From positions 1 through 64,000 of the forward strand of contig JANWKT010000017.1 in NCBI GenBank assembly GCA_025451235.1: DNA of 64,000 bases. The letters run 5' to 3'. Shown here piece after piece: positions 1 to 64,000 of this stretch (within the stretch, counting starts at the first letter, position 1; the number at the start of each line of letters is the position of its first letter). The DNA comes from Flavobacteriales bacterium. Lineage in GTDB: Bacteria > Bacteroidota > Bacteroidia > CAIKAF01. The notes beneath the pieces are model-generated. The model did not search any database. It saw only the letters and a list, made by a program, of their open reading frames with translations, and was not told the origin of the DNA. Both the position numbers and the translations under genes were made by a program.

Positions 1-1270
1 ACACAAACGGAGGCAGTTCCAGTATATGTTGGATTCCAATTAACAGATTCGGTGGCTGTGGTTCCGGAAATGGTTCCGGCAGCGGGTGGTGTGATGCTCC
101 ATGTATAGCTGGTTGCATTTGCAGCCGAAGTAGTATACGCATCAGATCCGGCTCCCTGGCATCTATTATTAATTCCGGAAGGTGTTGCTGGATTACCTAC
201 AGGGCCAGTAATGGTTACCATTACAAAACTGGTATCGGAAGGGCCATTGCACCCACTTGCAAGAACTCCTACATAAGCGGTTCCCTGATAAAGCGGATTC
301 CATGTGACAACTCCCAATGGAGAAATAGAACCGGCTGCCGGTGGAGAAAATACCCATGTATAGGAAGTAGCTCCTACCGCAGTTGACGTATATGCATCCG
401 TTCCGGCGCCAATACAACGTAATTGCGTACCGCTTGGAGTAGATGGAAGTCCAACTGTGGGATCTACCACTACTGAGAAACAAACGGGTCCCTGAGGATT
501 TCCACATCCAGTAGCAGTAACACAAACCTGTGCCGTTCCGTTATAAGCCGGATCCCAATCTACCGTGACCGAATCGTTGTTACTGGTAATCGTTCCTGCA
601 CCTGCGGTTAATGACCATGAATAATTGGATGCATCCGTGGCAGAGGAAATAAATAAACTATTGACGGCATCCTGGCAAATCGGGCTGGTACCGATTGGAG
701 TTATGGGTGCTCCAACAGCAGGAATTACATCCACCGGTGAACAAACCACTGCGGACGATCCGCAACCTACCGCCTGAACACATACCAAAGCTGTTCCTGT
801 ATAAGTAGGTCCCCAAGAAACCAGAGTTGAATCAGTAGTTCCACCCGTACTGTTTCCTGCACCGGTTACCGACCAGATATAACTGGTGGCGTTAGATGCG
901 AAAGTTGTAAAGGTATCCAGTCCTGCACCTACACATCGGGTGGTAATACCCACCGGATTTGCCGGATTTCCCACTGGAGGATTCACTACAAAAGTTTGAC
1001 AAATCGTTGGTGTTGGTCCGCCACAACCATCAGCCGTAACACATACTTGTCCAGGACCTGAAAATAATGCATCAAAAAATACGGTAGCAGAAGTTCCTGC
1101 GCCGATCACGGTATTTCCTGCACCGGATACCGACCAGCTATAGCTGGATGCATTGTTAGCCGTTGTGGTATAAACAGAACTTCCGGCCGGCATACAAAAT
1201 GTAGTTGTTCCCATAGGTGTAACCGGATTGGATACAGGAGGATTAATGGTTACTGTAGAATAAACAGGTG
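1..1270 (-). repeat. Tandem PKD-like domain repeats inside the surface protein
   Basis: The coding motif W-x-P-x-Y-x-G-T-A-x-V-C-V recurs at about 5, 258, 512 and 770, with a weaker copy near 1030. The period is therefore about 256 bases, or 85 residues. Each unit also carries a Y-x-W-S/V-x-x-P/G core and a C-x-G-A/S element. The array runs off the left edge, so the copy number is unknown. Confidence 0.8.
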
Positions 1271-4200
1271 CCGACCAACCGCAACATTGTTCTTTTACTC
1301 TATATCGAATATTATAGGTTGTTTGCGATCCTACACTCAAAGTAAATGAGGGGATCTGTGAATTAGAGGAAGCAACTATATCTCCCGGAGTAATTGCCGA
1401 GTTGGTGAATACGATCCATTCAAAATCAATTTCGGTTCCCCAGGTAGTTGCCGATAAACTAAAGGGTGCACCGGAGCATACAACGGTAGGGCTGATTGAA
1501 ATAGAAGGAAGTGTTCTTGTCCCGTCAGTAATTCTTATAGCATCATTGTACACCGATCCACTTGTAATATCAAATACTCCGGCTGCGTTAAATATAATAG
1601 TGGCCGTTCCTGAATTAACATTATAACTTGTAGTAGTGCTGTTGATATTGTTTTCGAAAGAAGCTGCACCAGGTAAAGACCATGAAGTGGCATTTCCAGA
1701 AATAATAATTTCAGAGTTTACACATCCTTTTGCGTTTTCGTAATAGTCAACCACAAGATTGATCGAATTCGGAACTGATCCACCTGACGCGGACGAGTTC
1801 AATGTAACAGAAGGTGATGTAGTAACAGTAGGATTGGTTCCTACACCTTGAACTGCAATAGCATGTGCAAATCCACTGGCACCATTTCCTCCGTTTCCAC
1901 CATTCCCACCATTCCCACCAATACCTCCAACACCACCATTTTGTGAATCACCGCATCCGTTTCCACCTGCGGTTGACCCCGCGCCGGCTGCTCCGGCGCC
2001 ACCAGTTCCGCCTGTACCACCTGTTCCTATTGAACCGGTTGTAAAGCTGCAATCAATAATTTGCGATCCTGTTCCATTATTAAAAATAAATATTCCGTAG
2101 GATGAGCCGCCGCCATGTGCACCGGTTGCAGCTCCACCGCCGCCACCGCCGCCGCCGCCGCCTGAACCACCTTCTCCGGCAACATCAGTAGCATTGCGAT
2201 CCGCACCACCACCACCGCCGCCGCCTGCTCCACCACCACCAAAACCAGGCATTCCATTAGCTCCAATTCCAGGGTTAAAATATCCCCCGGTATATGCTAC
2301 TACGCCATTAGCACCGCTTGCACCGTTGGCTCCATTTACTCCATTTATTCCATTACTTCCTCCTGGAGGCGCTTGGCAATTGCAATCCGTACAGGGTCCG
2401 CCTGCTCCACCACCACCAGCGGCACCACCGCCACCACCGGCTCCTGCAGATCCCCCATTCCCGTTATTTCCAGGATTATTTGAACTGGCACATCCACCTC
2501 CATAATCATTTCCTCCATTTCCTCCACTTCCTCCATTTCCACCTGCAGTTCCATTTCCGGCAGGCCCTGTTCCACCACCTCCACCTGAGCCAGCTCCACC
2601 TCCATTACCTCCATCACTATTGCCTAATCCGCAGTCACCGTCATTTCCATCCGCCCCTCCAGTGCCATTAGTAGCATTGTTAGGAGCACTAGCGCCGTTG
2701 GTTCCATTAGTAGCATTACCTGCATTTATTTTACACCTGCTAATGGTATAATTATCCGAACCATTGGTAATATAAACTACCATATTTGATCTCCCATTTC
2801 CCGAAACTGTTTGTCCGGAAGCAGGTCCTGTGTTCAATGTTAAATCCTGCAGCGACCATCCATCATCATTGTCAGCCTTGAAACCCACTACATGACCTAC
2901 ATCATTAGTCATGTCTTCTTGTCCTGAAAAATTGATGATCGTTTGGTTAGCAATAGCGGTTGACTTCGTCCAGATGCCTCCTGTATTTATCCATCCGCCT
3001 TCAACAACTAAATTATTTTGTAGCGGTAAAATATTTGATTCATTGTAAGTACCCCCTTCTATTCTGATCCAGGTTCGTGAACCTGAAATTAATTGAAAGG
3101 CCCTATTCACCGTTTGAACTGGAGTTGTTTCATATCCCAAGTTTGCATCGTTCCCGGAACCTCCATCTACATAAATAGTATTACAAGCCATTGGAGCAAT
3201 AGTAACATTACAACTGGCAGTAGCATCCGCAGCAGCACATGCATCTCCATAAGTTAAGGTGATAGTATAAAGTGCATTACTCGTAAAAGTAATATCAGTG
3301 CATGCTGAATTAGGATTTGAAATGCTCACCCCTCCTGAAGGAGTTACCGACCATGAATAAGTATTATTGATACTGGCTCCTGCATTGGGCTCTTGGGTAG
3401 TACAAAAGTTGTATGGACTACCAGGTGAGATGGATAAACCACATACAGAACTAACAATAGGCGCACCATAAGGCTGATAAGTAATCCTAACGCATTCTGT
3501 CGCGGTTGTTTGAGTCGAAAAATTAGGGGTGCAATTTGAAGTAACCAAGCATCTGTATAAAAGTGTTCCTGCGGTTTGAGGGGGTACATAAGTGGCGGAA
3601 GTGGCTCCAGGAATATTCACCCATCCTGTAACAGGACAATTTGAAGTAGGTACAGGATTGGTGGTTAAAGTATTCACTTGCCATTGATAATGCATTCCCA
3701 AGCTCCAGCCATTCCAGGAGTTAACAGCCACTGTCATACTTGTTGAGCTCCCAATGCATAAAGTTCTATCGGGTCCGCCTTGAGCCACAGCAGTTGGCTG
3801 GGTAGTGATCGTTGGTGAAGATGCAAATGACCAATTAATGATCAACTGATTAATTCCATAACCTGCTCCATTATTGTCGGGGCATCTGGTATGCATAGAA
3901 AGAAAGTCTCCAGACGTAAACTGGCCAGTGTACGTATTATTGACGCAAGGTGGATTTGAGTAAATATTAATATCCCCAATTCTTAACCTGCCGCATCTTG
4001 TATCATCATTATTAAATGCGCAACTATTGTCCTTTGTACAGTTATTTCCGCAAGCATCTTCTTCCCAACTTTCCATGTCTACATTGAGCTGGGTTGCCGG
4101 TACATTGAGGATAGTTGCTGCGGTAAAGCTTCCAGGATTAAAGTTGCTGCATGGAACTTCATCGGCTCCATACACACCTTGACCAGTGCAGCCTGTATAT

Positions 4201-4418
4201 TGATTACCACCTGTTACCTGTGTAAAGTTCCCACCATTATAACCGATCCAAACTTTATAGCGTGGATCAGGTTCGTTGCCGGATGCATCGTTGCCACAAT
4301 CCCAGTTATGACGAAAGCCATTAATTGAAACCGTTGCATTGATATTTACCTGTGAATAGGATTGGATAGTTGCAGAGAAAATACAAAATGCAATTACCGA
4401 TTGGAGGGTCTTTTTCAT
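1..4418 (-). CDS. Giant exported surface protein, N-terminal part (C-terminus beyond window)
   Basis: The minus frame is open from an ATG at 4418 to the left edge, 1,472 codons with no stop, so the C-terminus is missing. It starts MKKTLQSVIAFCIFS and ends its signal peptide near SYSQ. Residues about 30-200 are rich in Cys, Asn and Asp and I do not recognise them. A segment near residue 415 (IYVDGGSGNDANLG, then TPVQTVNRAF) looks like the opening of a DUF1565/pectate-lyase-type beta-helix. Residues about 565-855 are extremely glycine-rich. From about residue 1050 onward come PKD-like repeats with the pattern W(N/D)PxYxGTAxVCV. The family pattern suggests a large cell-surface adhesin or T9SS cargo. 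A sorting domain would be expected at the unseen C-terminus, which is an inference. No catalytic motif seen. Confidence 0.85.
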   Translation of the reverse strand, partial: MKKTLQSVIAFCIFSATIQSYSQVNINATVSINGFRHNWDCGNDASGNEPDPRYKVWIGYNGGNFTQVTGGNQYTGCTGQGVYGADEVPCSNFNPGSFTAATILNVPATQLNVDMESWEEDACGNNCTKDNSCAFNNDDTRCGRLRIGDINIYSNPPCVNNTYTGQFTSGDFLSMHTRCPDNNGAGYGINQLIINWSFASSPTITTQPTAVAQGGPDRTLCIGSSTSMTVAVNSWNGWSLGMHYQWQVNTLTTNPVPTSNCPVTGWVNIPGATSATYVPPQTAGTLLYRCLVTSNCTPNFSTQTTATECVRITYQPYGAPIVSSVCGLSISPGSPYNFCTTQEPNAGASINNTYSWSVTPSGGVSISNPNSACTDITFTSNALYTITLTYGDACAAADATASCNVTIAPMACNTIYVDGGSGNDANLGYETTPVQTVNRAFQLISGSRTWIRIEGGTYNESNILPLQNNLVVEGGWINTGGIWTKSTAIANQTIINFSGQEDMTNDVGHVVGFKADNDDGWSLQDLTLNTGPASGQTVSGNGRSNMVVYITNGSDNYTISRCKINAGNATNGTNGASAPNNATNGTGGADGNDGDCGLGNSDGGNGGGAGSGGGGGTGPAGNGTAGGNGGSGGNGGNDYGGGCASSNNPGNNGNGGSAGAGGGGGAAGGGGAGGPCTDCNCQAPPGGSNGINGVNGANGASGANGVVAYTGGYFNPGIGANGMPGFGGGGAGGGGGGGADRNATDVAGEGGSGGGGGGGGGGAATGAHGGGSSYGIFIFNNGTGSQIIDCSFTTGSIGTGGTGGTGGAGAAGAGSTAGGNGCGDSQNGGVGGIGGNGGNGGNGGNGASGFAHAIAVQGVGTNPTVTTSPSVTLNSSASGGSVPNSINLVVDYYENAKGCVNSEIIISGNATSWSLPGAASFENNINSTTTSYNVNSGTATIIFNAAGVFDITSGSVYNDAIRITDGTRTLPSISISPTVVCSGAPFSLSATTWGTEIDFEWIVFTNSAITPGDIVASSNSQIPSFTLSVGSQTTYNIRYRVKEQCCGWSAPVYSTVTINPPVSNPVTPMGTTTFCMPAGSSVYTTTANNASSYSWSVSGAGNTVIGAGTSATVFFDALFSGPGQVCVTADGCGGPTPTICQTFVVNPPVGNPANPVGITTRCVGAGLDTFTTFASNATSYIWSVTGAGNSTGGTTDSTLVSWGPTYTGTALVCVQAVGCGSSAVVCSPVDVIPAVGAPITPIGTSPICQDAVNSLFISSATDASNYSWSLTAGAGTITSNNDSVTVDWDPAYNGTAQVCVTATGCGNPQGPVCFSVVVDPTVGLPSTPSGTQLRCIGAGTDAYTSTAVGATSYTWVFSPPAAGSISPLGVVTWNPLYQGTAYVGVLASGCNGPSDTSFVMVTITGPVGNPATPSGINNRCQGAGSDAYTTSAANATSYTWSITPPAAGTISGTTATESVNWNPTYTGTASVC
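1850..2720 (-). repeat. Glycine-rich low-complexity coding segment
   Basis: In the minus coding frame this stretch is made of GG, GGNGG, GAxGG and AGxGG runs with scattered Asn, Ser, Ala and Thr. It is broken by one non-repetitive patch (IFIFNNGTGSQIIDCSF). Codons GGN dominate, so the plus strand reads as CCA/CCG/CCT runs. It gives false Pro-rich and Ala/Val-rich open frames on both strands. It may form collagen-like or beta-helix turns, which is an inference. Confidence 0.8.
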
Positions 4419-4670
4419 ACTCTGTATGGATAAGTGTTATGCCTGAGTTCTACTTAGGGAACCCGAAGCTAAAACCTTTCCATGAGCAAACCAAAAAATA
4501 TGTTAAATAATACAGGCTATTGTGCTGTTATTTACCAGGCAAATTCCAAAAATACAGCCTGCCAAAATGTTACGTAACATTCAGTCAAGTTTCTGCTAAC
4601 ATTCATTTAATGGTCTATTTGATTGTCCACATTTCTAAACGATTTAGGTGCAATGCATAGTCAAGCATCA

Positions 4671-4692
4671 CCTAAGTACGCAAAAGTATTAG
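4671..4692 (-). repeat. 22-bp promoter-proximal element, copy 1
   Basis: Differs at two of 22 positions from 17177-17198. Both copies contain a TAnnTTTG box followed directly by CGTACT(T/A)AGG on the minus strand, and both lie upstream of an exported-protein gene. Either a shared regulatory element or a conserved start-of-transcript sequence. Confidence 0.6.
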
Positions 4693-4709
4693 CATATAAA
4701 AAAGATCAA
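4681..4709 (-). promoter_or_regulatory. Bacteroidetes-type promoter for the giant surface protein
   Basis: On the minus strand a TTG (4709-4707) is followed after 18 bp by TACTTTTG (4688-4681), fitting TTG-N17-23-TAnnTTTG. It lies just past the recQ stop. Transcription would begin near 4675, giving a leader of about 255 bases before the ATG at 4418. I see no gene in that leader (4419-4670). Confidence 0.5.
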
Positions 4710-4712
4710 AAA

Positions 4713-6902
4713 TTAATTCCCGAGATCGGAGATAAATTTAATGCGCATAAGTCTTAGTTCATCTTCTTCATACACATCTCCAAATTCGTCCAGAATGGGT
4801 TGTAAACTATCCGTTTCCGCTTCACGAAGGATTTCAAAAATCTCTTCCTGGTCATCTTTATCGATCAGCCGGTTGATATAATAATTGAGGTCAATTTTTG
4901 TTCCAGAACTCACAATGGATTCAAGCTCAGCCAGCAGATCGTGCATAGAAACTCCTTTATTGCCGGCAAAATCTTCCAAAGGAAGCTTGCGATCAATAGC
5001 TTGTATGATGGATACTTTCATAGCCGATTTATTGGCAACGGTTTTTACCATCATATCAAACGGCCGCTCTATCTCATTTTCCTCTACATACTTGGCGATC
5101 GTTTCAATAAATTGCTTGCCATATTTAGCCGCCTTCCCTTCGCCCACTCCTGAAATATTTTTCAATTCATCCATGGTTATGGGGTACTGGGTTGACATTT
5201 CTTCCAAAGAAGGATCCTGAAATATCACGAACGGTGGAAGATTCAATCTTTTGGCTACTGTTTTACGTAAATCTTTCAGCATCACCATCAATGCTTCATC
5301 GAGGGCTCCTCCACCTTTTTCTTTGGTAATAATATCGGCATCATTCTCTTCGGCATCATAATCCCTATCTCTCGTAAACATTAATGGTTCAGGGTTTTTA
5401 AGGTATTCATGCCCTTTTTCATTGATATAAAGAGTACCATAATTCTCAATTTCTTTGGACAATAAACTATGCACCAAAGCCTGTCGGATGATCGCATTCC
5501 AAAAACGTTCGTCTTCATAATCCCCTTTTGCAAAAATATCCAATAGGTTATGCTTGTATTGTTTAACACTATTGCTTACGATGCCGGTAAGCACCTGTAC
5601 AATATGATTGCTTTTGAGCTTTCCTTTAATTTCGTTCATGGTCTCGAGCAGCAAAATCAAATGCTCCTGGGCATCGAACCTTTCTTTAGGATTTACACAA
5701 TTATCACAATTGTTGCAATTTGCATCATCGTATTCTTCACCGAAGTAATGCAGCAATGATTTTCTTCTGCAGCTGCTTGTCTCAGAAAAAGCAACTACTT
5801 CGTACATCAACAACTTATTGATCTCCTGCTCCGCAATTGGTTTGCCGGATAAAAGCTTTTCAAGCTTCTGAATATCATCATATGCATAAAAGGAAACACA
5901 TCTTCCTTCACCGCCATCTCTTCCAGCACGGCCTGTTTCCTGGTAATAACTTTCCAGACTCTTAGGGATATCATGGTGAATGATGTATCGGATATCCGGC
6001 TTGTCAATTCCCATTCCAAATGCAATAGTAGCAACAATTACATCCACCTCTTCCAACAAGAACATATCCTGATGTCGGGCCCTTGTTTTTGCATCCATAC
6101 CAGCATGATAGGGGACAGCCAATACTCCATTTACCTGTAGTTGCTCTGCAATCTCTTCCACTTTTTTCCTGCTCTGGCAATAAACAATACCGCTCTTTCC
6201 TGTATTCCCCTTTACATATTTAATGATCTCTTTATTTACATTTTTCTTGGGACGGATCTCATAATATAAATTCGCCCGGTTAAAGGAATCCTTATATACA
6301 ATCGCCTCCTGCATGCCGAGGTTCTTCAAAATATCCTGTTGAACTTTGGGTGTAGCGGTGGCAGTTAATGCGATAATAGGAACCCGGTCTATTTCTTCAA
6401 TAATAGGTCGCAGTCTTCGGTATTCAGGTCTGAAATCATGGCCCCACTCAGAAATACAATGCGCTTCATCGATCGCAAAAAATGAAATTTTAATGCTTTG
6501 TAAAAACTCAACATTTTCTTCCTTTGTGAGTGATTCCGGGGCAACATATAAGAGTTTGGTAACTCCATCAACAATATCCTTCTTTACTTTATCCCGTTCG
6601 GTTTTGCTGAGTGATGAATTGAAAAAATGTGCAATGCCATCCACCTCTCCATAGCCCCTGATGCTATCCACCTGGTTTTTCATTAAAGCAATTAAAGGGG
6701 ATACGATAATGGCAGTTCCCTCACTGATCAATGCCGGTAATTGATAACACAAGGACTTACCCCCACCGGTTGGCATAATAACAAAGGTATCCTTCCCACT
6801 TAACAGGCTATTGATAATAGCATCCTGCTGACCTTTGAATTTCCCAAACCCAAAATACTTCTTAAGCTGCTGGTGTAGTGTTAACTCCTCTAATTCTGGC
6901 AT
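4713..6902 (-). CDS. recQ: ATP-dependent DNA helicase RecQ
   Basis: A 3'-5' DNA helicase used in recombination and repair. The 729 residues show Walker A MPTGGGKS at 43-50, the DEAH box at 145-148 inside AIDEAHCISEWGHDFRP, SF2 motif III TATAT near 180, and motif VI QETGRAGRDG at 321-330. The RQC zinc site is Cys378, Cys396, Cys399 and Cys402, and an HRDC domain lies around 535-610 (ISGVGEGKAAKYGKQF). An acidic C-terminal tail of about 110 residues makes it longer than the 609-residue E. coli enzyme. Long RecQ proteins of this type are usual in Bacteroidetes. A near-consensus -7 box (TATATTTA) lies just upstream. Confidence 0.97.
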   Translation of the reverse strand: MPELEELTLHQQLKKYFGFGKFKGQQDAIINSLLSGKDTFVIMPTGGGKSLCYQLPALISEGTAIIVSPLIALMKNQVDSIRGYGEVDGIAHFFNSSLSKTERDKVKKDIVDGVTKLLYVAPESLTKEENVEFLQSIKISFFAIDEAHCISEWGHDFRPEYRRLRPIIEEIDRVPIIALTATATPKVQQDILKNLGMQEAIVYKDSFNRANLYYEIRPKKNVNKEIIKYVKGNTGKSGIVYCQSRKKVEEIAEQLQVNGVLAVPYHAGMDAKTRARHQDMFLLEEVDVIVATIAFGMGIDKPDIRYIIHHDIPKSLESYYQETGRAGRDGGEGRCVSFYAYDDIQKLEKLLSGKPIAEQEINKLLMYEVVAFSETSSCRRKSLLHYFGEEYDDANCNNCDNCVNPKERFDAQEHLILLLETMNEIKGKLKSNHIVQVLTGIVSNSVKQYKHNLLDIFAKGDYEDERFWNAIIRQALVHSLLSKEIENYGTLYINEKGHEYLKNPEPLMFTRDRDYDAEENDADIITKEKGGGALDEALMVMLKDLRKTVAKRLNLPPFVIFQDPSLEEMSTQYPITMDELKNISGVGEGKAAKYGKQFIETIAKYVEENEIERPFDMMVKTVANKSAMKVSIIQAIDRKLPLEDFAGNKGVSMHDLLAELESIVSSGTKIDLNYYINRLIDKDDQEEIFEILREAETDSLQPILDEFGDVYEEDELRLMRIKFISDLGN

Positions 6903-6972
6903 AATCCCTCTTTTAATCTCTTAAATATACATATTTAACTAATACCGTCATAAAAAAAATAGGTGAATGACC

Positions 6973-7719
6973 TTATTTTTTACCTGTGCCGGGTACTTTA
7001 AAACAATACTTCTTTTTTATTTGTTTTGCGCTTAGTTCAAGCACATTAATATCCATTTCTATGTTTTCTACAGGTTTATCCAATGGCCCCGTTTGTGCCA
7101 TAGCTATTTTATCAATTACCTCTAATCCGCTGATTACCTCACCAAAAACAGTATACTGCATATCTAGTTGGGGAGAACCCCCTGCTTCCGTATATGCCTT
7201 CCGCATTTCTGCAGAAAACTTGAATGCTGGATTCTTGGTGGCAGTGGCAATTTGTTTTTCGATCAGATCCAAGGATTGGCTATTGAATTTTGAACCTTGA
7301 ACAATATAAAACTGTGACCCTGAAGAAGCTCTTTCAGGATTCAACTGGTCTCCAAGCCGGGCTGCGGCTAATACCCCTTTTTTATGATAATGACTCCCTG
7401 ATATCTCCGCCTCGATGGTGTAACCGGGTCCACCTTGCCCCCATTGGTCTTTGAGTTTTTCATCTTTGGAGTTAGGATCTCCTCCCTGGATCATAAAATC
7501 CTTGATAACACGATGAAACTTGGTTTGGTCATAAAACCCCTCCCTGGCCAGTTTCAAAAAATTCTCCTTATGCTTAGGCGTATCATCATACAACCAAACA
7601 TACATATTGCCCTTATTGGTAATAATTTCAACCACCGGATACTTGATCACTCCGGAAATGCCCGCTATTGGTGTTAGTGAAAATAGGGTAAATAAAAGTA
7701 TGAGCCCAATTTTTTTCAT
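6973..7719 (-). CDS. Exported cyclophilin-type peptidyl-prolyl cis-trans isomerase
   Basis: Catalyses cis-trans isomerisation of X-Pro bonds, here probably in the periplasm because the protein opens with a signal peptide (MKKIGLILLFTLFSLTPIAG). Cyclophilin landmarks are FHRVIKDFMIQGGDP (68-82, with the active-site Arg), GSQFYI (134-139) and FGEVISGLEVIDKI (about 192-205). An extra insert of about 50 residues sits between the last two. The gene lies 70 bp upstream of recQ on the same strand. The two could share a transcript, but their functions are unrelated. Confidence 0.93.
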   Translation of the reverse strand: MKKIGLILLFTLFSLTPIAGISGVIKYPVVEIITNKGNMYVWLYDDTPKHKENFLKLAREGFYDQTKFHRVIKDFMIQGGDPNSKDEKLKDQWGQGGPGYTIEAEISGSHYHKKGVLAAARLGDQLNPERASSGSQFYIVQGSKFNSQSLDLIEKQIATATKNPAFKFSAEMRKAYTEAGGSPQLDMQYTVFGEVISGLEVIDKIAMAQTGPLDKPVENIEMDINVLELSAKQIKKKYCFKVPGTGKK

Positions 7720-7780
7720 AAGTACTGATCACTTAAAAATAAAATAATTTTCTAAAAGCACCAAATCGTTTGAATGCTGT

Positions 7781-7788
7781 TACTTTTG
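7781..7788 (+). promoter_or_regulatory. -7 promoter element TACTTTTG for the PhoX-like gene
   Basis: Exact TAnnTTTG match 30 bases before the ATG at 7819. It lies downstream of the alternative ATG at 7774, which would therefore not be in the transcript. No clear -33 TTG was found at the usual distance. Confidence 0.5.
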
Positions 7789-7818
7789 TCAAGTATCTTA
7801 TTCTTTAATTCCTTTATT

Positions 7819-9294
7819 ATGGTGAAAACAATTTACCTGTTGGTTTTTTCTGCTTCATCCATTCTTGCTGGAACCCTTTTTTTTAAAAGGGATGCGAATA
7901 TCGCAAAAAATTCCCAGGATATGAATAGCCCAAAGCCACTATTTGCAACTGTTAACTATAATTATACAACCACTAGCCTCCTTCTGCCTAAGGGATTTCA
8001 ATATCAGGTTTTATTCTCTGAAGGAGATGAGGTAGTAACCGCCAATGGAGCCACCGGAATGGCCAAGAAAAATCACGATTTTGTGGCTTATCTGCCTATT
8101 GATAAATTAGGCAAACAGGGCTATTTATATGTAGGTCATGAAACAAGGATCAAAGACCCCATTTTGGGTGATGGAGGAGGGGGAACCGTGCTTAAAATCC
8201 AATTTTCTAAAAAGAAATGGGAGGTCATTGGCAAAAAAAGAAATGTAGATTTTAGCGCTGTAGGGGGTACTATTCTCAATTGCGGAGGTACGATAACTCC
8301 AAACGGATATATACTATCCGCTGAAGAATACTTCCCACAATCCAACGAGGAGATTGAAAAATATATCAGTCAGCTTGGAAAATTTAATGGAAAACCTAAG
8401 TTTGAGAATTTCGGATGGATGGTGATGGTCAACCCCTCCAGTGCACAGGCCAGTCAAAAAGTCATCAATTTTGGCCGTTATGTTCACGAAGATGCACATT
8501 GCACCAAAGACGGGATGACCGTATATCTCACCGACGATTTTTGCCCTGGAGTATTTTTTAAATTCCAATGTATACGACCCAATGATTATACCGAAGGGCA
8601 GCTCTATGCTTATCAGCAAAGTGTGGATGGAAATAGCGGTTCCTGGCTTGCTTTGCCGATGGATTATGAATCATTGAAAAATGCCAGAGAAGTAGCGATA
8701 AAAATGGGAGCTACCATGTTTGTAAGGCAGGAATGGGTGGATGAAGCAAATGGTAAGATCTATATTACCGAAACCGGAACAGATAGCATAGACTTTACGA
8801 AAGGAGTAAAATTGGGGGGAACCACTCCCAATTACCTGGAATCCAAGAAAACAGGAACCCATAAATATTTTGATCCCTATGGCCGGATTCTGGTTTTCGA
8901 CCCTTCTACCAATAAAATGGAGCCTTTAATAGAAGGTGGTCTGATGAGTGATGGGGGATTTTTTAGCAATCCTGATGGCTTGCATGTGGCCAAGATCAAG
9001 GGAAAGACATATTTGTTGATCAACGAGGATATTATTGATCTAACGCATGGCAGAGTGGATAAAAACGCTGAGCTCAGCAACCAATATTATAATGATATCT
9101 ATTTTTACGATCTGAGCTTACCTGCTGATAGAAACAGTTTAAGGCGGTTTGCTGTGGGCCCAAGAGGTTGCGAAACTACTGGTAGTTGGTATGTGCCTGC
9201 AACGAAAACCTATTTTTTTAGTGTTCATGGACCAGATCGTACTAACCCGGAGCCTTTTAACAAGAGTTGCGTAGTGGCGGTAAGTGGTTTTTAA
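7819..9294 (+). CDS. PhoX-like (DUF839) exported phosphatase
   Basis: 491 residues from the ATG at 7819. An in-frame ATG at 7774 is rejected because the promoter box lies between the two. The N-terminus is a hydrophobic export signal (MVKTIYLLVFSASSILAG). Family marks include NCGGTITPNGYILSAEEYF, which corresponds to the PhoX segment CxGGxTPWGTxLTCEE, then GRYVHEDAH, YLTDDFCPGVFFKF and FSNPDGLHV. PhoX enzymes are Ca/Fe-dependent alkaline phosphatases that release phosphate outside the cytoplasm. Many DUF839 proteins are untested, so the exact substrate is open. The gene stands alone between a divergent cyclophilin gene and a small membrane protein. Confidence 0.85.
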   Translation: MVKTIYLLVFSASSILAGTLFFKRDANIAKNSQDMNSPKPLFATVNYNYTTTSLLLPKGFQYQVLFSEGDEVVTANGATGMAKKNHDFVAYLPIDKLGKQGYLYVGHETRIKDPILGDGGGGTVLKIQFSKKKWEVIGKKRNVDFSAVGGTILNCGGTITPNGYILSAEEYFPQSNEEIEKYISQLGKFNGKPKFENFGWMVMVNPSSAQASQKVINFGRYVHEDAHCTKDGMTVYLTDDFCPGVFFKFQCIRPNDYTEGQLYAYQQSVDGNSGSWLALPMDYESLKNAREVAIKMGATMFVRQEWVDEANGKIYITETGTDSIDFTKGVKLGGTTPNYLESKKTGTHKYFDPYGRILVFDPSTNKMEPLIEGGLMSDGGFFSNPDGLHVAKIKGKTYLLINEDIIDLTHGRVDKNAELSNQYYNDIYFYDLSLPADRNSLRRFAVGPRGCETTGSWYVPATKTYFFSVHGPDRTNPEPFNKSCVVAVSGF

Positions 9295-9366
9295 AAATGG
9301 TTTTTATGATATAAATTGCAACATAATAGCCCTAAAACCGTTTTTAGTTTTAATTATTTCAACCAG

Positions 9367-9753
9367 ATGACCACAACCCCTTCATTAGAAGCATTTGAAA
9401 AACAAAAAAGAAGCCGGCTTATCATCGGTATCCTCTTTGATGCACTTGGAATGGCCTCTTTTATATTCCCAGGCCTCTTTGAAGCCATTGACCTGGCTTG
9501 GGCTCCTATTGCTGCCGCCACCTTCTTTGGTATGTACAGAGGGCTCACCGGTATTGTTGGTGGATCTATTGTTTTTATAGAAGAATTGTTGCCGGTAACG
9601 GATGTATTGCCCACATTTACCGTTGCCTGGATTTGGGTCTACGTTATTAACGGAGAAAAGAACAAGGCCCGTTTTCTCAAAAACAAACCTGAAGTAAAAG
9701 ATCAGACCATAGACATTACCGATTATCAGGAAAATAAAAAAGTAACTACGTAA
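9367..9753 (+). CDS. Small membrane protein of unknown function
   Basis: 128 residues from the ATG at 9367 (a TTG at 9316 is the only earlier option). A charged N-terminus (EKQKRSR) is followed by hydrophobic stretches around 18-60 (GILFDALGMASFIFPGLF and AWAPIAAATFFGMY) and around 80-95 (LPTFTVAWIWVYVI), then a polar tail rich in Lys and Asp. About three membrane segments are likely. No named family recognised. It lies 72 bp after the PhoX-like gene and is followed by a strong terminator at 9813-9840. Confidence 0.75.
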   Translation: MTTTPSLEAFEKQKRSRLIIGILFDALGMASFIFPGLFEAIDLAWAPIAAATFFGMYRGLTGIVGGSIVFIEELLPVTDVLPTFTVAWIWVYVINGEKNKARFLKNKPEVKDQTIDITDYQENKKVTT

Positions 9754-9812
9754 GTTGGTACGGTCGTTTTTGTAAACATGCGTTCCTGTATTAGTCACTT
9801 AAAATATTCACA

Positions 9813-9840
9813 AGCCCTTATTCATATAAGGGCTTTTTTT
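9813..9840 (+). terminator. Rho-independent terminator
   Basis: Perfect 9-bp stem AGCCCTTAT / ATAAGGGCT with a TCAT loop, followed by six T. It ends the transcript of the small membrane protein gene 60 bp downstream of its stop. Confidence 0.9.
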
Positions 9841-9847
9841 ATATTTG
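9840..9847 (+). promoter_or_regulatory. Possible -7 element TATATTTG for the ArsC-family gene
   Basis: Exact TAnnTTTG match directly after the terminator T-run, but only 3 bases before the ATG at 9851. It would give a leaderless message or may be a chance match. Confidence 0.3.
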
Positions 9848-9850
9848 TCC

Positions 9851-10195
9851 ATGTTAACCATTTACCACCATGCCGGATGCAGCAAAAGCCAGGAAGCATT
9901 TTGCTTACTCAAAGATTCAAAAAAGAAATTCAGGGTGGTGGAATATCTTTTGGAGCCTCCCACCAAAGAAGAATTGAAAGTACTTATCAAAAAACTAGGT
10001 ATTCAACCGGAAGAGCTGGTAAGAAAAAAAGAGCCCATCTATCTGGAAAAATTCGAAGGTAAAACACTCTCCAATACCCAATGGATAACTGCCATGGTAA
10101 AATATCCCATTCTTATCGAAAGGCCCATTGTTGTAAAAGGGAATAAGGCGGTTATTTGCAGACCGCCCGAAAAATTACTAGAATTCCTGGGTTAG
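9851..10195 (+). CDS. ArsC/Spx-family protein (arsenate reductase-like)
   Basis: 114 residues. The start MLTIYHHAGCSKSQEAF carries the single Cys of the ArsC family CxKS/CSKSR motif (Cys10). The C-terminal KYPILIERPIVV matches the family motif around xPxxxxRPI. Members are thioredoxin-fold proteins. Glutaredoxin-dependent arsenate reductases have this layout, but many Bacteroidetes copies (YffB/Spx-like) have no proven arsenate role. No arsenic resistance genes lie nearby, so arsenate reduction is only a possibility. It starts right after a terminator, so it is transcribed alone. Confidence 0.85.
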   Translation: MLTIYHHAGCSKSQEAFCLLKDSKKKFRVVEYLLEPPTKEELKVLIKKLGIQPEELVRKKEPIYLEKFEGKTLSNTQWITAMVKYPILIERPIVVKGNKAVICRPPEKLLEFLG

Positions 10196-10210
10196 TTCGT
10201 ACGAAATAAG

Positions 10211-10429
10211 TTACTGGAATAAGTAAAATACATAATACAGGATCATGGCTCCCACCCGAACGACCAAGTAAATAAAAACGATAACCCAGATAACTACAAA
10301 GACCAGGTAAAGAAGTTGTTTGAGGAAGGGATATTTCTTCCGGTCAAGGGCCACCACTAAAAAAACCAGGACGGTTATTAACACCAATAGGCCTGTGATT
10401 AGCCAGAAATACAGCGTTTGATCCTTCAT
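10211..10429 (-). CDS. Small two-helix membrane protein, unknown
   Basis: 72 residues with two strongly hydrophobic stretches, about 8-28 (FWLITGLLVLITVLVFLVVA) and 40-70 (LLYLVFVVIWVIVFIYLVV), separated by a basic loop DRKKYPFLKQ. No family recognised. It faces the ArsC-family gene tail to tail with 15 bp between the stops and is divergent from fumC. Confidence 0.7.
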   Translation of the reverse strand: MKDQTLYFWLITGLLVLITVLVFLVVALDRKKYPFLKQLLYLVFVVIWVIVFIYLVVRVGAMILYYVFYLFQ

Positions 10430-10466
10430 TATCTCAAATATAATCAGGAAAAGATAAAGAAATATT

Positions 10467-10474
10467 TACTTTTG
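10467..10474 (+). promoter_or_regulatory. -7 promoter element TACTTTTG for fumC
   Basis: Exact TAnnTTTG match, 22 bases before the fumC ATG. No TTG at the expected -33 spacing. Confidence 0.5.
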
Positions 10475-10496
10475 AATTCAATAAACATTTTGAACT

Positions 10497-11894
10497 ATGG
10501 AATTCCGCATTGAAAAAGATACCATGGGTGAGGTAAAAGTACCTGCCAGCAAATATTGGGGAGCACAAACTGAACGCAGCCGTAACAATTTTAAGATCGG
10601 ACCTGAAGCCAGCATGCCCAAAGAAATTGTATATGCATTTGCTTACCTGAAAAAAGGTGCAGCACATGCCAACACAGATCTTGGGGTGTTAAGTGCCGAA
10701 AAAAGAGACCTGATATCTCAGGTTTGTGATGAAATACTAGAAGGCAAACATGATGGTGAATTTCCATTGGTGATCTGGCAAACAGGCAGCGGCACCCAAA
10801 GTAATATGAATGTAAATGAGGTGATTGCCTACAGGGCTCATGTGATAAGCGGAGGTAAACTCACAGATGAGAAAAAAGTGCTGCATCCAAATGATGACGT
10901 GAACAAATCACAAAGCAGCAATGATACTTTCCCAACAGCCATGCATATTGCTACTTATAAACTGGTGAATGATATAACCATTCCTGGAATTTTAAAGCTC
11001 AGGGATACACTGAATAAAAAAACGCAGGAATTTAAGGACATTGTAAAAACCGGCCGTACCCATTTTATGGATGCCACTCCATTAACCCTGGGGCAGGAAT
11101 TTAGTGGCTATGTACAACAATTGGATAATGGGATAAGGGCCTTGAAAAATGCCCTAGAAATGGTGGCAGAATTGGCTCTGGGAGGCACAGCGGTGGGAAC
11201 AGGCCTCAATACCCCCAAGGGGTATGATGTATTAGTAGCTAATAAAATTGCGCAATTCACGGGATTGCCTTTTATAACTGCTCCTAATAAGTTTGAAGCA
11301 TTGGCTGCCCACGATGCCATGGTGGAAATGAGTGGGGCATTAAAACGTGTGGCAGTCTCATTGATGAAAATAGCCAACGATATCCGTATCCTCAGTTCAG
11401 GACCTCGCTGTGGTATCGGAGAGATCATTATTCCCGACAATGAGCCAGGATCTTCCATTATGCCGGGAAAAGTGAATCCTACCCAGCCGGAAGCTATGAC
11501 GATGGTGGCGGCCCAGGTAATGGGAAACGATGTAACCGTAAATATTGGCGGATCGAATGGGCATTTTGAACTAAATGTATTTAAACCCGTTATTGCGGCC
11601 AACGTTCTGCAAAGCGCCCGACTCATCGGTGATGCTTGTATTAGTTTCAATGATAAATGTGCCATTGGAATTGAAGCCAACCTGCCCATCATTCAACAAC
11701 ATTTAGAAAACTCTTTGATGCTGGTTACGGCATTAAACCCACATGTAGGTTACGACAATGCCGCGAAGATTGCCAAAACAGCTCATAAGCAAGGGAAAAC
11801 CCTCAAACAAACTTCTATTGAACTTGGACTGCTTACTGCCGAACAGTTTGATGAATGGGTAAAGCCGGAAGATATGACCGGAAGTTTAAAGTAA
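10497..11894 (+). CDS. fumC: Fumarate hydratase class II
   Basis: Interconverts fumarate and L-malate in the TCA cycle, in the cytoplasm, as an iron-free homotetramer. The 465 residues match the usual class II length. Signature segments are [10 protein letters not shown] (about 96-105), the [14 protein letters not shown] block (about 128-141), [18 protein letters not shown], and the superfamily signature [11 protein letters not shown] (about 318-328) with the catalytic Ser. The gene appears monocistronic, with its own -7 box, and ends 3 bp from a convergent gene. Confidence 0.97.
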
Positions 11895-11897
11895 ATT

Positions 11898-12389
11898 TTA
11901 TTTAAAATAAGTGTCGAAACAGGTTTGAGCTGTCGCAAAGTCGCGGAAGTGGATCCGGCCTACCGAACCTTTTTCAATATTGGCCGCTGCACTTGGAGAC
12001 CCATAAGTGGTGGTTGAAATACTGATCTGATCGTGTGAAGTATATAAATAGATCACATAGATCGATCCAGGAGTATAGGTAGATTTTTGATCGGATGAAC
12101 CTAAGGAGCAACTGCTTTTATCCAGGTCCTCCATTTTACATTCCGTCATTTCAATATGAACAGGGGTTCCTTGATCATATTCCACGGTGGTATATAGTAA
12201 ATTCCCGTTTTTAATTTCAAGAAAGCATTTGGTAACATGGCTGTTCTTGTTAACGGTATAACTACAAATTTCATTTCCGGGAATATGGATTTTTTTATCT
12301 CCGAACTTCAGTTCGTTTTGCGATAATAGGGAGGAGATCATCAATGAGGATAAAAAGAATACAGTTAAGCCTTTCTTTATAGATTCCAT
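11898..12389 (-). CDS. Exported protein of unknown function
   Basis: 163 residues with a signal peptide (MESIKKGLTVFFLSSLMISSLLSQ). The mature part has five Cys (in ICSYTV, TKCFLE, TECKME, SSCSLG and QTCFDT) and alternating polar/hydrophobic strands, consistent with a small beta-rich exported domain. I do not recognise a family. It converges on fumC with only 3 bp between the stop codons and no visible terminator hairpin. Confidence 0.7.
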   Translation of the reverse strand: MESIKKGLTVFFLSSLMISSLLSQNELKFGDKKIHIPGNEICSYTVNKNSHVTKCFLEIKNGNLLYTTVEYDQGTPVHIEMTECKMEDLDKSSCSLGSSDQKSTYTPGSIYVIYLYTSHDQISISTTTYGSPSAAANIEKGSVGRIHFRDFATAQTCFDTYFK

Positions 12390-12472
12390 AGTTCGAATTT
12401 ACAAAAACTAAATGAAAATATGGCATTATTTAATGCTATTTTAATACTAACATCTATTGTTGAAAACAACCA

Positions 12473-13810
12473 TCAAATTTCCATCCTTATTCTCCATTCC
12501 TGGGGATAATAATTGTTAACCCTGCCTGGTAATATTTTTGCAAATCCCAGAGTGAGTGATTGATAATTGATGGTGGTCCATCCAGGCTCTGACTTTGGGG
12601 CAAGAAAATCCTTCCGCGACAGGTATCGCAATGCCCCCCCTTTGTCCAGTTCAACCACCTGAAAAGGTGGGTTCAAATAAATACTCATGGCCAAACCATG
12701 ATCCGGAACCAGGTCTTTTCCTTTGAGCTCACCTATAGCCAGATAACCTCCCAGAATTTTAGTGATGGCTGATATTTCTTCCCATGACTTTCGATGGGCT
12801 ATGTGTATCCCTGAAATTTTCCTATGATGATCAAACCAGAAAAATTCGTCCGATGATTTAACATACATCGCAGGATCGAATTTTTTTACATCGATCGGGT
12901 CGAACTTGAGTTTTTGACGTCGGATGTTCTTATTCGGGTCCATTTCAGCCGTTTTTCTTAAAACACAACAGTAGAATCCTTCTCCTTTTGTATGATGAGG
13001 ATAGAAGGCATAACCTCCTTGCTCAGTCGATACGACCTCTGGAAAACCAGCATCCTTCAATTTTACCACTTCCAATGGAAAATTTTGCAACATCCATTTT
13101 ATATTCTCATCATTTTCTGCCGGATTGAATGTACATGTAGAATAAATAAGATACCCTCCCTCTTTCAATGCCGGTAAAATATCACCTGTTATCTTTTTTT
13201 GTCTTGATGCACAAAGGTCACAATTTGCCTCACTCCATTCATCCACCGCATTTTTATCTTTTCTAAAAAGTCCCTCTCCGCTACAAGGTGCATCGATCAC
13301 AATACAATCAAAAAATTCGTTCAATCCACCCAGTACATACGCATCGGCATGGGTAGTAAAGGTATTGGCATATCCCCATTTGGTCATATTTTCCAATAAA
13401 ACACTGGCTCTTGTACGGATCACCTCATTGCTTACTAACAATCCTTCTCCATTCAGCCAGGAAGCGATTAAAGTGGACTTACCACCCGGAGCTGCACAAA
13501 GATCCAATATATGTACATTTTTTTCATCAAATATATTTTCCAATATATGCCATAGAAACATGGAACTGGATTCCTGCACATAATAAGCTCCAGCATGAAA
13601 TGCAGGGTCTAACGTGAATACAGGCCGTTCGGGCAAATAAAAAGAATCAGGACACCATTTTATTCCTTGTGCCGTATTCACATCAACATGGGTTCCTTTG
13701 ATGGGATGTTTGCGGATGGATGTAACCGGTGGTATGGACAATGCCTCCAGCATTTGTTCAGCATCCGTTAACTGAGCCTGGATCCTATTTATAAATGCCT
13801 GAGGGTACAT
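12473..13810 (-). CDS. RNA m5C methyltransferase, RsmF/NOL1-NOP2-Sun family
   Basis: SAM-dependent methylation of a cytosine C5, most likely in rRNA. 445 residues from the ATG at 13810, which follows the rlmB stop by 4 bp. A TTG at 13849 would overlap rlmB. The SAM-binding motif LDLCAAPGGKST lies near residue 103, DAPCSGEG (release-step Cys) near 170, and STCTFNPAENDEN with the catalytic Cys near 224. The C-terminal 150 residues (RKISGIHIAHRK, then LAIGELKG) look like the extra RNA-binding part of RsmF/YebU-type enzymes. Cotranscribed with rlmB. Confidence 0.92.
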   Translation of the reverse strand: MYPQAFINRIQAQLTDAEQMLEALSIPPVTSIRKHPIKGTHVDVNTAQGIKWCPDSFYLPERPVFTLDPAFHAGAYYVQESSSMFLWHILENIFDEKNVHILDLCAAPGGKSTLIASWLNGEGLLVSNEVIRTRASVLLENMTKWGYANTFTTHADAYVLGGLNEFFDCIVIDAPCSGEGLFRKDKNAVDEWSEANCDLCASRQKKITGDILPALKEGGYLIYSTCTFNPAENDENIKWMLQNFPLEVVKLKDAGFPEVVSTEQGGYAFYPHHTKGEGFYCCVLRKTAEMDPNKNIRRQKLKFDPIDVKKFDPAMYVKSSDEFFWFDHHRKISGIHIAHRKSWEEISAITKILGGYLAIGELKGKDLVPDHGLAMSIYLNPPFQVVELDKGGALRYLSRKDFLAPKSEPGWTTINYQSLTLGFAKILPGRVNNYYPQEWRIRMEI

Positions 13811-13814
13811 TTTA

Positions 13815-14579
13815 TCAGCTTCTTTGACGAACTGCTTCAAATAGAGCAACAGCTGCTGCCACGGAAACGTTCAAACTTTCTACCGGTCCCTGCATAGGTA
13901 TTTTGCAGGTGGCATCACATAATTTTAAATACTCGGGAGAAATTCCGTCTTCTTCACTTCCTACAATAAATGCCATGGGTTGGGTAAAATCTACCTGGTA
14001 CATGAGGGTATTTGTTTTTTCAGTGATCCCTACTACCTGGATTCCTGAATCCTTGATGAACTTGATGGTATCCTTTAAGTTATAGGACCGGCAAATGGGG
14101 ATCTGGTGGATGGCGCCTGCCGATGATTTGATGGCATCCTCATTCATTTGTGCCGCTCCACGTGAGGGGACAATGATTGCCTGCGCCCCAGCACAAAGTG
14201 CACTTCGGCAAATGGCCCCTACATTCCTTACATCCGTGATCCTGTCTAAAATGATCAATAAAGGTGTTTTGGCCTGCTCGAACAATAAAGGAATGATATT
14301 TTCTATGTTCTGATATTCGATGAGCCCAAGAAAAGCAATAATGCCTTGATGGGGTTTTACTGTAACCCTATTAAGCTTTTCTTCCGGAACTTCCTGGATG
14401 GGAATATTCCTTTCCTGGCAAATCCGAAAGATCTCTGCGGTTGATTCATTCTTCAGTCCACGCCTGATCAATATTTTTTCTATTTCCTTGCCGCTATGTA
14501 TAGCCTCCAGTACCGGATGGATTCCATACGTGAATGGCATGGATGGTTTGGGAGTATGATAATATTTTTTTTCGTACAT
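13815..14579 (-). CDS. rlmB: 23S rRNA 2'-O-methyltransferase, RlmB (SpoU/TrmH) family
   Basis: 254 residues from the ATG at 14579. The open frame continues upstream only through a GC-rich non-coding block, and a promoter box sits 7 bp before this ATG. The N-terminal substrate-binding domain (YGIHPVLEAIHSGKEIEKI) is followed by the SPOUT knot motifs: NVGAICRSALCAGAQAII (motif 1 with Arg), FIVGSEEDGISPEYL (motif 2) and PMQGPVESLNVSVAAAVALFE (motif 3). RlmB methylates G2251 in the E. coli 23S P-loop. The exact position here is inferred by family. First gene of a two-gene unit with the m5C methyltransferase. Confidence 0.93.
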   Translation of the reverse strand: MYEKKYYHTPKPSMPFTYGIHPVLEAIHSGKEIEKILIRRGLKNESTAEIFRICQERNIPIQEVPEEKLNRVTVKPHQGIIAFLGLIEYQNIENIIPLLFEQAKTPLLIILDRITDVRNVGAICRSALCAGAQAIIVPSRGAAQMNEDAIKSSAGAIHQIPICRSYNLKDTIKFIKDSGIQVVGITEKTNTLMYQVDFTQPMAFIVGSEEDGISPEYLKLCDATCKIPMQGPVESLNVSVAAAVALFEAVRQRS

Positions 14580-14586
14580 GGAATGA

Positions 14587-14594
14587 CAAAAGTA
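14587..14594 (-). promoter_or_regulatory. -7 promoter element TACTTTTG for rlmB
   Basis: Exact TAnnTTTG match on the minus strand, ending 7 bases before the ATG at 14579, so the message would be leaderless or nearly so. No TTG at the usual -33 distance. That region falls in the GC-rich block. Confidence 0.45.
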
Positions 14595-14604
14595 GTAAAT
14601 TATC

Positions 14605-14735
14605 CTTGCCTTTTCGCGCCAGCGATGTGAAGGGGAAGCCCGCCAAAGGCGGCCGAGCGAACAGCGAGCCCGGAACGTAGCGGTGGTGAGTGGCCAAAGG
14701 TAAGGGCAACGCAGGAATCGAACCAGGCGGCAAAA
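14605..14735. repeat. GC-rich non-coding block (possible dispersed repeat)
   Basis: About 130 bases between divergent rlmB and the Sun-type gene are much richer in G+C than their surroundings. They contain short inverted elements such as CCGCC-AAA-GGCGG and recurring GAGCGAACAGCGAGC-like units. It lies outside both genes by promoter and start evidence. It resembles the GC-rich interspersed repeats seen between genes in some Bacteroidetes genomes, but only one copy is in the window, so repeat status is inferred. Confidence 0.45.
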
Positions 14736-14754
14736 AATCAATTATCTTTACACT

Positions 14755-15951
14755 ATGAAAACCTATCATGTTCCGCTAATTATTCAAGCCATTCAATGGA
14801 TCTTTGTAAAAAAGAAAACTCCCGGTAAAGCGTTGGAATTGCTTTTTAAAACCTATGAAGTAAATCGTTTTGACAAAAGAATTGTTGCCGAAAATGTATA
14901 TGAGATCATTAGATGGTGGAGATTGCTGGTGGAAACCAATAATGCAAATTCATCGATGCAAGATGAAAATCTGGCAAGGATCATTGGGATCAACTTGGTA
15001 AGAAAGGGGAATAAATTGCCTCCTCACGATTGGTTAAAGAATTTAAATGTAAATACCCTCACAAAAAAACTGGAAGAGAAAAATAAAACAAACGCCTTCC
15101 GCCATTCGCTACCCGACTGGCTAGAGGAAAAGGGGGAAGAGGAGCTCGGAGAAAAATGGGATGAAGTGATGAATGCTTTGAATTCGAATTATAAGCAATG
15201 CTTAAGGGTAAATACCCTAAAAATATCGATCCCGGAGGTTGCTGCTGATTTTGAAGAGCACGAAATGGAATTCTCTACTTCTCCTTTAAGCGAAGATGGA
15301 ATTAGCCTGGATGAGTTTGAAAATATTTTTAAACATCCTTTTTTTAAAGAAGGAAAGGTAGAGATACAGGATATGGGATCGCAACATGTTGCTTTTTTTG
15401 CAGGCGTAAAACCCGGCATGCGTGTGGTGGACGCCTGCGCAGGAGCAGGTGGAAAAACCTTGCATATGGCTGCCCGAATGAAGAATAAAGGAAAGATCAT
15501 TGCATTGGACATTCAACCTTATAAACTGGAAGAATTGAAAAAAAGATGTAAAAGGGCCGGAGTGGAAAATGTGGAAATAAAATGGCTGGAAAATACCAAA
15601 GTGGTAAAAAGATTAAAAGAAACCGCAGATGTGGTTTTAATTGATGCCCCATGCAGCGGACTAGGGGTTCTTAAAAGAAATCCGGATATCAAATGGAAAT
15701 TACACCAGGATGAACTGGATGAGATCCTGGAAATTCAAAAGAAGATCCTGCAACAATATGCCACGATGGTAAAAAAAGGCGGAAAACTTGTGTATGTAAC
15801 CTGCAGTATATTCCCCAGCGAAAATGAAGTTAGGATACAAGAATTTATTGCTGCACATCCTGAATTTGAACTGGAAGAGGAAAAAAATATTTCGCCTGGA
15901 ATACCTGAAAGTGATGGTTTTTATATGGCCAGACTGAAGAAAGTTAATTAG
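14755..15951 (+). CDS. RNA m5C methyltransferase, RsmB/Sun family
   Basis: 398 residues. An N-terminal helical NusB-like part (ALELLFKTYEVNRFDKRIV) precedes a SAM methyltransferase fold: VDACAGAGGKTLHMAA near 226, ALDIQPYKLEEL, DAPCSGLGVL near 297 and VTCSIFPSENE near 348 with the catalytic Cys. It methylates a cytosine C5, most likely in 16S rRNA (RsmB acts on C967 in E. coli). The exact target is inferred. A near-consensus box TATCTTTA (14743-14750) lies 4 bp before the ATG. It is a distinct paralogue from the RsmF-type gene 1 kb away. Confidence 0.93.
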   Translation: MKTYHVPLIIQAIQWIFVKKKTPGKALELLFKTYEVNRFDKRIVAENVYEIIRWWRLLVETNNANSSMQDENLARIIGINLVRKGNKLPPHDWLKNLNVNTLTKKLEEKNKTNAFRHSLPDWLEEKGEEELGEKWDEVMNALNSNYKQCLRVNTLKISIPEVAADFEEHEMEFSTSPLSEDGISLDEFENIFKHPFFKEGKVEIQDMGSQHVAFFAGVKPGMRVVDACAGAGGKTLHMAARMKNKGKIIALDIQPYKLEELKKRCKRAGVENVEIKWLENTKVVKRLKETADVVLIDAPCSGLGVLKRNPDIKWKLHQDELDEILEIQKKILQQYATMVKKGGKLVYVTCSIFPSENEVRIQEFIAAHPEFELEEEKNISPGIPESDGFYMARLKKVN

Positions 15952-15988
15952 GAGGGATGGGTTTTGAAAAAATCGTTATTCCTACATT

Positions 15989-17059
15989 TTATTGTCCGTG
16001 TCGAAGTTGATCGGGGTTTTTACCCTTTTTCTTTTTATAGTTCTTCTTTCTTCCATTTGGGTAAATGATCTTCCCTTCTATAAATTCAAAATTTAAAAAA
16101 GTTCCCCGTTCAATGGTTCCGTCGGCAAAAGTATATTCTCCTTCGCCTTCCCTTCGGCCCTCGAAAAAAGCTCCTTTGTATACATCTCCGTTGGAAAACC
16201 GGAGTTCCCCATATCCATGTCGCTTATCGTTTATATATGCACAATCGCAAATATCTCCCTTACCGGAAGTATGTTTCCCCTTTCCATTTCTTTTATCATT
16301 GCTCCAATTGCCTTCATAAATATCCTTTGTATCGGACCAAAAATAAATTCCGTATCCGTTAAAACTATCGTTGAGAAACCCTCCGATATAATATGACCCA
16401 TCTTTATAGGTATGTGTTCCCTGTCCGCTTCTTTTACCATTTACCCAATCCCCTTCATATTTGTCTCCATTCAAATAATAAAACGTTCCTTTGCCATGTT
16501 CTTTTGCGTCCAAAAACTCTCCGATGTACTTGTCTCCGTTTTTATAAATAAAAGTTCCCTGCCCGGTTCTTTGTCCGTTTACCCAGTTGCCATCATAGGT
16601 ATCACCTTCTGCCCAAACATATTTCCCGATCCCGTGCTTTTTATCATTTTTAAAGTCGCCTTCATATACATCTCCTTTTTCATAGATATATTTTCCCTTC
16701 CCATCAAACAACCCGTTTTTAAATTCGCCTACATAGCTTTCACCAGAAGCAAACCTATACTCTCCCTTGCCTGAGGCTTCACCATCTAAATATCCTCCCT
16801 CATAAATATCTCCATTGGTCCATTTAAACACTCCGGCTCCATTTCTATGGTCATCCTTCCACTCACCCTCATAAATATTCCCGGATGGATAGGTGATTTT
16901 GCCATATCCGTCGCATTTCTTGTTTTTAAATGACCCGGTATAGATGGCGCCATCGGCATACTTATAAGTACCCTTTCCGTTGGTACAATTTCCAGAAATG
17001 CATTGAGAATAAGCGTATTGCGAAATAAAAATAAAGAAAATGCCTAGAGCAATCCTCAT
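15989..17059 (-). CDS. Exported MORN-repeat protein
   Basis: 356 residues from the ATG at 17059. A TTG at 17107 lies upstream of the nearer promoter box, so it is rejected. A signal peptide (MRIALGIFFIFISQYAYSQC) is followed by about 14 MORN repeats of 23 residues with the pattern YxGxFxNxxxxGxGxxxxxxGD. A strongly basic tail (GRKKNYKKKKGK) ends the protein. MORN repeats form beta-hairpin stacks that bind proteins or lipids. No enzyme domain is fused, so its role is unknown, possibly a cell-envelope scaffold. The DNA shows a 69-base period across the gene. Confidence 0.9.
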   Translation of the reverse strand: MRIALGIFFIFISQYAYSQCISGNCTNGKGTYKYADGAIYTGSFKNKKCDGYGKITYPSGNIYEGEWKDDHRNGAGVFKWTNGDIYEGGYLDGEASGKGEYRFASGESYVGEFKNGLFDGKGKYIYEKGDVYEGDFKNDKKHGIGKYVWAEGDTYDGNWVNGQRTGQGTFIYKNGDKYIGEFLDAKEHGKGTFYYLNGDKYEGDWVNGKRSGQGTHTYKDGSYYIGGFLNDSFNGYGIYFWSDTKDIYEGNWSNDKRNGKGKHTSGKGDICDCAYINDKRHGYGELRFSNGDVYKGAFFEGRREGEGEYTFADGTIERGTFLNFEFIEGKIIYPNGRKKNYKKKKGKNPDQLRHGQ

Positions 17060-17077
17060 TAAATGGGGGTTTATATG

Positions 17078-17107
17078 CAAAAATAAGGAGAAAGCTTGTT
17101 GAAACAA
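17078..17107 (-). promoter_or_regulatory. Promoter for the MORN-repeat gene (proximal)
   Basis: On the minus strand TTG, then 19 bp, then TATTTTTG (17085-17078), an exact fit to TTG-N17-23-TAnnTTTG. The leader before the ATG at 17059 is short (about 12-14 bases). Confidence 0.6.
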
Positions 17108-17176
17108 TAAATAAATGCAGAATTTATTATTTTTTTAACCCTTTCTGTTCAAAATCCCAGGGAACCATAGCAACTA

Positions 17177-17198
17177 CCTTAGTACGCAAAAATATTAG
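17177..17198 (-). repeat. 22-bp promoter-proximal element, copy 2
   Basis: Twenty of 22 bases match 4671-4692. Contains TATTTTTG (17194-17187) followed by CGTACTAAGG on the minus strand, directly after the folA stop codon and 118 bases upstream of the MORN-repeat gene, so it may be a second, distal promoter for that gene. Confidence 0.5.
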
Positions 17199-17686
17199 TC
17201 TTTTCTTTCAAACACCTGGAATGTATAATCATACAAATGCTTTTCATCCGCCAGGTGCATTTCTTCTGATACCATCTTCCAATCATTCCAATTGAGTTCG
17301 GGGAAAAAAACGTCGGCTTCGGGCGAAGTAGCTACTCTGGTAAGTACCAGCCGGTGAGCTATGGGCAAAGTGTCTTTATATAGCTGCGCCCCTCCTACAA
17401 TACAAACTTCCTCTACATTTTTAAAATGAGCCAAGGCGGCTTCCAGTGTTTTGAATACCAGGATATTTTCGGCTTGCAGGGTATGATCTCTGGAAATAAC
17501 CGCATTTATTCTTCCGGGCAATGCTCTTTTACCTATGGATTCAAACGTCTTACGACCCATCAGGATCACTTTCCCTAGAGTATAATTTTTAAAAAACTTC
17601 AGGTCATTGGATAAATGCCAGAGCAGTTTATTGTCCTTACCAATGGCATTATTTTCAGCAATGGCGGCTACCAGTGAAATCTTCAT
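17195..17686 (-). CDS. folA: Dihydrofolate reductase
   Basis: Reduces dihydrofolate to tetrahydrofolate with NADPH, regenerating the cofactor consumed by thymidylate synthase. The 163 residues match bacterial DHFR. Features include VAAIAENNAIGKDNKLLWHL (Trp and the Met20-type loop, here with Leu), the NADPH-site segment ILMGRKTFESIG, the conserved VCIVGGAQLY, and the C-terminal strand YDYTFQVFERKD. It follows thyA by 11 bp on the same strand, a classic functional pair, so the two are probably one transcript. Confidence 0.96.
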   Translation of the reverse strand: MKISLVAAIAENNAIGKDNKLLWHLSNDLKFFKNYTLGKVILMGRKTFESIGKRALPGRINAVISRDHTLQAENILVFKTLEAALAHFKNVEEVCIVGGAQLYKDTLPIAHRLVLTRVATSPEADVFFPELNWNDWKMVSEEMHLADEKHLYDYTFQVFERKD

Positions 17687-17697
17687 AGATCTTAGTT

Positions 17698-18579
17698 TTA
17701 AACCGCCACTTCGGCTTTGATATGAGGATGAGGATCATAATTCTGCAACGTAAAATCCCCGTATTGAAAATCAAATATGTTCTTCACCGCTGGATTGATC
17801 TGCATGGTTGGCAGGGGGCGGCAATCTCTTGACAATTGAAGGTTGGCTTGTTCTATATGATTTGAATATAGATGCGCATCCCCCAAGGTATGCACAAAAT
17901 CACCCGGCTCCAATTCGCAAACTTGCGCAATCATCATGGTGAACAAGGCATAAGAAGCAATATTAAATGGAACTCCTAAAAATACGTCTGCACTCCGCTG
18001 ATATAATTGACAGGATAATTTGCCTCCCGCTACATAAAACTGAAAAAAGGCGTGACAGGGGGGCAAGGCCATCTGGTTGATCTGGCCTACATTCCATGCA
18101 CTTACGATCATTCGCCGGGAATCAGGATTATTCTTGATGGTCTGGATCAATTCTGTTATCTGGTCGATATGGTTGCCATCATTGGTTGGCCAGCTTCTCC
18201 ATTGATATCCATATACCGGACCCAGATCGCCCCATTGATGCGCAAATGTATTATCGTTTGCTATTTTTTCAGAGAATTCCTGGATGGTTTCGCCTTTAAA
18301 CTCTTTGCTCTTTTTATATTTTGCATAAGGCCAGTCGTCCCATATCCGAACTCCGTTTTTCGAGAGGTATTCGATATTGGTTTCGCCTTTCAGGAACCAC
18401 AACAACTCATGAATGATGGATTTTAAATGTAACTTCTTGGTAGTTACCACCGGAAAACCTTTGGATAGGTCAAAACGCATTTGGTGGCCAAAAACACTCA
18501 TCGTTCCGGTTCCGGTCCTGTCTTCCTTCTTGATCCCCTCGTCTAAGATCCTTCTCATCAATTGATGATACTGCTCCAT
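17698..18579 (-). CDS. thyA: Thymidylate synthase
   Basis: Converts dUMP to dTMP using methylene-tetrahydrofolate. 293 residues from the ATG at 18579 ([15 protein letters not shown]). A TTG two codons upstream is less likely. Signature segments are [19 protein letters not shown], the RRMIVSAWN phosphate-binding Arg pair, the catalytic Cys in [24 protein letters not shown], and [11 protein letters not shown] near the end. Upstream partner of folA. Confidence 0.97.
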
Positions 18580-18657
18580 GTGCAAATAAATTTTGCTACG
18601 AATTTAATGCGCAAAGCCTTGCAGCAGAAATCAAGTTTTGAGGTATTATAAACAGGG

Positions 18658-20292
18658 TTATCGCAATAGATTCAGTTGGCCCCTGTATACAAAGCTATCG
18701 CCGTTCAGATCAAGCAATTCAACCAAATAGGTGTAGATCCCCTGTGGCAGGGCATTTCCTGACGAAGTGTTTCCATGCCATCCCAGCGAATCATCACTCC
18801 ACTCATATACCTCTTGCCCCCAACGATTAAATATGGTAATATGAACAGCATCCGTACAAGTGCTGAAAATATAAAATGCCTGATTGATCTCATCCTGGTT
18901 AGGTGTAAAGGAATTAGGAATAAACACATGTGCATCGCAATTCAACACATGTATCAGCAGGATGGCGGTATCTGAACATCCCAGTTCGTTGGTAGCAATC
19001 AGCAATACCTCATGATCCCCTGGATGCATAAACGTAAAATCAGGAGATTCTTCTTCAGAATTTCCGGAGGAACCGAAATTCCAAAAGTATTGAGTGGCAT
19101 CGATGGATTGGTTTTGGAACTGAACTGTAAATGGGGCGACGCCTTCAACACTATCTACTGTGAATGCAGCCGTTACATCGGATAAATTCACGGTAAAAAA
19201 TGCGGTATCCGATACTTGCCCACAGGCATTGATGGCATTTACGTAATAGGTTCCTGGGATGAAAACCGAAATGGTCTGGGTAGTTTCACCAGTGCTCCAG
19301 AGATAAGATCCATCTGGGCCGGCATCCAAAATGATCGAGAGATTTTCGCAAACAACCTGATTAGGCAAAGAAGCTGGATTAAGAATGGGAGGAGAGCCCT
19401 GCACCAAGAATAGACTATCGGTAATAGTTCCGTTACAATGGGTTATACTCATCCACAAAGCTAATATAGCTGGATCGGAAATGCTTACTATATATTGAGC
19501 ATTCAATTGATTCCCGTTGATCCACGTTCCATTACCCCCACCCCAGTTTACGCCGGTAAAAGTACCGGTAATCTGTGGCGACATTTGAATAGTGTCACCA
19601 GGACAAATGACCTGGTCGGGACCAGCATCTATGAGCAAGGGAGTAATAGGAGCCGTGCATCCGTTATTTATATAATTAGAATTACCGGCCCAATCATATA
19701 CCACGGTAGCTCCATCTCTATCAGCGGATGATCCGGCAGTGCCTGTTACGCCAAAAATGTCTACCAACTGGGCACAATTGTAATTCACCGCATCCGAACA
19801 ACCACCTCCAAAATCCATGCTGAAATTACGCCACCCGCTGCTAGTGGCATTAGCAAAATGACCCATGGTATTTCCCTGGCATTGAAAAATAATATATAAA
19901 GTATCTGTTAGCCCTGAAAAACTGTTGGCCGCCGGATTAAAGTTGGTGCTGGTAACAATCATCACATGTGCACCGGCCGGCAAAACACCCCCTGTAGGTT
20001 CTAATATAATTCCGCAAGATTGTATGGTAGAATTGAGTTGAACTACTTTTGCAGCAGTTGTGGCATCCTGGCAAATTCCCAGGTATGTATTGTTGGGCCA
20101 GTTAATATTAATAGCCGAAGTATTTAATGCATTCGGCCCTACCTGAAAGCGGACCATTTCATTTTCCCCTTCAGGATTACCACATGCATCCACAAATATA
20201 CTTTCTATTTCAAAACAGGTAGGCGGTATCTGGCTATACATGCTTCCCGTAAAAAGCAATAACATGCAAAGTATATAGCGGGTTTTTTTCAC
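18658..20292 (-). CDS. T9SS cargo protein with gliding-motility C-terminal domain (CHU_C, type B)
   Basis: I favour the GTG at 20292, giving 544 residues that begin MKKTRYILCMLLLFTGSMYSQ, a good signal peptide. A TTG at 20313 overlaps a near-consensus -7 box, and an ATG at 20265 would drop the basic n-region. The N-terminal 200 residues (FEIESIFVDACGNPEGENEMV) resemble lamin-tail-like domains of Bacteroidetes surface proteins. A PKD domain follows (VAPFTVQFQNQS, then HPGDHEVLLIATNELGCSD). The C-terminus FIPNSFTPNQDEINQAF, FNRWGQEVYE and LPQGIYTYLVEL is the type B sorting domain. Exported by the T9SS. Ligand unknown. Confidence 0.88.
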   Translation of the reverse strand: MKKTRYILCMLLLFTGSMYSQIPPTCFEIESIFVDACGNPEGENEMVRFQVGPNALNTSAININWPNNTYLGICQDATTAAKVVQLNSTIQSCGIILEPTGGVLPAGAHVMIVTSTNFNPAANSFSGLTDTLYIIFQCQGNTMGHFANATSSGWRNFSMDFGGGCSDAVNYNCAQLVDIFGVTGTAGSSADRDGATVVYDWAGNSNYINNGCTAPITPLLIDAGPDQVICPGDTIQMSPQITGTFTGVNWGGGNGTWINGNQLNAQYIVSISDPAILALWMSITHCNGTITDSLFLVQGSPPILNPASLPNQVVCENLSIILDAGPDGSYLWSTGETTQTISVFIPGTYYVNAINACGQVSDTAFFTVNLSDVTAAFTVDSVEGVAPFTVQFQNQSIDATQYFWNFGSSGNSEEESPDFTFMHPGDHEVLLIATNELGCSDTAILLIHVLNCDAHVFIPNSFTPNQDEINQAFYIFSTCTDAVHITIFNRWGQEVYEWSDDSLGWHGNTSSGNALPQGIYTYLVELLDLNGDSFVYRGQLNLLR

Positions 20293-20313
20293 GTATCTTT
20301 TAAACGGTTGCAA

Positions 20314-20806
20314 ATATCGGTGATTTCTTTCTGTATTAGATGAAATGAAAGTTAAGTTTAACGTGAATTTATCCCCAATCTAACATATTCTTTATCAGAT
20401 GCTTATTCTGGCTTGGTGGTTTTTGGGTCTTATAGGGTGGTCCTAGGCAGCAACTGCGGCCTCTTTGGCCTTGCCTGCCACCATAGCTATCGGAATTCAT
20501 GCTCTTACACGGCCCGGTCGATGGCGCTGGCCACTCTGGTATCGGGAAATGTCTTATTCCTGCCCATGGCAGTAATGCGTTTTTATATTAGCATATGCAA
20601 TTATCACAGGATGCTGGTAGCTCATTCACCTCCATCGATGTTCCTCTAAATAGCATCCCCCCAACCCACATTTTGACAAATAATATTAAAATGACAAATT
20701 TTAATTATTATAATTTACTGTTATTCAATATTATGAGTTTTTAATGGGGAGATGAGGGTGTTCAGGAAGATGTGTTAAAAGTCTGGTGTGTGGAATAAAA
20801 ATATAT
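20314..20806. other. Non-coding region with GC-rich patch
   Basis: About 490 bases between the divergent CHU_C gene and the secreted-protein operon. Roughly 20410-20660 is markedly richer in G+C than either side and carries short, interrupted open frames on both strands. No intact gene, tRNA or IS ends could be supported. It may be the remains of a decayed gene or element. Confidence 0.4.
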
Positions 20807-20814
20807 TACATTTG
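20807..20814 (+). promoter_or_regulatory. -7 promoter element TACATTTG
   Basis: Exact TAnnTTTG match 31 bases before the ATG at 20846. Likely drives that small gene and the large T9SS cargo gene that follows 15 bp after it. Confidence 0.5.
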
Positions 20815-20845
20815 CTTACTAACTATATTTTAAACGTCCACAATT

Positions 20846-21202
20846 ATGATAAGAAACCCACTTTTCAAGAGAGTGCTTTTTTTAGGCATTTCTTGTTTTT
20901 TCAGTAGCTGGATACTTTCAGCACAAACCGTCAACAGCAACCAGCATACAAACGGCACATCAAGAGATACGGAAAACACCAGGGTCGAATCTACTTCTCA
21001 ATTACCCGGCTTTCCGGTTTTTGTGAATACAGGTAATCCGGAGATTGATAACGCTAATTATGCTGCAGCAAAAGAAAAATGGATCAGCGAAAACCAGGAA
21101 CTTTATAATAAATACCTGCAGTCACTCAAAACCAACAAGGCAAATAGCACCGCTAAAGGAAATCCTTCCACTTCAACCGTAACTCAACCCAATAAAGACT
21201 AA
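20846..21202 (+). CDS. Small exported protein, unknown
   Basis: 118 residues with a hydrophobic export signal (MIRNPLFKRVLFLGISCFFSSWILSAQ). The mature part is polar: a Thr/Asn/Ser-rich stretch, a conserved-looking core (FPVFVNTGNPEIDNANYAAAKEKW) and a Lys/Asn/Thr-rich tail. The core resembles short Bacteroidetes proteins in which PxFVxTGNPxxDxxxYxxAKxxW is shared, but I cannot name a family. Cotranscribed with the next gene, 15 bp downstream. Confidence 0.7.
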   Translation: MIRNPLFKRVLFLGISCFFSSWILSAQTVNSNQHTNGTSRDTENTRVESTSQLPGFPVFVNTGNPEIDNANYAAAKEKWISENQELYNKYLQSLKTNKANSTAKGNPSTSTVTQPNKD

Positions 21203-21217
21203 TTCAATATTTATCAT

Positions 21218-24200
21218 ATGAAAAGATTATATACTTTTTTTAAGCCCGGCATTTTTACATCTGTTTTTTTGTTCATGTTCATCGTGATTGGTCGAAGCCA
21301 ACCTGTGAATGACGATTGTTCAGGTGTTACACCCACTACTTTAGTCAATGGTACACCGGTAGTTTTTAATGGGACTACGGTTGGTGCAACCGGCTCATTT
21401 GCTGAAATGAATGTATTAGGTGGAGTTTCGGTATGGGAAGCTGTTACCTTAACAGGCAGTTGCAACGATCTTACGGTTAGCTTCTGTGGAACAGCTCCAG
21501 GAGTTCAGGCGGATGTATGGATCGTTTATTCAGATTGCCCACTGACCCAATATTTCTTCAATACCTCGTACAACAATGTGGATTGCGGTGACGGGAACTG
21601 GACCATTATATACAATGGTCTCCCTGCAGGGACCTATTATTTACCTGTACTTGCAGATTTTGGCAATATTCCGGGAGCTTATACAATGACCGTTTCATCT
21701 ATTGATTGCCCTCCACCTCCTGCAAATGATCTATCCATGAATGCTTTCCCTATTCCTCCATTTTGTGATCCGGTTACCATTTCTGGCACCACCTATCAGT
21801 CTACCTCCGACCCGGATGCCATTAACTGTTTTACTTCGGTAGATGGTGCAGGTGTATGGTATACATTAACTGGAAATGGGTTCAGTATTACGGCCGACAT
21901 ATGTCCTAATACCTATGATACAAAGCTGCATGTATATACCGGAAGCCCAGGATCGTTTACCTGTGTAACAGGGAATGATGATTTTTGTGGATTGGGCTCA
22001 CAGGTTACTTGGAACTCTATTAACGGAACAACCTATTATATTTTTGTATCGGGCTTCGGCGGAGATGTGGGTACTTTTGATCTGAACTTGAGTCTCAATG
22101 ACAATCTTGCTCCTGTTCCGGATGTGATGTCACTCCCTAACGCAACGGGTGCATGCTCAGCAACAGTTACAACACCTACCGCCACCGATAATTGTGCCGG
22201 TTCTATCAACGGTGTTATTACAGACACTGTAGTTAACTCTCCAGGTAATTTTACCATCGAGTGGACTTATGATGACAATCATGGAAATACAACTACCCAA
22301 ACCCAAAATGTAATTACTAGTGATGTTATTTCTCCTAACATTACTTTTTGTCCCGGAAATATTACACAAAACAATGCTCCTGGCATGTGCTTGACCAATG
22401 TTTCTTTGGGGACTCCAACCGCCACAGATAATTGCAGTGTAGCCAGTATTACCAACAATGCTCCTGCGGGGGGATTCCCAATTGGGGTTACTACGGTTAC
22501 ATGGACAGTAACAGATCCATCTCTCAATTCAAGCACTTGCTCGCAGGTGGTGACCATCAATGATGGGGAAGCCCCTTCGGCGACTTGTCAGAATATAACG
22601 GTGAGTCTTGACGTGAATGGACAAGCAACCGTTCTTGCTGCAGATGTAGACAACGGAAGTGTAGACAATCCGACACAGATCTTTAATTATACGTATGATT
22701 TCACTTCAGGTCCCCAGGGTTTTACCACAGGTAATGAACCATTTGCTTATTGGGGACTTCCAAGTATTTCATCCACATGGAGCACAACCACAGGTTTTGG
22801 AAATCCATCAGAAAGCTATGGAAACATGAACAATGGAAGCATGGGTGCAGAACATAGTTGGATCATGTCACCCGTACTTTCTTGGGGAACTGCATTTGAT
22901 TTGACCTTTGATTCATATTCCAATAATGAATCGGGAACGTACGATGCAGAATTTGTTGAGTTTTCTACCGATGGAGGATCCACTTGGAACAGTGCAGGAA
23001 CCCATCCAAGCTTTTCAACTTATGGTGATGCTACCTGGCATACCATTACTTTTAATATAAGCTCCCCTGCCACTTCTAACGGAAGGGTCCGTTTCAGGTA
23101 TGATACCGGAGACGATTGCTGCGGTCCATTCGGACAACAGGGATGGTATATTGACAATGTATCGATTAGTTCTCAGGTATATTGTGGAAGTGCACTGAGT
23201 TATTCCCTGAGCAATTCGAATTTTGATTGTAATGATATCGGTACCAACAACGTTACATTAACTGTAACCGATGCTTATTCAAATGTAGATAGTTGCAGCG
23301 CTGTAATTACCATTGTGGATGATATGCCACCGAATGTTTTGGTTCAGGATATTACCGTTAACCTCAATGGCTCGGGAGTAGCTACTATTACGGCCATGGA
23401 CATTGATAATGGAAGTACCGACAATTGCGGTATTGTTTCTTATGCTCTTTCAGATTCCATTTTTGGTTGTGGTGATTCATGCAGTTCTACCTATGCATTG
23501 CATTTTGATGGAGGTGATGATTATATTGAAGGTATCAATGCAAACCTTCCACAAGGAAATGCCTCCAGAACCATTGAAGCCTGGATCAATCCCGAATTGA
23601 TCTCTGGTCAAATAGGTTCGATCTTCGAATGGGGAAATATCAGCTCAGGTGAAAGATCAGGCATCATGTATAACAACCAACGGCTTTATTATGTCGGGGA
23701 AAATAATGATGTACAAGGATTGATATACATTCCTCAAAACCAATGGAGCCATGTCGCCGTTACCTATGATGGATCTCAAATAAGCTTATATGTAAATGGT
23801 GTGGCGGACGCTACCGGATATCCTTCTACAAATACAACAGGAACTACTTTCAGAATAGGAACAGGAGGTAACAGCCCTCCCGTAACTGAATATTTTAAAG
23901 GTGGTATTGATGAAGTAAGGGTTTGGGATTATAACAGAAGCCAGGCCGAAATTGTTGGAAGCATGAATAAATGTTTGAATGGTGCTGAACCTGGTTTGGT
24001 AGGTTATTATAAAATGGAAGAAGGTACCGGAACTACTGCTAACGACAATTCATTCAGTGCAGCCAGCGGAACAATGAACAATATGACCAATGCTGCCTGG
24101 ATCAATGCAAGCACTGCAAATTTATCAGGGGCTATTCCGGTTTCATTAACTGTTACAGACGGATCGGGTAACTCCGCTTCGGCTATTGCATATGTAACAG

Positions 24201-24946
24201 TCAATGATCCACAAAGTCCAACCTTCACCTCTTGTCCGGCTGATGTTACCCAATGCGAATCCTCCGGTCATATAGTGCTGTATACTACACCGGCGGCGGC
24301 AGATAATTGTGCAGTTGTAACCGTAACTCAGATCTCCGGTTTAGCTTCAGGATCAAATTTCCCATTAGGGGTAACTACCAATACTTTTGTTGCAGTTGAT
24401 CCATCAGGAAATACGGATACTTGTTCATTCACTGTGTCTGTGTTTACAGAACCTACCGTTACATTTGTTCTTAACCCTAACAACGTTTGTTTGGATGGTG
24501 GGCTTGTAACCATGAGTGGTTTACCGGCCGGAGGAATTTATACCGGACCAGGTACCTCCGGAAACACTTTTAATCCGATGGCTGCTGGTTTAGGTAACCA
24601 TACCGTAAGCTATACTTATACAGATGCCAACGGTTGCTTCACAACTGAAAATGCTATATATACCGTTATCTCCTGCTTGGGTATTGAAGGAGAAGACGGT
24701 GTTACTGCCACTATTTATCCAAATCCAAGCGGCGGTATATTCAATATTAGCATGAGTGAATTACCAAAAGGCAATAACACGATCAGATTGATCAATGCTT
24801 TAGGACAGGTAATGTATACTGCTGCCTTAACATCGACCCTACAAACTGTTGATGTGAGTACTTTAGCTGCAGCTACTTATTATCTACAAATTATTACTGA
24901 AGAGGGAATTATATCAAGGCAAATCATGATCACACATCAATATTAG
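21218..24946 (+). CDS. Large T9SS cargo protein with HYR and LamG domains (type A sorting domain)
   Basis: 1,242 residues. Signal region MKRLYTFFKPGIFTSVFLFM. Two pre-peptidase-like Cys-containing domains fill residues about 28-285 (PVNDDCSG, then PPPANDLSMNAFPI). HYR-like repeats with TPTATDNC follow at about 290-480. A beta-sandwich segment (FTTGNEPFAYWG, then GWYIDNVSISS) spans about 490-650. A LamG/concanavalin-like domain (LHFDGGDDYIEGI, then GGIDEVRVWDYNRSQAEI) spans about 765-920, and another HYR unit follows at about 1000-1070. The C-terminus ATIYPNPSGGIFNISM, INALGQVMY and YYLQIITEEGIISRQI is the type A (TIGR04183-like) sorting domain. Likely a surface-bound binding protein. No catalytic residues identified. 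Confidence 0.9.
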   Translation: MKRLYTFFKPGIFTSVFLFMFIVIGRSQPVNDDCSGVTPTTLVNGTPVVFNGTTVGATGSFAEMNVLGGVSVWEAVTLTGSCNDLTVSFCGTAPGVQADVWIVYSDCPLTQYFFNTSYNNVDCGDGNWTIIYNGLPAGTYYLPVLADFGNIPGAYTMTVSSIDCPPPPANDLSMNAFPIPPFCDPVTISGTTYQSTSDPDAINCFTSVDGAGVWYTLTGNGFSITADICPNTYDTKLHVYTGSPGSFTCVTGNDDFCGLGSQVTWNSINGTTYYIFVSGFGGDVGTFDLNLSLNDNLAPVPDVMSLPNATGACSATVTTPTATDNCAGSINGVITDTVVNSPGNFTIEWTYDDNHGNTTTQTQNVITSDVISPNITFCPGNITQNNAPGMCLTNVSLGTPTATDNCSVASITNNAPAGGFPIGVTTVTWTVTDPSLNSSTCSQVVTINDGEAPSATCQNITVSLDVNGQATVLAADVDNGSVDNPTQIFNYTYDFTSGPQGFTTGNEPFAYWGLPSISSTWSTTTGFGNPSESYGNMNNGSMGAEHSWIMSPVLSWGTAFDLTFDSYSNNESGTYDAEFVEFSTDGGSTWNSAGTHPSFSTYGDATWHTITFNISSPATSNGRVRFRYDTGDDCCGPFGQQGWYIDNVSISSQVYCGSALSYSLSNSNFDCNDIGTNNVTLTVTDAYSNVDSCSAVITIVDDMPPNVLVQDITVNLNGSGVATITAMDIDNGSTDNCGIVSYALSDSIFGCGDSCSSTYALHFDGGDDYIEGINANLPQGNASRTIEAWINPELISGQIGSIFEWGNISSGERSGIMYNNQRLYYVGENNDVQGLIYIPQNQWSHVAVTYDGSQISLYVNGVADATGYPSTNTTGTTFRIGTGGNSPPVTEYFKGGIDEVRVWDYNRSQAEIVGSMNKCLNGAEPGLVGYYKMEEGTGTTANDNSFSAASGTMNNMTNAAWINASTANLSGAIPVSLTVTDGSGNSASAIAYVTVNDPQSPTFTSCPADVTQCESSGHIVLYTTPAAADNCAVVTVTQISGLASGSNFPLGVTTNTFVAVDPSGNTDTCSFTVSVFTEPTVTFVLNPNNVCLDGGLVTMSGLPAGGIYTGPGTSGNTFNPMAAGLGNHTVSYTYTDANGCFTTENAIYTVISCLGIEGEDGVTATIYPNPSGGIFNISMSELPKGNNTIRLINALGQVMYTAALTSTLQTVDVSTLAAATYYLQIITEEGIISRQIMITHQY

Positions 24947-24975
24947 CCACTCCTTTTTCCCACAAGTCTTTTTTT

Positions 24976-25014
24976 AAAGGCACCCTGACCTAAGCGTCAG
25001 GGTGCCTTTTTTTG
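24976..25014 (+). terminator. Strong Rho-independent terminator
   Basis: Perfect 14-bp stem AAAGGCACCCTGAC / GTCAGGGTGCCTTT, six-base loop, then further T residues. Ends the 20846-24946 transcript. Confidence 0.92.
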
Positions 25015-25130
25015 TTGGATGATCTTCTTTTACCGACACTTACCGGGTTGGGCTTATACATACATTGAAATTTCAATTTATGCCAGGTGGTCTTGATAAA
25101 AATGAAAAAAAAAATTATTTTGGTAAAGTT

Positions 25131-26849
25131 ATGATTGACAAAAAATGGAGCATAAAGCCGGTACCCGGTCCGGCAAAGGTAGAGGACCTTGCTAAATCAA
25201 TTAACGTGAATGATCATATTGCTCGGTTATTGATTCAAAGAGGAATTACCACCTATGAGGAAGCAAGAATGTTCTTCAGGCCCAATGCCACTGATCTCCA
25301 TGATCCCTTTTTAATGAAAGATATGGACAAAGCGGTGCAACGTATTTTGGCGGCTATGGATGCACATGAGAAGATCCTGGTTTTTGGAGATTACGATGTC
25401 GACGGAACATCGAGTGTTGCCATGGTTTATTCTTTCTTTAAAAATGAAATAGGTTATGTTAGCTGCGCCTACTATATTCCCGACAGGTATAAAGAAGGCT
25501 ATGGTATTTCAAAAACGGGAATCGATTTTGCTATAGACAATGAATTTTCTTTGATCATTTGTTTGGATTGCGGAATAAAATCAGTTGAACTGATTCAGTA
25601 TGCCAAAGAACAGAGTGTTGATTTTGTGGTTTGCGATCATCACCTGCCCGGATCTGTATTGCCACCAGCTGTTGCCATTTTAAATGCAAAACAAAAAGAT
25701 TGCCATTATCCATATAAGGAATTATGCGGCTGTGGTGTTGGTTTTAAATTAATGCAAGCCTTATCGCAAAAAATAGGACTACCTGCACAAGATGTATATG
25801 GATACCTTGACATGGTTTGCATTGCTACGTGCAGCGATATTGTTCCACTTACTGGGGAAAACAGGATCCTGGTAGCAGAAGGTTTAAAAATGCTGAATGC
25901 ACATCCACGGCCCGGTTTAAAAAAAATGCTGGAACTCGCCAAAGTGAATAAAAAATTTACCGTGGAGGATGTGGTGTTCATCATAGGTCCGAGAATCAAC
26001 GCTGCCGGTAGGATAAAACATGGAAGTGGCGCAGTAGAATTGTTAATGGCCAGTGGAAATGATCCCTTGATCAGTGAATATGCCGAAATACTACAAAGCA
26101 GTAATACGGAACGCCAGGGTCTTGATAAATCCATCACTGCCGAAGCTTTGCAAATGATAGAAGAAAATGAAGTCTTAAAAAATAAAAAATCGAATGTTCT
26201 TTTCAATGCTACCTGGCATAAAGGAGTGGTGGGTATTGTGGCTTCAAGGGTGTTGGAAAGATATTATAAACCCACCATTATACTCACAGAAAGCAATGGA
26301 ATGGCGACAGGCTCGGCCCGAAGTATTAAAGGATTTGATGTTCACCAAGCCATTGAAGAATGCGCAGAATTATTGGAAAATTATGGAGGCCATACGTTTG
26401 CAGCAGGCTTAAGTATGAAAATAGAAAACCTCTCGGAATTCCAGCAGAAATTTGAAGATACCGTGATCGCGATGCTGAATGGTATCGTACCTGTACCGGA
26501 AATTGAAATTGATGAGGAATTGTCTTTGGAAAAAATAAATCCGAAGTTCTATAAGATCATCCAACAACTGGCTCCTTTTGGTCCTGGAAACATGGACCCG
26601 GTTTTTATGTGTAAGCATGTAATTGCATTGGAAGGTACCCGAATTGTGGGTGATAACCATTTAAAGCTGGTGATCGCACCTAAGGATCATCCGGAAATGG
26701 CATTCAAAGCCATCGCTTTTAAGCAAGGCCATCATCTGGATGAGTTGATGAAAGGAAACTCCTTTTCTATTGCCTACAACCTGCGTGAAAATGAATGGAT
26801 GGGTAATGTTAGCCTGGAATTGGACATCAAAGACATCAAAATGGACTAA
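25131..26849 (+). CDS. recJ: Single-stranded-DNA-specific exonuclease RecJ
   Basis: 5'-3' exonuclease on ssDNA for recombination and mismatch repair. 572 residues from the ATG at 25131. An in-frame TTG at 25065 adds a low-quality tail. DHH-family metal motifs are FGDYDVDGTSSVAM, CLDCGIKS and VVCDHHLPG. NAAGRIKHG corresponds to a later DHH motif. The DHHA1 part shows KGVVGIVASRVLERYYKP and GGHTFAAGLS. The C-terminal OB-like region (ELDIKDIKMD) fits. The first ~40 residues match the RecJ N-terminus (WSIKPVPGP, then LLIQRGITTYEEARMFF). Single gene between two terminators. Confidence 0.96.
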   Translation: MIDKKWSIKPVPGPAKVEDLAKSINVNDHIARLLIQRGITTYEEARMFFRPNATDLHDPFLMKDMDKAVQRILAAMDAHEKILVFGDYDVDGTSSVAMVYSFFKNEIGYVSCAYYIPDRYKEGYGISKTGIDFAIDNEFSLIICLDCGIKSVELIQYAKEQSVDFVVCDHHLPGSVLPPAVAILNAKQKDCHYPYKELCGCGVGFKLMQALSQKIGLPAQDVYGYLDMVCIATCSDIVPLTGENRILVAEGLKMLNAHPRPGLKKMLELAKVNKKFTVEDVVFIIGPRINAAGRIKHGSGAVELLMASGNDPLISEYAEILQSSNTERQGLDKSITAEALQMIEENEVLKNKKSNVLFNATWHKGVVGIVASRVLERYYKPTIILTESNGMATGSARSIKGFDVHQAIEECAELLENYGGHTFAAGLSMKIENLSEFQQKFEDTVIAMLNGIVPVPEIEIDEELSLEKINPKFYKIIQQLAPFGPGNMDPVFMCKHVIALEGTRIVGDNHLKLVIAPKDHPEMAFKAIAFKQGHHLDELMKGNSFSIAYNLRENEWMGNVSLELDIKDIKMD

Positions 26850-26861
26850 ATCATATTTAAA

Positions 26862-26899
26862 AAAAGCAAGGCGAGATTGATCCATCCCGCCTTGCTTTT
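26862..26899. terminator. Bidirectional terminator between recJ and the T9SS cargo gene
   Basis: Stem AAAAGCAAGGCG / CGCCTTGCTTTT (12 bp), 14-base loop that can extend the pairing after one mismatch, T-rich on the right and A-rich on the left. It serves recJ (+) and the convergent gene ending at 26915 (-). Confidence 0.9.
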
Positions 26900-26914
26900 C
26901 TTTTCCTAAGTAGG

Positions 26915-29900
26915 TTATTTAATAATCAGTTTTTGAATATTTCTTTGGTTGTTCATTTCAAATTGAAGATGGTAGATCCCAGGAGCCAGATGGGTAAGAT
27001 CAAACTGCTTGATCAAATCCCCATTTATATTTAGGAGCGACTGATAGACCACCCTGCCATTGATATCGGTTACGGTTAAATTCATGTTACCTGGTTTAGA
27101 TCCGGAAATGCCGACGGTAATCGCACCATTGCTTGGATTCGGATACACCACTATTTCACAGCCACCCAATTCCTGGGGGATGCCAGCACATGAAATAACC
27201 GTTACCATGATCGAATCAGAATTTTCGCAACTATTTGCATCCGTAATTACAACTGAATAGACCCCTGAGCCTATCCCCAAAACAGTTCCATCCAAAAATA
27301 AAGTTTGATTGGTGGAGAGATCAAACCATAGATAGGTATACCCGGCCCCGGCATCCAATGTAATGGAACCATCTAAGCAAATGGTTTGGTTGGTCCCCAG
27401 GTCAATAGCAGGCAAGGGGTTAAACACCAATGTAATAGAATCGGAGTTCGAACATCCGTTTGTATCATTTGCATATACCCAATAGGATCCTCCAAAAAGA
27501 GTAACCATGGAAGTTGTTGTACTTCCATCAGACCATAATATATTTGGCGCAAATGGGGTAGTTAATGTTGCGGTGTCTCCAACACAATAGTTGGTTATTC
27601 CCGGACTTATGGCCGCTAACACTGGGGCATAGTGCCCGATCATGATGGTATCTGATGTGGCACAGTTCCCAACGGTATTGGTTACCGTTACGAAATAAAC
27701 ACCAGGAGTTGCTACGCTGATGGAGGAAACTGTGTCACTGGTAGACCATAAATACATATAGCTGGGCTGGGTACTTACAGCTAAGACAACTACCGAATCA
27801 CTGCAAACAGTTATATCCGGACCTAAGTTTACCGTTGGTACCGGGTGAATTGTGATTAAAATTGTATCCATTCCAGGGAAACCGATCGGGTTGGTGAATG
27901 TCAAGGCTACATTCACAGTGCTATCAGTGGTGCCGGTGTTTAAAAATTCAAGGTATGAAGCAGTATCGGGCAAAATGCTCCAGATACCGGTAGAGGTATC
28001 CTGAACGGACCATTGATAATCACCTGCACCCAATTGAGGGTCTAATACTAATCCGCAAACACTTGTATCGTTCCCCAAGGAGAATACCGGTGCACCCCCA
28101 ATGGTGAAGTCGTCAAAAGCAAAACCATCATCCACTACGGAGGCATCCGTACCAAAAGCAACACGGACCCATACATTCGACTGTCCGGCAAGATTGGCAT
28201 CCAGAGGATGCTTGGCCCAAACCCATCCATTAGATCCATTCCCGCTGGCTAATCTTCCGGTCCACCCATCCTGTTGTCCTCCCGGATTACCATCAATACT
28301 GTTGTCGGTATACCAGTTATAAGGATCGTTATAAGCACCTACATTCTGCCAGGTCGAACCATTATTGGTAGATGTTTGAAGTACGGCTCCATCCCAACTA
28401 AATTCGGCATTCCACCAAATGGACATTCCAACCCAAGGATTGGCAGGTAAATTGGTAAAATCGAAACATGGACCCTGCACATAAGAGGTTTCGTTATCGT
28501 TATATGTGGTGAGCCCTAATCCACCAGTAGTAAATGCTTTTGTACCGGAAGCAGCACCTATAATGACACTTTTGGCAGGAGTACCAAATGCCCAGGTACC
28601 GTTTGCTATGTTAAAGTTTGTCCAACCATTCGTACCCGTTTCAAAGTCCTGTACATAAGGATAAGTTCCTACATTTTGAAAATTAATAATGGAAGTATAC
28701 AAAGTATCATTACATAAGTCGACATCGGCAACCTGGTTGGTCCATATGCCGATCGTATGGGAACCCAGTGCTGATACATTTGCTGTTCCAGTAAATGTAT
28801 AATTGTAATTTCCTAAGGGAAGAATAGTATCATTGATAGTTTCGCAAACCGGTATTCCCCCATCCACATTAAAGCAAACATTTAAACTAAAAATGGTATC
28901 CGTTCCTCCATTAAAGAATGTTCCACTTACCGTTTCTGCATTGCTCAATGCACAACCACTCGAAGGTTGCACCAGTGCTGAAGATTGTGGATCGACCACA
29001 TTGGCAGAGATCAAAATATTGTCTACTGCAATTCCTTCATCTTCATTGTTTGCATCCGAAGCAAAGGCAAAGCGGATCTTCACATCAGAAGAACCTGCGG
29101 TTCCGCTTAAAATATTCATTGCCTCCTGCCATTCACCGGGATTTCCAGATGAATAACCAGCCCAGTTGGAAGGGGTATTGTACCAATTTATCCCTGTACC
29201 TGATGCACCAACCGTATTCCATGTCGTTCCGGCATTGGTGGATACTTCTACCCGATAGGTTTCGCAGCAAGATTCCGTTCGATAAATATGGCTAAACCTG
29301 ATAAATGGATCTGAGGTAAGCGATGAGAAATCAAAACATGGCGATTCCAAATAAGAGGTCTCATTGCTGTTGTAATAAGCCGTAAGTCCGGTTGTCCAGG
29401 AGAGGTTGGTAGACCCACATCCATTCACTTCGGGGATCAGATTAAATTCTGCCGGTATTCCATATGCCCAGGAAGAGTTGGTGCCTTGACCGGACCATCC
29501 TCCATTACTGCTTTCAAAATCCTCAAAATATGGAAGTGTACCAATCAAAGGAATACTGTTCATCGTATAGCCTGTGATGATATCGTTGGATGAATTTACA
29601 TCACCGAATATATCAACACTCACATCAAAACTATGACTGCCTAAAACAGATACATTTACAGGTGTTGTAAAAGTATGCTGATAGGTAGCGCCATATGCCA
29701 GGCCCAAATTAAAAAGTGTATCACAAATCCATCCCGATGCATTATGGTTGTAGCACATGGTCATAGTATCAATGATGCTGGTCCCATAATTCTGGAAAGT
29801 AGCGACCACATTTTCTACACCTGGTGCGCATGCATCATCCGGTGCATCGACTGATATAGTTGCAGCTTCATGGGGGGGAGGTGGAAGTATGTTGATGGAA

Positions 29901-30400
29901 TAGTCTTCCACCTCACCAAAAGTTAAGTTGGGGTTGCAAATGTCGGCCTGCGTTAATGGGGTATTTGCGTACCGGCATATTACCCTTAGCCTCGTAATAC
30001 CCGAAGGAACGAGACCTGGTATGTTTACTGTATTGGTAACTGATCCTCCTCCAAAGGAATATCCAATGTCAAAGAATTCGTTGGGATCATTAAAATCTAA
30101 GTCCTGGTTAAAATCAATTAACATGATGAAATACTGTCCCCAGGTAGGACCCGGTCTGCAGGTTACACTATAGCTTGTCGACTGAGATACAACCTCTGTC
30201 ATTGCGGTATAGTTTGTATAATTAGATGGCCCAGGTGTGCCGCAACCGGTATTATTATTATTGATTAAGTTGAAAGAGAATTGCTGAATATAATCGTCTG
30301 ATGTACATGGATTGGCATAAATTGGAAGGCAATATTGGGCAGTAAGTCCAGTAAACATTCCAACAAATACCGCGACCAACAATAAAAATTTCTTGAGCAT
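26915..30400 (-). CDS. Large T9SS cargo protein with GEVED domain (type A sorting domain)
   Basis: 1,161 residues. Signal peptide MLKKFLLLVAVFVGMFTGLTAQ. Residues about 22-173 form a GEVED domain (FIMLIDFNQDLDFNDPNEFF, then GEVEDYSI). CARDB-like domains (PGVENVVATFQNYGTSI) alternate with two MAM/jelly-roll-like domains (YFEDFESSNGGWSG and YVQDFETGTNGWTN) at about 290-730. Three Ig-like repeats with LWSTSDTVSSISVATPG-type cores then lead to the type A sorting domain (IVVYPNPSNGAITVGI, VTDINGRVVYQ, LAPGIYHLQF). Known families suggest a surface-attached or released binding protein, or the non-catalytic part of a degradative system. No enzyme motif found. Confidence 0.9.
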   Translation of the reverse strand: MLKKFLLLVAVFVGMFTGLTAQYCLPIYANPCTSDDYIQQFSFNLINNNNTGCGTPGPSNYTNYTAMTEVVSQSTSYSVTCRPGPTWGQYFIMLIDFNQDLDFNDPNEFFDIGYSFGGGSVTNTVNIPGLVPSGITRLRVICRYANTPLTQADICNPNLTFGEVEDYSINILPPPPHEAATISVDAPDDACAPGVENVVATFQNYGTSIIDTMTMCYNHNASGWICDTLFNLGLAYGATYQHTFTTPVNVSVLGSHSFDVSVDIFGDVNSSNDIITGYTMNSIPLIGTLPYFEDFESSNGGWSGQGTNSSWAYGIPAEFNLIPEVNGCGSTNLSWTTGLTAYYNSNETSYLESPCFDFSSLTSDPFIRFSHIYRTESCCETYRVEVSTNAGTTWNTVGASGTGINWYNTPSNWAGYSSGNPGEWQEAMNILSGTAGSSDVKIRFAFASDANNEDEGIAVDNILISANVVDPQSSALVQPSSGCALSNAETVSGTFFNGGTDTIFSLNVCFNVDGGIPVCETINDTILPLGNYNYTFTGTANVSALGSHTIGIWTNQVADVDLCNDTLYTSIINFQNVGTYPYVQDFETGTNGWTNFNIANGTWAFGTPAKSVIIGAASGTKAFTTGGLGLTTYNDNETSYVQGPCFDFTNLPANPWVGMSIWWNAEFSWDGAVLQTSTNNGSTWQNVGAYNDPYNWYTDNSIDGNPGGQQDGWTGRLASGNGSNGWVWAKHPLDANLAGQSNVWVRVAFGTDASVVDDGFAFDDFTIGGAPVFSLGNDTSVCGLVLDPQLGAGDYQWSVQDTSTGIWSILPDTASYLEFLNTGTTDSTVNVALTFTNPIGFPGMDTILITIHPVPTVNLGPDITVCSDSVVVLAVSTQPSYMYLWSTSDTVSSISVATPGVYFVTVTNTVGNCATSDTIMIGHYAPVLAAISPGITNYCVGDTATLTTPFAPNILWSDGSTTTSMVTLFGGSYWVYANDTNGCSNSDSITLVFNPLPAIDLGTNQTICLDGSITLDAGAGYTYLWFDLSTNQTLFLDGTVLGIGSGVYSVVITDANSCENSDSIMVTVISCAGIPQELGGCEIVVYPNPSNGAITVGISGSKPGNMNLTVTDINGRVVYQSLLNINGDLIKQFDLTHLAPGIYHLQFEMNNQRNIQKLIIK

Positions 30401-30429
30401 AAGTATCGTTTAAGTTTTTTTTAATGGGC

Positions 30430-30465
30430 CAAAACTAAAGGGATTTGTTGGCTTCACCAACAAAT
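30430..30465 (-). promoter_or_regulatory. Promoter with overlapping inverted repeat (possible operator)
   Basis: On the minus strand TTG, then 20 bp, then TAGTTTTG (30437-30430), 29 bases before the ATG at 30400. The -33 TTG lies inside a perfect 9-bp inverted repeat, ATTTGTTGG-CTTCA-CCAACAAAT (30443-30465). A protein bound there would compete with RNA polymerase. The repeat is not followed by a T-run on the minus strand, so it is not a terminator for that direction. Confidence 0.5.
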
Positions 30466-30515
30466 TTTCGTAGACGACAAAGAACTGTCCTAGTTTCCAC
30501 CTTTAACAAAAAAGG

Positions 30516-30528
30516 CGACATTTTGTCG
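30516..30528. repeat. Short inverted repeat CGACA-TTT-TGTCG
   Basis: Perfect 5-bp arms in the 217-base divergent region between the T9SS cargo gene and the hsp20 gene. A further CGACA lies near 30475. Too short to assign a role, but could belong to the hsp20 control region. Confidence 0.3.
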
Positions 30529-30617
30529 GCGAAAACCAACCATTTCCAGTCATTTTGACCTGTTTTTTCGAATGGAACAAGAGTTGAATGAGGTTTTGAA
30601 ACTAAAAATTCAACATT

Positions 30618-31046
30618 ATGTTAGTCGTAAAAAATAAAAAGTGGAATACTCCGGGAGTATTCGATCAGTTTCTTAACCACGACCTCCATCAATTATTGGG
30701 GTCAGATTACAGGTCCTCCATGCCCGCTGTGAATGTGATTGAAAATCAGGCGAGCTATGAGATCGAAGTGGCAGCACCGGGTCTTGCTAAAGAAGATCTT
30801 CAGGTGTCAATTGAAAAAGATGTACTTACCATCAGTGCTGAAAAGAAAACTTCAACGGAAAATAAAAATGGGAATTATTTGAAAAGAGAATTCAGCTACC
30901 ATAGCTTTAAAAGAAAGTTCAATGTTCCTGAACATGCTGATACTAATGCTATCAAGGCAAGTTATGAGAATGGGGTTTTGAAAGTGGTCTTACCTAAAAA
31001 GGAGAAAAACGACGACAATACTTCCAAAACAATTGCCGTTAGTTAA
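30618..31046 (+). CDS. Small heat-shock protein, Hsp20/alpha-crystallin family
   Basis: ATP-independent holdase that binds unfolding proteins in the cytoplasm and forms large oligomers. 142 residues. The alpha-crystallin domain (about 36-135) includes YEIEVAAPGLAKEDLQVSIE, a Lys/Glu-rich loop, YHSFKRKFNVPEHAD, and the signature A-x-x-x-N-G-V-L motif in ASYENGVLKVVLPKKE. The C-terminal tail is short and ends KTIAVS (IxV-like). No CIRCE element was found upstream. A hairpin follows the stop. Confidence 0.96.
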   Translation: MLVVKNKKWNTPGVFDQFLNHDLHQLLGSDYRSSMPAVNVIENQASYEIEVAAPGLAKEDLQVSIEKDVLTISAEKKTSTENKNGNYLKREFSYHSFKRKFNVPEHADTNAIKASYENGVLKVVLPKKEKNDDNTSKTIAVS

Positions 31047-31074
31047 GCAGTTAGCCAATATAAACGTAAATTTG

Positions 31075-31108
31075 GGGTGTAAGCGGGCCGATCCTACTTA
31101 CACCCTTT
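31075..31108 (+). terminator. Terminator-like hairpin after hsp20
   Basis: Stem GGGTGTAAG / CTTACACCC (9 bp, 31075-31083 with 31097-31105), 13-base loop, followed by only TTTAT, so termination may be partial. Confidence 0.65.
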
Positions 31109-31126
31109 ATAATTAAATAAACATAT

Positions 31127-31387
31127 ATGTTCAAATTTGTTATCAATGGTAGGAGGGGCACAAAAAATATTTTAATATCCATTGGCCTAACACTTATTAT
31201 TATATCATTGCTCGTGTTTTTATATCCGAAGTTTTTCGCTTATATATTTGCCGGAATTGTAGGATTAATAGGACTTGGTGCTGTTTACAGAGGTATTGTT
31301 TCGAAGCCTAGAAAACCAGGAAATGATTCCTTTGGAGGTTTTGGAAATAAAACGGAGGATGGATCCTATCAGGAAATAGATGATTAA
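31127..31387 (+). CDS. Small membrane protein, unknown
   Basis: 86 residues. A basic start (MFKFVINGRRGTKN) precedes two hydrophobic segments, about 16-32 (ILISIGLTLIIISLLVF) and 37-55 (FFAYIFAGIVGLIGLGAVY), and an acidic Gly/Asp-rich cytoplasmic or periplasmic tail. No named family. Its last codons overlap the next gene by 8 bases, so the two are likely translated together. Confidence 0.7.
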   Translation: MFKFVINGRRGTKNILISIGLTLIIISLLVFLYPKFFAYIFAGIVGLIGLGAVYRGIVSKPRKPGNDSFGGFGNKTEDGSYQEIDD

Positions 31388-32945
31388 AAAAGCAAGTTAT
31401 ATATTTTTATTTTTTTTAATCGGCCCATGTTTTGGGCAGAATTTCGAGGTCCGGTTCTCGGATGTTGAAAAAATAGGTTTCCGGGAAATGCATGACCGGA
31501 TCATCGGTTTTAATGCCAATTCCTATGATATTCTCAGGTTGAAGTTCAGTGCCTTTGGTGATGCCACTTTATATTCCGATCATTTTGAAGTGGGCAGCCT
31601 GATGAAAAAATATACTATTGAAGTGTTTAAAAAAGACCTGTATAAAAGCAATGTACTTCAGCATAAAATTGAATTTGAAGAGGCCTTTGTTGCTGATAGT
31701 TCGTTGATCGTATTGTTCAGTAGCTTTAATCCCGAAAAGCTGGAAAATAATTTATACGCCGCCCAATATGTAGACGGATATTTAATCGGAAACCCCGTAG
31801 AAATAAATAAAATAAAAGTTCCTAACCGCTTCGAAAAAGGTAGTTTTATTATTGAATACGATTTGCAAAAAAAGGTGTTTATGGTGATCGGGGTTGAAAC
31901 AGACCCTAAAACCAATGCCCAGGTCTTTCGTATTTCTACCATTGATCAAAACCTGAATACGGTTTGGAAACAAAACCTGGATATCCCTTATAAAGAGAAC
32001 CGGTATGAACTGGAACAGCTGGAGGTGGATGACAATAACAGGGTTTTTCTCTTATTTCGGATCATTCTGAACCGCGACCAGCAAAAGCAAAAAGAACTAC
32101 CTAATGCCGATTACTATTTTTCGCTGTTACAGTTAAGTGCATCACAGGAGGATGACTACCTCGAGACTGTTTTAAAAATTGAAGATAAGAACGTATATAA
32201 TATGTGGCTGGATGTAAAGAAAAAACCAGGTAAGATCATGCTGGCCGGATTGTTCTTCAATAAAAAAACAGATCTAAAACCTAAGGGAGTTTATTTCACT
32301 GAATTTGATAAAGACAGTGCCAGACCCAGCAATATTAAGATACAAACCTTCAATGATGATTTTATCCCGGATTTCGAAACGGAAAGTCCCTTTACTGAAA
32401 TGACGGAAGACGATCCCGAGATTCGGATTATTGATATGATCCAGGCTCCGGATAAAGGATATTATTTACTGGCAGAATATATTTTCATTCATGAAACTTG
32501 TATGCCCGATTATAGGAGTGCCCTGATGAGCTGCAACTATAATTATTATTACAATGATATTTTTATTTTCAAGTTCGATTCAACCGGCAGTTTACAGCGT
32601 AAGCTCCGCATCCCTAAAAAACAATTCACCCGAAATGATGGAGCTATCCATTCTTCCTTTGCGTATGGAATTATCAAAAATAAGCTGGTATTGCTGTACA
32701 ACGATCATCCTAAAAATTTGAAACCCAAGAATCCGGCCCATTTAATGTTCATGACCGATGCCAAAAAATCGAATCTGGCGGCCGTAACGGTGGATGAAAA
32801 AGGGTTAGTAGAAAAAGAGTTTTTGATCAACAACGATAAAAAGAAAACCTGGTGCAAGCCCAAAATATTCTTTTCAATAGAGAATCAATCCATCATTTTA
32901 TTCTCCCAGAAAGGGAAGATGTTTCAGAGCATAGAGATCAAATAG
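31380..32945 (+). CDS. Exported protein of unknown function
   Basis: 521 residues with signal peptide MIKKASYIFLFFLIGPCFGQ. The rest is rich in beta-strand patterns with aromatic and charged residues and repeats phrases such as KKVFMVIGVETD and KIMLAGLFFNKKT, suggestive of a beta-propeller-like fold. No family or catalytic motif recognised. A Tyr/Asn-rich segment (NYNYYYNDIFIFKFD) stands out. Overlaps the small membrane gene upstream by 8 bp and the convergent omega-amidase gene by 8 bp at its 3' end. Confidence 0.75.
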   Translation: MIKKASYIFLFFLIGPCFGQNFEVRFSDVEKIGFREMHDRIIGFNANSYDILRLKFSAFGDATLYSDHFEVGSLMKKYTIEVFKKDLYKSNVLQHKIEFEEAFVADSSLIVLFSSFNPEKLENNLYAAQYVDGYLIGNPVEINKIKVPNRFEKGSFIIEYDLQKKVFMVIGVETDPKTNAQVFRISTIDQNLNTVWKQNLDIPYKENRYELEQLEVDDNNRVFLLFRIILNRDQQKQKELPNADYYFSLLQLSASQEDDYLETVLKIEDKNVYNMWLDVKKKPGKIMLAGLFFNKKTDLKPKGVYFTEFDKDSARPSNIKIQTFNDDFIPDFETESPFTEMTEDDPEIRIIDMIQAPDKGYYLLAEYIFIHETCMPDYRSALMSCNYNYYYNDIFIFKFDSTGSLQRKLRIPKKQFTRNDGAIHSSFAYGIIKNKLVLLYNDHPKNLKPKNPAHLMFMTDAKKSNLAAVTVDEKGLVEKEFLINNDKKKTWCKPKIFFSIENQSIILFSQKGKMFQSIEIK

Positions 32946-33714
32946 TAAAACGATCTCCATCATTAAAAAAAGGCAATGCTTTTCTAATAGATTGCACCCT
33001 GGAATACTCAATTGTAGCCTGCACATATTGATCAGCGAATGGGTTTCCTTTTGCTATATGCTGACCCATGGGATCAATCACCCCACTTTCCCCTCCGTAT
33101 AAAATCCCCGTTCCATCGGTTCCGATCCGATTCACGGCCACTACATAGGCTTGATTTTCGATGGCCCTGGCAATTAAAAGCTGGTTCCAGGCATAGCTTC
33201 TTCTTTCGGGCCAATTGGCCACCACAAGGATCATATCGTAGTTATGTTTTTCCGATCTTCTCATCCAAACCGGAAATCGTAGATCAAAACAAACCATTAA
33301 AGAGATCTTCCAGCCTTTATAGTCGACCACCACTTGCCGGTCGCCGGCGGTAAAGAAAGTATTTTCATGGGTCAAACTAAACAGGTGCTTTTTATTGTAA
33401 ATGGTCACTTCTCCCTCAGGGGTTATAAAATGTAAGCGGTTATAACATTTCCCATCTTCATTCACAAAGAGACTTCCGGCTATAGCCGCATTGGCGCTCC
33501 GGGCCATTTCCTTCATCCAATTCACGGTTGATGACCCGGTTTCGGCCATTTCCTTTTTCATCGAAAAACCGGTGGTGAAGGTTTCTGGTAATACAATAAT
33601 ATCAGTGTTTTTATCTAATTGCGCAATTTTATTAGTGAGATGTTGAATATTTTGATCTCTATCTTCCCAGAAAAGATCTGTTTGAATCAGCGATATGCGG
33701 AGGGTTTCTTTCAA
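32938..33714 (-). CDS. Nitrilase-family omega-amidase (YafV/NIT2-like)
   Basis: Hydrolyses 2-oxo acid amides such as 2-oxoglutaramate. The 258 residues hold the nitrilase triad Glu44 (VLPETFTTGFSM), Lys108 (IYNKKHLF) and Cys142 (LMVCFDLRFPVW). It starts at a TTG (33714) one base after the stop of the methionine aminotransferase gene. No ATG fits, since the first strand of the fold begins at residue 5. The omega-amidase partner makes glutamine-driven transamination irreversible, so the pair probably acts in methionine salvage (inference from E. coli YbdL/YafV and the glutamine transaminase-omega-amidase pathway). Confidence 0.9.
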   Translation of the reverse strand: MKETLRISLIQTDLFWEDRDQNIQHLTNKIAQLDKNTDIIVLPETFTTGFSMKKEMAETGSSTVNWMKEMARSANAAIAGSLFVNEDGKCYNRLHFITPEGEVTIYNKKHLFSLTHENTFFTAGDRQVVVDYKGWKISLMVCFDLRFPVWMRRSEKHNYDMILVVANWPERRSYAWNQLLIARAIENQAYVVAVNRIGTDGTGILYGGESGVIDPMGQHIAKGNPFADQYVQATIEYSRVQSIRKALPFFNDGDRFTI

Positions 33715-33715
33715 T

Positions 33716-34870
33716 TTAAACCTTCATTAGTTTTTCAGCTGCTTTCTCAAGGGTGGTGTTTTCTTTTGCAAAACATAAGCGTAAATGCCGATTATCATCC
33801 AGCTTATTGTAAAATACCGACATAGGTATAGGAGCCACCCCATATTCCTTTGTAAGGCGAGCAGCAAAATCCACATCCTTTTCATCCGATATCTTATCGT
33901 ATGAAACCAATTGGAAATAGGAACCATGTACGGGTTTTAATCCAAACCTGGAGCCTTTTAGCAACCCTTTAAAATGATCCCTTTTTTGCTTGTAGAAATC
34001 CCCCAACTCCAGGTAAAGGTCCTTTTGTTTGAGTAATTCTGCATAAGCTACCTGTATGGGTGTATTCACACAAAAAACGTTGTACTGATGTACTTTTCTG
34101 AACTCGGTCATCAGGTTTTCGGGAGCCATTACATATCCCACTTTCCATCCCGTAGTATGATACGTTTTTCCGAAGGAAGAAACAATAAAACTTCTTTTGG
34201 CAAGATCCGGAAACCTGGCCACACTCTGATGTTCAACACCGTCGAAAATAATATGCTCATACACTTCATCACTGATCACAATGATGTCCTTGTCCTTGGT
34301 GATCTTTTGTAGCTTGATAAGATCAGCAGCATTCAAAATAGATCCGGTGGGATTATGTGGGGTATTGATGATGATAAGTTTCGTTTTCGCCGTCACCAGT
34401 TTCTTTACATCATCCCAATTCACCGAAAAATTTACATCGTCGAGTTTAATATATTTAAGTATGCCTCCACACAACTCAATCGCAGGAGCATAGCAATCAT
34501 ACGCCGGTTCGATAATGATCGCCTCATCCCCATCCCTAATAAATGCAGCAATGGCAGTAAAAATCGCTTGGGTAGCACCAGCTGTAATGGTGATCTCTTT
34601 ATCCGGATCATAACTGGCTGAATATAATGCCTCTGTTTTTTCGGCGATCATCTCCCTTAAAGGTAAATACCCCTGCATGGGTGAATATTGATTCATCCCT
34701 TTCTTCATGGCATCATTCACAAGATCGATCAATTGCGGATGGGTATTAAAATCAGGAAATCCCTGAGATAGGTTGATGGCATTGTGCTCTCTTGCCAGTG
34801 CACTCATCGTGGTAAATATGGTTGTTTTTACCCTGGGTAGTTTAGAAATAATATTTCCCGAAAATTCCAT
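33716..34870 (-). CDS. Methionine aminotransferase (YbdL-like, class I PLP enzyme)
   Basis: Probably transaminates methionine or glutamine-type amino acids with 2-oxo acids, e.g. returning 4-methylthio-2-oxobutyrate to methionine. 384 residues. Fold-type I aminotransferase marks are INLSQGFPDFNTHPQL, NTPHNPTGSIL (169-179), SDEVYEHIIFDG with Asp201, and the PLP Lys235 in SSFGKTYHTTGWKVGY. The sequence VGYVMAPENLMTEFRKVHQY matches the YbdL/kynurenine aminotransferase group. Directly upstream of the omega-amidase gene, so the functional pairing is strong. Confidence 0.9.
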   Translation of the reverse strand: MEFSGNIISKLPRVKTTIFTTMSALAREHNAINLSQGFPDFNTHPQLIDLVNDAMKKGMNQYSPMQGYLPLREMIAEKTEALYSASYDPDKEITITAGATQAIFTAIAAFIRDGDEAIIIEPAYDCYAPAIELCGGILKYIKLDDVNFSVNWDDVKKLVTAKTKLIIINTPHNPTGSILNAADLIKLQKITKDKDIIVISDEVYEHIIFDGVEHQSVARFPDLAKRSFIVSSFGKTYHTTGWKVGYVMAPENLMTEFRKVHQYNVFCVNTPIQVAYAELLKQKDLYLELGDFYKQKRDHFKGLLKGSRFGLKPVHGSYFQLVSYDKISDEKDVDFAARLTKEYGVAPIPMSVFYNKLDDNRHLRLCFAKENTTLEKAAEKLMKV

Positions 34871-34894
34871 CCGTAAACGTCAATACTTATTGAT

Positions 34895-36265
34895 TCAATA
34901 AAATAGTTGCTTATATAACTCTTCCACCTTGTTCAGACCTATTATTTTTATTTGATACTTATCCGGTTTCAGGCCTTTCAAATTAAATTTCGAAATAAAA
35001 ATAGATTTAAATCCTAACTTTTCCGCCTCAGCAATCCTCTGCTCAATGCGTGTAACCGGCCTCACCTCACCGGTAAGTCCAACTTCGGCCGCAAAACAAT
35101 ATTCATGACTTACCGGAACATTTTCGTTGCTCGATAAGATGGCACTGATCACAGCAAGGTCCATGGCAGGGTCTTCCACCTTGATCCCTCCGGTTAAATT
35201 CAGGAATACATCCTTGACACTCAATTGAAAACCGCATCTTTTTTCAAGAACTGCTAGAAGCATGTTCAATCTCCTTAAATCGAAACCTGTAGCCGATCTT
35301 TGGGGTGTACCATAAACGGCGCTGGAAACCAGGGCCTGGATCTCCAGTAAAATAGGCCGAATTCCTTCCATAGTAACACATATAGAGGTTCCGCTCAGGG
35401 TTTCCTCCTTCTCTGAAATAAGAATTCCCGATGGATTTTCGACCTCACGTAAACCTTCACCTGCCATTTCATAAATTCCTATTTCTGAAGTACTTCCAAA
35501 TCTATTTTTGCTGGCACGAAGGATCCTGAACAAGTGATTGCGATCACCTTCGAACTGTAAAACCACATCTACCATATGTTCCAGCACTTTGGGGCCGGCA
35601 ATGCTCCCATCTTTTGTAATATGCCCTATCAGGAATATGGGTATACCTGTTGTTTTTGCTAATTTCAATAATTGCCCGGTACATTCGCGTATTTGAGATA
35701 TACTTCCAGCCGAGGATTCGATTAAACCGGTATATAAAGTTTGAATAGAGTCTATGATGATTACATCCACCGGATGGTTGGAGAGTTGTGTAAGGATATT
35801 TTCCATGACAACTTCTGTGAGTACATATAGGTTTTTGTTTTCAGCCTCGATCCTGTTGGCTCTTAATTTAATTTGCTGATCACTCTCTTCTCCCGAAATA
35901 TATAAGACCTTCTTATCCTTTAAATGTAGCCCCAGTTGCAGCATTAATGTACTCTTGCCGATCCCTGGTTCTCCTCCTAATAATATAATGGATCCATAAA
36001 CGATACCACCCCCCAATACCCGGTTCAATTCATTGCTGTAACTAATGATCCTATCCTCTTCTCTAAACTGGATTTCATCAATTAACACAGGTTTATTTAC
36101 TTGTTGCCGATGGGTGCTTAAGCTGGTTTTTGCCCCATTGGATTTAGAAACCAGTTCTTCCACATAAGTATTCCATGCACCACAGGAAGGGCATTTCCCA
36201 ACCCATTTAGGGGATTCGGCACCACACGATTGACAGAAGAAAACAGACTTAACCTTGGCAGCCAT
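34895..36265 (-). CDS. radA: DNA repair protein RadA/Sms
   Basis: Hexameric RecA-like helicase that drives branch migration in recombinational repair. 456 residues. An N-terminal C4 zinc finger at Cys11, Cys14, Cys25 and Cys28 (CQSCGAESPKWVGKCPSC) precedes Walker A GGEPGIGKS (97-105), Walker B VDVIIIDSIQT, the RadA-specific KNRFG motif near residue 253 and a Lon-type C-terminal domain (AVISAILSSNENVPV, then EVGLTGEVRPVTRIEQRI). A near-consensus -7 box (TAATCTTG, 36277-36270) lies 4 bp before the ATG. Confidence 0.97.
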   Translation of the reverse strand: MAAKVKSVFFCQSCGAESPKWVGKCPSCGAWNTYVEELVSKSNGAKTSLSTHRQQVNKPVLIDEIQFREEDRIISYSNELNRVLGGGIVYGSIILLGGEPGIGKSTLMLQLGLHLKDKKVLYISGEESDQQIKLRANRIEAENKNLYVLTEVVMENILTQLSNHPVDVIIIDSIQTLYTGLIESSAGSISQIRECTGQLLKLAKTTGIPIFLIGHITKDGSIAGPKVLEHMVDVVLQFEGDRNHLFRILRASKNRFGSTSEIGIYEMAGEGLREVENPSGILISEKEETLSGTSICVTMEGIRPILLEIQALVSSAVYGTPQRSATGFDLRRLNMLLAVLEKRCGFQLSVKDVFLNLTGGIKVEDPAMDLAVISAILSSNENVPVSHEYCFAAEVGLTGEVRPVTRIEQRIAEAEKLGFKSIFISKFNLKGLKPDKYQIKIIGLNKVEELYKQLFY

Positions 36266-36322
36266 GCGCCAAGATTACAAAACGAAGCAGTAAAATGGAA
36301 AAAAAGAAATTAACCTATTGGG

Positions 36323-36703
36323 TTAACGAACCAGATCTCTTTGTTGGAAGCCTCCGTAATCCTTCGTACCCACCACCATAATGTTGAAGTCCATCCTTAC
36401 GATGTACCATTCTCCATTCATGCGGAGATAAGGATCTTTTATCTGAGTATCACTAATTTTTAGCATTTTATGAGTTCCATTCATATACAGTTCATAAGAG
36501 CCCGTATCTGATTGGCTGTTGAACAGGTCTGTAATGATCACCTGGCCATTAGGTGTAAATTGCCATTGCATTGGATGCACTACAGCAGTGCTATATACTG
36601 GCACGTAGTTCCATACTCCTAATATCTCCTCGGTTGCATTTCCTAAACAACCTGTAGATAAACCAGCCACGATTAAAAAGAGACCTAATAATACTTTTTT
36701 CAT
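36323..36703 (-). CDS. Lipoprotein of unknown function (lipocalin-like size)
   Basis: 126 residues with a lipoprotein signal (MKKVLLGLFLIVAGLSTGC, lipobox LSTGC, Cys19). The mature part (ILGVWNYVPV, QWQFTPNGQVII, SYELYMNGTHKML) has the W-x-x-TPNG pattern common in small Bacteroidetes lipoproteins of lipocalin-like fold. No exact family assigned. It has its own promoter and a neighbour on each side with unrelated function. Confidence 0.75.
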   Translation of the reverse strand: MKKVLLGLFLIVAGLSTGCLGNATEEILGVWNYVPVYSTAVVHPMQWQFTPNGQVIITDLFNSQSDTGSYELYMNGTHKMLKISDTQIKDPYLRMNGEWYIVRMDFNIMVVGTKDYGGFQQRDLVR

Positions 36704-36739
36704 AAAACTTGGACTTAAAGATTGGAATCAGTTTATAGG

Positions 36740-36769
36740 CAAATATATGCATATTTTATCGCTTTTCAA
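36740..36769 (-). promoter_or_regulatory. Promoter for the small lipoprotein gene
   Basis: Minus strand TTG, then 19 bp, then TATATTTG (36747-36740), an exact TTG-N17-23-TAnnTTTG fit, 36 bases before the ATG. The spacer next to the box holds the palindrome ATATGCATAT. Confidence 0.55.
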
Positions 36770-36834
36770 CAAGTTTTTAGGCCCAGAATCAAAATTTAAG
36801 CCTAAATTAATGGAATAAACTCGCCTAAAAAGAG

Positions 36835-37884
36835 TTAGGAGGCCACATTGGGCTTATAGTTGCGGTTAAAGATCGGGATCAGGATCATCACCATTACCCC
36901 AGCAGTAAGGATCATGATCTCTTGCGCCCCCCAGATGATCCAGCCCAAAGCATTACCGGTTCCATTGTCAAGGCCGCCAAATTCAGGTAACCCTAAGATA
37001 ACCGCTACCACCAGCGGAAATACTCCCAAACCGTTGGGAGTTGCCATAATAGCAAAGGATCCGAAGATCATGACCGCAAAGGGGGCGAACACATTATAGG
37101 TAACCGTTTCGGGTAAGGCAAAAAAGCAGACATAGGTCATTAAAAAATACAAGCTCCAAATGCTAATGGTATACAAGGCAAACAATCCTTTTTTCTTAAT
37201 CATCAAGGTGGATTTTAAGCCTTGCCAGAATCCTTTTATCAGTTGAACAATTTTCCCATATATCTTGCCTATAAAGGTGTTTTTTCTAAAGATAAAGAGG
37301 ATACAAAAAATAACGGTAAACAATCCAATCAATAAATACTTCCAGTTTCTTGCTAAAAACCCTGGTTCTGTTTTTTGTCCGGAGCCTGATAAAAAATCAG
37401 CTATTGTTTTCTGAATAGAAGCATTTACTTCTACATACGTTTCCCAATTAAACAAGGCGATGGCACCCAGAAAGGCCCCAAAGCAAAGCAGGTCGACGGC
37501 CCTTTCGGCTACCACCGTTCCCAAAGATTTCTCCACGGGTATTTTCTCATAGTTCTTTAACAAAGCACAACGGGTTACTTCACCTAAGCGAGGTACCATG
37601 GCATTAAAAAAATACATATTCATGACCGCAAAAAACAGGTTCGCGGTTTTGGGTTTATATCCAAAGGGCTCAATGATGAGTTTCCATCGCAATGCTCTTA
37701 CATAATGGGCAAGTGTTCCTATTAAAATAGAAGCAAACAACCAGAAATAATTGGCACTTGAAATGGCCTCCCAGAATTTACTTTTGTCGGAGGAGCTCAT
37801 GGTGCTGTATACTGCAATCGCGACCACAATGCCTATGGTAAAGAAAAGAATGATTTTAAGTGCTTCGCGTAGTTTCTTGTTCAC
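36835..37884 (-). CDS. UPF0104/AglD-like multi-pass membrane protein (lysylphosphatidylglycerol synthase TM family)
   Basis: 349 residues with about seven or eight membrane segments, e.g. IILFFTIGIVVAIAVY, YFWLFASILIGTLAHYVRAL, YLLIGLFTVIFCILFIF and FAPFAVMIFGSFAIMAT. The conserved motif ALRWKLIIEPFGYKP and the MVPRLGEVTRCALL segment are typical of UPF0104, the membrane half of MprF-like flippases. Substrate unknown, with lipid-linked translocation likely. Starts at GTG (37884), 4 bp after the panD stop, so it is cotranscribed with panD. Confidence 0.88.
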   Translation of the reverse strand: MNKKLREALKIILFFTIGIVVAIAVYSTMSSSDKSKFWEAISSANYFWLFASILIGTLAHYVRALRWKLIIEPFGYKPKTANLFFAVMNMYFFNAMVPRLGEVTRCALLKNYEKIPVEKSLGTVVAERAVDLLCFGAFLGAIALFNWETYVEVNASIQKTIADFLSGSGQKTEPGFLARNWKYLLIGLFTVIFCILFIFRKNTFIGKIYGKIVQLIKGFWQGLKSTLMIKKKGLFALYTISIWSLYFLMTYVCFFALPETVTYNVFAPFAVMIFGSFAIMATPNGLGVFPLVVAVILGLPEFGGLDNGTGNALGWIIWGAQEIMILTAGVMVMILIPIFNRNYKPNVAS

Positions 37885-37888
37885 TGCG

Positions 37889-38242
37889 CTATTTTATTAG
37901 TTTATTAGTGACCGTATCCGGGAAAACAACCCAGGGTACATGTTTTTTTGCCTCTTCAAAATCCATTAATGCATAAGAAAAAATAAGAAGTATATCTCCT
38001 TCATGTACCTTTCGGGCAGCAGCTCCGTTCAGGCAGATCATTCCACTTCCGCGTGGGCCCTTGATCACATAGGTTTCAAGCCTTTCTCCGTTGTTGTTGT
38101 TTACTACCTGAACTTTTTCGTTCTCTATTAAATTGGCAGCGTCCATCAAATCCTCATCAATAGTAACTGAGCCTATATAGTTGAGGTTCGATTCGGTAAC
38201 CGTTACCCTATGTATTTTTGATTTTAACACCTGTATCATCAT
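37889..38242 (-). CDS. panD: Aspartate 1-decarboxylase
   Basis: Makes beta-alanine for pantothenate. A pyruvoyl enzyme that cleaves itself at Gly24-Ser25, seen here in NYIGSVTID at the expected position when translation starts at 38242 ([12 protein letters not shown]). 117 residues, with conserved [19 protein letters not shown]. The gene lies downstream of panC on the same strand but is split from it by 307 non-coding bases and has its own -7 box, so it need not share the panC transcript. Confidence 0.96.
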
Positions 38243-38249
38243 AGCGGCG

Positions 38250-38257
38250 CAAAATTA
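38250..38257 (-). promoter_or_regulatory. -7 promoter element TAATTTTG for panD
   Basis: Exact TAnnTTTG on the minus strand, 7 bases before the first panD ATG, so the transcript would be nearly leaderless. The heptamer repeats at 38254-38281 overlap its upstream half. Confidence 0.42.
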
Positions 38258-38281
38258 GTAATTAGTTATTAGTTATTGGGT
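38254..38281. repeat. Degenerate 7-bp tandem repeat (ATTAGTT), four units
   Basis: Units ATTAGTA, ATTAGTT, ATTAGTT and ATTGGGT lie head to tail immediately upstream of panD and overlap its -7 box. Confidence 0.6.
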
Positions 38282-38366
38282 ATGGGTTAACAGTTATTTG
38301 AATTAATGTCTCTCTTTCACCAATGGCAAGTCCTCCAGCTAGTCAATTGACAACGGATTTGGGGGC

Positions 38367-38384
38367 TTCCGATAGCAATCGGAA
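38367..38384. repeat. Hairpin TTCCGAT-AGCA-ATCGGAA
   Basis: Perfect 7-bp arms around a 4-base loop in the panC-panD spacer. The arms read like the (T)CCGATAGCxATCGG palindromes dispersed in Bacteroidetes genomes. No T-run follows on the minus strand, so it is not a clear terminator of panC. Confidence 0.5.
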
Positions 38385-38549
38385 CGTTATATCTTTTTTG
38401 TTGCCGTTAAAATAGTCAATGCCTGGGTAGAGAATGAATCTATTCGTCTCAGCTTGTGTCAAGATGAAAATGATGGCAAAAAAGGACCGCTTCCCCACCC
38501 AAACGAGATGGCCTGGCAGTAGGGCTCCAGTATTATTTAACTAATATAT

Positions 38550-39392
38550 TTATGCAATCGACATATTGTCGATGAGCCTTACCTCTCCTGCGTAAAAAGC
38601 AGTAAAGACCCTGATATGTGAATGGTTGGAAACGTCGGTCACTAATTCCAGGGTATCGGCATCGGCCAACTCTATATATTCATTTTTTAAGTGGGGGATC
38701 TTATTGACCTTTTTCTCAAACCAGGTTTTCACCTCCGCCACGGAAAGTTCGGCCAGCTTTTCTTTCACCTGTCTGAGCAAAGCAGGGACCTTCACAGCAC
38801 TTGTATACTCCTCCGCACTTAAACGAAGGTTCCGGCTGCTTAGGGCCAATCCCTTTTCATCCCGGATGGTTTCCACTCCCATGATCTGGATCTGAGGCAA
38901 GTGTTGGGCCGTTACCTTCTTAATCACCATATATTGCTGGTAATCCTTTAACCCGAAAAAAGCCATATCAGGCTGAACAATTTCGAAAAATCGCATCACA
39001 ACGTTGGCTACGCCCTGAAAATGACCTGGACGATAAAGACCTTCCATCATATCGTTTAAATGCCCCAGATCGTATTCCTTCGGCTCAGAATGACCATATA
39101 CCTGTTCATAATTAGGATGAAAAAGCAGATGGCAATCTATTTCCTCCAGCATTTGGGTGTCTTTTGCAATGGTTGAAGGGTATTTATTGAAGTCATCAGG
39201 GTTGTTGAACTGCAAGGGATTCACAAATATGCTGCAAACAACTGTATCACAAGCCATTAATGCTCTTTCAATGAGTTTAATATGCCCTATATGCAGGGCC
39301 CCCATGGTTGGAACCAGCCCGATTTTCTTTCCCTGACTGCGCAAAAAGTTAATTTCTGCATGAATTTGTCCTGCTGATTGAAAAACTTTCAT
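38550..39392 (-). CDS. panC: Pantothenate synthetase (pantoate-beta-alanine ligase)
   Basis: ATP-dependent joining of pantoate and beta-alanine in the cytoplasm. 280 residues. The HIGH-like nucleotide motif lies in VPTMGALHIGHIKLI (about 27-41), FVNPLQFNNPDDFNKYP follows, and FFGLKDYQQYMVIKK and the KMSKS-like LSSRNLRLS (about 199-207) complete the signature. Divergent from the glycogen-synthase-like gene. A near-consensus box TACTTTCG (39450-39443) may be its promoter. Confidence 0.96.
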   Translation of the reverse strand: MKVFQSAGQIHAEINFLRSQGKKIGLVPTMGALHIGHIKLIERALMACDTVVCSIFVNPLQFNNPDDFNKYPSTIAKDTQMLEEIDCHLLFHPNYEQVYGHSEPKEYDLGHLNDMMEGLYRPGHFQGVANVVMRFFEIVQPDMAFFGLKDYQQYMVIKKVTAQHLPQIQIMGVETIRDEKGLALSSRNLRLSAEEYTSAVKVPALLRQVKEKLAELSVAEVKTWFEKKVNKIPHLKNEYIELADADTLELVTDVSNHSHIRVFTAFYAGEVRLIDNMSIA

Positions 39393-39458
39393 TTAGGGTT
39401 AAAGGGCTTATATAATGGGCAATACATGAGGTATAGGGGGAGCGAAAGTAAAGATTAT

Positions 39459-39490
39459 TTTGAAATATCCACCAATTTTTGTTAATTTTG
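39459..39490 (+). promoter_or_regulatory. Promoter for the glycogen-synthase-like gene
   Basis: TTTG (39459-39462), 20 bp, TAATTTTG (39483-39490), an excellent match to the Bacteroidetes consensus. The leader before the ATG at 39552 is about 55 bases. Confidence 0.65.
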
Positions 39491-39551
39491 CAGTACAGTT
39501 ATAAACAGTCGTTCTTTAATAACCTATCAGATACAAATACACAATTTCTAT

Positions 39552-40376
39552 ATGGAAAAACGCAAGGTGCTCTTTATTTCTCAGGAAATGATGCCATACA
39601 TGGCAAACGAAAATGAAATTACCCGAATGAGTCGGATGGTTCCCCAAGGTGTTCAAGAGCAAGGATTCGAAATTAGAACTTTTATGCCAAGATTTGGATG
39701 CATCAATGAAAGAAGGCATCAGCTGCACGAAGTGATTCGGTTATCCGGAATGAACATTGTAGTAAACGACACAGACCAACCATTGATTATTAAAGTGGCC
39801 TCCATCCCAGCAGCACGCATGCAGGTTTATTTTATTGATAATGAAGAGTATTTTCAAAGAAAATCAACCATTTCAGATGATGCTGGTAAATTCCATACCG
39901 ACAATGACGAAAGGGCCATTTTCTACATAAAAGGCGTTTTTGAAACCGTAAAAAAACTAGGCTGGTCGCCCGATGTGATCCACTGTCATGGATGGATGGC
40001 GTCTCTGGTTTCGGTATACCTTAAAAACGTATACAAAAATGATCCTATTTTCTCAGGAGCAAAAGTGGTGATGTCATTGTATGGCTCCGATGAGTTTGCC
40101 GGTGAATTGAATAGCGGTTTTGGCAAAAAAGTATTGATGGACGAGATGACCAAAGAACATTATAATGTTACCAAGCCTACCTACGCAAACATTATGAATG
40201 AAGGTATCCGTTATGCTGATGCTGTTGTTATCGGTAACGACAAGATCAGTAAGGATATCGAAAAATATATTAAATCTTCAGATGCTAAAAAGGTTACTTA
40301 CAATCCCGACGAGGATTATGTAGGCCCTATGCTTACCTTATACAATGAGCTGATTGAAGATTCAGTTCTTGCATGA
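39552..40376 (+). CDS. Half-length glycogen/starch synthase-like protein (GT5 N-terminal domain only)
   Basis: 274 residues matching only the N-terminal Rossmann half of GT5 glycogen synthases: VLFISQEMMPY at the start, FMPRFGCINER, YFIDNEEYF, FYIKGVFETVKKLGWSPDVIHCHGW, and VVMSLYGSDEF. The ADP-glucose-binding KxGG motif expected just after the first strand is absent (MANENEITRM instead), and the C-terminal nucleotide-binding half is missing. Proteins of this length occur next to panC in many Bacteroidetes. Catalysis is doubtful, and a binding or regulatory role is an inference. Expressed from its own promoter, ending in the hairpin at 40411-40449. Confidence 0.85.
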   Translation: MEKRKVLFISQEMMPYMANENEITRMSRMVPQGVQEQGFEIRTFMPRFGCINERRHQLHEVIRLSGMNIVVNDTDQPLIIKVASIPAARMQVYFIDNEEYFQRKSTISDDAGKFHTDNDERAIFYIKGVFETVKKLGWSPDVIHCHGWMASLVSVYLKNVYKNDPIFSGAKVVMSLYGSDEFAGELNSGFGKKVLMDEMTKEHYNVTKPTYANIMNEGIRYADAVVIGNDKISKDIEKYIKSSDAKKVTYNPDEDYVGPMLTLYNELIEDSVLA

Positions 40377-40410
40377 ACTAAAAAACAATAAATTTTACTA
40401 GAACATACTT

Positions 40411-40449
40411 ATCTGCAAAGCTTTTCGTTAGCTTTGCAGATAGTTTTTT
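40411..40449 (+). terminator. Terminator hairpin abutting the DUF4270 start codon
   Basis: Perfect 11-bp stem ATCTGCAAAGC / GCTTTGCAGAT (40411-40421 with 40431-40441), 9-base loop, then AGTTTTTT running into the ATG at 40450. It either ends the upstream transcript or acts as an attenuator in the DUF4270-glmS leader. Confidence 0.85.
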
Positions 40450-41760
40450 ATGAAAAGGATACTTTATTTTTTGATGGGTTTTGTATGGGTTTCCACCACG
40501 TTTTCATGCGAAGGAGAGCCGGATTTGAATAGTGGGATTATTCCAACTACCGATTCTTTGTTATTGAGGTTTAACGATACTACCACCCTGGTGGCCTTTA
40601 TTCAAAAAGACGATACCATCAGGACCGATGCCACCGAAAGAGTATTGCTGGGCAGTTATTATGACCCTATTTTCGGCAGAACTACTTCTTCTTTTTATTC
40701 TACATTTACGGCTGCTCAAAGCTTCTCGAGCACAGTTAATGATATTGATTCCATTGTGCTTACCTTGAAAGCCGACGGGGGGTATGGGGACCTGAGTAAA
40801 TTTACGGGCTACCAAGTATTAGAGGTATTTGAGGTAACTGAGGATATTCCAGTTCCTCCATCAGGTGGTTATAGTTCGCATACTACATTTAGCTATAACC
40901 CTATTCCTATCGGCACCTATGGTTTCGTTCCACAATTTTTTCCTTTGGGAAACGAGCCTGCCGCTATCCGGATCAAGATCAATCCGTCCTTTGGCAGCCG
41001 GTTCTTCCAGGGTGATACCATTAACTCCACCAACGTAAGAGATTTTATAAAAGGGATATATGTTCGGATCAGTCCATTGGTTACCCAGTCGCAACCTTCA
41101 GGAACCGGCGGGATCGCTTATTTTAAACTGAACAGTGATGTTTCTCATATGATCATATATCATGGCAATGGACAAGGGCAAATAAAACTCCCTATGGGAA
41201 CCAGCAGTAATTATCGCATCAATAAATTCTACCACGACTATACCTTGTTTTCAGCCAACCTGAGTTTTCTTCAAAAACTGGGAGATAGTACCAATACTAC
41301 CGCATCTGATAAACTTTATATCCAAGGCATGGAAGGGGTAAGGGTAAAAGTAAAAATGCCTTATTTGAGCAATTATCTGGACTCAGGAAAGGTGATCGTG
41401 AACAAGGCAGAACTGGTTATTCCTATCGACAATACCCAGGATTTTGCGCTCTATGAGAATCCAGGCAATATTCTTACCTATACATTGGCATCGGATGGTA
41501 AGATAAGATTGATGGATGACATTTATTTTGTTTATTACGATTCATATTATAATGCCACTACTCAGGAATACAAGGTGGTCATCACTCAATATATTCAGCA
41601 GGTGTTAAATGGTGGGGATGTTGCCTCCGAGTTTTATATTGACATCCCAGTACTCAGTAAATATACAAGCGCATTTAGGTTAGTTATTAATTCTCCCGAA
41701 CATGCAACCAAGCCATTAAAACTAAATTTAACGTATACACGAATACCCCCTTCATTATAA
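40450..41760 (+). CDS. DUF4270 lipoprotein
   Basis: 436 residues with lipoprotein signal MKRILYFLMGFVWVSTTFSC (lipobox TFSC, Cys20). The start of the mature chain (SGIIPTTDSLLLRFNDTTTLVAFIQKDDTIRTD), then LLGSYYDPIFGRTTSSFYST and DSIVLTLK fit DUF4270, a Bacteroidetes-only outer-membrane-anchored family of unknown function. It sits between the glycogen-synthase-like gene and glmS, an order I recall as common in this phylum. glmS follows after 6 bases, so they are one transcript. Confidence 0.9.
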   Translation: MKRILYFLMGFVWVSTTFSCEGEPDLNSGIIPTTDSLLLRFNDTTTLVAFIQKDDTIRTDATERVLLGSYYDPIFGRTTSSFYSTFTAAQSFSSTVNDIDSIVLTLKADGGYGDLSKFTGYQVLEVFEVTEDIPVPPSGGYSSHTTFSYNPIPIGTYGFVPQFFPLGNEPAAIRIKINPSFGSRFFQGDTINSTNVRDFIKGIYVRISPLVTQSQPSGTGGIAYFKLNSDVSHMIIYHGNGQGQIKLPMGTSSNYRINKFYHDYTLFSANLSFLQKLGDSTNTTASDKLYIQGMEGVRVKVKMPYLSNYLDSGKVIVNKAELVIPIDNTQDFALYENPGNILTYTLASDGKIRLMDDIYFVYYDSYYNATTQEYKVVITQYIQQVLNGGDVASEFYIDIPVLSKYTSAFRLVINSPEHATKPLKLNLTYTRIPPSL

Positions 41761-41766
41761 TCAACT

Positions 41767-43605
41767 ATGTGTGGAATTGTAGGCTATATTGGGGAAAAAC
41801 AAGCATACCCCATCTTAATTAAAGGGCTTCAGCGCCTTGAATACCGCGGTTACGACAGTGCAGGTGTTGCATTGTTGGATGGAGGCATGAAATTATACAA
41901 AAGAAAAGGGAAGGTTTCGGAGCTTTCGGCCTACGTTTCCGATAAAGACACATCAGGTACAGTTGGGATTGGGCATACCCGTTGGGCAACACATGGAGTG
42001 CCTAACGACATCAATGCCCATCCCCATTCTTCACCAAGCAAGGAGCTGGTGCTTATCCATAATGGGATCATCGAAAATTATGCCACCATCAAAGAAGGAT
42101 TGCTGAATCGTGGATACCAGTTTCTTAGTGATACGGATACCGAGGTATTGGTTTTTTTAATTGAAGATATTTTAAAAAAGGAAAATTGCTCTCTGGAAGA
42201 AGCCGTAAGACTTGCCTTAAATGAGGTGATTGGGGCTTATGCCATCGTAGTGATGTCGAAAAATGATCCAAAAAAACTGGTGGCTGCCAAAAAAGGAAGT
42301 CCGTTGGTAATTGGAATAGGTGAAGACGAATATTTTGTTGCTTCCGACGCCACTCCCATCATAGAACATACTAAAAATGTAGTCTACCTCGAAGATGAAG
42401 AATTTGCAGTTATTGAACCAGGCAAAAAATTGAGCATACGGACCATCAAGAATGCCGAAATAACTCCTTATATACAAGAATTGCAGATGGAGTTGGAAAA
42501 CCTCGAAAAAGGAGGTTATGAGCATTTTATGTTGAAGGAGATCAACGAACAACCCAGGTCTATCAGAGATAGTTTAAGAGGTAGAATGGATCCCTCCACC
42601 GGTCAGATAAAAATGGCAGGCATCGATGAATTTGAAAAGAAGTTTTTGAATGCGGAGCGAATTATTATTGTAGGCTGTGGCACCAGCTGGCATGCCGGAC
42701 TCGTTGGAGAATACTTAATTGAAGAATTGGCAAGGATACCCGTTGAGGTAGAATATGCATCGGAGTTCAGGTATAGAAACCCCATCATTAATGAAAATGA
42801 TATCGTCATTGCTATTTCTCAATCAGGAGAAACTGCGGATACTTTAGCCGCTATTAAATTAGCAAAATCAAAGGGAGCTACCATTTTTGGAATTTGTAAT
42901 GTGGTAGGTTCAACCATTGCACGTGAAACCCATGCAGGGGCCTATACCCATGCCGGACCAGAAATTGGTGTGGCATCTACCAAAGCATTTACTGCCCAGG
43001 TATCCGTACTTAGTTTGATCGCTTTAACGCTGGGTCATAAAAATGGCACTTTGTCAGAATCCAGGTACCGACAATTATTAGAAGAGCTGGATACCGTTCC
43101 GGATAAAGTGGAAGAGGTATTGAAAACCAATCCACAGGTAAAGGGGATCAGCCAGCTTTTTAAAGATGTTAGGAATTTCTTGTACCTGGGAAGAGGTTTT
43201 AATTTCCCGGTAGCATTGGAAGGTGCATTAAAATTGAAAGAGATCAGCTATATCCATGCCGAAGGATATCCCGCAGCAGAAATGAAACATGGACCCATTG
43301 CTTTGATCGATGAGGAAATGCCAGTGGTGGTGATCGCCAATAAAAATACTTCATACGAAAAAATAGTCAGCAATATCCAGGAAGTAAAGGCAAGAGGTGG
43401 AAAGATCATTGCCATTATTACCGATGGGGACAAAGAAGTGACTAAGCTGGCAGATTATACCATCTCCATCCCAGCTATTGATGAGGCCTTATCGCCGATG
43501 ATCACAGTTGTACCCTTACAGTTGCTCTCTTACCATATTGCAGTGATGAGAGGGGCCAATGTAGACCAACCCAGGAACCTGGCCAAGTCGGTTACCGTAG
43601 AATAG
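41767..43605 (+). CDS. glmS: Glutamine-fructose-6-phosphate aminotransferase (isomerizing)
   Basis: First step of UDP-GlcNAc synthesis: fructose-6-P plus glutamine gives glucosamine-6-P. 612 residues. The N-terminal nucleophile is Cys2 (MCGIVGYIG), with the class II glutaminase core TRWATHG and HNGIIENY. Two SIS domains follow (IVGCGTSWHAGLVGEYLIEE and YLGRGFNFPVALEGALKLKE), and the C-terminus KSVTVE completes the active site. Cotranscribed with DUF4270. No glmS ribozyme-like leader was recognised. Confidence 0.97.
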   Translation: MCGIVGYIGEKQAYPILIKGLQRLEYRGYDSAGVALLDGGMKLYKRKGKVSELSAYVSDKDTSGTVGIGHTRWATHGVPNDINAHPHSSPSKELVLIHNGIIENYATIKEGLLNRGYQFLSDTDTEVLVFLIEDILKKENCSLEEAVRLALNEVIGAYAIVVMSKNDPKKLVAAKKGSPLVIGIGEDEYFVASDATPIIEHTKNVVYLEDEEFAVIEPGKKLSIRTIKNAEITPYIQELQMELENLEKGGYEHFMLKEINEQPRSIRDSLRGRMDPSTGQIKMAGIDEFEKKFLNAERIIIVGCGTSWHAGLVGEYLIEELARIPVEVEYASEFRYRNPIINENDIVIAISQSGETADTLAAIKLAKSKGATIFGICNVVGSTIARETHAGAYTHAGPEIGVASTKAFTAQVSVLSLIALTLGHKNGTLSESRYRQLLEELDTVPDKVEEVLKTNPQVKGISQLFKDVRNFLYLGRGFNFPVALEGALKLKEISYIHAEGYPAAEMKHGPIALIDEEMPVVVIANKNTSYEKIVSNIQEVKARGGKIIAIITDGDKEVTKLADYTISIPAIDEALSPMITVVPLQLLSYHIAVMRGANVDQPRNLAKSVTVE

Positions 43606-43665
43606 ACATCATTTTTATTGGGCTGCCAATGAACATATTTCCTTCCATCAGTTACTGTCCGCAGC

Positions 43666-44220
43666 ATGGCATCTAAAGTAACCATACATATGGTTTCAAG
43701 TCTGGATGGTTTCATCGCCAAAAAAGACAATAGTGTTTCGTGGTTTGAAACCAAAGACCACTACGAGAATGGGGTTACCGAAGAAAACGCAGAAGAATTT
43801 ATGAAAACAATAGACTGTTTTGTAATGGGCTCCCTGACGTATGAACATGCCTTAGAGCTTTCAAAAAACTTTGGGTGGGCTTATGGAGATGTGCCAACCA
43901 TTGTAGTAACTCACAGAAACCTGCCGATTGACAGAAAGAACATTGAAATTTACTCAGGCGACTTGAATAAACTTGTAAATGAACAATTAAAACCAAAGTA
44001 TAAGAATATCTGGCTTGTAGGTGGTGCTATGCTTGCCAAAGATTTCATTCGTTTAAAATTAGCAGCCGAAATAAGATTATCCGTTCTGCCCATTATTTTG
44101 GGCGACGGGAAACCATTTTTTGACCATATTGGGCAAGAACAAGCATTGCACCTGAAAGACGTGACCGCCTATAAAAGCGGAACGGTGGAATTATGTTACG
44201 AAATAAGTACATACCATTAA
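43666..44220 (+). CDS. RibD C-terminal-like dihydrofolate reductase family protein (YwjB/YyaP-like)
   Basis: 184 residues of the RibD_C fold: VTIHMVSSLDGFIA, WFETKDHYENG, FVMGSLTYEHAL, TIVVTHRN, the conserved glycine motif IWLVGGAML, and LSVLPIILGDGKPFF. Such proteins are NADPH-binding reductase homologues. Their substrate is usually unknown, and this is separate from true folA at 17195. It stands 60 bp after glmS. The 3' end overlaps the convergent DUF4476 gene by 4 bases. Confidence 0.85.
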   Translation: MASKVTIHMVSSLDGFIAKKDNSVSWFETKDHYENGVTEENAEEFMKTIDCFVMGSLTYEHALELSKNFGWAYGDVPTIVVTHRNLPIDRKNIEIYSGDLNKLVNEQLKPKYKNIWLVGGAMLAKDFIRLKLAAEIRLSVLPIILGDGKPFFDHIGQEQALHLKDVTAYKSGTVELCYEISTYH

Positions 44221-44861
44221 TGATTGGCAATATAATCCCTTAATTCATCATCGCTGCTATAGCTTAAAACGCTATAAATTAAAAAGTACAGCCCTTTATC
44301 TATTACATAATTGTAGGCATACTTGGCATATTCCAATCGAGTACTTTCATACTTGAACAATCCACAGATCTCTGTAACCTGTTGTGAGGTGAGCCGATTA
44401 TTTTTTGTTATTTCCTTGGCGGTCCTGAGCTTATTTTCAGTATTTGAGTAAGAGCTCAGGTGATCTTTGATCATCCCAAAAGTATAATCGTCAACCGTTG
44501 CAATAACTTGAGTATTGCTAGAATACCCATCCAAATACCATGATTGATGTGCCATTTGAAAGCTTCCGATCAATTGGATATTTGAGAAATTATTTAGTTC
44601 GGCCACCATTCTGTACCCCTCTGATAATGCAACGGCAGTAGTAAATAATGGTTGGTCTGCTTCGTTAGATACAGTAAGGGTCCAGGTACCTGCATTGAGT
44701 CCGTGGAAGCGAAATTCGTTGGTGGAAGTGATTTGTTGCTGGTCGGCAAATTTAACCTTGTAATATCCCGAAACATTTATTTTAAGGTAGAACTCCGAAC
44801 TTGCCTTGACCGCTTGAAAGTAACATGCAAAGGCCACTAATAAAAAAGTATATTTTTTCAT
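44217..44861 (-). CDS. Exported DUF4476 protein
   Basis: 214 residues from the ATG at 44861 (MKKYTFLLVAFACYFQAVKAS, signal peptide). An ATG three codons upstream is also possible. The N-terminal beta-domain (LKINVSGYYKVKFADQQQIT, then WTLTVSNEADQ) is followed by a helical C-terminal domain (MIKDHLSSYSNTENKLRTAK, then ICGLFKYESTRLEYAKYAY) that fits DUF4476, a Bacteroidetes family of unknown role. It converges on the RibD-like gene. Confidence 0.85.
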   Translation of the reverse strand: MKKYTFLLVAFACYFQAVKASSEFYLKINVSGYYKVKFADQQQITSTNEFRFHGLNAGTWTLTVSNEADQPLFTTAVALSEGYRMVAELNNFSNIQLIGSFQMAHQSWYLDGYSSNTQVIATVDDYTFGMIKDHLSSYSNTENKLRTAKEITKNNRLTSQQVTEICGLFKYESTRLEYAKYAYNYVIDKGLYFLIYSVLSYSSDDELRDYIANH

Positions 44862-44941
44862 AGGAATCATTTTTTTTGATTAAAACCAAAAATGACTCCA
44901 AATCCCCGCTCAAATTTTCGAATACCTGGAAATGAGTATTC

Positions 44942-45661
44942 CTACGGAAACTTCAGGTTTAGTTTTTTACTGGCATGTTTGCAGGCGATCTGTTGTGCTT
45001 TTTTCTTACTGTTTCCTTCGCCTGTTCCTAAAGGTTTACCATCAATATGTACATTGATGATATATTTCTTTTTATCACCCCTGCCGCTATCACTGATCGT
45101 TTCGAATTTGAGGTTTTTTTTGTTTTTCTGTACCCAGATGAACAATTCGCTTTTATAATCAATATGGTCTTCACGAATCTCCTTTAAATTGATCCTTTTT
45201 TCAATGATCTGTTTTTTTACAAAGCTATAGGCCACTTTAAATCCCCTGTCAAGATAAATAGCTCCTATAAAGGCTTCCAATGCATTGCCCTTTACGTCAT
45301 CCGGAAGTACATTCTTATTAAAATTCCCTTTGATGTATTTCGGCAGACCCAGTTCATCAGCGATCCTGTTCAACTGCGTTCTTTGCACAATGATGGAGCG
45401 TAGTTTGGTAAGCTCTCCTTCATTCTTATCGGGATAATTCTGATACAGCATATCTGCGATTACCAGATCAAGCACCGAATCTCCAAGATATTCAAGCCTT
45501 TCATTATTCAGCCGATCTCCGGATTTACCATTGGATGCGGAAGCGTGGATCAACGCCTGTTCGTAATAGGAAAAATCTTTGATAGGGAACTCTAGGATCT
45601 TTTCCATCCTGGTTTTGAATTCCCGTTTTTCTTTGCTGGTGAATCCCAGCGTTTGAAACAA
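44942..45661 (-). CDS. rnc: Ribonuclease III
   Basis: Cuts double-stranded RNA in rRNA and mRNA processing. 239 residues from a TTG at 45661. The frame has no usable ATG before Met19 (45607), which would remove a family-typical N-terminal helix. The RIIID signature NERLEYLGDSVLDLVIADMLY contains the Glu/Asp metal ligands, GNALEAFIGAIYLDRGF holds the second acidic pair, and the dsRBD follows (YKSELFIWVQKNKKNL, then GEGNSKKKAQQIACKHA). Third gene of acpP-fabF-rnc, with an 89-base gap to fabF. Confidence 0.95.
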   Translation of the reverse strand: MFQTLGFTSKEKREFKTRMEKILEFPIKDFSYYEQALIHASASNGKSGDRLNNERLEYLGDSVLDLVIADMLYQNYPDKNEGELTKLRSIIVQRTQLNRIADELGLPKYIKGNFNKNVLPDDVKGNALEAFIGAIYLDRGFKVAYSFVKKQIIEKRINLKEIREDHIDYKSELFIWVQKNKKNLKFETISDSGRGDKKKYIINVHIDGKPLGTGEGNSKKKAQQIACKHASKKLNLKFP

Positions 45662-45750
45662 TCCTTGTAAAACTAATACTATAATAATGTTCAGTTTAAA
45701 TGACTACTCTGAAAAAAGCATCTGAAAAACATACCCTAAAATAAAAAAAA

Positions 45751-47001
45751 TTACTGGTATTTTTTAAATATAACTGATGCATTATGACCACCAAAACCAA
45801 AAGTATTTGATAGGGTCGCATTTACAGTTCTTTTTACAGCAGTATTAAAGGTAAGATTTAAATTCGGATCAATCTCCGGGTCGTCTGTAAAATGATTAAT
45901 GGTAGGTGGTACAATGCCATCTCTGATCGAAAGAATACAGGCAATGGCTTCAATGGCCCCTGCAGCTCCCAATAAATGGCCGGTCATTGATTTGGTTGAG
46001 CTAATATTTAGCTTAAAGGAATTTTCGCCGAATACTTTGGCAATGGCTTTCAATTCGGCTACATCCCCTAATGGTGTGGATGTGCCGTGAACGTTAATAT
46101 AATCGATGTCGGATGGAGCCATATTCGCATCTTCCAATGCCATATGCATAACATTGATAGCCCCTAATCCTTCAGGATGCGGAGCCGTCATATGGTGGGC
46201 ATCAGCAGTTGCTCCCATACCTACCATTTCTCCATAAATTTTGGCTCCTCTTGCTAAGGCGTGATCCAGATCTTCTAATATAATAGCGCCAGCCCCTTCT
46301 CCTAAAACAAATCCATCGCGGTCCTTGTCAAAAGGACGGGAGGCGGTAGATGGACTATCATTTCGGGTAGAAAGGGCATGCAATGCATTGAATCCACCTA
46401 TTCCAGGCTCATTCACCGCGGCTTCGGATCCACCTGCTACAATGATATTTGTTTTACCAAGACGTATAAAGTTAAATGCATCAATTAAACTATGCGTGGA
46501 AGAGGCACAAGCCGAAACGGTCGCAAAATTAGGGCCTCGAAATCCATGGCGGATGGAAATCACACCGGATGCAATGTCAGCTATTACTTTTGGAATAAAA
46601 AAAGGATTGAAACGAGGTGGTGGCTCATCATGACTATGTTCCTTTACCTCTTTGTAGAAGGTATCTATTCCTCCGATTCCGGAAGCCCAGATCACCCCAA
46701 TTTTATCAAGGTTTAATTTTTCTTTATCAATGCCTGCATCAATAATAGCCTGATCAGAGGCAGCAATGGCATAATGGGTATACGGATCTAATTTACGGGC
46801 TTCTTTTCTTTCCAGGAATTCTTCTACATTAAAGCCCTTTACCTCACAGGCAAATTTGGTTTTAAAATTTGAAGCATCAAAGCGTGTAATGTTGGCTGAT
46901 CCGCTTATTCCACTTACCAGGTTTTTCCAATAATCATTTACATTATTGCCCAATGGAGTAATTGCACCCAGGCCGGTAACTACTACACGCTTTAATAACA
47001 T
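45751..47001 (-). CDS. fabF: 3-oxoacyl-[acyl-carrier-protein] synthase II
   Basis: Condenses acyl-ACP with malonyl-ACP in fatty acid elongation. 416 residues with the thiolase-fold catalytic triad: Cys165 (VSACASSTH), His near 305 (NVHGTSTPLGD) and His near 342 (MTGHLLGAAGAIEA). The C-terminal NTFGFGGHNASVIF is standard. Twelve bases separate it from acpP, so they are cotranscribed. Confidence 0.97.
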   Translation of the reverse strand: MLLKRVVVTGLGAITPLGNNVNDYWKNLVSGISGSANITRFDASNFKTKFACEVKGFNVEEFLERKEARKLDPYTHYAIAASDQAIIDAGIDKEKLNLDKIGVIWASGIGGIDTFYKEVKEHSHDEPPPRFNPFFIPKVIADIASGVISIRHGFRGPNFATVSACASSTHSLIDAFNFIRLGKTNIIVAGGSEAAVNEPGIGGFNALHALSTRNDSPSTASRPFDKDRDGFVLGEGAGAIILEDLDHALARGAKIYGEMVGMGATADAHHMTAPHPEGLGAINVMHMALEDANMAPSDIDYINVHGTSTPLGDVAELKAIAKVFGENSFKLNISSTKSMTGHLLGAAGAIEAIACILSIRDGIVPPTINHFTDDPEIDPNLNLTFNTAVKRTVNATLSNTFGFGGHNASVIFKKYQ

Positions 47002-47013
47002 TCAAAAAAAGTA

Positions 47014-47253
47014 TTAAGCTTTTGCGTTGTCTTCAATATACTTAATAGCTTCACCCACGGTGCTGATTTTTTCAGCTTGATCATCTGGAATGGAAATATT
47101 GAATTCTTTTTCAAACTCCATGATCAATTCCACCGTATCCAAAGAGTCAGCTCCCAAATCGTTAGTAAAGCTAGCTTGTGGAGTCACTTCGCCTTCTTCA
47201 ACTCCCAGTTTGTCAACGATGATTGATTTCACTCTAGATGCAATATCAGACAT
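47014..47253 (-). CDS. acpP: Acyl carrier protein
   Basis: Carries growing acyl chains on a 4'-phosphopantetheine attached to Ser37 ([12 protein letters not shown]). 79 residues from the ATG at 47253 ([18 protein letters not shown]). The longer frame up to 47310 adds residues not seen in ACPs. Acidic helix II ([10 protein letters not shown]) is typical. First gene of acpP-fabF-rnc. A -7-like ATTTACTTTG lies about 25 bases upstream. Confidence 0.97.
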
Positions 47254-47389
47254 AGTAAAAAATTTATGAGGTTTATTGGTGCAAAGTAAATAAAAACTAT
47301 ACAATATCAATCACATTGGTAAAAAAATAAATTTGATAATATTTATGAAAATGGCTGTTTGCCAGTGCTTTGTGCTAGTGGAGCATGGG

Positions 47390-48031
47390 CTAGTCCACCC
47401 TAATCAGGCTCTGATCTGCTATTCCAATGATTGTTTCATCAGGTTCTGGTCGCATTAAAAACAGTCCTGTAAGGCTTCCGAATGCGGGTAAAATCATTCT
47501 TTTTTTCCCAATCAGAAAGCAAGGAATTTTCACTGCCTGCCGGGCTTTTCCCAACAATCTAATCCCAGGATGAATATGGCCACAGACATTATACAAGTTT
47601 TTATCATCTTCAGGTTGGTGTGTAAAACAAATATTCCCCTGAACCCATCTTTCCACTACATCCATTTTTACTGATTTATATAATTCTGCTGGTAATAAAT
47701 CATGGTTCCCTTCGATCAGTATGAGTTCGAGATGGGAATGCTGATTGCACCAAATCGAAAACATGTCCCATTCTGTATTATAATCACTGTGGAAAAGATC
47801 TCCCAAAAAAACGAGCTTCAGCGGATCTAGCTGGGTAATGAGTTCGGTGATCTTATCCAGGTCCTGCAACCCGGCTCCAAGGCTGAGAGGAATGCCCGAC
47901 TTCCTGAAATGAGAGGATTTGCCCAGGTGGAGGTCTGAAACGATCAGCATTCGGTGCAATGGCCAGTACAAGCATTTCTGGCTTAAAAGCAGAAAACGCT
48001 GATCACCAACTTCAATTTCGAGCTTTTCCAA
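47390..48031 (-). CDS. pdeM: Ligase-associated metallophosphoesterase PdeM
   Basis: 213 residues starting at a TTG (48031). The only ATG downstream (Met28) would cut off the first strands. Calcineurin-type metal motifs are SDLHLGKS, FLGDLFHSD, EGNHDL and GHIHPG. The family (TIGR04123) usually neighbours an ATP-dependent ligase and a DEXH helicase in a DNA-repair cluster. Those partners are not in this window, so here it stands apart. The substrate is not established. Confidence 0.88.
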   Translation of the reverse strand: MEKLEIEVGDQRFLLLSQKCLYWPLHRMLIVSDLHLGKSSHFRKSGIPLSLGAGLQDLDKITELITQLDPLKLVFLGDLFHSDYNTEWDMFSIWCNQHSHLELILIEGNHDLLPAELYKSVKMDVVERWVQGNICFTHQPEDDKNLYNVCGHIHPGIRLLGKARQAVKIPCFLIGKKRMILPAFGSLTGLFLMRPEPDETIIGIADQSLIRVD

Positions 48032-48102
48032 TAGAATAAAAATAATTCAGAATTTGAACCGTTTGTGAACCGGGGTGTAATATTACTCAAACTATTTGGC
48101 CA

Positions 48103-48750
48103 ATGAAAAAACTTATTTTAACTAACCTACTAGTATCCAGCGCTTTAATTCTTGGAGCTCAAAATATCATCAACGAGCAGACAGCCTCGAACATCAATGT
48201 AAACCAGACCAATTGGGATAATAACCCATACGATAACATTGGAGGCAACGAAATCCAGACCAACAACAGAGGAAACAGAGGCGGCGGAGCATCTGCCTTT
48301 CAGAGCCTTTCGAATAACAACAACAATGCCACTCAGACCCAGGCGGCCAATAGCAATAACCGGTCAACACAACGTGTTCAGGGAAATGTATACCGTGGAA
48401 ATACATTTAATACCAACATCAATGACGTGAATGATAATGTACAGGAGAATAATAGCCCCAATCGTGGGAACCAGGGTCCGGTGAACAATGTGGCTGCCAA
48501 TAGCAATCCTCAGGCGAATACTTCCAATGCAAATAAATCAAATAACACTAAGGTGGTAGTTGCAGAATCGGGAGGGTTGGATTTTAAACCAATTACCAGA
48601 AGAGGCGGAGACTATAGCGATGGTGGGAAAATGAAAAAAGGGCAAAAGAATTTTTATAGCCAGCAATCACCTTCCAAAAAAACGGTATCAAAAAGAAAGC
48701 CCAGCTTTAAAAAAGTAAAGCACCATACTTCTAAATGTGCCAGCTGGTAA
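48103..48750 (+). CDS. Asn-rich exported low-complexity protein
   Basis: 215 residues with signal peptide MKKLILTNLLVSSALILGAQ. The middle (about 20-150) is dominated by Asn, with Thr, Gln, Gly and Ser, in runs such as SNNNNNATQTQ and SNPQANTSNANKSNNT. The last 60 residues are strongly basic (KKGQKNFYSQQSPSKK, then RKPSFKKVKHHTSK) and end CASW. No family recognised. The composition suggests a disordered exported protein. Single gene, divergent from pdeM. Confidence 0.75.
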   Translation: MKKLILTNLLVSSALILGAQNIINEQTASNINVNQTNWDNNPYDNIGGNEIQTNNRGNRGGGASAFQSLSNNNNNATQTQAANSNNRSTQRVQGNVYRGNTFNTNINDVNDNVQENNSPNRGNQGPVNNVAANSNPQANTSNANKSNNTKVVVAESGGLDFKPITRRGGDYSDGGKMKKGQKNFYSQQSPSKKTVSKRKPSFKKVKHHTSKCASW

Positions 48751-48758
48751 AAGCAGTC

Positions 48759-50903
48759 CTAATTAAAAACAATAAAATCTACCTGTCTTCTTTCCATATC
48801 AGCGTTTTTCACCTGGATCTTTAATTTATCTCCCAGCCGATAACGCTGACCATATTTTTTACCTATAAACTGATGGTTTTTATCATCATATACATAGGCA
48901 TCATCTTTCATATCACGGGCCCTGATCATTCCTTCACATTTATTCTCAAGGATCTCCACGTATATTCCCCATTCGGTAACTCCACTAATCACTCCGTCGA
49001 AAATTTCGCCCAGCCGATCTGATAAATATTCAACTTGCTTATATCTTACCGAAGCTCTTTCCGCATCTGCTGCCTTCTTTTCCATATCGGAGGAATGCCG
49101 GCACCGCACCTCATAATCTTTTGCATTGGCTGAAGCCATCCCTTGTAAATAGCGATCGAGCAACCGATGTACCATTACATCCGGATAACGGCGGATGGGC
49201 GAAGTAAAATGGGTATAATAATCAAACGATAATCCATAATGCCCAATGTTTTCGGTACTATATACCGCTTTGGCCATGCTGCGAATGGTGAGGTTTTGGA
49301 TCATATCCTCCTCCGGCTTACCTTTCACGGCCGTCATCATTTTATTAAGACTATACGCAATATTTCTGGGGGAATTGATGTCCAATTGGTATCCGAATGC
49401 TTTTACAAACTCCTTTAATTCCTGAAGTTTTGTTTCATCGGGCTGATCATGGATCCGGTATACAAAGGTTTTGATCTCCTTCTGTTTCTCATCTTTCAAC
49501 CCAATTTTTTCTGCTACTTTTTTATTGGCCAGTAACATAAATTCTTCTATCAACCAATTGGATTCCTTGGTTACTTTAAAATAAACATCATATGGAAATC
49601 CCTTGGCGTCTAATTTAAATTTCACCTCAGTCGACTCCACTCTTAAAGCTCCATTATCAAATCTTTGTTTGCGAAGAATGGAGGCCAACTGATGAAAAGT
49701 GAGTATTTCATCCTTCAGGTCCCCTTCGCCTTTCTCGATCACTTCTTGGGCCTCCTCATACGTAAACCTACGGATAGAATGGATCACGGTTCGTCCAAAC
49801 CATTGCGATTTTATATTAGCCTCTTTGTCCATTTCAAAAACGGCACTATAACATAACTTGTCTTCATTGGGGCGGAGCGAACAAACGCCGTTCGATAGTT
49901 TCTCGGGTAGCATCGGAACTACTCGATCCACCAGGTAAACAGAAGTTGCCCTGTTATATGCTTCCTGGTCCAGCATACTGGCCTCTGGCATATAATGGGT
50001 CACATCCGCAATATGGATGCCTATTTCATAGTTTCCATTGTCCAATGTTTTTATCGACAAGGCATCATCAAAATCTTTTGCATCATGTGGGTCGATCGTA
50101 AAAGTGGTGGTGGTTCTAAAATCTCTTCGCCTATTGATCTCTTCTTCCGAAATATCAAATCCTATTTTTTCGGCATATCTTTCAACGGATGCAGGAAATT
50201 CCGAAGGAAAGCCATACTCGGCAAGAATGGCGTGCATTTCGGTTTCGTTTTCGCCCTTTTTCCCCAACACTTTTATTACCTCACCGGTTGGTTTCTTGCC
50301 CGATTTGGGCCATTCCGTTATCCGAACAACTACTTTTTCGCCATGTTTACCTTTGTTCAGGTTTTGCAACGGAATAAAAATATCAATAGAGATCCTATCA
50401 TTATCAGGTACCAGGAATGCATATTTATCGGATACTTCCAATACCCCCACAAACTCCGTTTTATTCCTCTGTAAAACTTCTATGATCTCTCCTTCCTTTT
50501 TCCCCTCGGTTTTCCGGTTAAACAGGTTCACTTTTACAATATCACCTGGCATAGCTCCATTTACGTGCTTCGAAGCAATAAAAATATCCGTGTCCTCCCC
50601 TTCAACCATTACAAATGCATTCCCTGAAGCCAATAAATCTACCTTGCCTTCAACGGTGGTTTCTTTTTTAATGATCCTGAACTTCCCTTTTTGCAACTCC
50701 TCCACCTCTTCTTTTTCCACCAGCGCATCCAATATTTCAGATACAAGTCCTCTTGAAAAATCATCCTTTAGCTCCATTTGGGCTGCGATCTGCTTATAAT
50801 TTAGCTGCTTGTTGCCTGCTGTTTCCAGTACTTTTTTGATTTCTGCAGCGAGGGTATTGTGAAGGTTGCCTTTTGACTTTTTCTTGCTTTTCTTATGGCT
50901 CAT
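48759..50903 (-). CDS. rnr: Ribonuclease R
   Basis: 3'-5' exoribonuclease that degrades structured RNA. 714 residues. N-terminal winged helix (QLNYKQIAAQMELKDDFSRG), two cold-shock domains (EGKVDLLASGNAFVMVEGED and EFVGVLEVSDKYAFLVPD), the RNB catalytic core with Asp clusters (TIDPHDAKDFDDALSI) and HYGLSFDYYTHFTSPIRRYPD, and a C-terminal S1 domain (GEIFDGVISGVTEWGIYVEI). The C-terminus lacks the long Lys-rich tail of E. coli RNase R. A near-consensus box TAAGTTTA lies 17 bases upstream. Confidence 0.97.
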   Translation of the reverse strand: MSHKKSKKKSKGNLHNTLAAEIKKVLETAGNKQLNYKQIAAQMELKDDFSRGLVSEILDALVEKEEVEELQKGKFRIIKKETTVEGKVDLLASGNAFVMVEGEDTDIFIASKHVNGAMPGDIVKVNLFNRKTEGKKEGEIIEVLQRNKTEFVGVLEVSDKYAFLVPDNDRISIDIFIPLQNLNKGKHGEKVVVRITEWPKSGKKPTGEVIKVLGKKGENETEMHAILAEYGFPSEFPASVERYAEKIGFDISEEEINRRRDFRTTTTFTIDPHDAKDFDDALSIKTLDNGNYEIGIHIADVTHYMPEASMLDQEAYNRATSVYLVDRVVPMLPEKLSNGVCSLRPNEDKLCYSAVFEMDKEANIKSQWFGRTVIHSIRRFTYEEAQEVIEKGEGDLKDEILTFHQLASILRKQRFDNGALRVESTEVKFKLDAKGFPYDVYFKVTKESNWLIEEFMLLANKKVAEKIGLKDEKQKEIKTFVYRIHDQPDETKLQELKEFVKAFGYQLDINSPRNIAYSLNKMMTAVKGKPEEDMIQNLTIRSMAKAVYSTENIGHYGLSFDYYTHFTSPIRRYPDVMVHRLLDRYLQGMASANAKDYEVRCRHSSDMEKKAADAERASVRYKQVEYLSDRLGEIFDGVISGVTEWGIYVEILENKCEGMIRARDMKDDAYVYDDKNHQFIGKKYGQRYRLGDKLKIQVKNADMERRQVDFIVFN

Positions 50904-50983
50904 GGGTCATATTTTCGGCATAAACTTACCTAATTAACCCACATTTTATTCGGTATATTTCAAGTATTAATCAACACATTACT

Positions 50984-50991
50984 TATCTTTG
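50984..50991 (+). promoter_or_regulatory. -7 promoter element TATCTTTG
   Basis: Exact TAnnTTTG match 20 bases before the ATG at 51012. Probably drives the SIS isomerase gene and lipB. Confidence 0.5.
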
Positions 50992-51011
50992 ACTGATTGT
51001 ATTAGAAGCAA

Positions 51012-51998
51012 ATGAAAGAACTAATAGAAGAATTTGCCGGGCAGATAGAAAAAGGGATTGATATTTTTAAAAAGACCACCCCAAAAGCTATATCAAGGAA
51101 ATACAGCAATATTGTGATCAGCGGACTGGGAGGTTCGGGAATTGGTGGTACTATTATAAAAGATCTGAGTTCAGGTTTTAGCAATACTCCCGTTTTGGTA
51201 AACAAGGATTATTCCATTCCTGCATTTGTTGGACCAGATACCCTGTTTATTGCCAGCTCCTATAGTGGCGATACAGAAGAAACGCTGGCCGCTACCGAAC
51301 AGGCGATAAAAAAGGGGGCATCCATTATTTGTATTAGCAGTGGAGGCAAGCTTAGTCAAATAGCAAAGGCCCATCAGTTGGATCTTCTAGTCATTCCCGG
51401 AGGTAGCCCACCAAGGGCCAATCTTGGTTATTCCCTCACCCAATTGATCTGCATTTTTTCTGCTGCGGGCTTTTTGCCGAAAGAATTCCAGCAAGACCTG
51501 GAAAAAGTTCCGGCATTTTTAAGAAAGAATGAAAAAAATATTCTCGATCAGTCAACATGGATTGCTAAAGAAATCTTTGGCAAAAAAGTGGTGATATACA
51601 GCGATGCTTCACATGAAGGTATTGCCATCCGGTTCCGGCAACAGTTAAATGAAAATTCAAAGAACCTATGTTGGCATCATGTAGTGCCAGAAATGAACCA
51701 TAACGAGCTGGTAGGCTGGACCGAACCAACCGCAGACCTAGCCGTTGTTTTTATAAGAAACAGTACGGATCATAAAAGGAATCAGCATAGGATAGAGATC
51801 AACAAGGGCATTATTCAGGCATATACACCTTCGGTGTTAGAGGTCTGGGCCGAAGGGGAAAATGAGCTGGAAAGGGCCTTGTATATGATCCATATGGTTG
51901 ACTGGACGTCCTATTTTCTTGCCAAACTCAAGGGAGTAGATATTATGGACATACAAGTGATTGACTTTTTGAAGCAAAAGTTATCGGAGATTGACTAA
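51012..51998 (+). CDS. Bifunctional phosphoglucose/phosphomannose isomerase (SIS domain)
   Basis: 328 residues with two SIS folds: the N-terminal GLGGSGIGGTIIKDL and SYSGDTEETLAA phosphosugar loops, and a C-terminal half with EMNHNELVGWTEP and SHEGIAIRFRQQLNENSK, which fit the archaeal/bacterial bifunctional PGI/PMI family (bact-PGI_C). Interconverts glucose-6-P, fructose-6-P and mannose-6-P. lipB follows after 14 bases on the same strand, although the pathways are unrelated. Confidence 0.92.
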   Translation: MKELIEEFAGQIEKGIDIFKKTTPKAISRKYSNIVISGLGGSGIGGTIIKDLSSGFSNTPVLVNKDYSIPAFVGPDTLFIASSYSGDTEETLAATEQAIKKGASIICISSGGKLSQIAKAHQLDLLVIPGGSPPRANLGYSLTQLICIFSAAGFLPKEFQQDLEKVPAFLRKNEKNILDQSTWIAKEIFGKKVVIYSDASHEGIAIRFRQQLNENSKNLCWHHVVPEMNHNELVGWTEPTADLAVVFIRNSTDHKRNQHRIEINKGIIQAYTPSVLEVWAEGENELERALYMIHMVDWTSYFLAKLKGVDIMDIQVIDFLKQKLSEID

Positions 51999-52012
51999 TA
52001 CATTTATGTAGC

Positions 52013-52738
52013 ATGTCTTTAATGGCGAATAAAAAGGTGGAATTCAGGGATATGGGGCAGATCCGTTATAAAGAAGCCTGGGATTTGCAATTGTCGTTAT
52101 TCGAGGAGATCAAAGAAATCAAATTAAAGAACCGGGAGCTTTCTCCCGACCAATGGCTTACTACCCAAAATTATCTCTTGTTCTGTGAGCATAACCCTGT
52201 ATACACATTAGGAAAAAGTGGGTTAATGGAAAACCTATTGTTGAACAATGAGCAGTTGAAGGATAAGGGAATTGAATTTTTTCATATCAACAGGGGAGGC
52301 GATATTACTTTTCATGGCCCTGGACAGTTAACCGGTTACCCGATCTTCGACCTGAGCAATTTTAAGACGGATATTATTGGCTACCTGCGGGATCTGGAGG
52401 ATGTAATCATACAGGTATTGGAAGAGTTCGGGATCAATGGAGGAAGGATTCCAGGACTTACTGGGGTTTGGGTAGATTGGAATGACACAAAAAAAGCCAG
52501 AAAAATATGTGCATTTGGGATTCATAGTAGTCGCTGGGCCACTATGCATGGATTCGGATTAAATGTATCCACCGACCTGAGCTATTTCGGCCATATTGTC
52601 CCTTGTGGGATCATTGATAAAAGCGTTACTTCTATTGAAAAAGAAATAGGTCCTGTAAGAATGGAAGATGTAAAAAGACTTTGTATTGAAAAGATATCCC
52701 ATGTTTTTGGGGCGGAAATACTCAGTTTTTCGCATTAA
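52013..52738 (+). CDS. lipB: Octanoyltransferase LipB
   Basis: Transfers octanoyl from ACP to lipoyl-dependent enzymes, the first step of endogenous lipoylation. 241 residues. The LipB signature RGGDITFHGPGQLTGYP, CAFGIHSSRWATMHGFGLNV with the catalytic Lys just before it (KARKICAFG), and catalytic Cys in FGHIVPCGI are present. ATG at 52013 or, three codons on, 52022. Linked with acpP by pathway, not by position. Confidence 0.95.
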   Translation: MSLMANKKVEFRDMGQIRYKEAWDLQLSLFEEIKEIKLKNRELSPDQWLTTQNYLLFCEHNPVYTLGKSGLMENLLLNNEQLKDKGIEFFHINRGGDITFHGPGQLTGYPIFDLSNFKTDIIGYLRDLEDVIIQVLEEFGINGGRIPGLTGVWVDWNDTKKARKICAFGIHSSRWATMHGFGLNVSTDLSYFGHIVPCGIIDKSVTSIEKEIGPVRMEDVKRLCIEKISHVFGAEILSFSH

Positions 52739-52856
52739 TTTTTTTGTGGCTTTCTCCGGATTCCCTCCGGGTTATATAAAAATATTCATCCACGTGCAGC
52801 GTTTTAGGGATCTGGCTGTCTATATATAAACCAAAGGAAATGTATTTGAAAAAATA

Positions 52857-53396
52857 ATGCCAATCATAACCCAGGAGTTGGTGCATAGGTGCAAAAGGAA
52901 TGAACGGGCTGCCATGGCGGAGTTGTTTAAAATCCTAGCGCCTAAACTCAAGGGAATATGCTATAGGTATTGTGGGAATGCATTTGATGCGGAAGATCTC
53001 TTGCAGGAAACCTTTATCATTGTTTTTACCAAAATCGGTTCATTTAAAGAGCAAGGGAGTTTTGAAGGCTGGACCCGCAGGATTGCAGTCAACACATGCA
53101 TCAACTGGTTAAAGAAAAACAAGCTTCTTCACCAAATGTATGAGCTTCAACCTAAACACGATGCCGAAGAGGATCAGGAAGAGGACCTGGCTGAGCTCAA
53201 TACACAGGAACTGGTGCAGCATATTGCTGCATTACCAGATGGGTACAGGACTATTCTTAACCTGTTTGCCATAGAGGGATATAGCCATAAAGAAATAGGA
53301 GAACAGTTGGGAATTAATGAAAGCACCTCCCGGTCACAGTATACAAGAGCCAAAAAAGCCCTACAACATTTATTTATGAAAGAAAAAAAACCATGA
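52857..53396 (+). CDS. ECF-type RNA polymerase sigma factor
   Basis: 179 residues. Sigma region 2 (LAPKLKGICYRYCGNAFDAEDLLQETFIIVF) and region 4 helix-turn-helix (YRTILNLFAIEGYSHKEIGEQLGINESTSRSQYTRAK) without region 3, the ECF layout. No fused regulatory domain. Its stop overlaps the start of the next gene (ATGA at 53393-53396), indicating coupled translation with the anti-sigma/barrel protein, which would hold it inactive at the membrane until a signal comes. Confidence 0.95.
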   Translation: MPIITQELVHRCKRNERAAMAELFKILAPKLKGICYRYCGNAFDAEDLLQETFIIVFTKIGSFKEQGSFEGWTRRIAVNTCINWLKKNKLLHQMYELQPKHDAEEDQEEDLAELNTQELVQHIAALPDGYRTILNLFAIEGYSHKEIGEQLGINESTSRSQYTRAKKALQHLFMKEKKP

Positions 53397-54727
53397 GGAA
53401 TTTTGAAAAAAATATAAAAAACAAAGCCTATGCTTTCCAACTGGATCCGATGCCTGATTCATTTGATAAGGTAATGGATGCCCTGGAAAAGAAAAAGAAA
53501 AGAAGATTTATTTTCTGGTTATGGATCCTGATCCCAGGTTTTTTGATAGCTGGTGGTGGTTTGCTGATCAATCAAATGTACTCATCGGCCAATGCACAAG
53601 TTCAGGCCCAATCATTAAAAGCTTCCCACTTGCTCACAGTACTATTTAAAGAAAACAAACAAGGTTTGGTTCATGAAGACAAGTATGCCCTTACAGAAAC
53701 AACCCATACTACCACTCCTGAAAATAAAATGAATAACCGTCCAACCAGTGAAACTCAATCACTGGCCTCTAAAAACAATCAGCCGGTATTCATCAAAGAA
53801 TCCTCCAATCAATCTGCTGAATTCAACAACAGAAATGAAAAATCTTTTGTTCAGATAGAAGAGAAAACCAATATGACCCAGGTTCCTTCAAGGGAAAAAT
53901 GGACCCCTATTATCTTTTCAAATCCATATTTTGTTACGTTCCCTACCCATTCTTCAAACCCTGTTTATAGCAGAACCCAGATCCCCTTTACAAAATCCAC
54001 TCTGCCAGTTATAAAGTCCAATAGCCATCAAACCGGTCGTTGGTCAATAGGAATATATAGCGACCTGGGGGTTTCAAAAAACATTTTTATCAATAACAAA
54101 GATTCCGCCGGTTTTGGTTATACAAATGCCCGGCAACTTACCGACAAATTCTTATTCAGTTATTCGGCAGGGATTCAATTCAGGTATTCGCCGGTTAAAT
54201 GGTTAGCCATAGAAACCGGAATTGGATTTACCCACTATGAATCCAACCAGCTCCTATCAAATGCGGGATTCTCGTGGACCACCAGTGGCAATAACAATGA
54301 TCCGGATACAGCATTAACGTTGTCCTCCGTTGACCCACAGTCAGCTTTCGGCCCATATGAATACCAGAACGTCTATGATTATATTTCCATTCCAATCAAG
54401 GTCTATTACCAAAAGAAATGGAACTGGACAGGAATAGAAGCCGGTGGTGGAATCATTTTCGATCTCCCGGTAAATACGCATTCTTATGTTGCAGATGAAA
54501 ACAGCAATATGTCGTACTTAAGGCATGAAGTAAAAACCTCCCGGTTAAATGTATTTGGGATCCAGGCATCAGCAAATATTCATTTGGTTTTTCATATCAA
54601 GAAATTCGGCTTGTTTGCAGGACCCACTTTCAAATACAGGATGAATTCAATGTTTGATAAAAACTATATCACCCGTCAGCACAATTATTTTATTGGGGGT
54701 GAAATGGGGCTGAGATATCATTTTTAA
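53393..54727 (+). CDS. Dual membrane-spanning anti-sigma factor (Dma-like): short cytoplasmic domain, one TM, linker, outer-membrane beta-barrel
   Basis: 444 residues. Residues 1-39 form a short charged domain (FQLDPMPDSFDKVMDALEKK), much like the N-terminus of Bacteroidetes anti-sigma proteins, ending KKKKRRF. One inner-membrane helix follows at about 40-62 (FWLWILIPGFLIAGGG), then a Gln/Ser/Thr/Asn-rich periplasmic linker to about 200. Residues about 205-444 are an outer-membrane beta-barrel (PF13568-like) with alternating aromatic strands (WSIGIYSDLGVSK, LAIETGIGFTHYE) ending in Phe (GGEMGLRYHF). This layout matches dual membrane-spanning anti-sigma factors described in Bacteroides thetaiotaomicron. 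Partner of the ECF sigma upstream. Confidence 0.85.
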   Translation: MRNFEKNIKNKAYAFQLDPMPDSFDKVMDALEKKKKRRFIFWLWILIPGFLIAGGGLLINQMYSSANAQVQAQSLKASHLLTVLFKENKQGLVHEDKYALTETTHTTTPENKMNNRPTSETQSLASKNNQPVFIKESSNQSAEFNNRNEKSFVQIEEKTNMTQVPSREKWTPIIFSNPYFVTFPTHSSNPVYSRTQIPFTKSTLPVIKSNSHQTGRWSIGIYSDLGVSKNIFINNKDSAGFGYTNARQLTDKFLFSYSAGIQFRYSPVKWLAIETGIGFTHYESNQLLSNAGFSWTTSGNNNDPDTALTLSSVDPQSAFGPYEYQNVYDYISIPIKVYYQKKWNWTGIEAGGGIIFDLPVNTHSYVADENSNMSYLRHEVKTSRLNVFGIQASANIHLVFHIKKFGLFAGPTFKYRMNSMFDKNYITRQHNYFIGGEMGLRYHF

Positions 54728-54769
54728 GCAGCTTTTTCGGTTTTCAACTGTCTTATCAATAAAAATGAT

Positions 54770-55264
54770 ATGATCTCATCCTGTTCAAAAATATGCCTGT
54801 TATTCGTGACTTTTGTCATCGTTGGATGTACTCCGAATAATACCACCATTATTGGTTGCAACAATCCTAATTCCAATGTCCATTATGAAGCCGATGGAGT
54901 CCCTGGAAGTGGGATTGGGGTCTTCGACCATGGTGGTTATCCCACATTGGATTATATGGTTTTAGGAATAACCGGTGGGTGCAACCCCAACAATCCCACT
55001 GATTCAATACTACGCATATTTATTCCACATTCTATTCCGGATACTCCCTATACCTTCCAATTGGTCAACTATAATATAGCCACTCCAAACAATGGATTTG
55101 TAACCGGGTTTAATTATGATGCAGCCAATGGTCAATTCACCATCAATAGCATTACTCCGGACAGCCTGGCCTCCGGAACCTTTCATGGTTCAGCCACCTA
55201 CAATGGTTCTATCATGTACAATATTACCAATGGTGTTTTTACGAATGTTAAGATCAAATATTGA
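54770..55264 (+). CDS. Lipoprotein of unknown function
   Basis: 164 residues with a lipoprotein signal (ICLLFVTFVIVGC, lipobox VIVGC). The mature part is Asn/Thr/Gly-rich with beta-strand patterns (YHEADGVPG, then PDSLASGTFHGSATYNGS). No family recognised. It lies 42 bases after the anti-sigma/barrel gene on the same strand, so it may be in the same operon or regulon. Confidence 0.65.
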   Translation: MISSCSKICLLFVTFVIVGCTPNNTTIIGCNNPNSNVHYEADGVPGSGIGVFDHGGYPTLDYMVLGITGGCNPNNPTDSILRIFIPHSIPDTPYTFQLVNYNIATPNNGFVTGFNYDAANGQFTINSITPDSLASGTFHGSATYNGSIMYNITNGVFTNVKIKY

Positions 55265-55336
55265 TACGATGAGAACATACAATCATTCCTGGAAATGCAG
55301 CTTTTTTATTTTTTCTTGTCTTATAAATAAACACCC

Positions 55337-56113
55337 ATGAAAACAAATTATTTTTTTAGAACCATAAGTATCGTATTCCTCGCGATTGTTTTTTCGTCCT
55401 GCAATCCCTGTGAAGAAATGGATCCTGGTCCGCCTACCTGTGGCTTTGGTTCTGGCGTTCCCATCTCAAGCTGCACGATCACCCCCCAAGCGGAGAATTA
55501 TTTCCGGTATGAAGCAGCACAGTTAGCGGTAGAGCAATTATTCGCCGACAATCACCCTGACACCTCCCAGGTATTTATTCAGCCGGATTATTATAACGCA
55601 TATATAAAAGCACTAGGCCTTATTTACGATGCCACCAGCATTCCCCAAAGGGATTCTGTGATCAATATGAACCTGATATGCCAATGGAATGAAACCTATT
55701 CCATCATGGTGGGTACCGGTCCCAATACATTATGGGCCGAAAATTGGGTAAATAATATCATCCCCACCGGAAACACAACAGTAGATAACGCCATATCGGC
55801 CTATAACCTGAGCATTAGTCCGGGCCCGCAGGCGGGACCAACCCCCTGGTATATTATAGGATCAAATCAGCCTATTAACGGGATTGCCCTCTCATCGATA
55901 TTCATCACCCTGCCCAATGTAGTATACGCGGAGCCTAATACGCATTATAGCTTCTACTCAAAACTTACCGGCTCCTTTAGCGGGGATGTGGCTCATATCA
56001 TATTTTATGAAGGTTGGGGCGATTGTCCCTCTGGCTGCTTTGGGTATCATCAATGGGAGTTCGATGTGGACCTGGCCCAATGTACAGTTACGTTTACAGG
56101 TTATTATCCTTAA
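55337..56113 (+). CDS. Lipoprotein of unknown function
   Basis: 258 residues, lipoprotein signal MKTNYFFRTISIVFLAIVFSSC (lipobox FSSC). The mature chain has eight or more Cys, mostly at the ends (NPCEEMDPGPPTCG and WGDCPSGCFGYHQWEFDVDL), implying disulfides. No family recognised. Same strand and near the sigma/anti-sigma pair, and like it transcribed rightward, so a possible regulon member. Confidence 0.65.
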   Translation: MKTNYFFRTISIVFLAIVFSSCNPCEEMDPGPPTCGFGSGVPISSCTITPQAENYFRYEAAQLAVEQLFADNHPDTSQVFIQPDYYNAYIKALGLIYDATSIPQRDSVINMNLICQWNETYSIMVGTGPNTLWAENWVNNIIPTGNTTVDNAISAYNLSISPGPQAGPTPWYIIGSNQPINGIALSSIFITLPNVVYAEPNTHYSFYSKLTGSFSGDVAHIIFYEGWGDCPSGCFGYHQWEFDVDLAQCTVTFTGYYP

Positions 56114-56171
56114 ATATTAGGTATCGGTGGTAAAGTAAAACTGCAGGGTGTTTCCATTCCATGCAGTTTTC

Positions 56172-56179
56172 TATTTTTG
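56172..56179 (+). promoter_or_regulatory. -7 promoter element TATTTTTG
   Basis: Exact TAnnTTTG match 27 bases before the ATG at 56207, so the following gene is probably transcribed on its own. Confidence 0.45.
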
Positions 56180-56206
56180 TTTATTCTTGATGAATAAACG
56201 AAACCC

Positions 56207-56707
56207 ATGAAAAGAGTTTTTAAATGGACCAAAAGAATCTTTTTCATTCTGGTAGGAGTGGTCTTGCTCACGAAATTCCTGAGCACATTGCTTTTTTCTA
56301 TACTCATTAATACCAACTATAAAGAATATGGATGGAAAGGCGGATGGAAAAGTGATGAGGGTTTATATCATTCAGGATATACGGTTGCCCATCTTCCCTA
56401 TTCATTACCTATCCTCAAGCCTTTTAAAGGGGATGCGGTAGTATTCGAACATTTTTATTCATTTGAACATACATTTTCATCCGAAAAAATGAAATTTACG
56501 GGATGTATCTATCCTATCAAACCCACTCTTCAAGGGGTAACACTCAATGATAGTTTAAGCATAGGATTTCAGGCGAATTTAATAGGCGAAAAAGGACATC
56601 AGATCGAATTGAACGGCTGTGTGAACCTCAACCGGACCCTGATCACCGGATCCTATCGGTCCACCCAGCCCTATGATATGGGAACTTTTTCATTGAGCCG
56701 ACGGTAA
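56207..56707 (+). CDS. Protein with one membrane segment, unknown
   Basis: 166 residues. A basic start (MKRVFKWTKR) leads into a hydrophobic segment about 11-36 (IFFILVGVVLLTKFLSTLLFSILI) that is either an uncleaved signal anchor or a long signal peptide. The soluble remainder (FSFEHTFSSEKMKFTGCIYP, then HQIELNGCVNLNRTLITGSY) looks beta-rich. No family. Its 3' end overlaps the convergent RNA ligase-family gene by 18 bases. Confidence 0.65.
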   Translation: MKRVFKWTKRIFFILVGVVLLTKFLSTLLFSILINTNYKEYGWKGGWKSDEGLYHSGYTVAHLPYSLPILKPFKGDAVVFEHFYSFEHTFSSEKMKFTGCIYPIKPTLQGVTLNDSLSIGFQANLIGEKGHQIELNGCVNLNRTLITGSYRSTQPYDMGTFSLSRR

Positions 56708-57217
56708 GACTTTCCAAAGTCCATTCACATTTTTAAGCAAAGAGAGTTTTTTAAAAGAAAAAGAGTTTTCAAACTTTTGGTCCTTCATCTCCTTCCAGCA
56801 TTCATTGAATTGTTCGGTTTTCCAATCGCGGTTGCCAACTGTAATATGTGGATGAAAGGAAAACAGCGGCCGTTTTTTCAACTGAGGATAGGCACCATAA
56901 AAGTATTGGGTGAATTGAGTATGGAGTTCATTTAAAGGATCATTTTTTACCACATCAATATATACCACTCCTAATGGAAATGATCCATATCCTTGCAACT
57001 GCAGGCTGAATTCCGGATATGAAAATCCTTTCGCCAGTGTGATCAATTCCTCTTCATTTCCCCAGAAAAAAGGAGGGATGATGGTAATATGCGGCGGTGA
57101 TTTTAATACAGACCTTGTTCCATATTTTTCTGAAATTCTTCTTTTGATCGTTTCAATTTCAGTATTCAGTGGTTCGGGAATATTGATCGCAATAAAATAT
57201 GAATTGTTTCGGGGCAT
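56690..57217 (-). CDS. 2'-5' RNA ligase / 2H phosphoesterase family protein
   Basis: 175 residues with the two HxT motifs of the 2H superfamily: SPPHITIIPPFFWG and FHPHITVGNRDW. Family members act on cyclic phosphodiesters or ligate RNA ends. The actual substrate is unknown. The start YFIAINIPEPLNTEIETIK is family-like. It overlaps the convergent gene at its 3' end by 18 bases and is preceded by the TACGAAC hairpin cluster. Confidence 0.88.
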   Translation of the reverse strand: MPRNNSYFIAINIPEPLNTEIETIKRRISEKYGTRSVLKSPPHITIIPPFFWGNEEELITLAKGFSYPEFSLQLQGYGSFPLGVVYIDVVKNDPLNELHTQFTQYFYGAYPQLKKRPLFSFHPHITVGNRDWKTEQFNECWKEMKDQKFENSFSFKKLSLLKNVNGLWKVLPSAQ

Positions 57218-57239
57218 GATGATTTTATTTTCACCGAAA

Positions 57240-57299
57240 TACGAACTTTTACGAACCTACGAACAGCAGGATTGGTGGTTCGTAGTTCGTAGGTTCGTA
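57240..57299. repeat. TACGAAC inverted-repeat cluster
   Basis: Three TACGAAC heptamers (from 57240, 57250, 57258) face three copies of GTTCGTA, the inverse (ending 57284, 57291, 57299). Fifteen bases (57250-57264) pair perfectly with 57285-57299 around a 20-base loop. A T-run (TTTTTT) follows on the plus strand. It sits between the glucosidase stop (57326) and the RNA ligase-family start (57217). Confidence 0.7.
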
Positions 57300-57325
57300 T
57301 GGTTTTTTCGTGCTTCGGTGGAAAA

Positions 57326-58768
57326 TTACTTCAAAAATTCCTTGAACCATAGTCCGCTATCTTTTATTGTTCTTTTCTGGGTTTCATAATCCACATGCAC
57401 CAGGCCAAATCTCGGATGATAACCCTCGGCCCATTCGAAATTATCCAGGAGCGACCAAACAAAATATCCCTCGACAGGTGCTCCTTCATTTTTGGCCTTT
57501 AATACCTCGCCTAAATATGCTTTAAAAAAACCCTCCCGTTGTACATCATGTACCCTCCCATTTTCCACCTTGTCAGGGAAAGCTGCACCATTCTCCGTTA
57601 CAAATATTTTTTTTACTCCTTTATATGCTGCCAATTGTTTGATCACCTCGTAAATTCCTGCAGGATAAACCTCCCAACCCATATCGGTCAATTCATTTTC
57701 ATTCACCACCAGCTGAGTTGGTTTTACCTGGTTGGCCCATAATACCGGAGGAAAGGCCGAATGCGTAGCCACTATTCTGAAATAGTTTTGGACCCCATGA
57801 AAGTCGAAATCGAAGATCATTTTTTGGTCATCTCCAGGTTGCATATGCTTTTCTACATTCTTTAAATAGCCAAAGTCCTTCGAGGGATAACCCAACCCTA
57901 ATGCCGGTTCTATAAACAACCGATTCAATAAGGCATTCATCCTTTTTGCCGCATTTTCATGCTTTTTTATTTTTGCCTTTGGATGAATAGAAGACATGGA
58001 ATATGTGGTCCCCACATTTGCATGAGGTACTTCTGCTCTTAGCATCCTTCCTCCCTCCGCCTGGCATAGCACCACATGGTGTATGACCTTGGGGTATTTG
58101 CCCAGGCTTTTTTTGCCGGGGGCATGGGTCCCGGTCAAATAACCAAGTCCGGTAAAGGCCGCCGGCTCATTAAAAACCATCCAATTCTTTACTCTATCGC
58201 CATAGTTTTTAGCTGCTATCTGCACATATTCATTGAACCAGTGGATTACATCCCGGTTGGCCCAACCACCCCGGTCCTCCAGCGCTTGCGGGATATCCCA
58301 GTGGTACAGTGTTACCCATGGTTCAATTCCCAACTCCAGGCAGGTGTCAATGATCCGGTTATAGAAATCGATACCTTTTTGATTGACTGAACCCGTTCCA
58401 TAGGGTAGCACACGGCTCCAGGCCAACGAAAACCGGAATACATCCATGTTCATTTCCTTTAATAGACTAATATCATCACGATAGCGGTTATAAAAGTCAC
58501 AGGCTACGTCTCCGTTTTCCTTATTCTTGATCTTTCCAGGCTGATGAGTAAAGGTATCCCAGATGGAGGGGCCTTTACCGTCGAGGTTCCAGGCTCCTTC
58601 TATTTGATAAGCAGCCGTGGCAACCCCCCATTTAAAGTCCTTCCCGAAATCAGCTTTCAGGAAATCCTGCCATTGAGGATGTAAAACTCCTTTAGCCAGG
58701 AGCTTAGGGAGAATAAGGCTCGCCGCAGTAGCAGCTCCTATCAATTTTACGGCTTCTCTTCTTTTCAT
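57326..58768 (-). CDS. GH1 beta-glucosidase with Tat-like signal
   Basis: Hydrolyses beta-glucosides by the retaining mechanism. 480 residues. Acid/base Glu201 (NWMVFNEPAAF), nucleophile Glu392 (IFVTENGAAF) and other GH1 segments (VATAAYQIEGAW, FRFSLAWSRVLP, YHWDIPQAL) are present. It begins MKRREAVKLIGAATAASLIL, where the twin Arg and the following hydrophobic stretch resemble a Tat signal, so it is probably exported folded to the periplasm. GH1 enzymes are often cytoplasmic, so this is unusual. No transporter or regulator gene lies beside it. Confidence 0.92.
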   Translation of the reverse strand: MKRREAVKLIGAATAASLILPKLLAKGVLHPQWQDFLKADFGKDFKWGVATAAYQIEGAWNLDGKGPSIWDTFTHQPGKIKNKENGDVACDFYNRYRDDISLLKEMNMDVFRFSLAWSRVLPYGTGSVNQKGIDFYNRIIDTCLELGIEPWVTLYHWDIPQALEDRGGWANRDVIHWFNEYVQIAAKNYGDRVKNWMVFNEPAAFTGLGYLTGTHAPGKKSLGKYPKVIHHVVLCQAEGGRMLRAEVPHANVGTTYSMSSIHPKAKIKKHENAAKRMNALLNRLFIEPALGLGYPSKDFGYLKNVEKHMQPGDDQKMIFDFDFHGVQNYFRIVATHSAFPPVLWANQVKPTQLVVNENELTDMGWEVYPAGIYEVIKQLAAYKGVKKIFVTENGAAFPDKVENGRVHDVQREGFFKAYLGEVLKAKNEGAPVEGYFVWSLLDNFEWAEGYHPRFGLVHVDYETQKRTIKDSGLWFKEFLK

Positions 58769-58854
58769 ATTTCTTCACATACCGGTTGAACTATCAACAT
58801 ACTGCAGTGTATTATACATCGTTATAAATATCTGGATAATTATCCATAAATCTC

Positions 58855-58862
58855 TACCTTTG
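58855..58862 (+). promoter_or_regulatory. -7 promoter element TACCTTTG
   Basis: Exact TAnnTTTG match 17 bases before the ATG at 58880. It drives the coiled-coil gene and probably DUF4296. Confidence 0.5.
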
Positions 58863-58879
58863 CATTAAATCTTCCATCC

Positions 58880-59776
58880 ATGTCAGATCAAAAGTCATCC
58901 ACCAAAAATATACTACTGGGCATCCTTACATTGCTGCTGGTTTCTTCAGTAGCTGGTAATATTTTCCAGTTCTTTCATACACGGGAAGTGATTGTTGAAA
59001 GAGAAAAAACCAAACTTGTAGTAGATTCTTTGTCTATTAGAAAAGAAAGATTAGAGGCCGAATATAAAGCTTCCATCGCCCAATTAGACCAATTCAAGGG
59101 AGAAAATGCCGAGATGGACTCTTTATTGCAGGAGGCCTATGGAAAAATTGAAGATCAAAGAAAAAGAATCAGTCATTTGATCAATGAGAATCAAGATTAT
59201 CAGATCCTACAACAGCGATTTGCTGAATTAAAAGAAACCACTGAATTCTATTTAAAAGAAATCGAAAGATTAAAAGAGGAGAACAAGATCCTAAAAACTG
59301 AAAATACACAATTAAGTGTTGAGTTGGGCCAAACAAAAAATGAGAATACCGATCTGAAAGGAAAAGTAGACGTGGCCAGCAAATTAAAAGTGGGTGGTTT
59401 GGGCTTAAAAGGATTAAGTGTTACTAATGGAAACAAGGAAAAGGAAACAGATAAAGCCAGGAAAACAGAAAGGATAAGTGTGAATTTTACAATTGATGAA
59501 AATCCTTTGGCGAAGACCGGACAGCATACTGTATACTTGAGAATTATAAATCCTGATGGATTCGTTCTGGCAGATGCAGGCCAAAGTGTAAAAAAATTCA
59601 AATCCGAAAAGGGTGATGATATTACTTATTCGAGAAGTATTACCGTAAACTACGATGGCGGTAAACTGAATAAGACCATTACCTGGGACCAGGATATTTT
59701 TAACGCAGGTACTTATAAGATCGAGATCTATATTGATGAGTATTATGCAGGAGGAGATAAACTTAGTTTATACTAA
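58880..59776 (+). CDS. Membrane-anchored coiled-coil protein with C-terminal beta domain
   Basis: 298 residues. One N-terminal membrane segment (KNILLGILTLLLVSSVAGNI, about 10-29) is followed by a long coiled coil at about 38-165 (EREKTKLVVDSLSIRKERLE, then LKEENKILKTENTQLSVEL). A folded beta domain fills about 185-298 (NFTIDENPLAKTGQHTVYLR, then NAGTYKIEIYIDEYYAGG). It probably sits in the periplasm anchored in the inner membrane. No named function. The stop (TAA) overlaps the ATG of the DUF4296 gene by one base. Confidence 0.8.
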   Translation: MSDQKSSTKNILLGILTLLLVSSVAGNIFQFFHTREVIVEREKTKLVVDSLSIRKERLEAEYKASIAQLDQFKGENAEMDSLLQEAYGKIEDQRKRISHLINENQDYQILQQRFAELKETTEFYLKEIERLKEENKILKTENTQLSVELGQTKNENTDLKGKVDVASKLKVGGLGLKGLSVTNGNKEKETDKARKTERISVNFTIDENPLAKTGQHTVYLRIINPDGFVLADAGQSVKKFKSEKGDDITYSRSITVNYDGGKLNKTITWDQDIFNAGTYKIEIYIDEYYAGGDKLSLY

Positions 59777-60105
59777 TGCATCTTCGGTTTTTTCTTATTG
59801 GTTTCTTTTTATTACTCCCTTTTTCCTGTAAGCCTGGAACCTCCGAACGTGTTTTGAGTCCCGATAAAATGTCGGCCATTATTACGGATTTGCAGTTAGC
59901 CGATGCTGCGTACAAGCTGGATATGCTGCCTCCGGAATACAAAAACCATCCAGAGAAATACTACCTGGAGATCCTGGCATCCCATCAAACAGATTCTGCC
60001 AGCTATAATAAAAGTATGCGTTATTATGCAGAAAATCCTGCATTGCTGAAAAAAATCTATATGGATGTAGAAAAAAACCTTCAGCAAAAGAATACAAGGA
60101 AATAA
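59776..60105 (+). CDS. DUF4296 lipoprotein
   Basis: 109 residues with lipoprotein signal MHLRFFLIGFFLLLPFSC (lipobox PFSC, Cys18). The mature part (PDKMSAIITDLQLADAAYKL, then SYNKSMRYYAENPALLKKIY) fits DUF4296, a Bacteroidetes-only family of unknown function. Translationally coupled to the coiled-coil gene upstream (TAATG). Confidence 0.88.
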   Translation: MHLRFFLIGFFLLLPFSCKPGTSERVLSPDKMSAIITDLQLADAAYKLDMLPPEYKNHPEKYYLEILASHQTDSASYNKSMRYYAENPALLKKIYMDVEKNLQQKNTRK

Positions 60106-60209
60106 TATCTATATCGCCTACGTGTAATCATTCGTCCTTATTGGTTTACGTCCCCGTTTAACTGAATTTTGGTAATTCCAAAAAATCCTAAATCCGGTCA
60201 AAGTCATTT

Positions 60210-60217
60210 TAATTTTG
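60210..60217 (+). promoter_or_regulatory. -7 promoter element TAATTTTG for the SDR gene
   Basis: Exact TAnnTTTG match 41 bases before the ATG at 60259. It lies within the upstream in-frame extension (from 60169), which argues against that longer start. Confidence 0.5.
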
Positions 60218-60258
60218 GCCAAATAGCCATAACTTTCAATAACAGTTTTTACAAAAAG

Positions 60259-60993
60259 ATGATGGAAACGAGCAAGAAAGCAATTGTAGTAGGGGCAACA
60301 TCAGGGATTGGGAAGGGAGTTGCGGAACTCCTGGTAAAAAAGGGATATAAAGTTGGGATCACCGGACGCAGGGAGCAATGCTTGCTGGAGCTAAAAAAAA
60401 CCAACGAACAACTATATGTAGCCAAGTGTTTTGATGTACAGAAAACAGATGAATCATTGGAGTGCTATAAAAAGCTAATAGAAGAATTAGGAGGCCTTGA
60501 CCTTCTTGTCTATTCTTCGGGAAATGGTTTTGAAAATAAAGACCTTGCTTTTGATATCGAGTTGGATACGATCAAAACCAATACTGTAGGCTTTACAAAT
60601 ATTGTTACCTATACTTTTAATTATTTTAAAAAGCAGAAAAGCGGTCAAATTGCGGTCATCACTTCGGTGGCCGGCTTTAGAGGGAATCCTGATTTTCCTG
60701 CTTATTTTGCCACCAAGGCCTATCTGATCAATTACGTGGAAAGCTTGCGGATCAAGTCCAGGCGTGAAAAATTAGGGGTCCAGATAACGGATATCAGGCC
60801 TGGATTTATTGACACCGGTCATATTGATACATCCAAAATGTTTTGGGCCACCAATGTGCCTACGGCAGCCAAACAAATGGTAAAGGGAATTGAAAAGAAA
60901 AAAAATGTGATCTATGTTTTGAAAAGATGGAGGATCGTCGTGGCATTCATGAAAATTGTACCAAGGTTCATTTACGACCGACTACCACTATAG
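60259..60993 (+). CDS. Short-chain dehydrogenase/reductase
   Basis: NAD(P)H-dependent oxidoreductase of the SDR superfamily. 244 residues from 60259. Cofactor motif VVGATSGIGKGVAEL, structural VYSSGNGF, catalytic Ser in ITSVAGF, and YFATK with the catalytic Tyr and Lys. The C-terminus (PRFIYDRLPL) is typical of YqjQ/DltE-type SDRs. Substrate unknown. Single gene, converging on the OmpA-family gene with 8 bases between. Confidence 0.9.
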   Translation: MMETSKKAIVVGATSGIGKGVAELLVKKGYKVGITGRREQCLLELKKTNEQLYVAKCFDVQKTDESLECYKKLIEELGGLDLLVYSSGNGFENKDLAFDIELDTIKTNTVGFTNIVTYTFNYFKKQKSGQIAVITSVAGFRGNPDFPAYFATKAYLINYVESLRIKSRREKLGVQITDIRPGFIDTGHIDTSKMFWATNVPTAAKQMVKGIEKKKNVIYVLKRWRIVVAFMKIVPRFIYDRLPL

Positions 60994-61001
60994 CCTTAGG
61001 C

Positions 61002-63188
61002 CTATTTAACCAAGAGTACTTTGATCTCGGTCCTTCGGTTGGCTTGGTGCTCTTCCTCGGTGCATTCAACTCCGTTAACACAATGGTTAACCAGTTTTGA
61101 CTCTCCTTCTCCTTTGGCAACCAGGTTTTCTTTAGGAATTCCTTTTTTAACCAGGTAATTTACACACGACTGGGCCCTTTTCTGAGATAAGCGGAGGTTA
61201 TCATTTGCTGTTCCTCTGGAATCAGTATGTGCACTGAGTTCAACCTTTATGTTGAGGTTCTCCATTAAAAACCCCGCCAGCTTATCCAGCTCTTCTGTGC
61301 TTTCGTTCCGGAGGCTAGCTTTGTTATAATCAAAGTAAATATGGTTGAAAACAAAGACGTCCCCTTTTTTGATTGGTTCCATTTCGAAAGTAACATTCAC
61401 CTCCGAAACGTCTGCAGGGATTTTTGTATCGAAAGAACCCGATCCATCTTTATGGCTATGAAAATGTGAGGTGAGTGAATAATTTTTTTTCCTAAATGAG
61501 CTAAAGTTGAAGGTGCCATTAGCGTCTGTTATATACTCCTCAACAATGCCGGTCAACTCATCCTTCATTTTTACCTTTGCGCCAACCATAGGTAGCTTTG
61601 AATCCTTGTCAACGATCTTAACCGTTACGTTCACCTTCATGGCTTTCAGCTCAAGATTTACATCGAAATTCTCCGATTTTAATTTCCCCTGAGTGGAAAC
61701 TTTATAGCTTTCTCCGAATTCATAATCTTCTTTAGAAGTGATGACTTCATAGCTGGAATTCTTTTTCAGTTTATGTTCAAACTTACCCAAGCTATCTGTC
61801 ACAATTTTTTCTTCCGATCCATTGGTGAGGTTTTTTATGATCACCTCAGTAAATGGTAGAGGCGTTTTTTCAGTATTGTTTTGTGTAACTATTCCATTCA
61901 ATATAAATTCAGGAACATACATGTTGGTTTCATAGATCCTATCGTAAAAATCGCCTCGGTTACTACTGAAATATGCCGTGTTCCCTTCTTTATTGAGGGT
62001 GATGGCAAAGTCATCAAAACTGGTATTCACAGGATAACCAATATTTTCAGGATCCCCAAAACTGCCTGCAGAATGCCGGGCAATAAAAATATCAAGACCC
62101 CCTAATCCTACATGACCTTTTGAAGCGAAAAACAAATCTCCATCATGCGAAATGGATGGAAACATCTCATCATAGGCGGTATTGATCTTTGCTCCAAGGT
62201 TTTCGGGTTGAGACCAGGATCCATTCATAAGGGTTGATTTATAAATATCCAATTTCCCATAACCTCCCGGCATATCGGAAACGAAATAAAGGGTATTCCC
62301 ATCCGCTGAAAAGCAGGCATGACCTACATTATAAGAGGAGTTATTGTAAGGAAATGGCTTGATCTCCTTCTTATTAATCTTATTCGGGAATGTATTAGCA
62401 TCAATGGTAACATAATACAATCCCAAACGGATAATTTCATTCTTGCCGTATTTACCAGGAATATTCATAGTTACCATCGCCAGGTTATTGGCCTCGCTAA
62501 TGGCATAAGGTCCATCATGCGGAACCAGTTCCTTATCCACTGATATTTTTACCATTTTAGCAGACTTGTATTCTCCCTTTTTATTGGGTTGAGCGACATA
62601 AGTATTCACAAAAAAAGTTTGATCCCAGCCGAATACCCTGTTTACAAAAGCCTGGTTATGCCTATAAGAAGTAAAAAGAATATTGTCTTTATAAATCATG
62701 GGCGCAAAGTCTCCCAACCCCTTGCTAAAAGGAAGTTTTTTGATCTTAAAGCTAGCACTGTCGAGCTTTAATTCTGTATGGTAATTGGGTTGTTTTAGAT
62801 ATTGATTGGCCCAGGTGTCTCCGGGGTTTTGAGCAACTATTGCCTGCATTACCTTATAGGCTGCCTCATAATTTCCTAAGGTCCTCAGCGTTTCTACAAA
62901 ATTATGGTTATCCTCGGCGGTAGTCAGGTTTTTATCAAAAAGGATCTGGTATAACTTAGCAGCTTGCTTATAGTTTTGTGAAAGATAATAGGAAAGGGCT
63001 GCTTTTTTTACCACATCCCAGTCCTGGCTTTTTCCCTTAATGGTTTTATTGCCCAGATCATTATAAATAGGTGCGGCTGCTTCATATGCAAATGCATTGA
63101 AGTATTCATCGGCCATTTTTTTCTTCAGCCCTTGGGCTGAAATCCCTATGGTACATCCAAAAAAAATAATACTTAAAAATATTCTCAT
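61002..63188 (-). CDS. OmpA-family outer-membrane protein with TPR and PD40 repeats (PorE-like)
   Basis: 728 residues. Signal peptide MRIFLSIIFFGCTIGISAQ. A helical TPR region spans about 20-135 (YYLSQNYKQAAKLYQILFDK). WD40-like PD40 repeats span about 160-400 (DNILFTSYRHNQAF, GNTLYFVSDMPGGYGKLDIY). Two carboxypeptidase-regulatory-like folds follow at about 430-590 (PFTEVIIKNLTNG, KLPMVGAKVKMKDE), then a C-terminal OmpA domain (IKVELSAHTDSRGTANDNLR, KRAQSCVNYLVKKGI) that binds peptidoglycan. This domain order matches PorE, which anchors T9SS at the envelope, and many paralogues. It lies 11 bases after a PorP/SprF gene, supporting a T9SS-linked role. Confidence 0.9.
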   Translation of the reverse strand: MRIFLSIIFFGCTIGISAQGLKKKMADEYFNAFAYEAAAPIYNDLGNKTIKGKSQDWDVVKKAALSYYLSQNYKQAAKLYQILFDKNLTTAEDNHNFVETLRTLGNYEAAYKVMQAIVAQNPGDTWANQYLKQPNYHTELKLDSASFKIKKLPFSKGLGDFAPMIYKDNILFTSYRHNQAFVNRVFGWDQTFFVNTYVAQPNKKGEYKSAKMVKISVDKELVPHDGPYAISEANNLAMVTMNIPGKYGKNEIIRLGLYYVTIDANTFPNKINKKEIKPFPYNNSSYNVGHACFSADGNTLYFVSDMPGGYGKLDIYKSTLMNGSWSQPENLGAKINTAYDEMFPSISHDGDLFFASKGHVGLGGLDIFIARHSAGSFGDPENIGYPVNTSFDDFAITLNKEGNTAYFSSNRGDFYDRIYETNMYVPEFILNGIVTQNNTEKTPLPFTEVIIKNLTNGSEEKIVTDSLGKFEHKLKKNSSYEVITSKEDYEFGESYKVSTQGKLKSENFDVNLELKAMKVNVTVKIVDKDSKLPMVGAKVKMKDELTGIVEEYITDANGTFNFSSFRKKNYSLTSHFHSHKDGSGSFDTKIPADVSEVNVTFEMEPIKKGDVFVFNHIYFDYNKASLRNESTEELDKLAGFLMENLNIKVELSAHTDSRGTANDNLRLSQKRAQSCVNYLVKKGIPKENLVAKGEGESKLVNHCVNGVECTEEEHQANRRTEIKVLLVK

Positions 63189-63199
63189 ACGACAGGGAA

Positions 63200-64000
63200 T
63201 TAAAAGTAACTGAAGTACCTGGGTGATAAATAATTCTTTTGTTTTTTGCGGATATCCACCTGGAACATTACCTCGTGGCTACCATATTGGTTGAATCGGA
63301 GATCGTTGTATGCAAAATCGAAGGCATAACCAATGGTAAACATATCCGCAAAGGTATAGGTTATATTAAATCCTGCAGATTCATTGAAACGCCACATGGC
63401 CCCGGCCCAAATTTTTTCGTAAAAAAGGAAACTGGCATTTAAATCAAAGGTAAGAGGTGAATTAGGAGTTATTTTAACCAGGGCCCCCGGTTTAAATTTT
63501 ATCACGCTGTTTAAATCAAAAACATAGCCCCCCATTATATAAAAATGTCTGGCTGATCTCGAGGTTCCTGCAACCGCAGGATTGTTGAGGTCATTTTCCA
63601 ATATTCTTGGTAAAGAAACCCCCACATAATGCTTTTTGCCATAATAATAAAGACCTCCTCCGATGTTCCCTACCGTATTGGAAAAAGCGACGGCCGTTGG
63701 ATCTGTTGGATCATTAATAATCATATTGTTAGGATTCATTTGCCAGAGATCCACCCCTGCATTTACCCCAAAAGCCAGGCGATGGTTATTTCGATTGAGC
63801 CTAATAGAAAAAGCAAAATCGGCGTAGATGGAGGTCCTGTTCCTGGCACCAATGATATCGTTCACAATGTTCAGTCCGAGTCCTATGTTCTGCTTGGCCA
63901 CAGGGGCATGAACAGATAGGAACTGGGTATTAGGCGCTCCATTGATTCCTACCCATTGGAACCGGCCTATGGCTGTGATATTTAAACTTCCCCTGCTCCC
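63200..64000 (-). CDS. PorP/SprF family T9SS outer-membrane protein (5' end beyond window)
   Basis: The last 266 codons are inside the window; the frame is open to base 64000, so the N-terminus is missing. Family features are RFQWVGINGAPNTQFLSVHA near the visible start (the RxQW-x(n)-G-x-P-x-T-x-x-x-S motif), GLGLNIVNDIIGARNRTSIY and membrane beta-strands ending FDFAYNDLRFNQYGSHE, with AMWRFNESAGFNITYTF. PorP/SprF proteins hold or guide T9SS substrates in the outer membrane. Followed after 11 bases by the OmpA/PD40 gene, so one operon. Confidence 0.92.
   Translation of the reverse strand, partial: GSRGSLNITAIGRFQWVGINGAPNTQFLSVHAPVAKQNIGLGLNIVNDIIGARNRTSIYADFAFSIRLNRNNHRLAFGVNAGVDLWQMNPNNMIINDPTDPTAVAFSNTVGNIGGGLYYYGKKHYVGVSLPRILENDLNNPAVAGTSRSARHFYIMGGYVFDLNSVIKFKPGALVKITPNSPLTFDLNASFLFYEKIWAGAMWRFNESAGFNITYTFADMFTIGYAFDFAYNDLRFNQYGSHEVMFQVDIRKKQKNYLSPRYFSYF

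Follow-up and report, generated by a model that had tools for sequence, protein, structure and literature searches.

How is an ECF sigma factor of the Bacteroidota controlled when the gene beside it encodes a protein of no named family? Class I anti-sigma domains lie near only 6% of the ECF sigma factors of this phylum (PMC7406223). The locus studied here lies in a window of 64,000 nucleotides, the whole stretch of DNA that was analysed, and combines an ECF sigma gene with an overlapping gene for a 444-residue protein, which a first, sequence-only reading had taken for a candidate anti-sigma factor of the Dma kind. Dma proteins control vesicle shedding in gut Bacteroides and are one answer to how those ECF sigma factors of the Bacteroidota that lack a class I anti-sigma factor are controlled; in the literature examined, their function is described in B. 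thetaiotaomicron only. The features of the locus, all on the forward (+) strand, are the following.

52796-52820, +: candidate sigma-dependent promoter motif GCAGC-N17-GTC, 5' of the sigma gene (putative autoregulation)
52857-53396, +: ECF sigma gene, 179 aa, in the clade of Bacteroides Das1/Das2
53393-54727, +: Dma-type candidate anti-sigma gene, 444 aa, ATGA overlap with the sigma gene
53393-53494, +: N-domain, residues 1-34, two short helices, charged; presumed cytoplasmic and putatively sigma-binding
53495-53584, +: single membrane helix, residues 35-64, hydrophobic core about 39-58
53585-54037, +: disordered, periplasmic linker, residues 65-215
54038-54724, +: eight-stranded outer-membrane beta-barrel, residues 216-444, C-terminal Phe
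54728-54752, +: candidate promoter motif GCAGC-N17-GTC, 18 nt before lipoprotein gene 1
54770-55264, +: lipoprotein 1, 164 aa, probable target gene, no family
55297-55320, +: candidate promoter motif GCAGC-N16-GTC, 16 nt before lipoprotein gene 2
55337-56113, +: lipoprotein 2, 258 aa, probable target gene
56163-56199, +: weak motif copy GCAGT-N16-TTC, membership uncertain
56207-56707, +: gene of a 166-aa membrane-anchored protein, 3' of the weak motif copy

Both open reading frames sit where the sequence-only reading had placed them, and the stop codon of the sigma gene (TGA, 53394-53396) overlaps the start codon of the partner gene (ATG, 53393) in ATGA. The 179-aa protein is an ECF sigma factor according to Pfam (PF04542, E=6.5e-19; PF08281, E=9.7e-15). 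Its 444-residue partner, encoded by a single-copy gene in this genome, matches no Pfam or NCBIfam family of its own. The next two genes on the same strand had been called lipoprotein genes, and lipoprotein signal peptides are indeed present at 54770 (...VIVGC/TPNN) and 55337 (...VFSSC/NPCEE). The relatives of lipoprotein 2 elsewhere are secreted proteins with a GDCxxGC motif. They form an unnamed family (window 55337-56113; L238-L247), and since most of the other members carry a T9SS-type sorting domain at their C-terminus, the domain of lipoprotein 2 is probably extracellular. A fold search delivered no convincing match for this protein.

The partner was modelled with AlphaFold2 from a 46-sequence alignment of relatives, and the model bears out the proposed layout of a short charged N-domain, one helix, a disordered linker and a barrel ending in Phe. 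The N-domain consists of helices 4-13 and 23-33 and is followed by a membrane helix of 30 residues (35-64). Hydropathy peaks at residue 40, and the stretch KKKKRR precedes the helix; by the positive-inside rule, this Lys/Arg cluster predicts that the N-domain is cytoplasmic and the remainder outside. Residues from about 65 to 215 are modelled with low confidence (pLDDT mostly 37-55) and represent a disordered linker, as proposed, with a length of about 150 residues instead of the about 140 first given. Eight long strands follow within 217-443 (pLDDT mostly 83-98), the chain ending with F444. Residues 211-444 are OmpA-like and matched OmpA, NspA, OprF and OmpW in Foldseek and VIA-align (VIA-align Z 14-16), so that the barrel fold of the C-terminal half, on which the first assignment depended, is predicted with high confidence. 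The outer-membrane barrel family PF13568 matches the barrels of several relatives of the partner. The alignment shows the N-domain, but not the linker sequence, to be conserved across the family. Comparison of the N-domain profile with solved structures gave no meaningful match and no solved anti-sigma domain.

The window partner is highly diverged and shares 19-27% identity with its relatives in the first alignment; with the protein or its alignment as query, no named relative was found in the genome contigs. A nine-sequence profile of the family delivered matches in 84 of the 395 genomes of the phylum, some of them via barrel-less relatives. The pairing of a sigma gene with the barrel-protein gene is not due to chance, because an ECF sigma gene lies directly upstream of the relative in 47 of the 49 other loci selected with the profile, most often overlapping it. 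Length statistics were taken from the 45 intact members of a larger alignment: 38-83 residues precede the membrane helix, the linker comprises 125-307 residues (median 183, never below 125) and the barrel part about 240. The minimum linker length would be compatible with a stretched span of the periplasm.

Several loci depart from this plan. In L052:4322-5917 and L100:1899-3584 at least two copies of the N-domain motif stand in tandem ahead of the membrane helix, which suggests that these proteins may carry more than one sigma-binding unit. The partner gene of L188:1424-2794, also behind a sigma gene, encodes N-domain, helix and linker followed by a different C-terminal domain that is not a barrel and, judged by eye, looks like a gliding-motility/T9SS-type domain. 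A long frame of genome G034 at this locus was rejected as a sigma/anti-sigma fusion, as it represents two separate genes; the search found no natural fusion of this kind. L048:1747-2712 retains only the barrel, sigma gene and N-domain being missing, and occupies the same chromosomal site as L049:3319-5319, with prs and grpE as neighbours. This joint absence lends indirect support to the putative binding of the sigma factor by the N-domain, as do the conservation of the N-domain next to a variable linker and its presence in barrel-less partners. In one lineage (L089, L093, L107-L111, L113, L116 and L117) the dma gene is regularly followed by a convergent gene for a membrane protein, apparently a PlsC-type acyltransferase as judged by eye.

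The membrane helix might also be a signal peptide or be constitutively cleaved; the barrel would then be released, a short N-terminal piece would regulate the sigma factor, and the protein would never span both membranes. SANA/QVQ after the helix is a possible signal peptidase I site, the barrel-only relative L048 agrees with such a course, and cleavage of an anti-sigma factor by signal peptidase is known for RsiP of Bacillus thuringiensis (PMC8844934). Across 47 family members, however, A-x-A-like sites after the helix number 14, with 14.8 expected from shuffled segments, and a signal-peptidase site was accordingly rejected as a family feature. The 30 residues of the predicted helix also speak against cleavage, as does a linker of always at least 125 residues, a length that a cleaved protein would not need. 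We consider this explanation unlikely.

The genome of Bacteroides sp. GM023, reached via a 16S pattern, served for the comparison with known Dma proteins. The top two matches to the window sigma factor in this genome, well ahead of the other 55, occupy loci of Dma layout. One is identified as the dma2 locus by its DUF4943, DUF4858 and nitronate-monooxygenase-like neighbours, as described for B. thetaiotaomicron dma2, and the second is probably dma1, judged by its NigD-like neighbour gene. The profile of the window family matches the N-terminal parts of both Bacteroides proteins, with E values of 2e-15 (dma2 locus) and 4e-17 (probable dma1 locus), whereas the best of 1000 shuffled controls reached E=1. 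A tree of 87 ECF sequences unites all 46 Dma-linked sigma factors in one clade (support 1.0) with the two from Bacteroides and a further one of the window's genome, and the 38 other ECF sequences fall outside. The window sigma factor groups with both Bacteroides Das-type sigma factors (support 1.0), membership in ECF21 being judged by phylogeny only. The partner displays the hallmarks of Dma proteins: adjacency to the sigma gene, a homologous N-domain, one helix, a long tether and a C-terminal barrel. Profile match and common sigma clade thus support the earlier assignment, and the window locus joins the Dma kind as a new and distant member. By analogy with its Bacteroides kin, the partner would inhibit the sigma factor and be inserted in both membranes.

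The barrel is not always part of the partner. The 43 loci fetched by sigma similarity comprise 21 with a fused barrel partner, 21 with a short barrel-less partner of 82-334 residues and one without a partner; because about half of the partners are barrel-less, this sigma clade can do without an outer-membrane barrel in cis. The N-domain profile matches 20 of the 21 short partners, and in 19 one or more membrane helices are predicted. A short partner followed by a separate secreted protein was observed in L198, L205, L208, L211, L212, L222, L225 and L231. Six of eight separate secreted proteins tested beside barrel-less partners match PF13568 (L205, L208, L211, L222, L225 and L119), two of the six matches lying below the curated cut-off; for those of L198 and L231 Pfam gave no match, and a barrel profile derived from the fused members failed to pick up the separate barrels. 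The window's genome itself holds a second sigma gene of the Dma-linked clade (L044:660-2770, contig C14), followed by genes for a single-helix protein of 186 residues, whose N-domain is related, and for an outer-membrane protein of the PorP/SprF family, possibly a barrel-in-trans version of the window locus.

It is distinctly improbable that the partner is an outer-membrane target of the sigma factor and not its inhibitor, with an N-terminal part that is only an unusual export signal. ECF operons do often include targets, and the relative in L048 has kept its barrel without a sigma gene. Against this, the N-domain shows a conserved motif and homology to the N-domain of the Bacteroides Dma proteins. 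It also recurs where partners in this sigma clade lack a barrel, and some members (L052, L100) carry it as tandem copies. FecR-type regulation, in which a TonB-dependent receptor signals to the anti-sigma factor, is a common arrangement for ECF sigma factors in Bacteroidota but can practically be dismissed here. The domain content contradicts it, since Pfam detects neither a FecR nor a TonB-dependent receptor domain in the partner or the next genes, and so does a barrel that is eight-stranded and fused in one chain with the N-domain.

What the sigma factor may transcribe is indicated by a motif, GCARC-N16/18-GTC, that lies 5' of the sigma gene and of both downstream lipoprotein genes. GCAGCTTTTT-N-TGTCTTAT-like sequences occur in the 64 kb window only at 52796, 54728 and 55297, and weakly before the gene at 56207; as the pattern was read from these very sites, only its absence elsewhere in the window is informative. 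Genome-wide, the strict form has four copies, three of them at the window locus and the fourth 17 nt before the gene of a 79-residue lipoprotein. This gene is the last in a cluster of small lipoprotein-like open reading frames (L191:2022-3016, contig C7 of the same genome). A looser form adds four matches, one of which lies 20 nt before the gene of a secreted 242-residue protein (L192:1792-2517, also contig C7) that is barrel-like by eye and has no Pfam match. The looser matches in L180, L186 and L187 of this genome were set aside as targets, being probably due to chance.

The core GCARC-N17/18-GTC was also sought upstream of related sigma genes across the Bacteroidota. It was found in 14 of 48 regions of a first set and in 16 of 43 regions of a held-out set, with 0-2 matches at every other spacing, the regions not being fully independent as some of the genomes are related. 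The held-out matches in L202 and L210 were discounted, because they read in frame as an rdgB-like coding motif. Most related loci carry no recognisable copy; the core is present 5' of the sigma gene in the Bacteroides dma2 locus. Nine intervals between dma and the next gene contain it, and in eight of the nine the next gene encodes a lipoprotein. In a second genome of the window's genus (L051) the motif is carried by the sigma gene as well as by the lipoprotein gene downstream, and in another genome of the same family (L238) a relative of lipoprotein 2 is encoded on a different contig from the sigma gene, with the motif just upstream. Lipoproteins with a strict lipobox make up 12 of the 26 same-strand next genes after dma, compared to 21 of 194 other open reading frames (Fisher p=4e-5). 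Because they share the upstream motif with the sigma gene, both lipoprotein genes of the window are likely direct targets, and these observations suggest that lipoproteins may be the main output of the sigma factor.

Architecture, homology, sigma clade, common motif and gene order rest on computation. Taken together, the window locus is probably a Dma-type sigma/anti-sigma module, with the following route to lipoprotein output. The N-domain of the partner would most likely hold the ECF sigma factor at the inner membrane, and the disordered tether would cross the periplasm to a barrel seated in the outer membrane. The barrel most likely senses the outer membrane or its own assembly. A change at the barrel or through the tether, such as a ligand, failed assembly, altered membrane spacing or cleavage, may then free the sigma factor, which would transcribe its own operon and at least the two downstream lipoprotein genes from GCARC-N16/18-GTC promoters and so alter the lipoprotein content of the envelope. 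The linker may also act as a gauge by which envelope stress is passed inward, as the sequence-only reading had proposed. In barrel-less loci, a separate neighbouring outer-membrane sensor barrel would have to signal to the short anti-sigma factor. Whether all these loci represent one module across the Bacteroidota, with a common GCARC-N16/18-GTC code, lipoprotein output and a barrel that is fused or, in part, a separate neighbour, is an even call. The wide distribution (84 of 395 genomes), the candidate motif and the recurring lipoprotein neighbours offer a direct experimental handle.

While the locus itself adds a new member to a known kind, greater interest attaches to the candidate promoter motif, with its likely lipoprotein output, and to the barrel-less architecture. 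Dma2/Das2 of B. thetaiotaomicron (BT_1558/BT_1559), where loss of dma2 strongly induces das2 and its neighbours (PMC13088901), resembles the window locus in its sigma gene followed by N-domain, one helix, long disordered tether and C-terminal barrel, in a lipoprotein gene directly downstream, in sigma factors of one clade and in GCAGC-N17-GTC 5' of the sigma gene in the recovered Bacteroides locus. The two proteins share only 14-15% identity over their alignment, however, barrel and linker are longer in the window partner, and the downstream lipoproteins belong to unrelated families; for the window locus, a tie to vesicles or glycan genes would be putative. Dma1/Das1 of B. thetaiotaomicron (PNAS 2024, cited in PMC13088901) agrees in layout and sigma clade. 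The probable Bacteroides locus adjoins a NigD-like lipoprotein gene, as the window locus adjoins a lipoprotein gene, but that gene is divergent there and downstream in the window, and the motif was not found 5' of the sigma gene in the probable dma1 locus. The barrel-less forms (L044, L198, L205, L208, L211, L222, L225 and L231) share with the window locus a related sigma factor, a related N-domain and usually one helix; they differ in having a short partner without a barrel and a separate secreted protein encoded next door.
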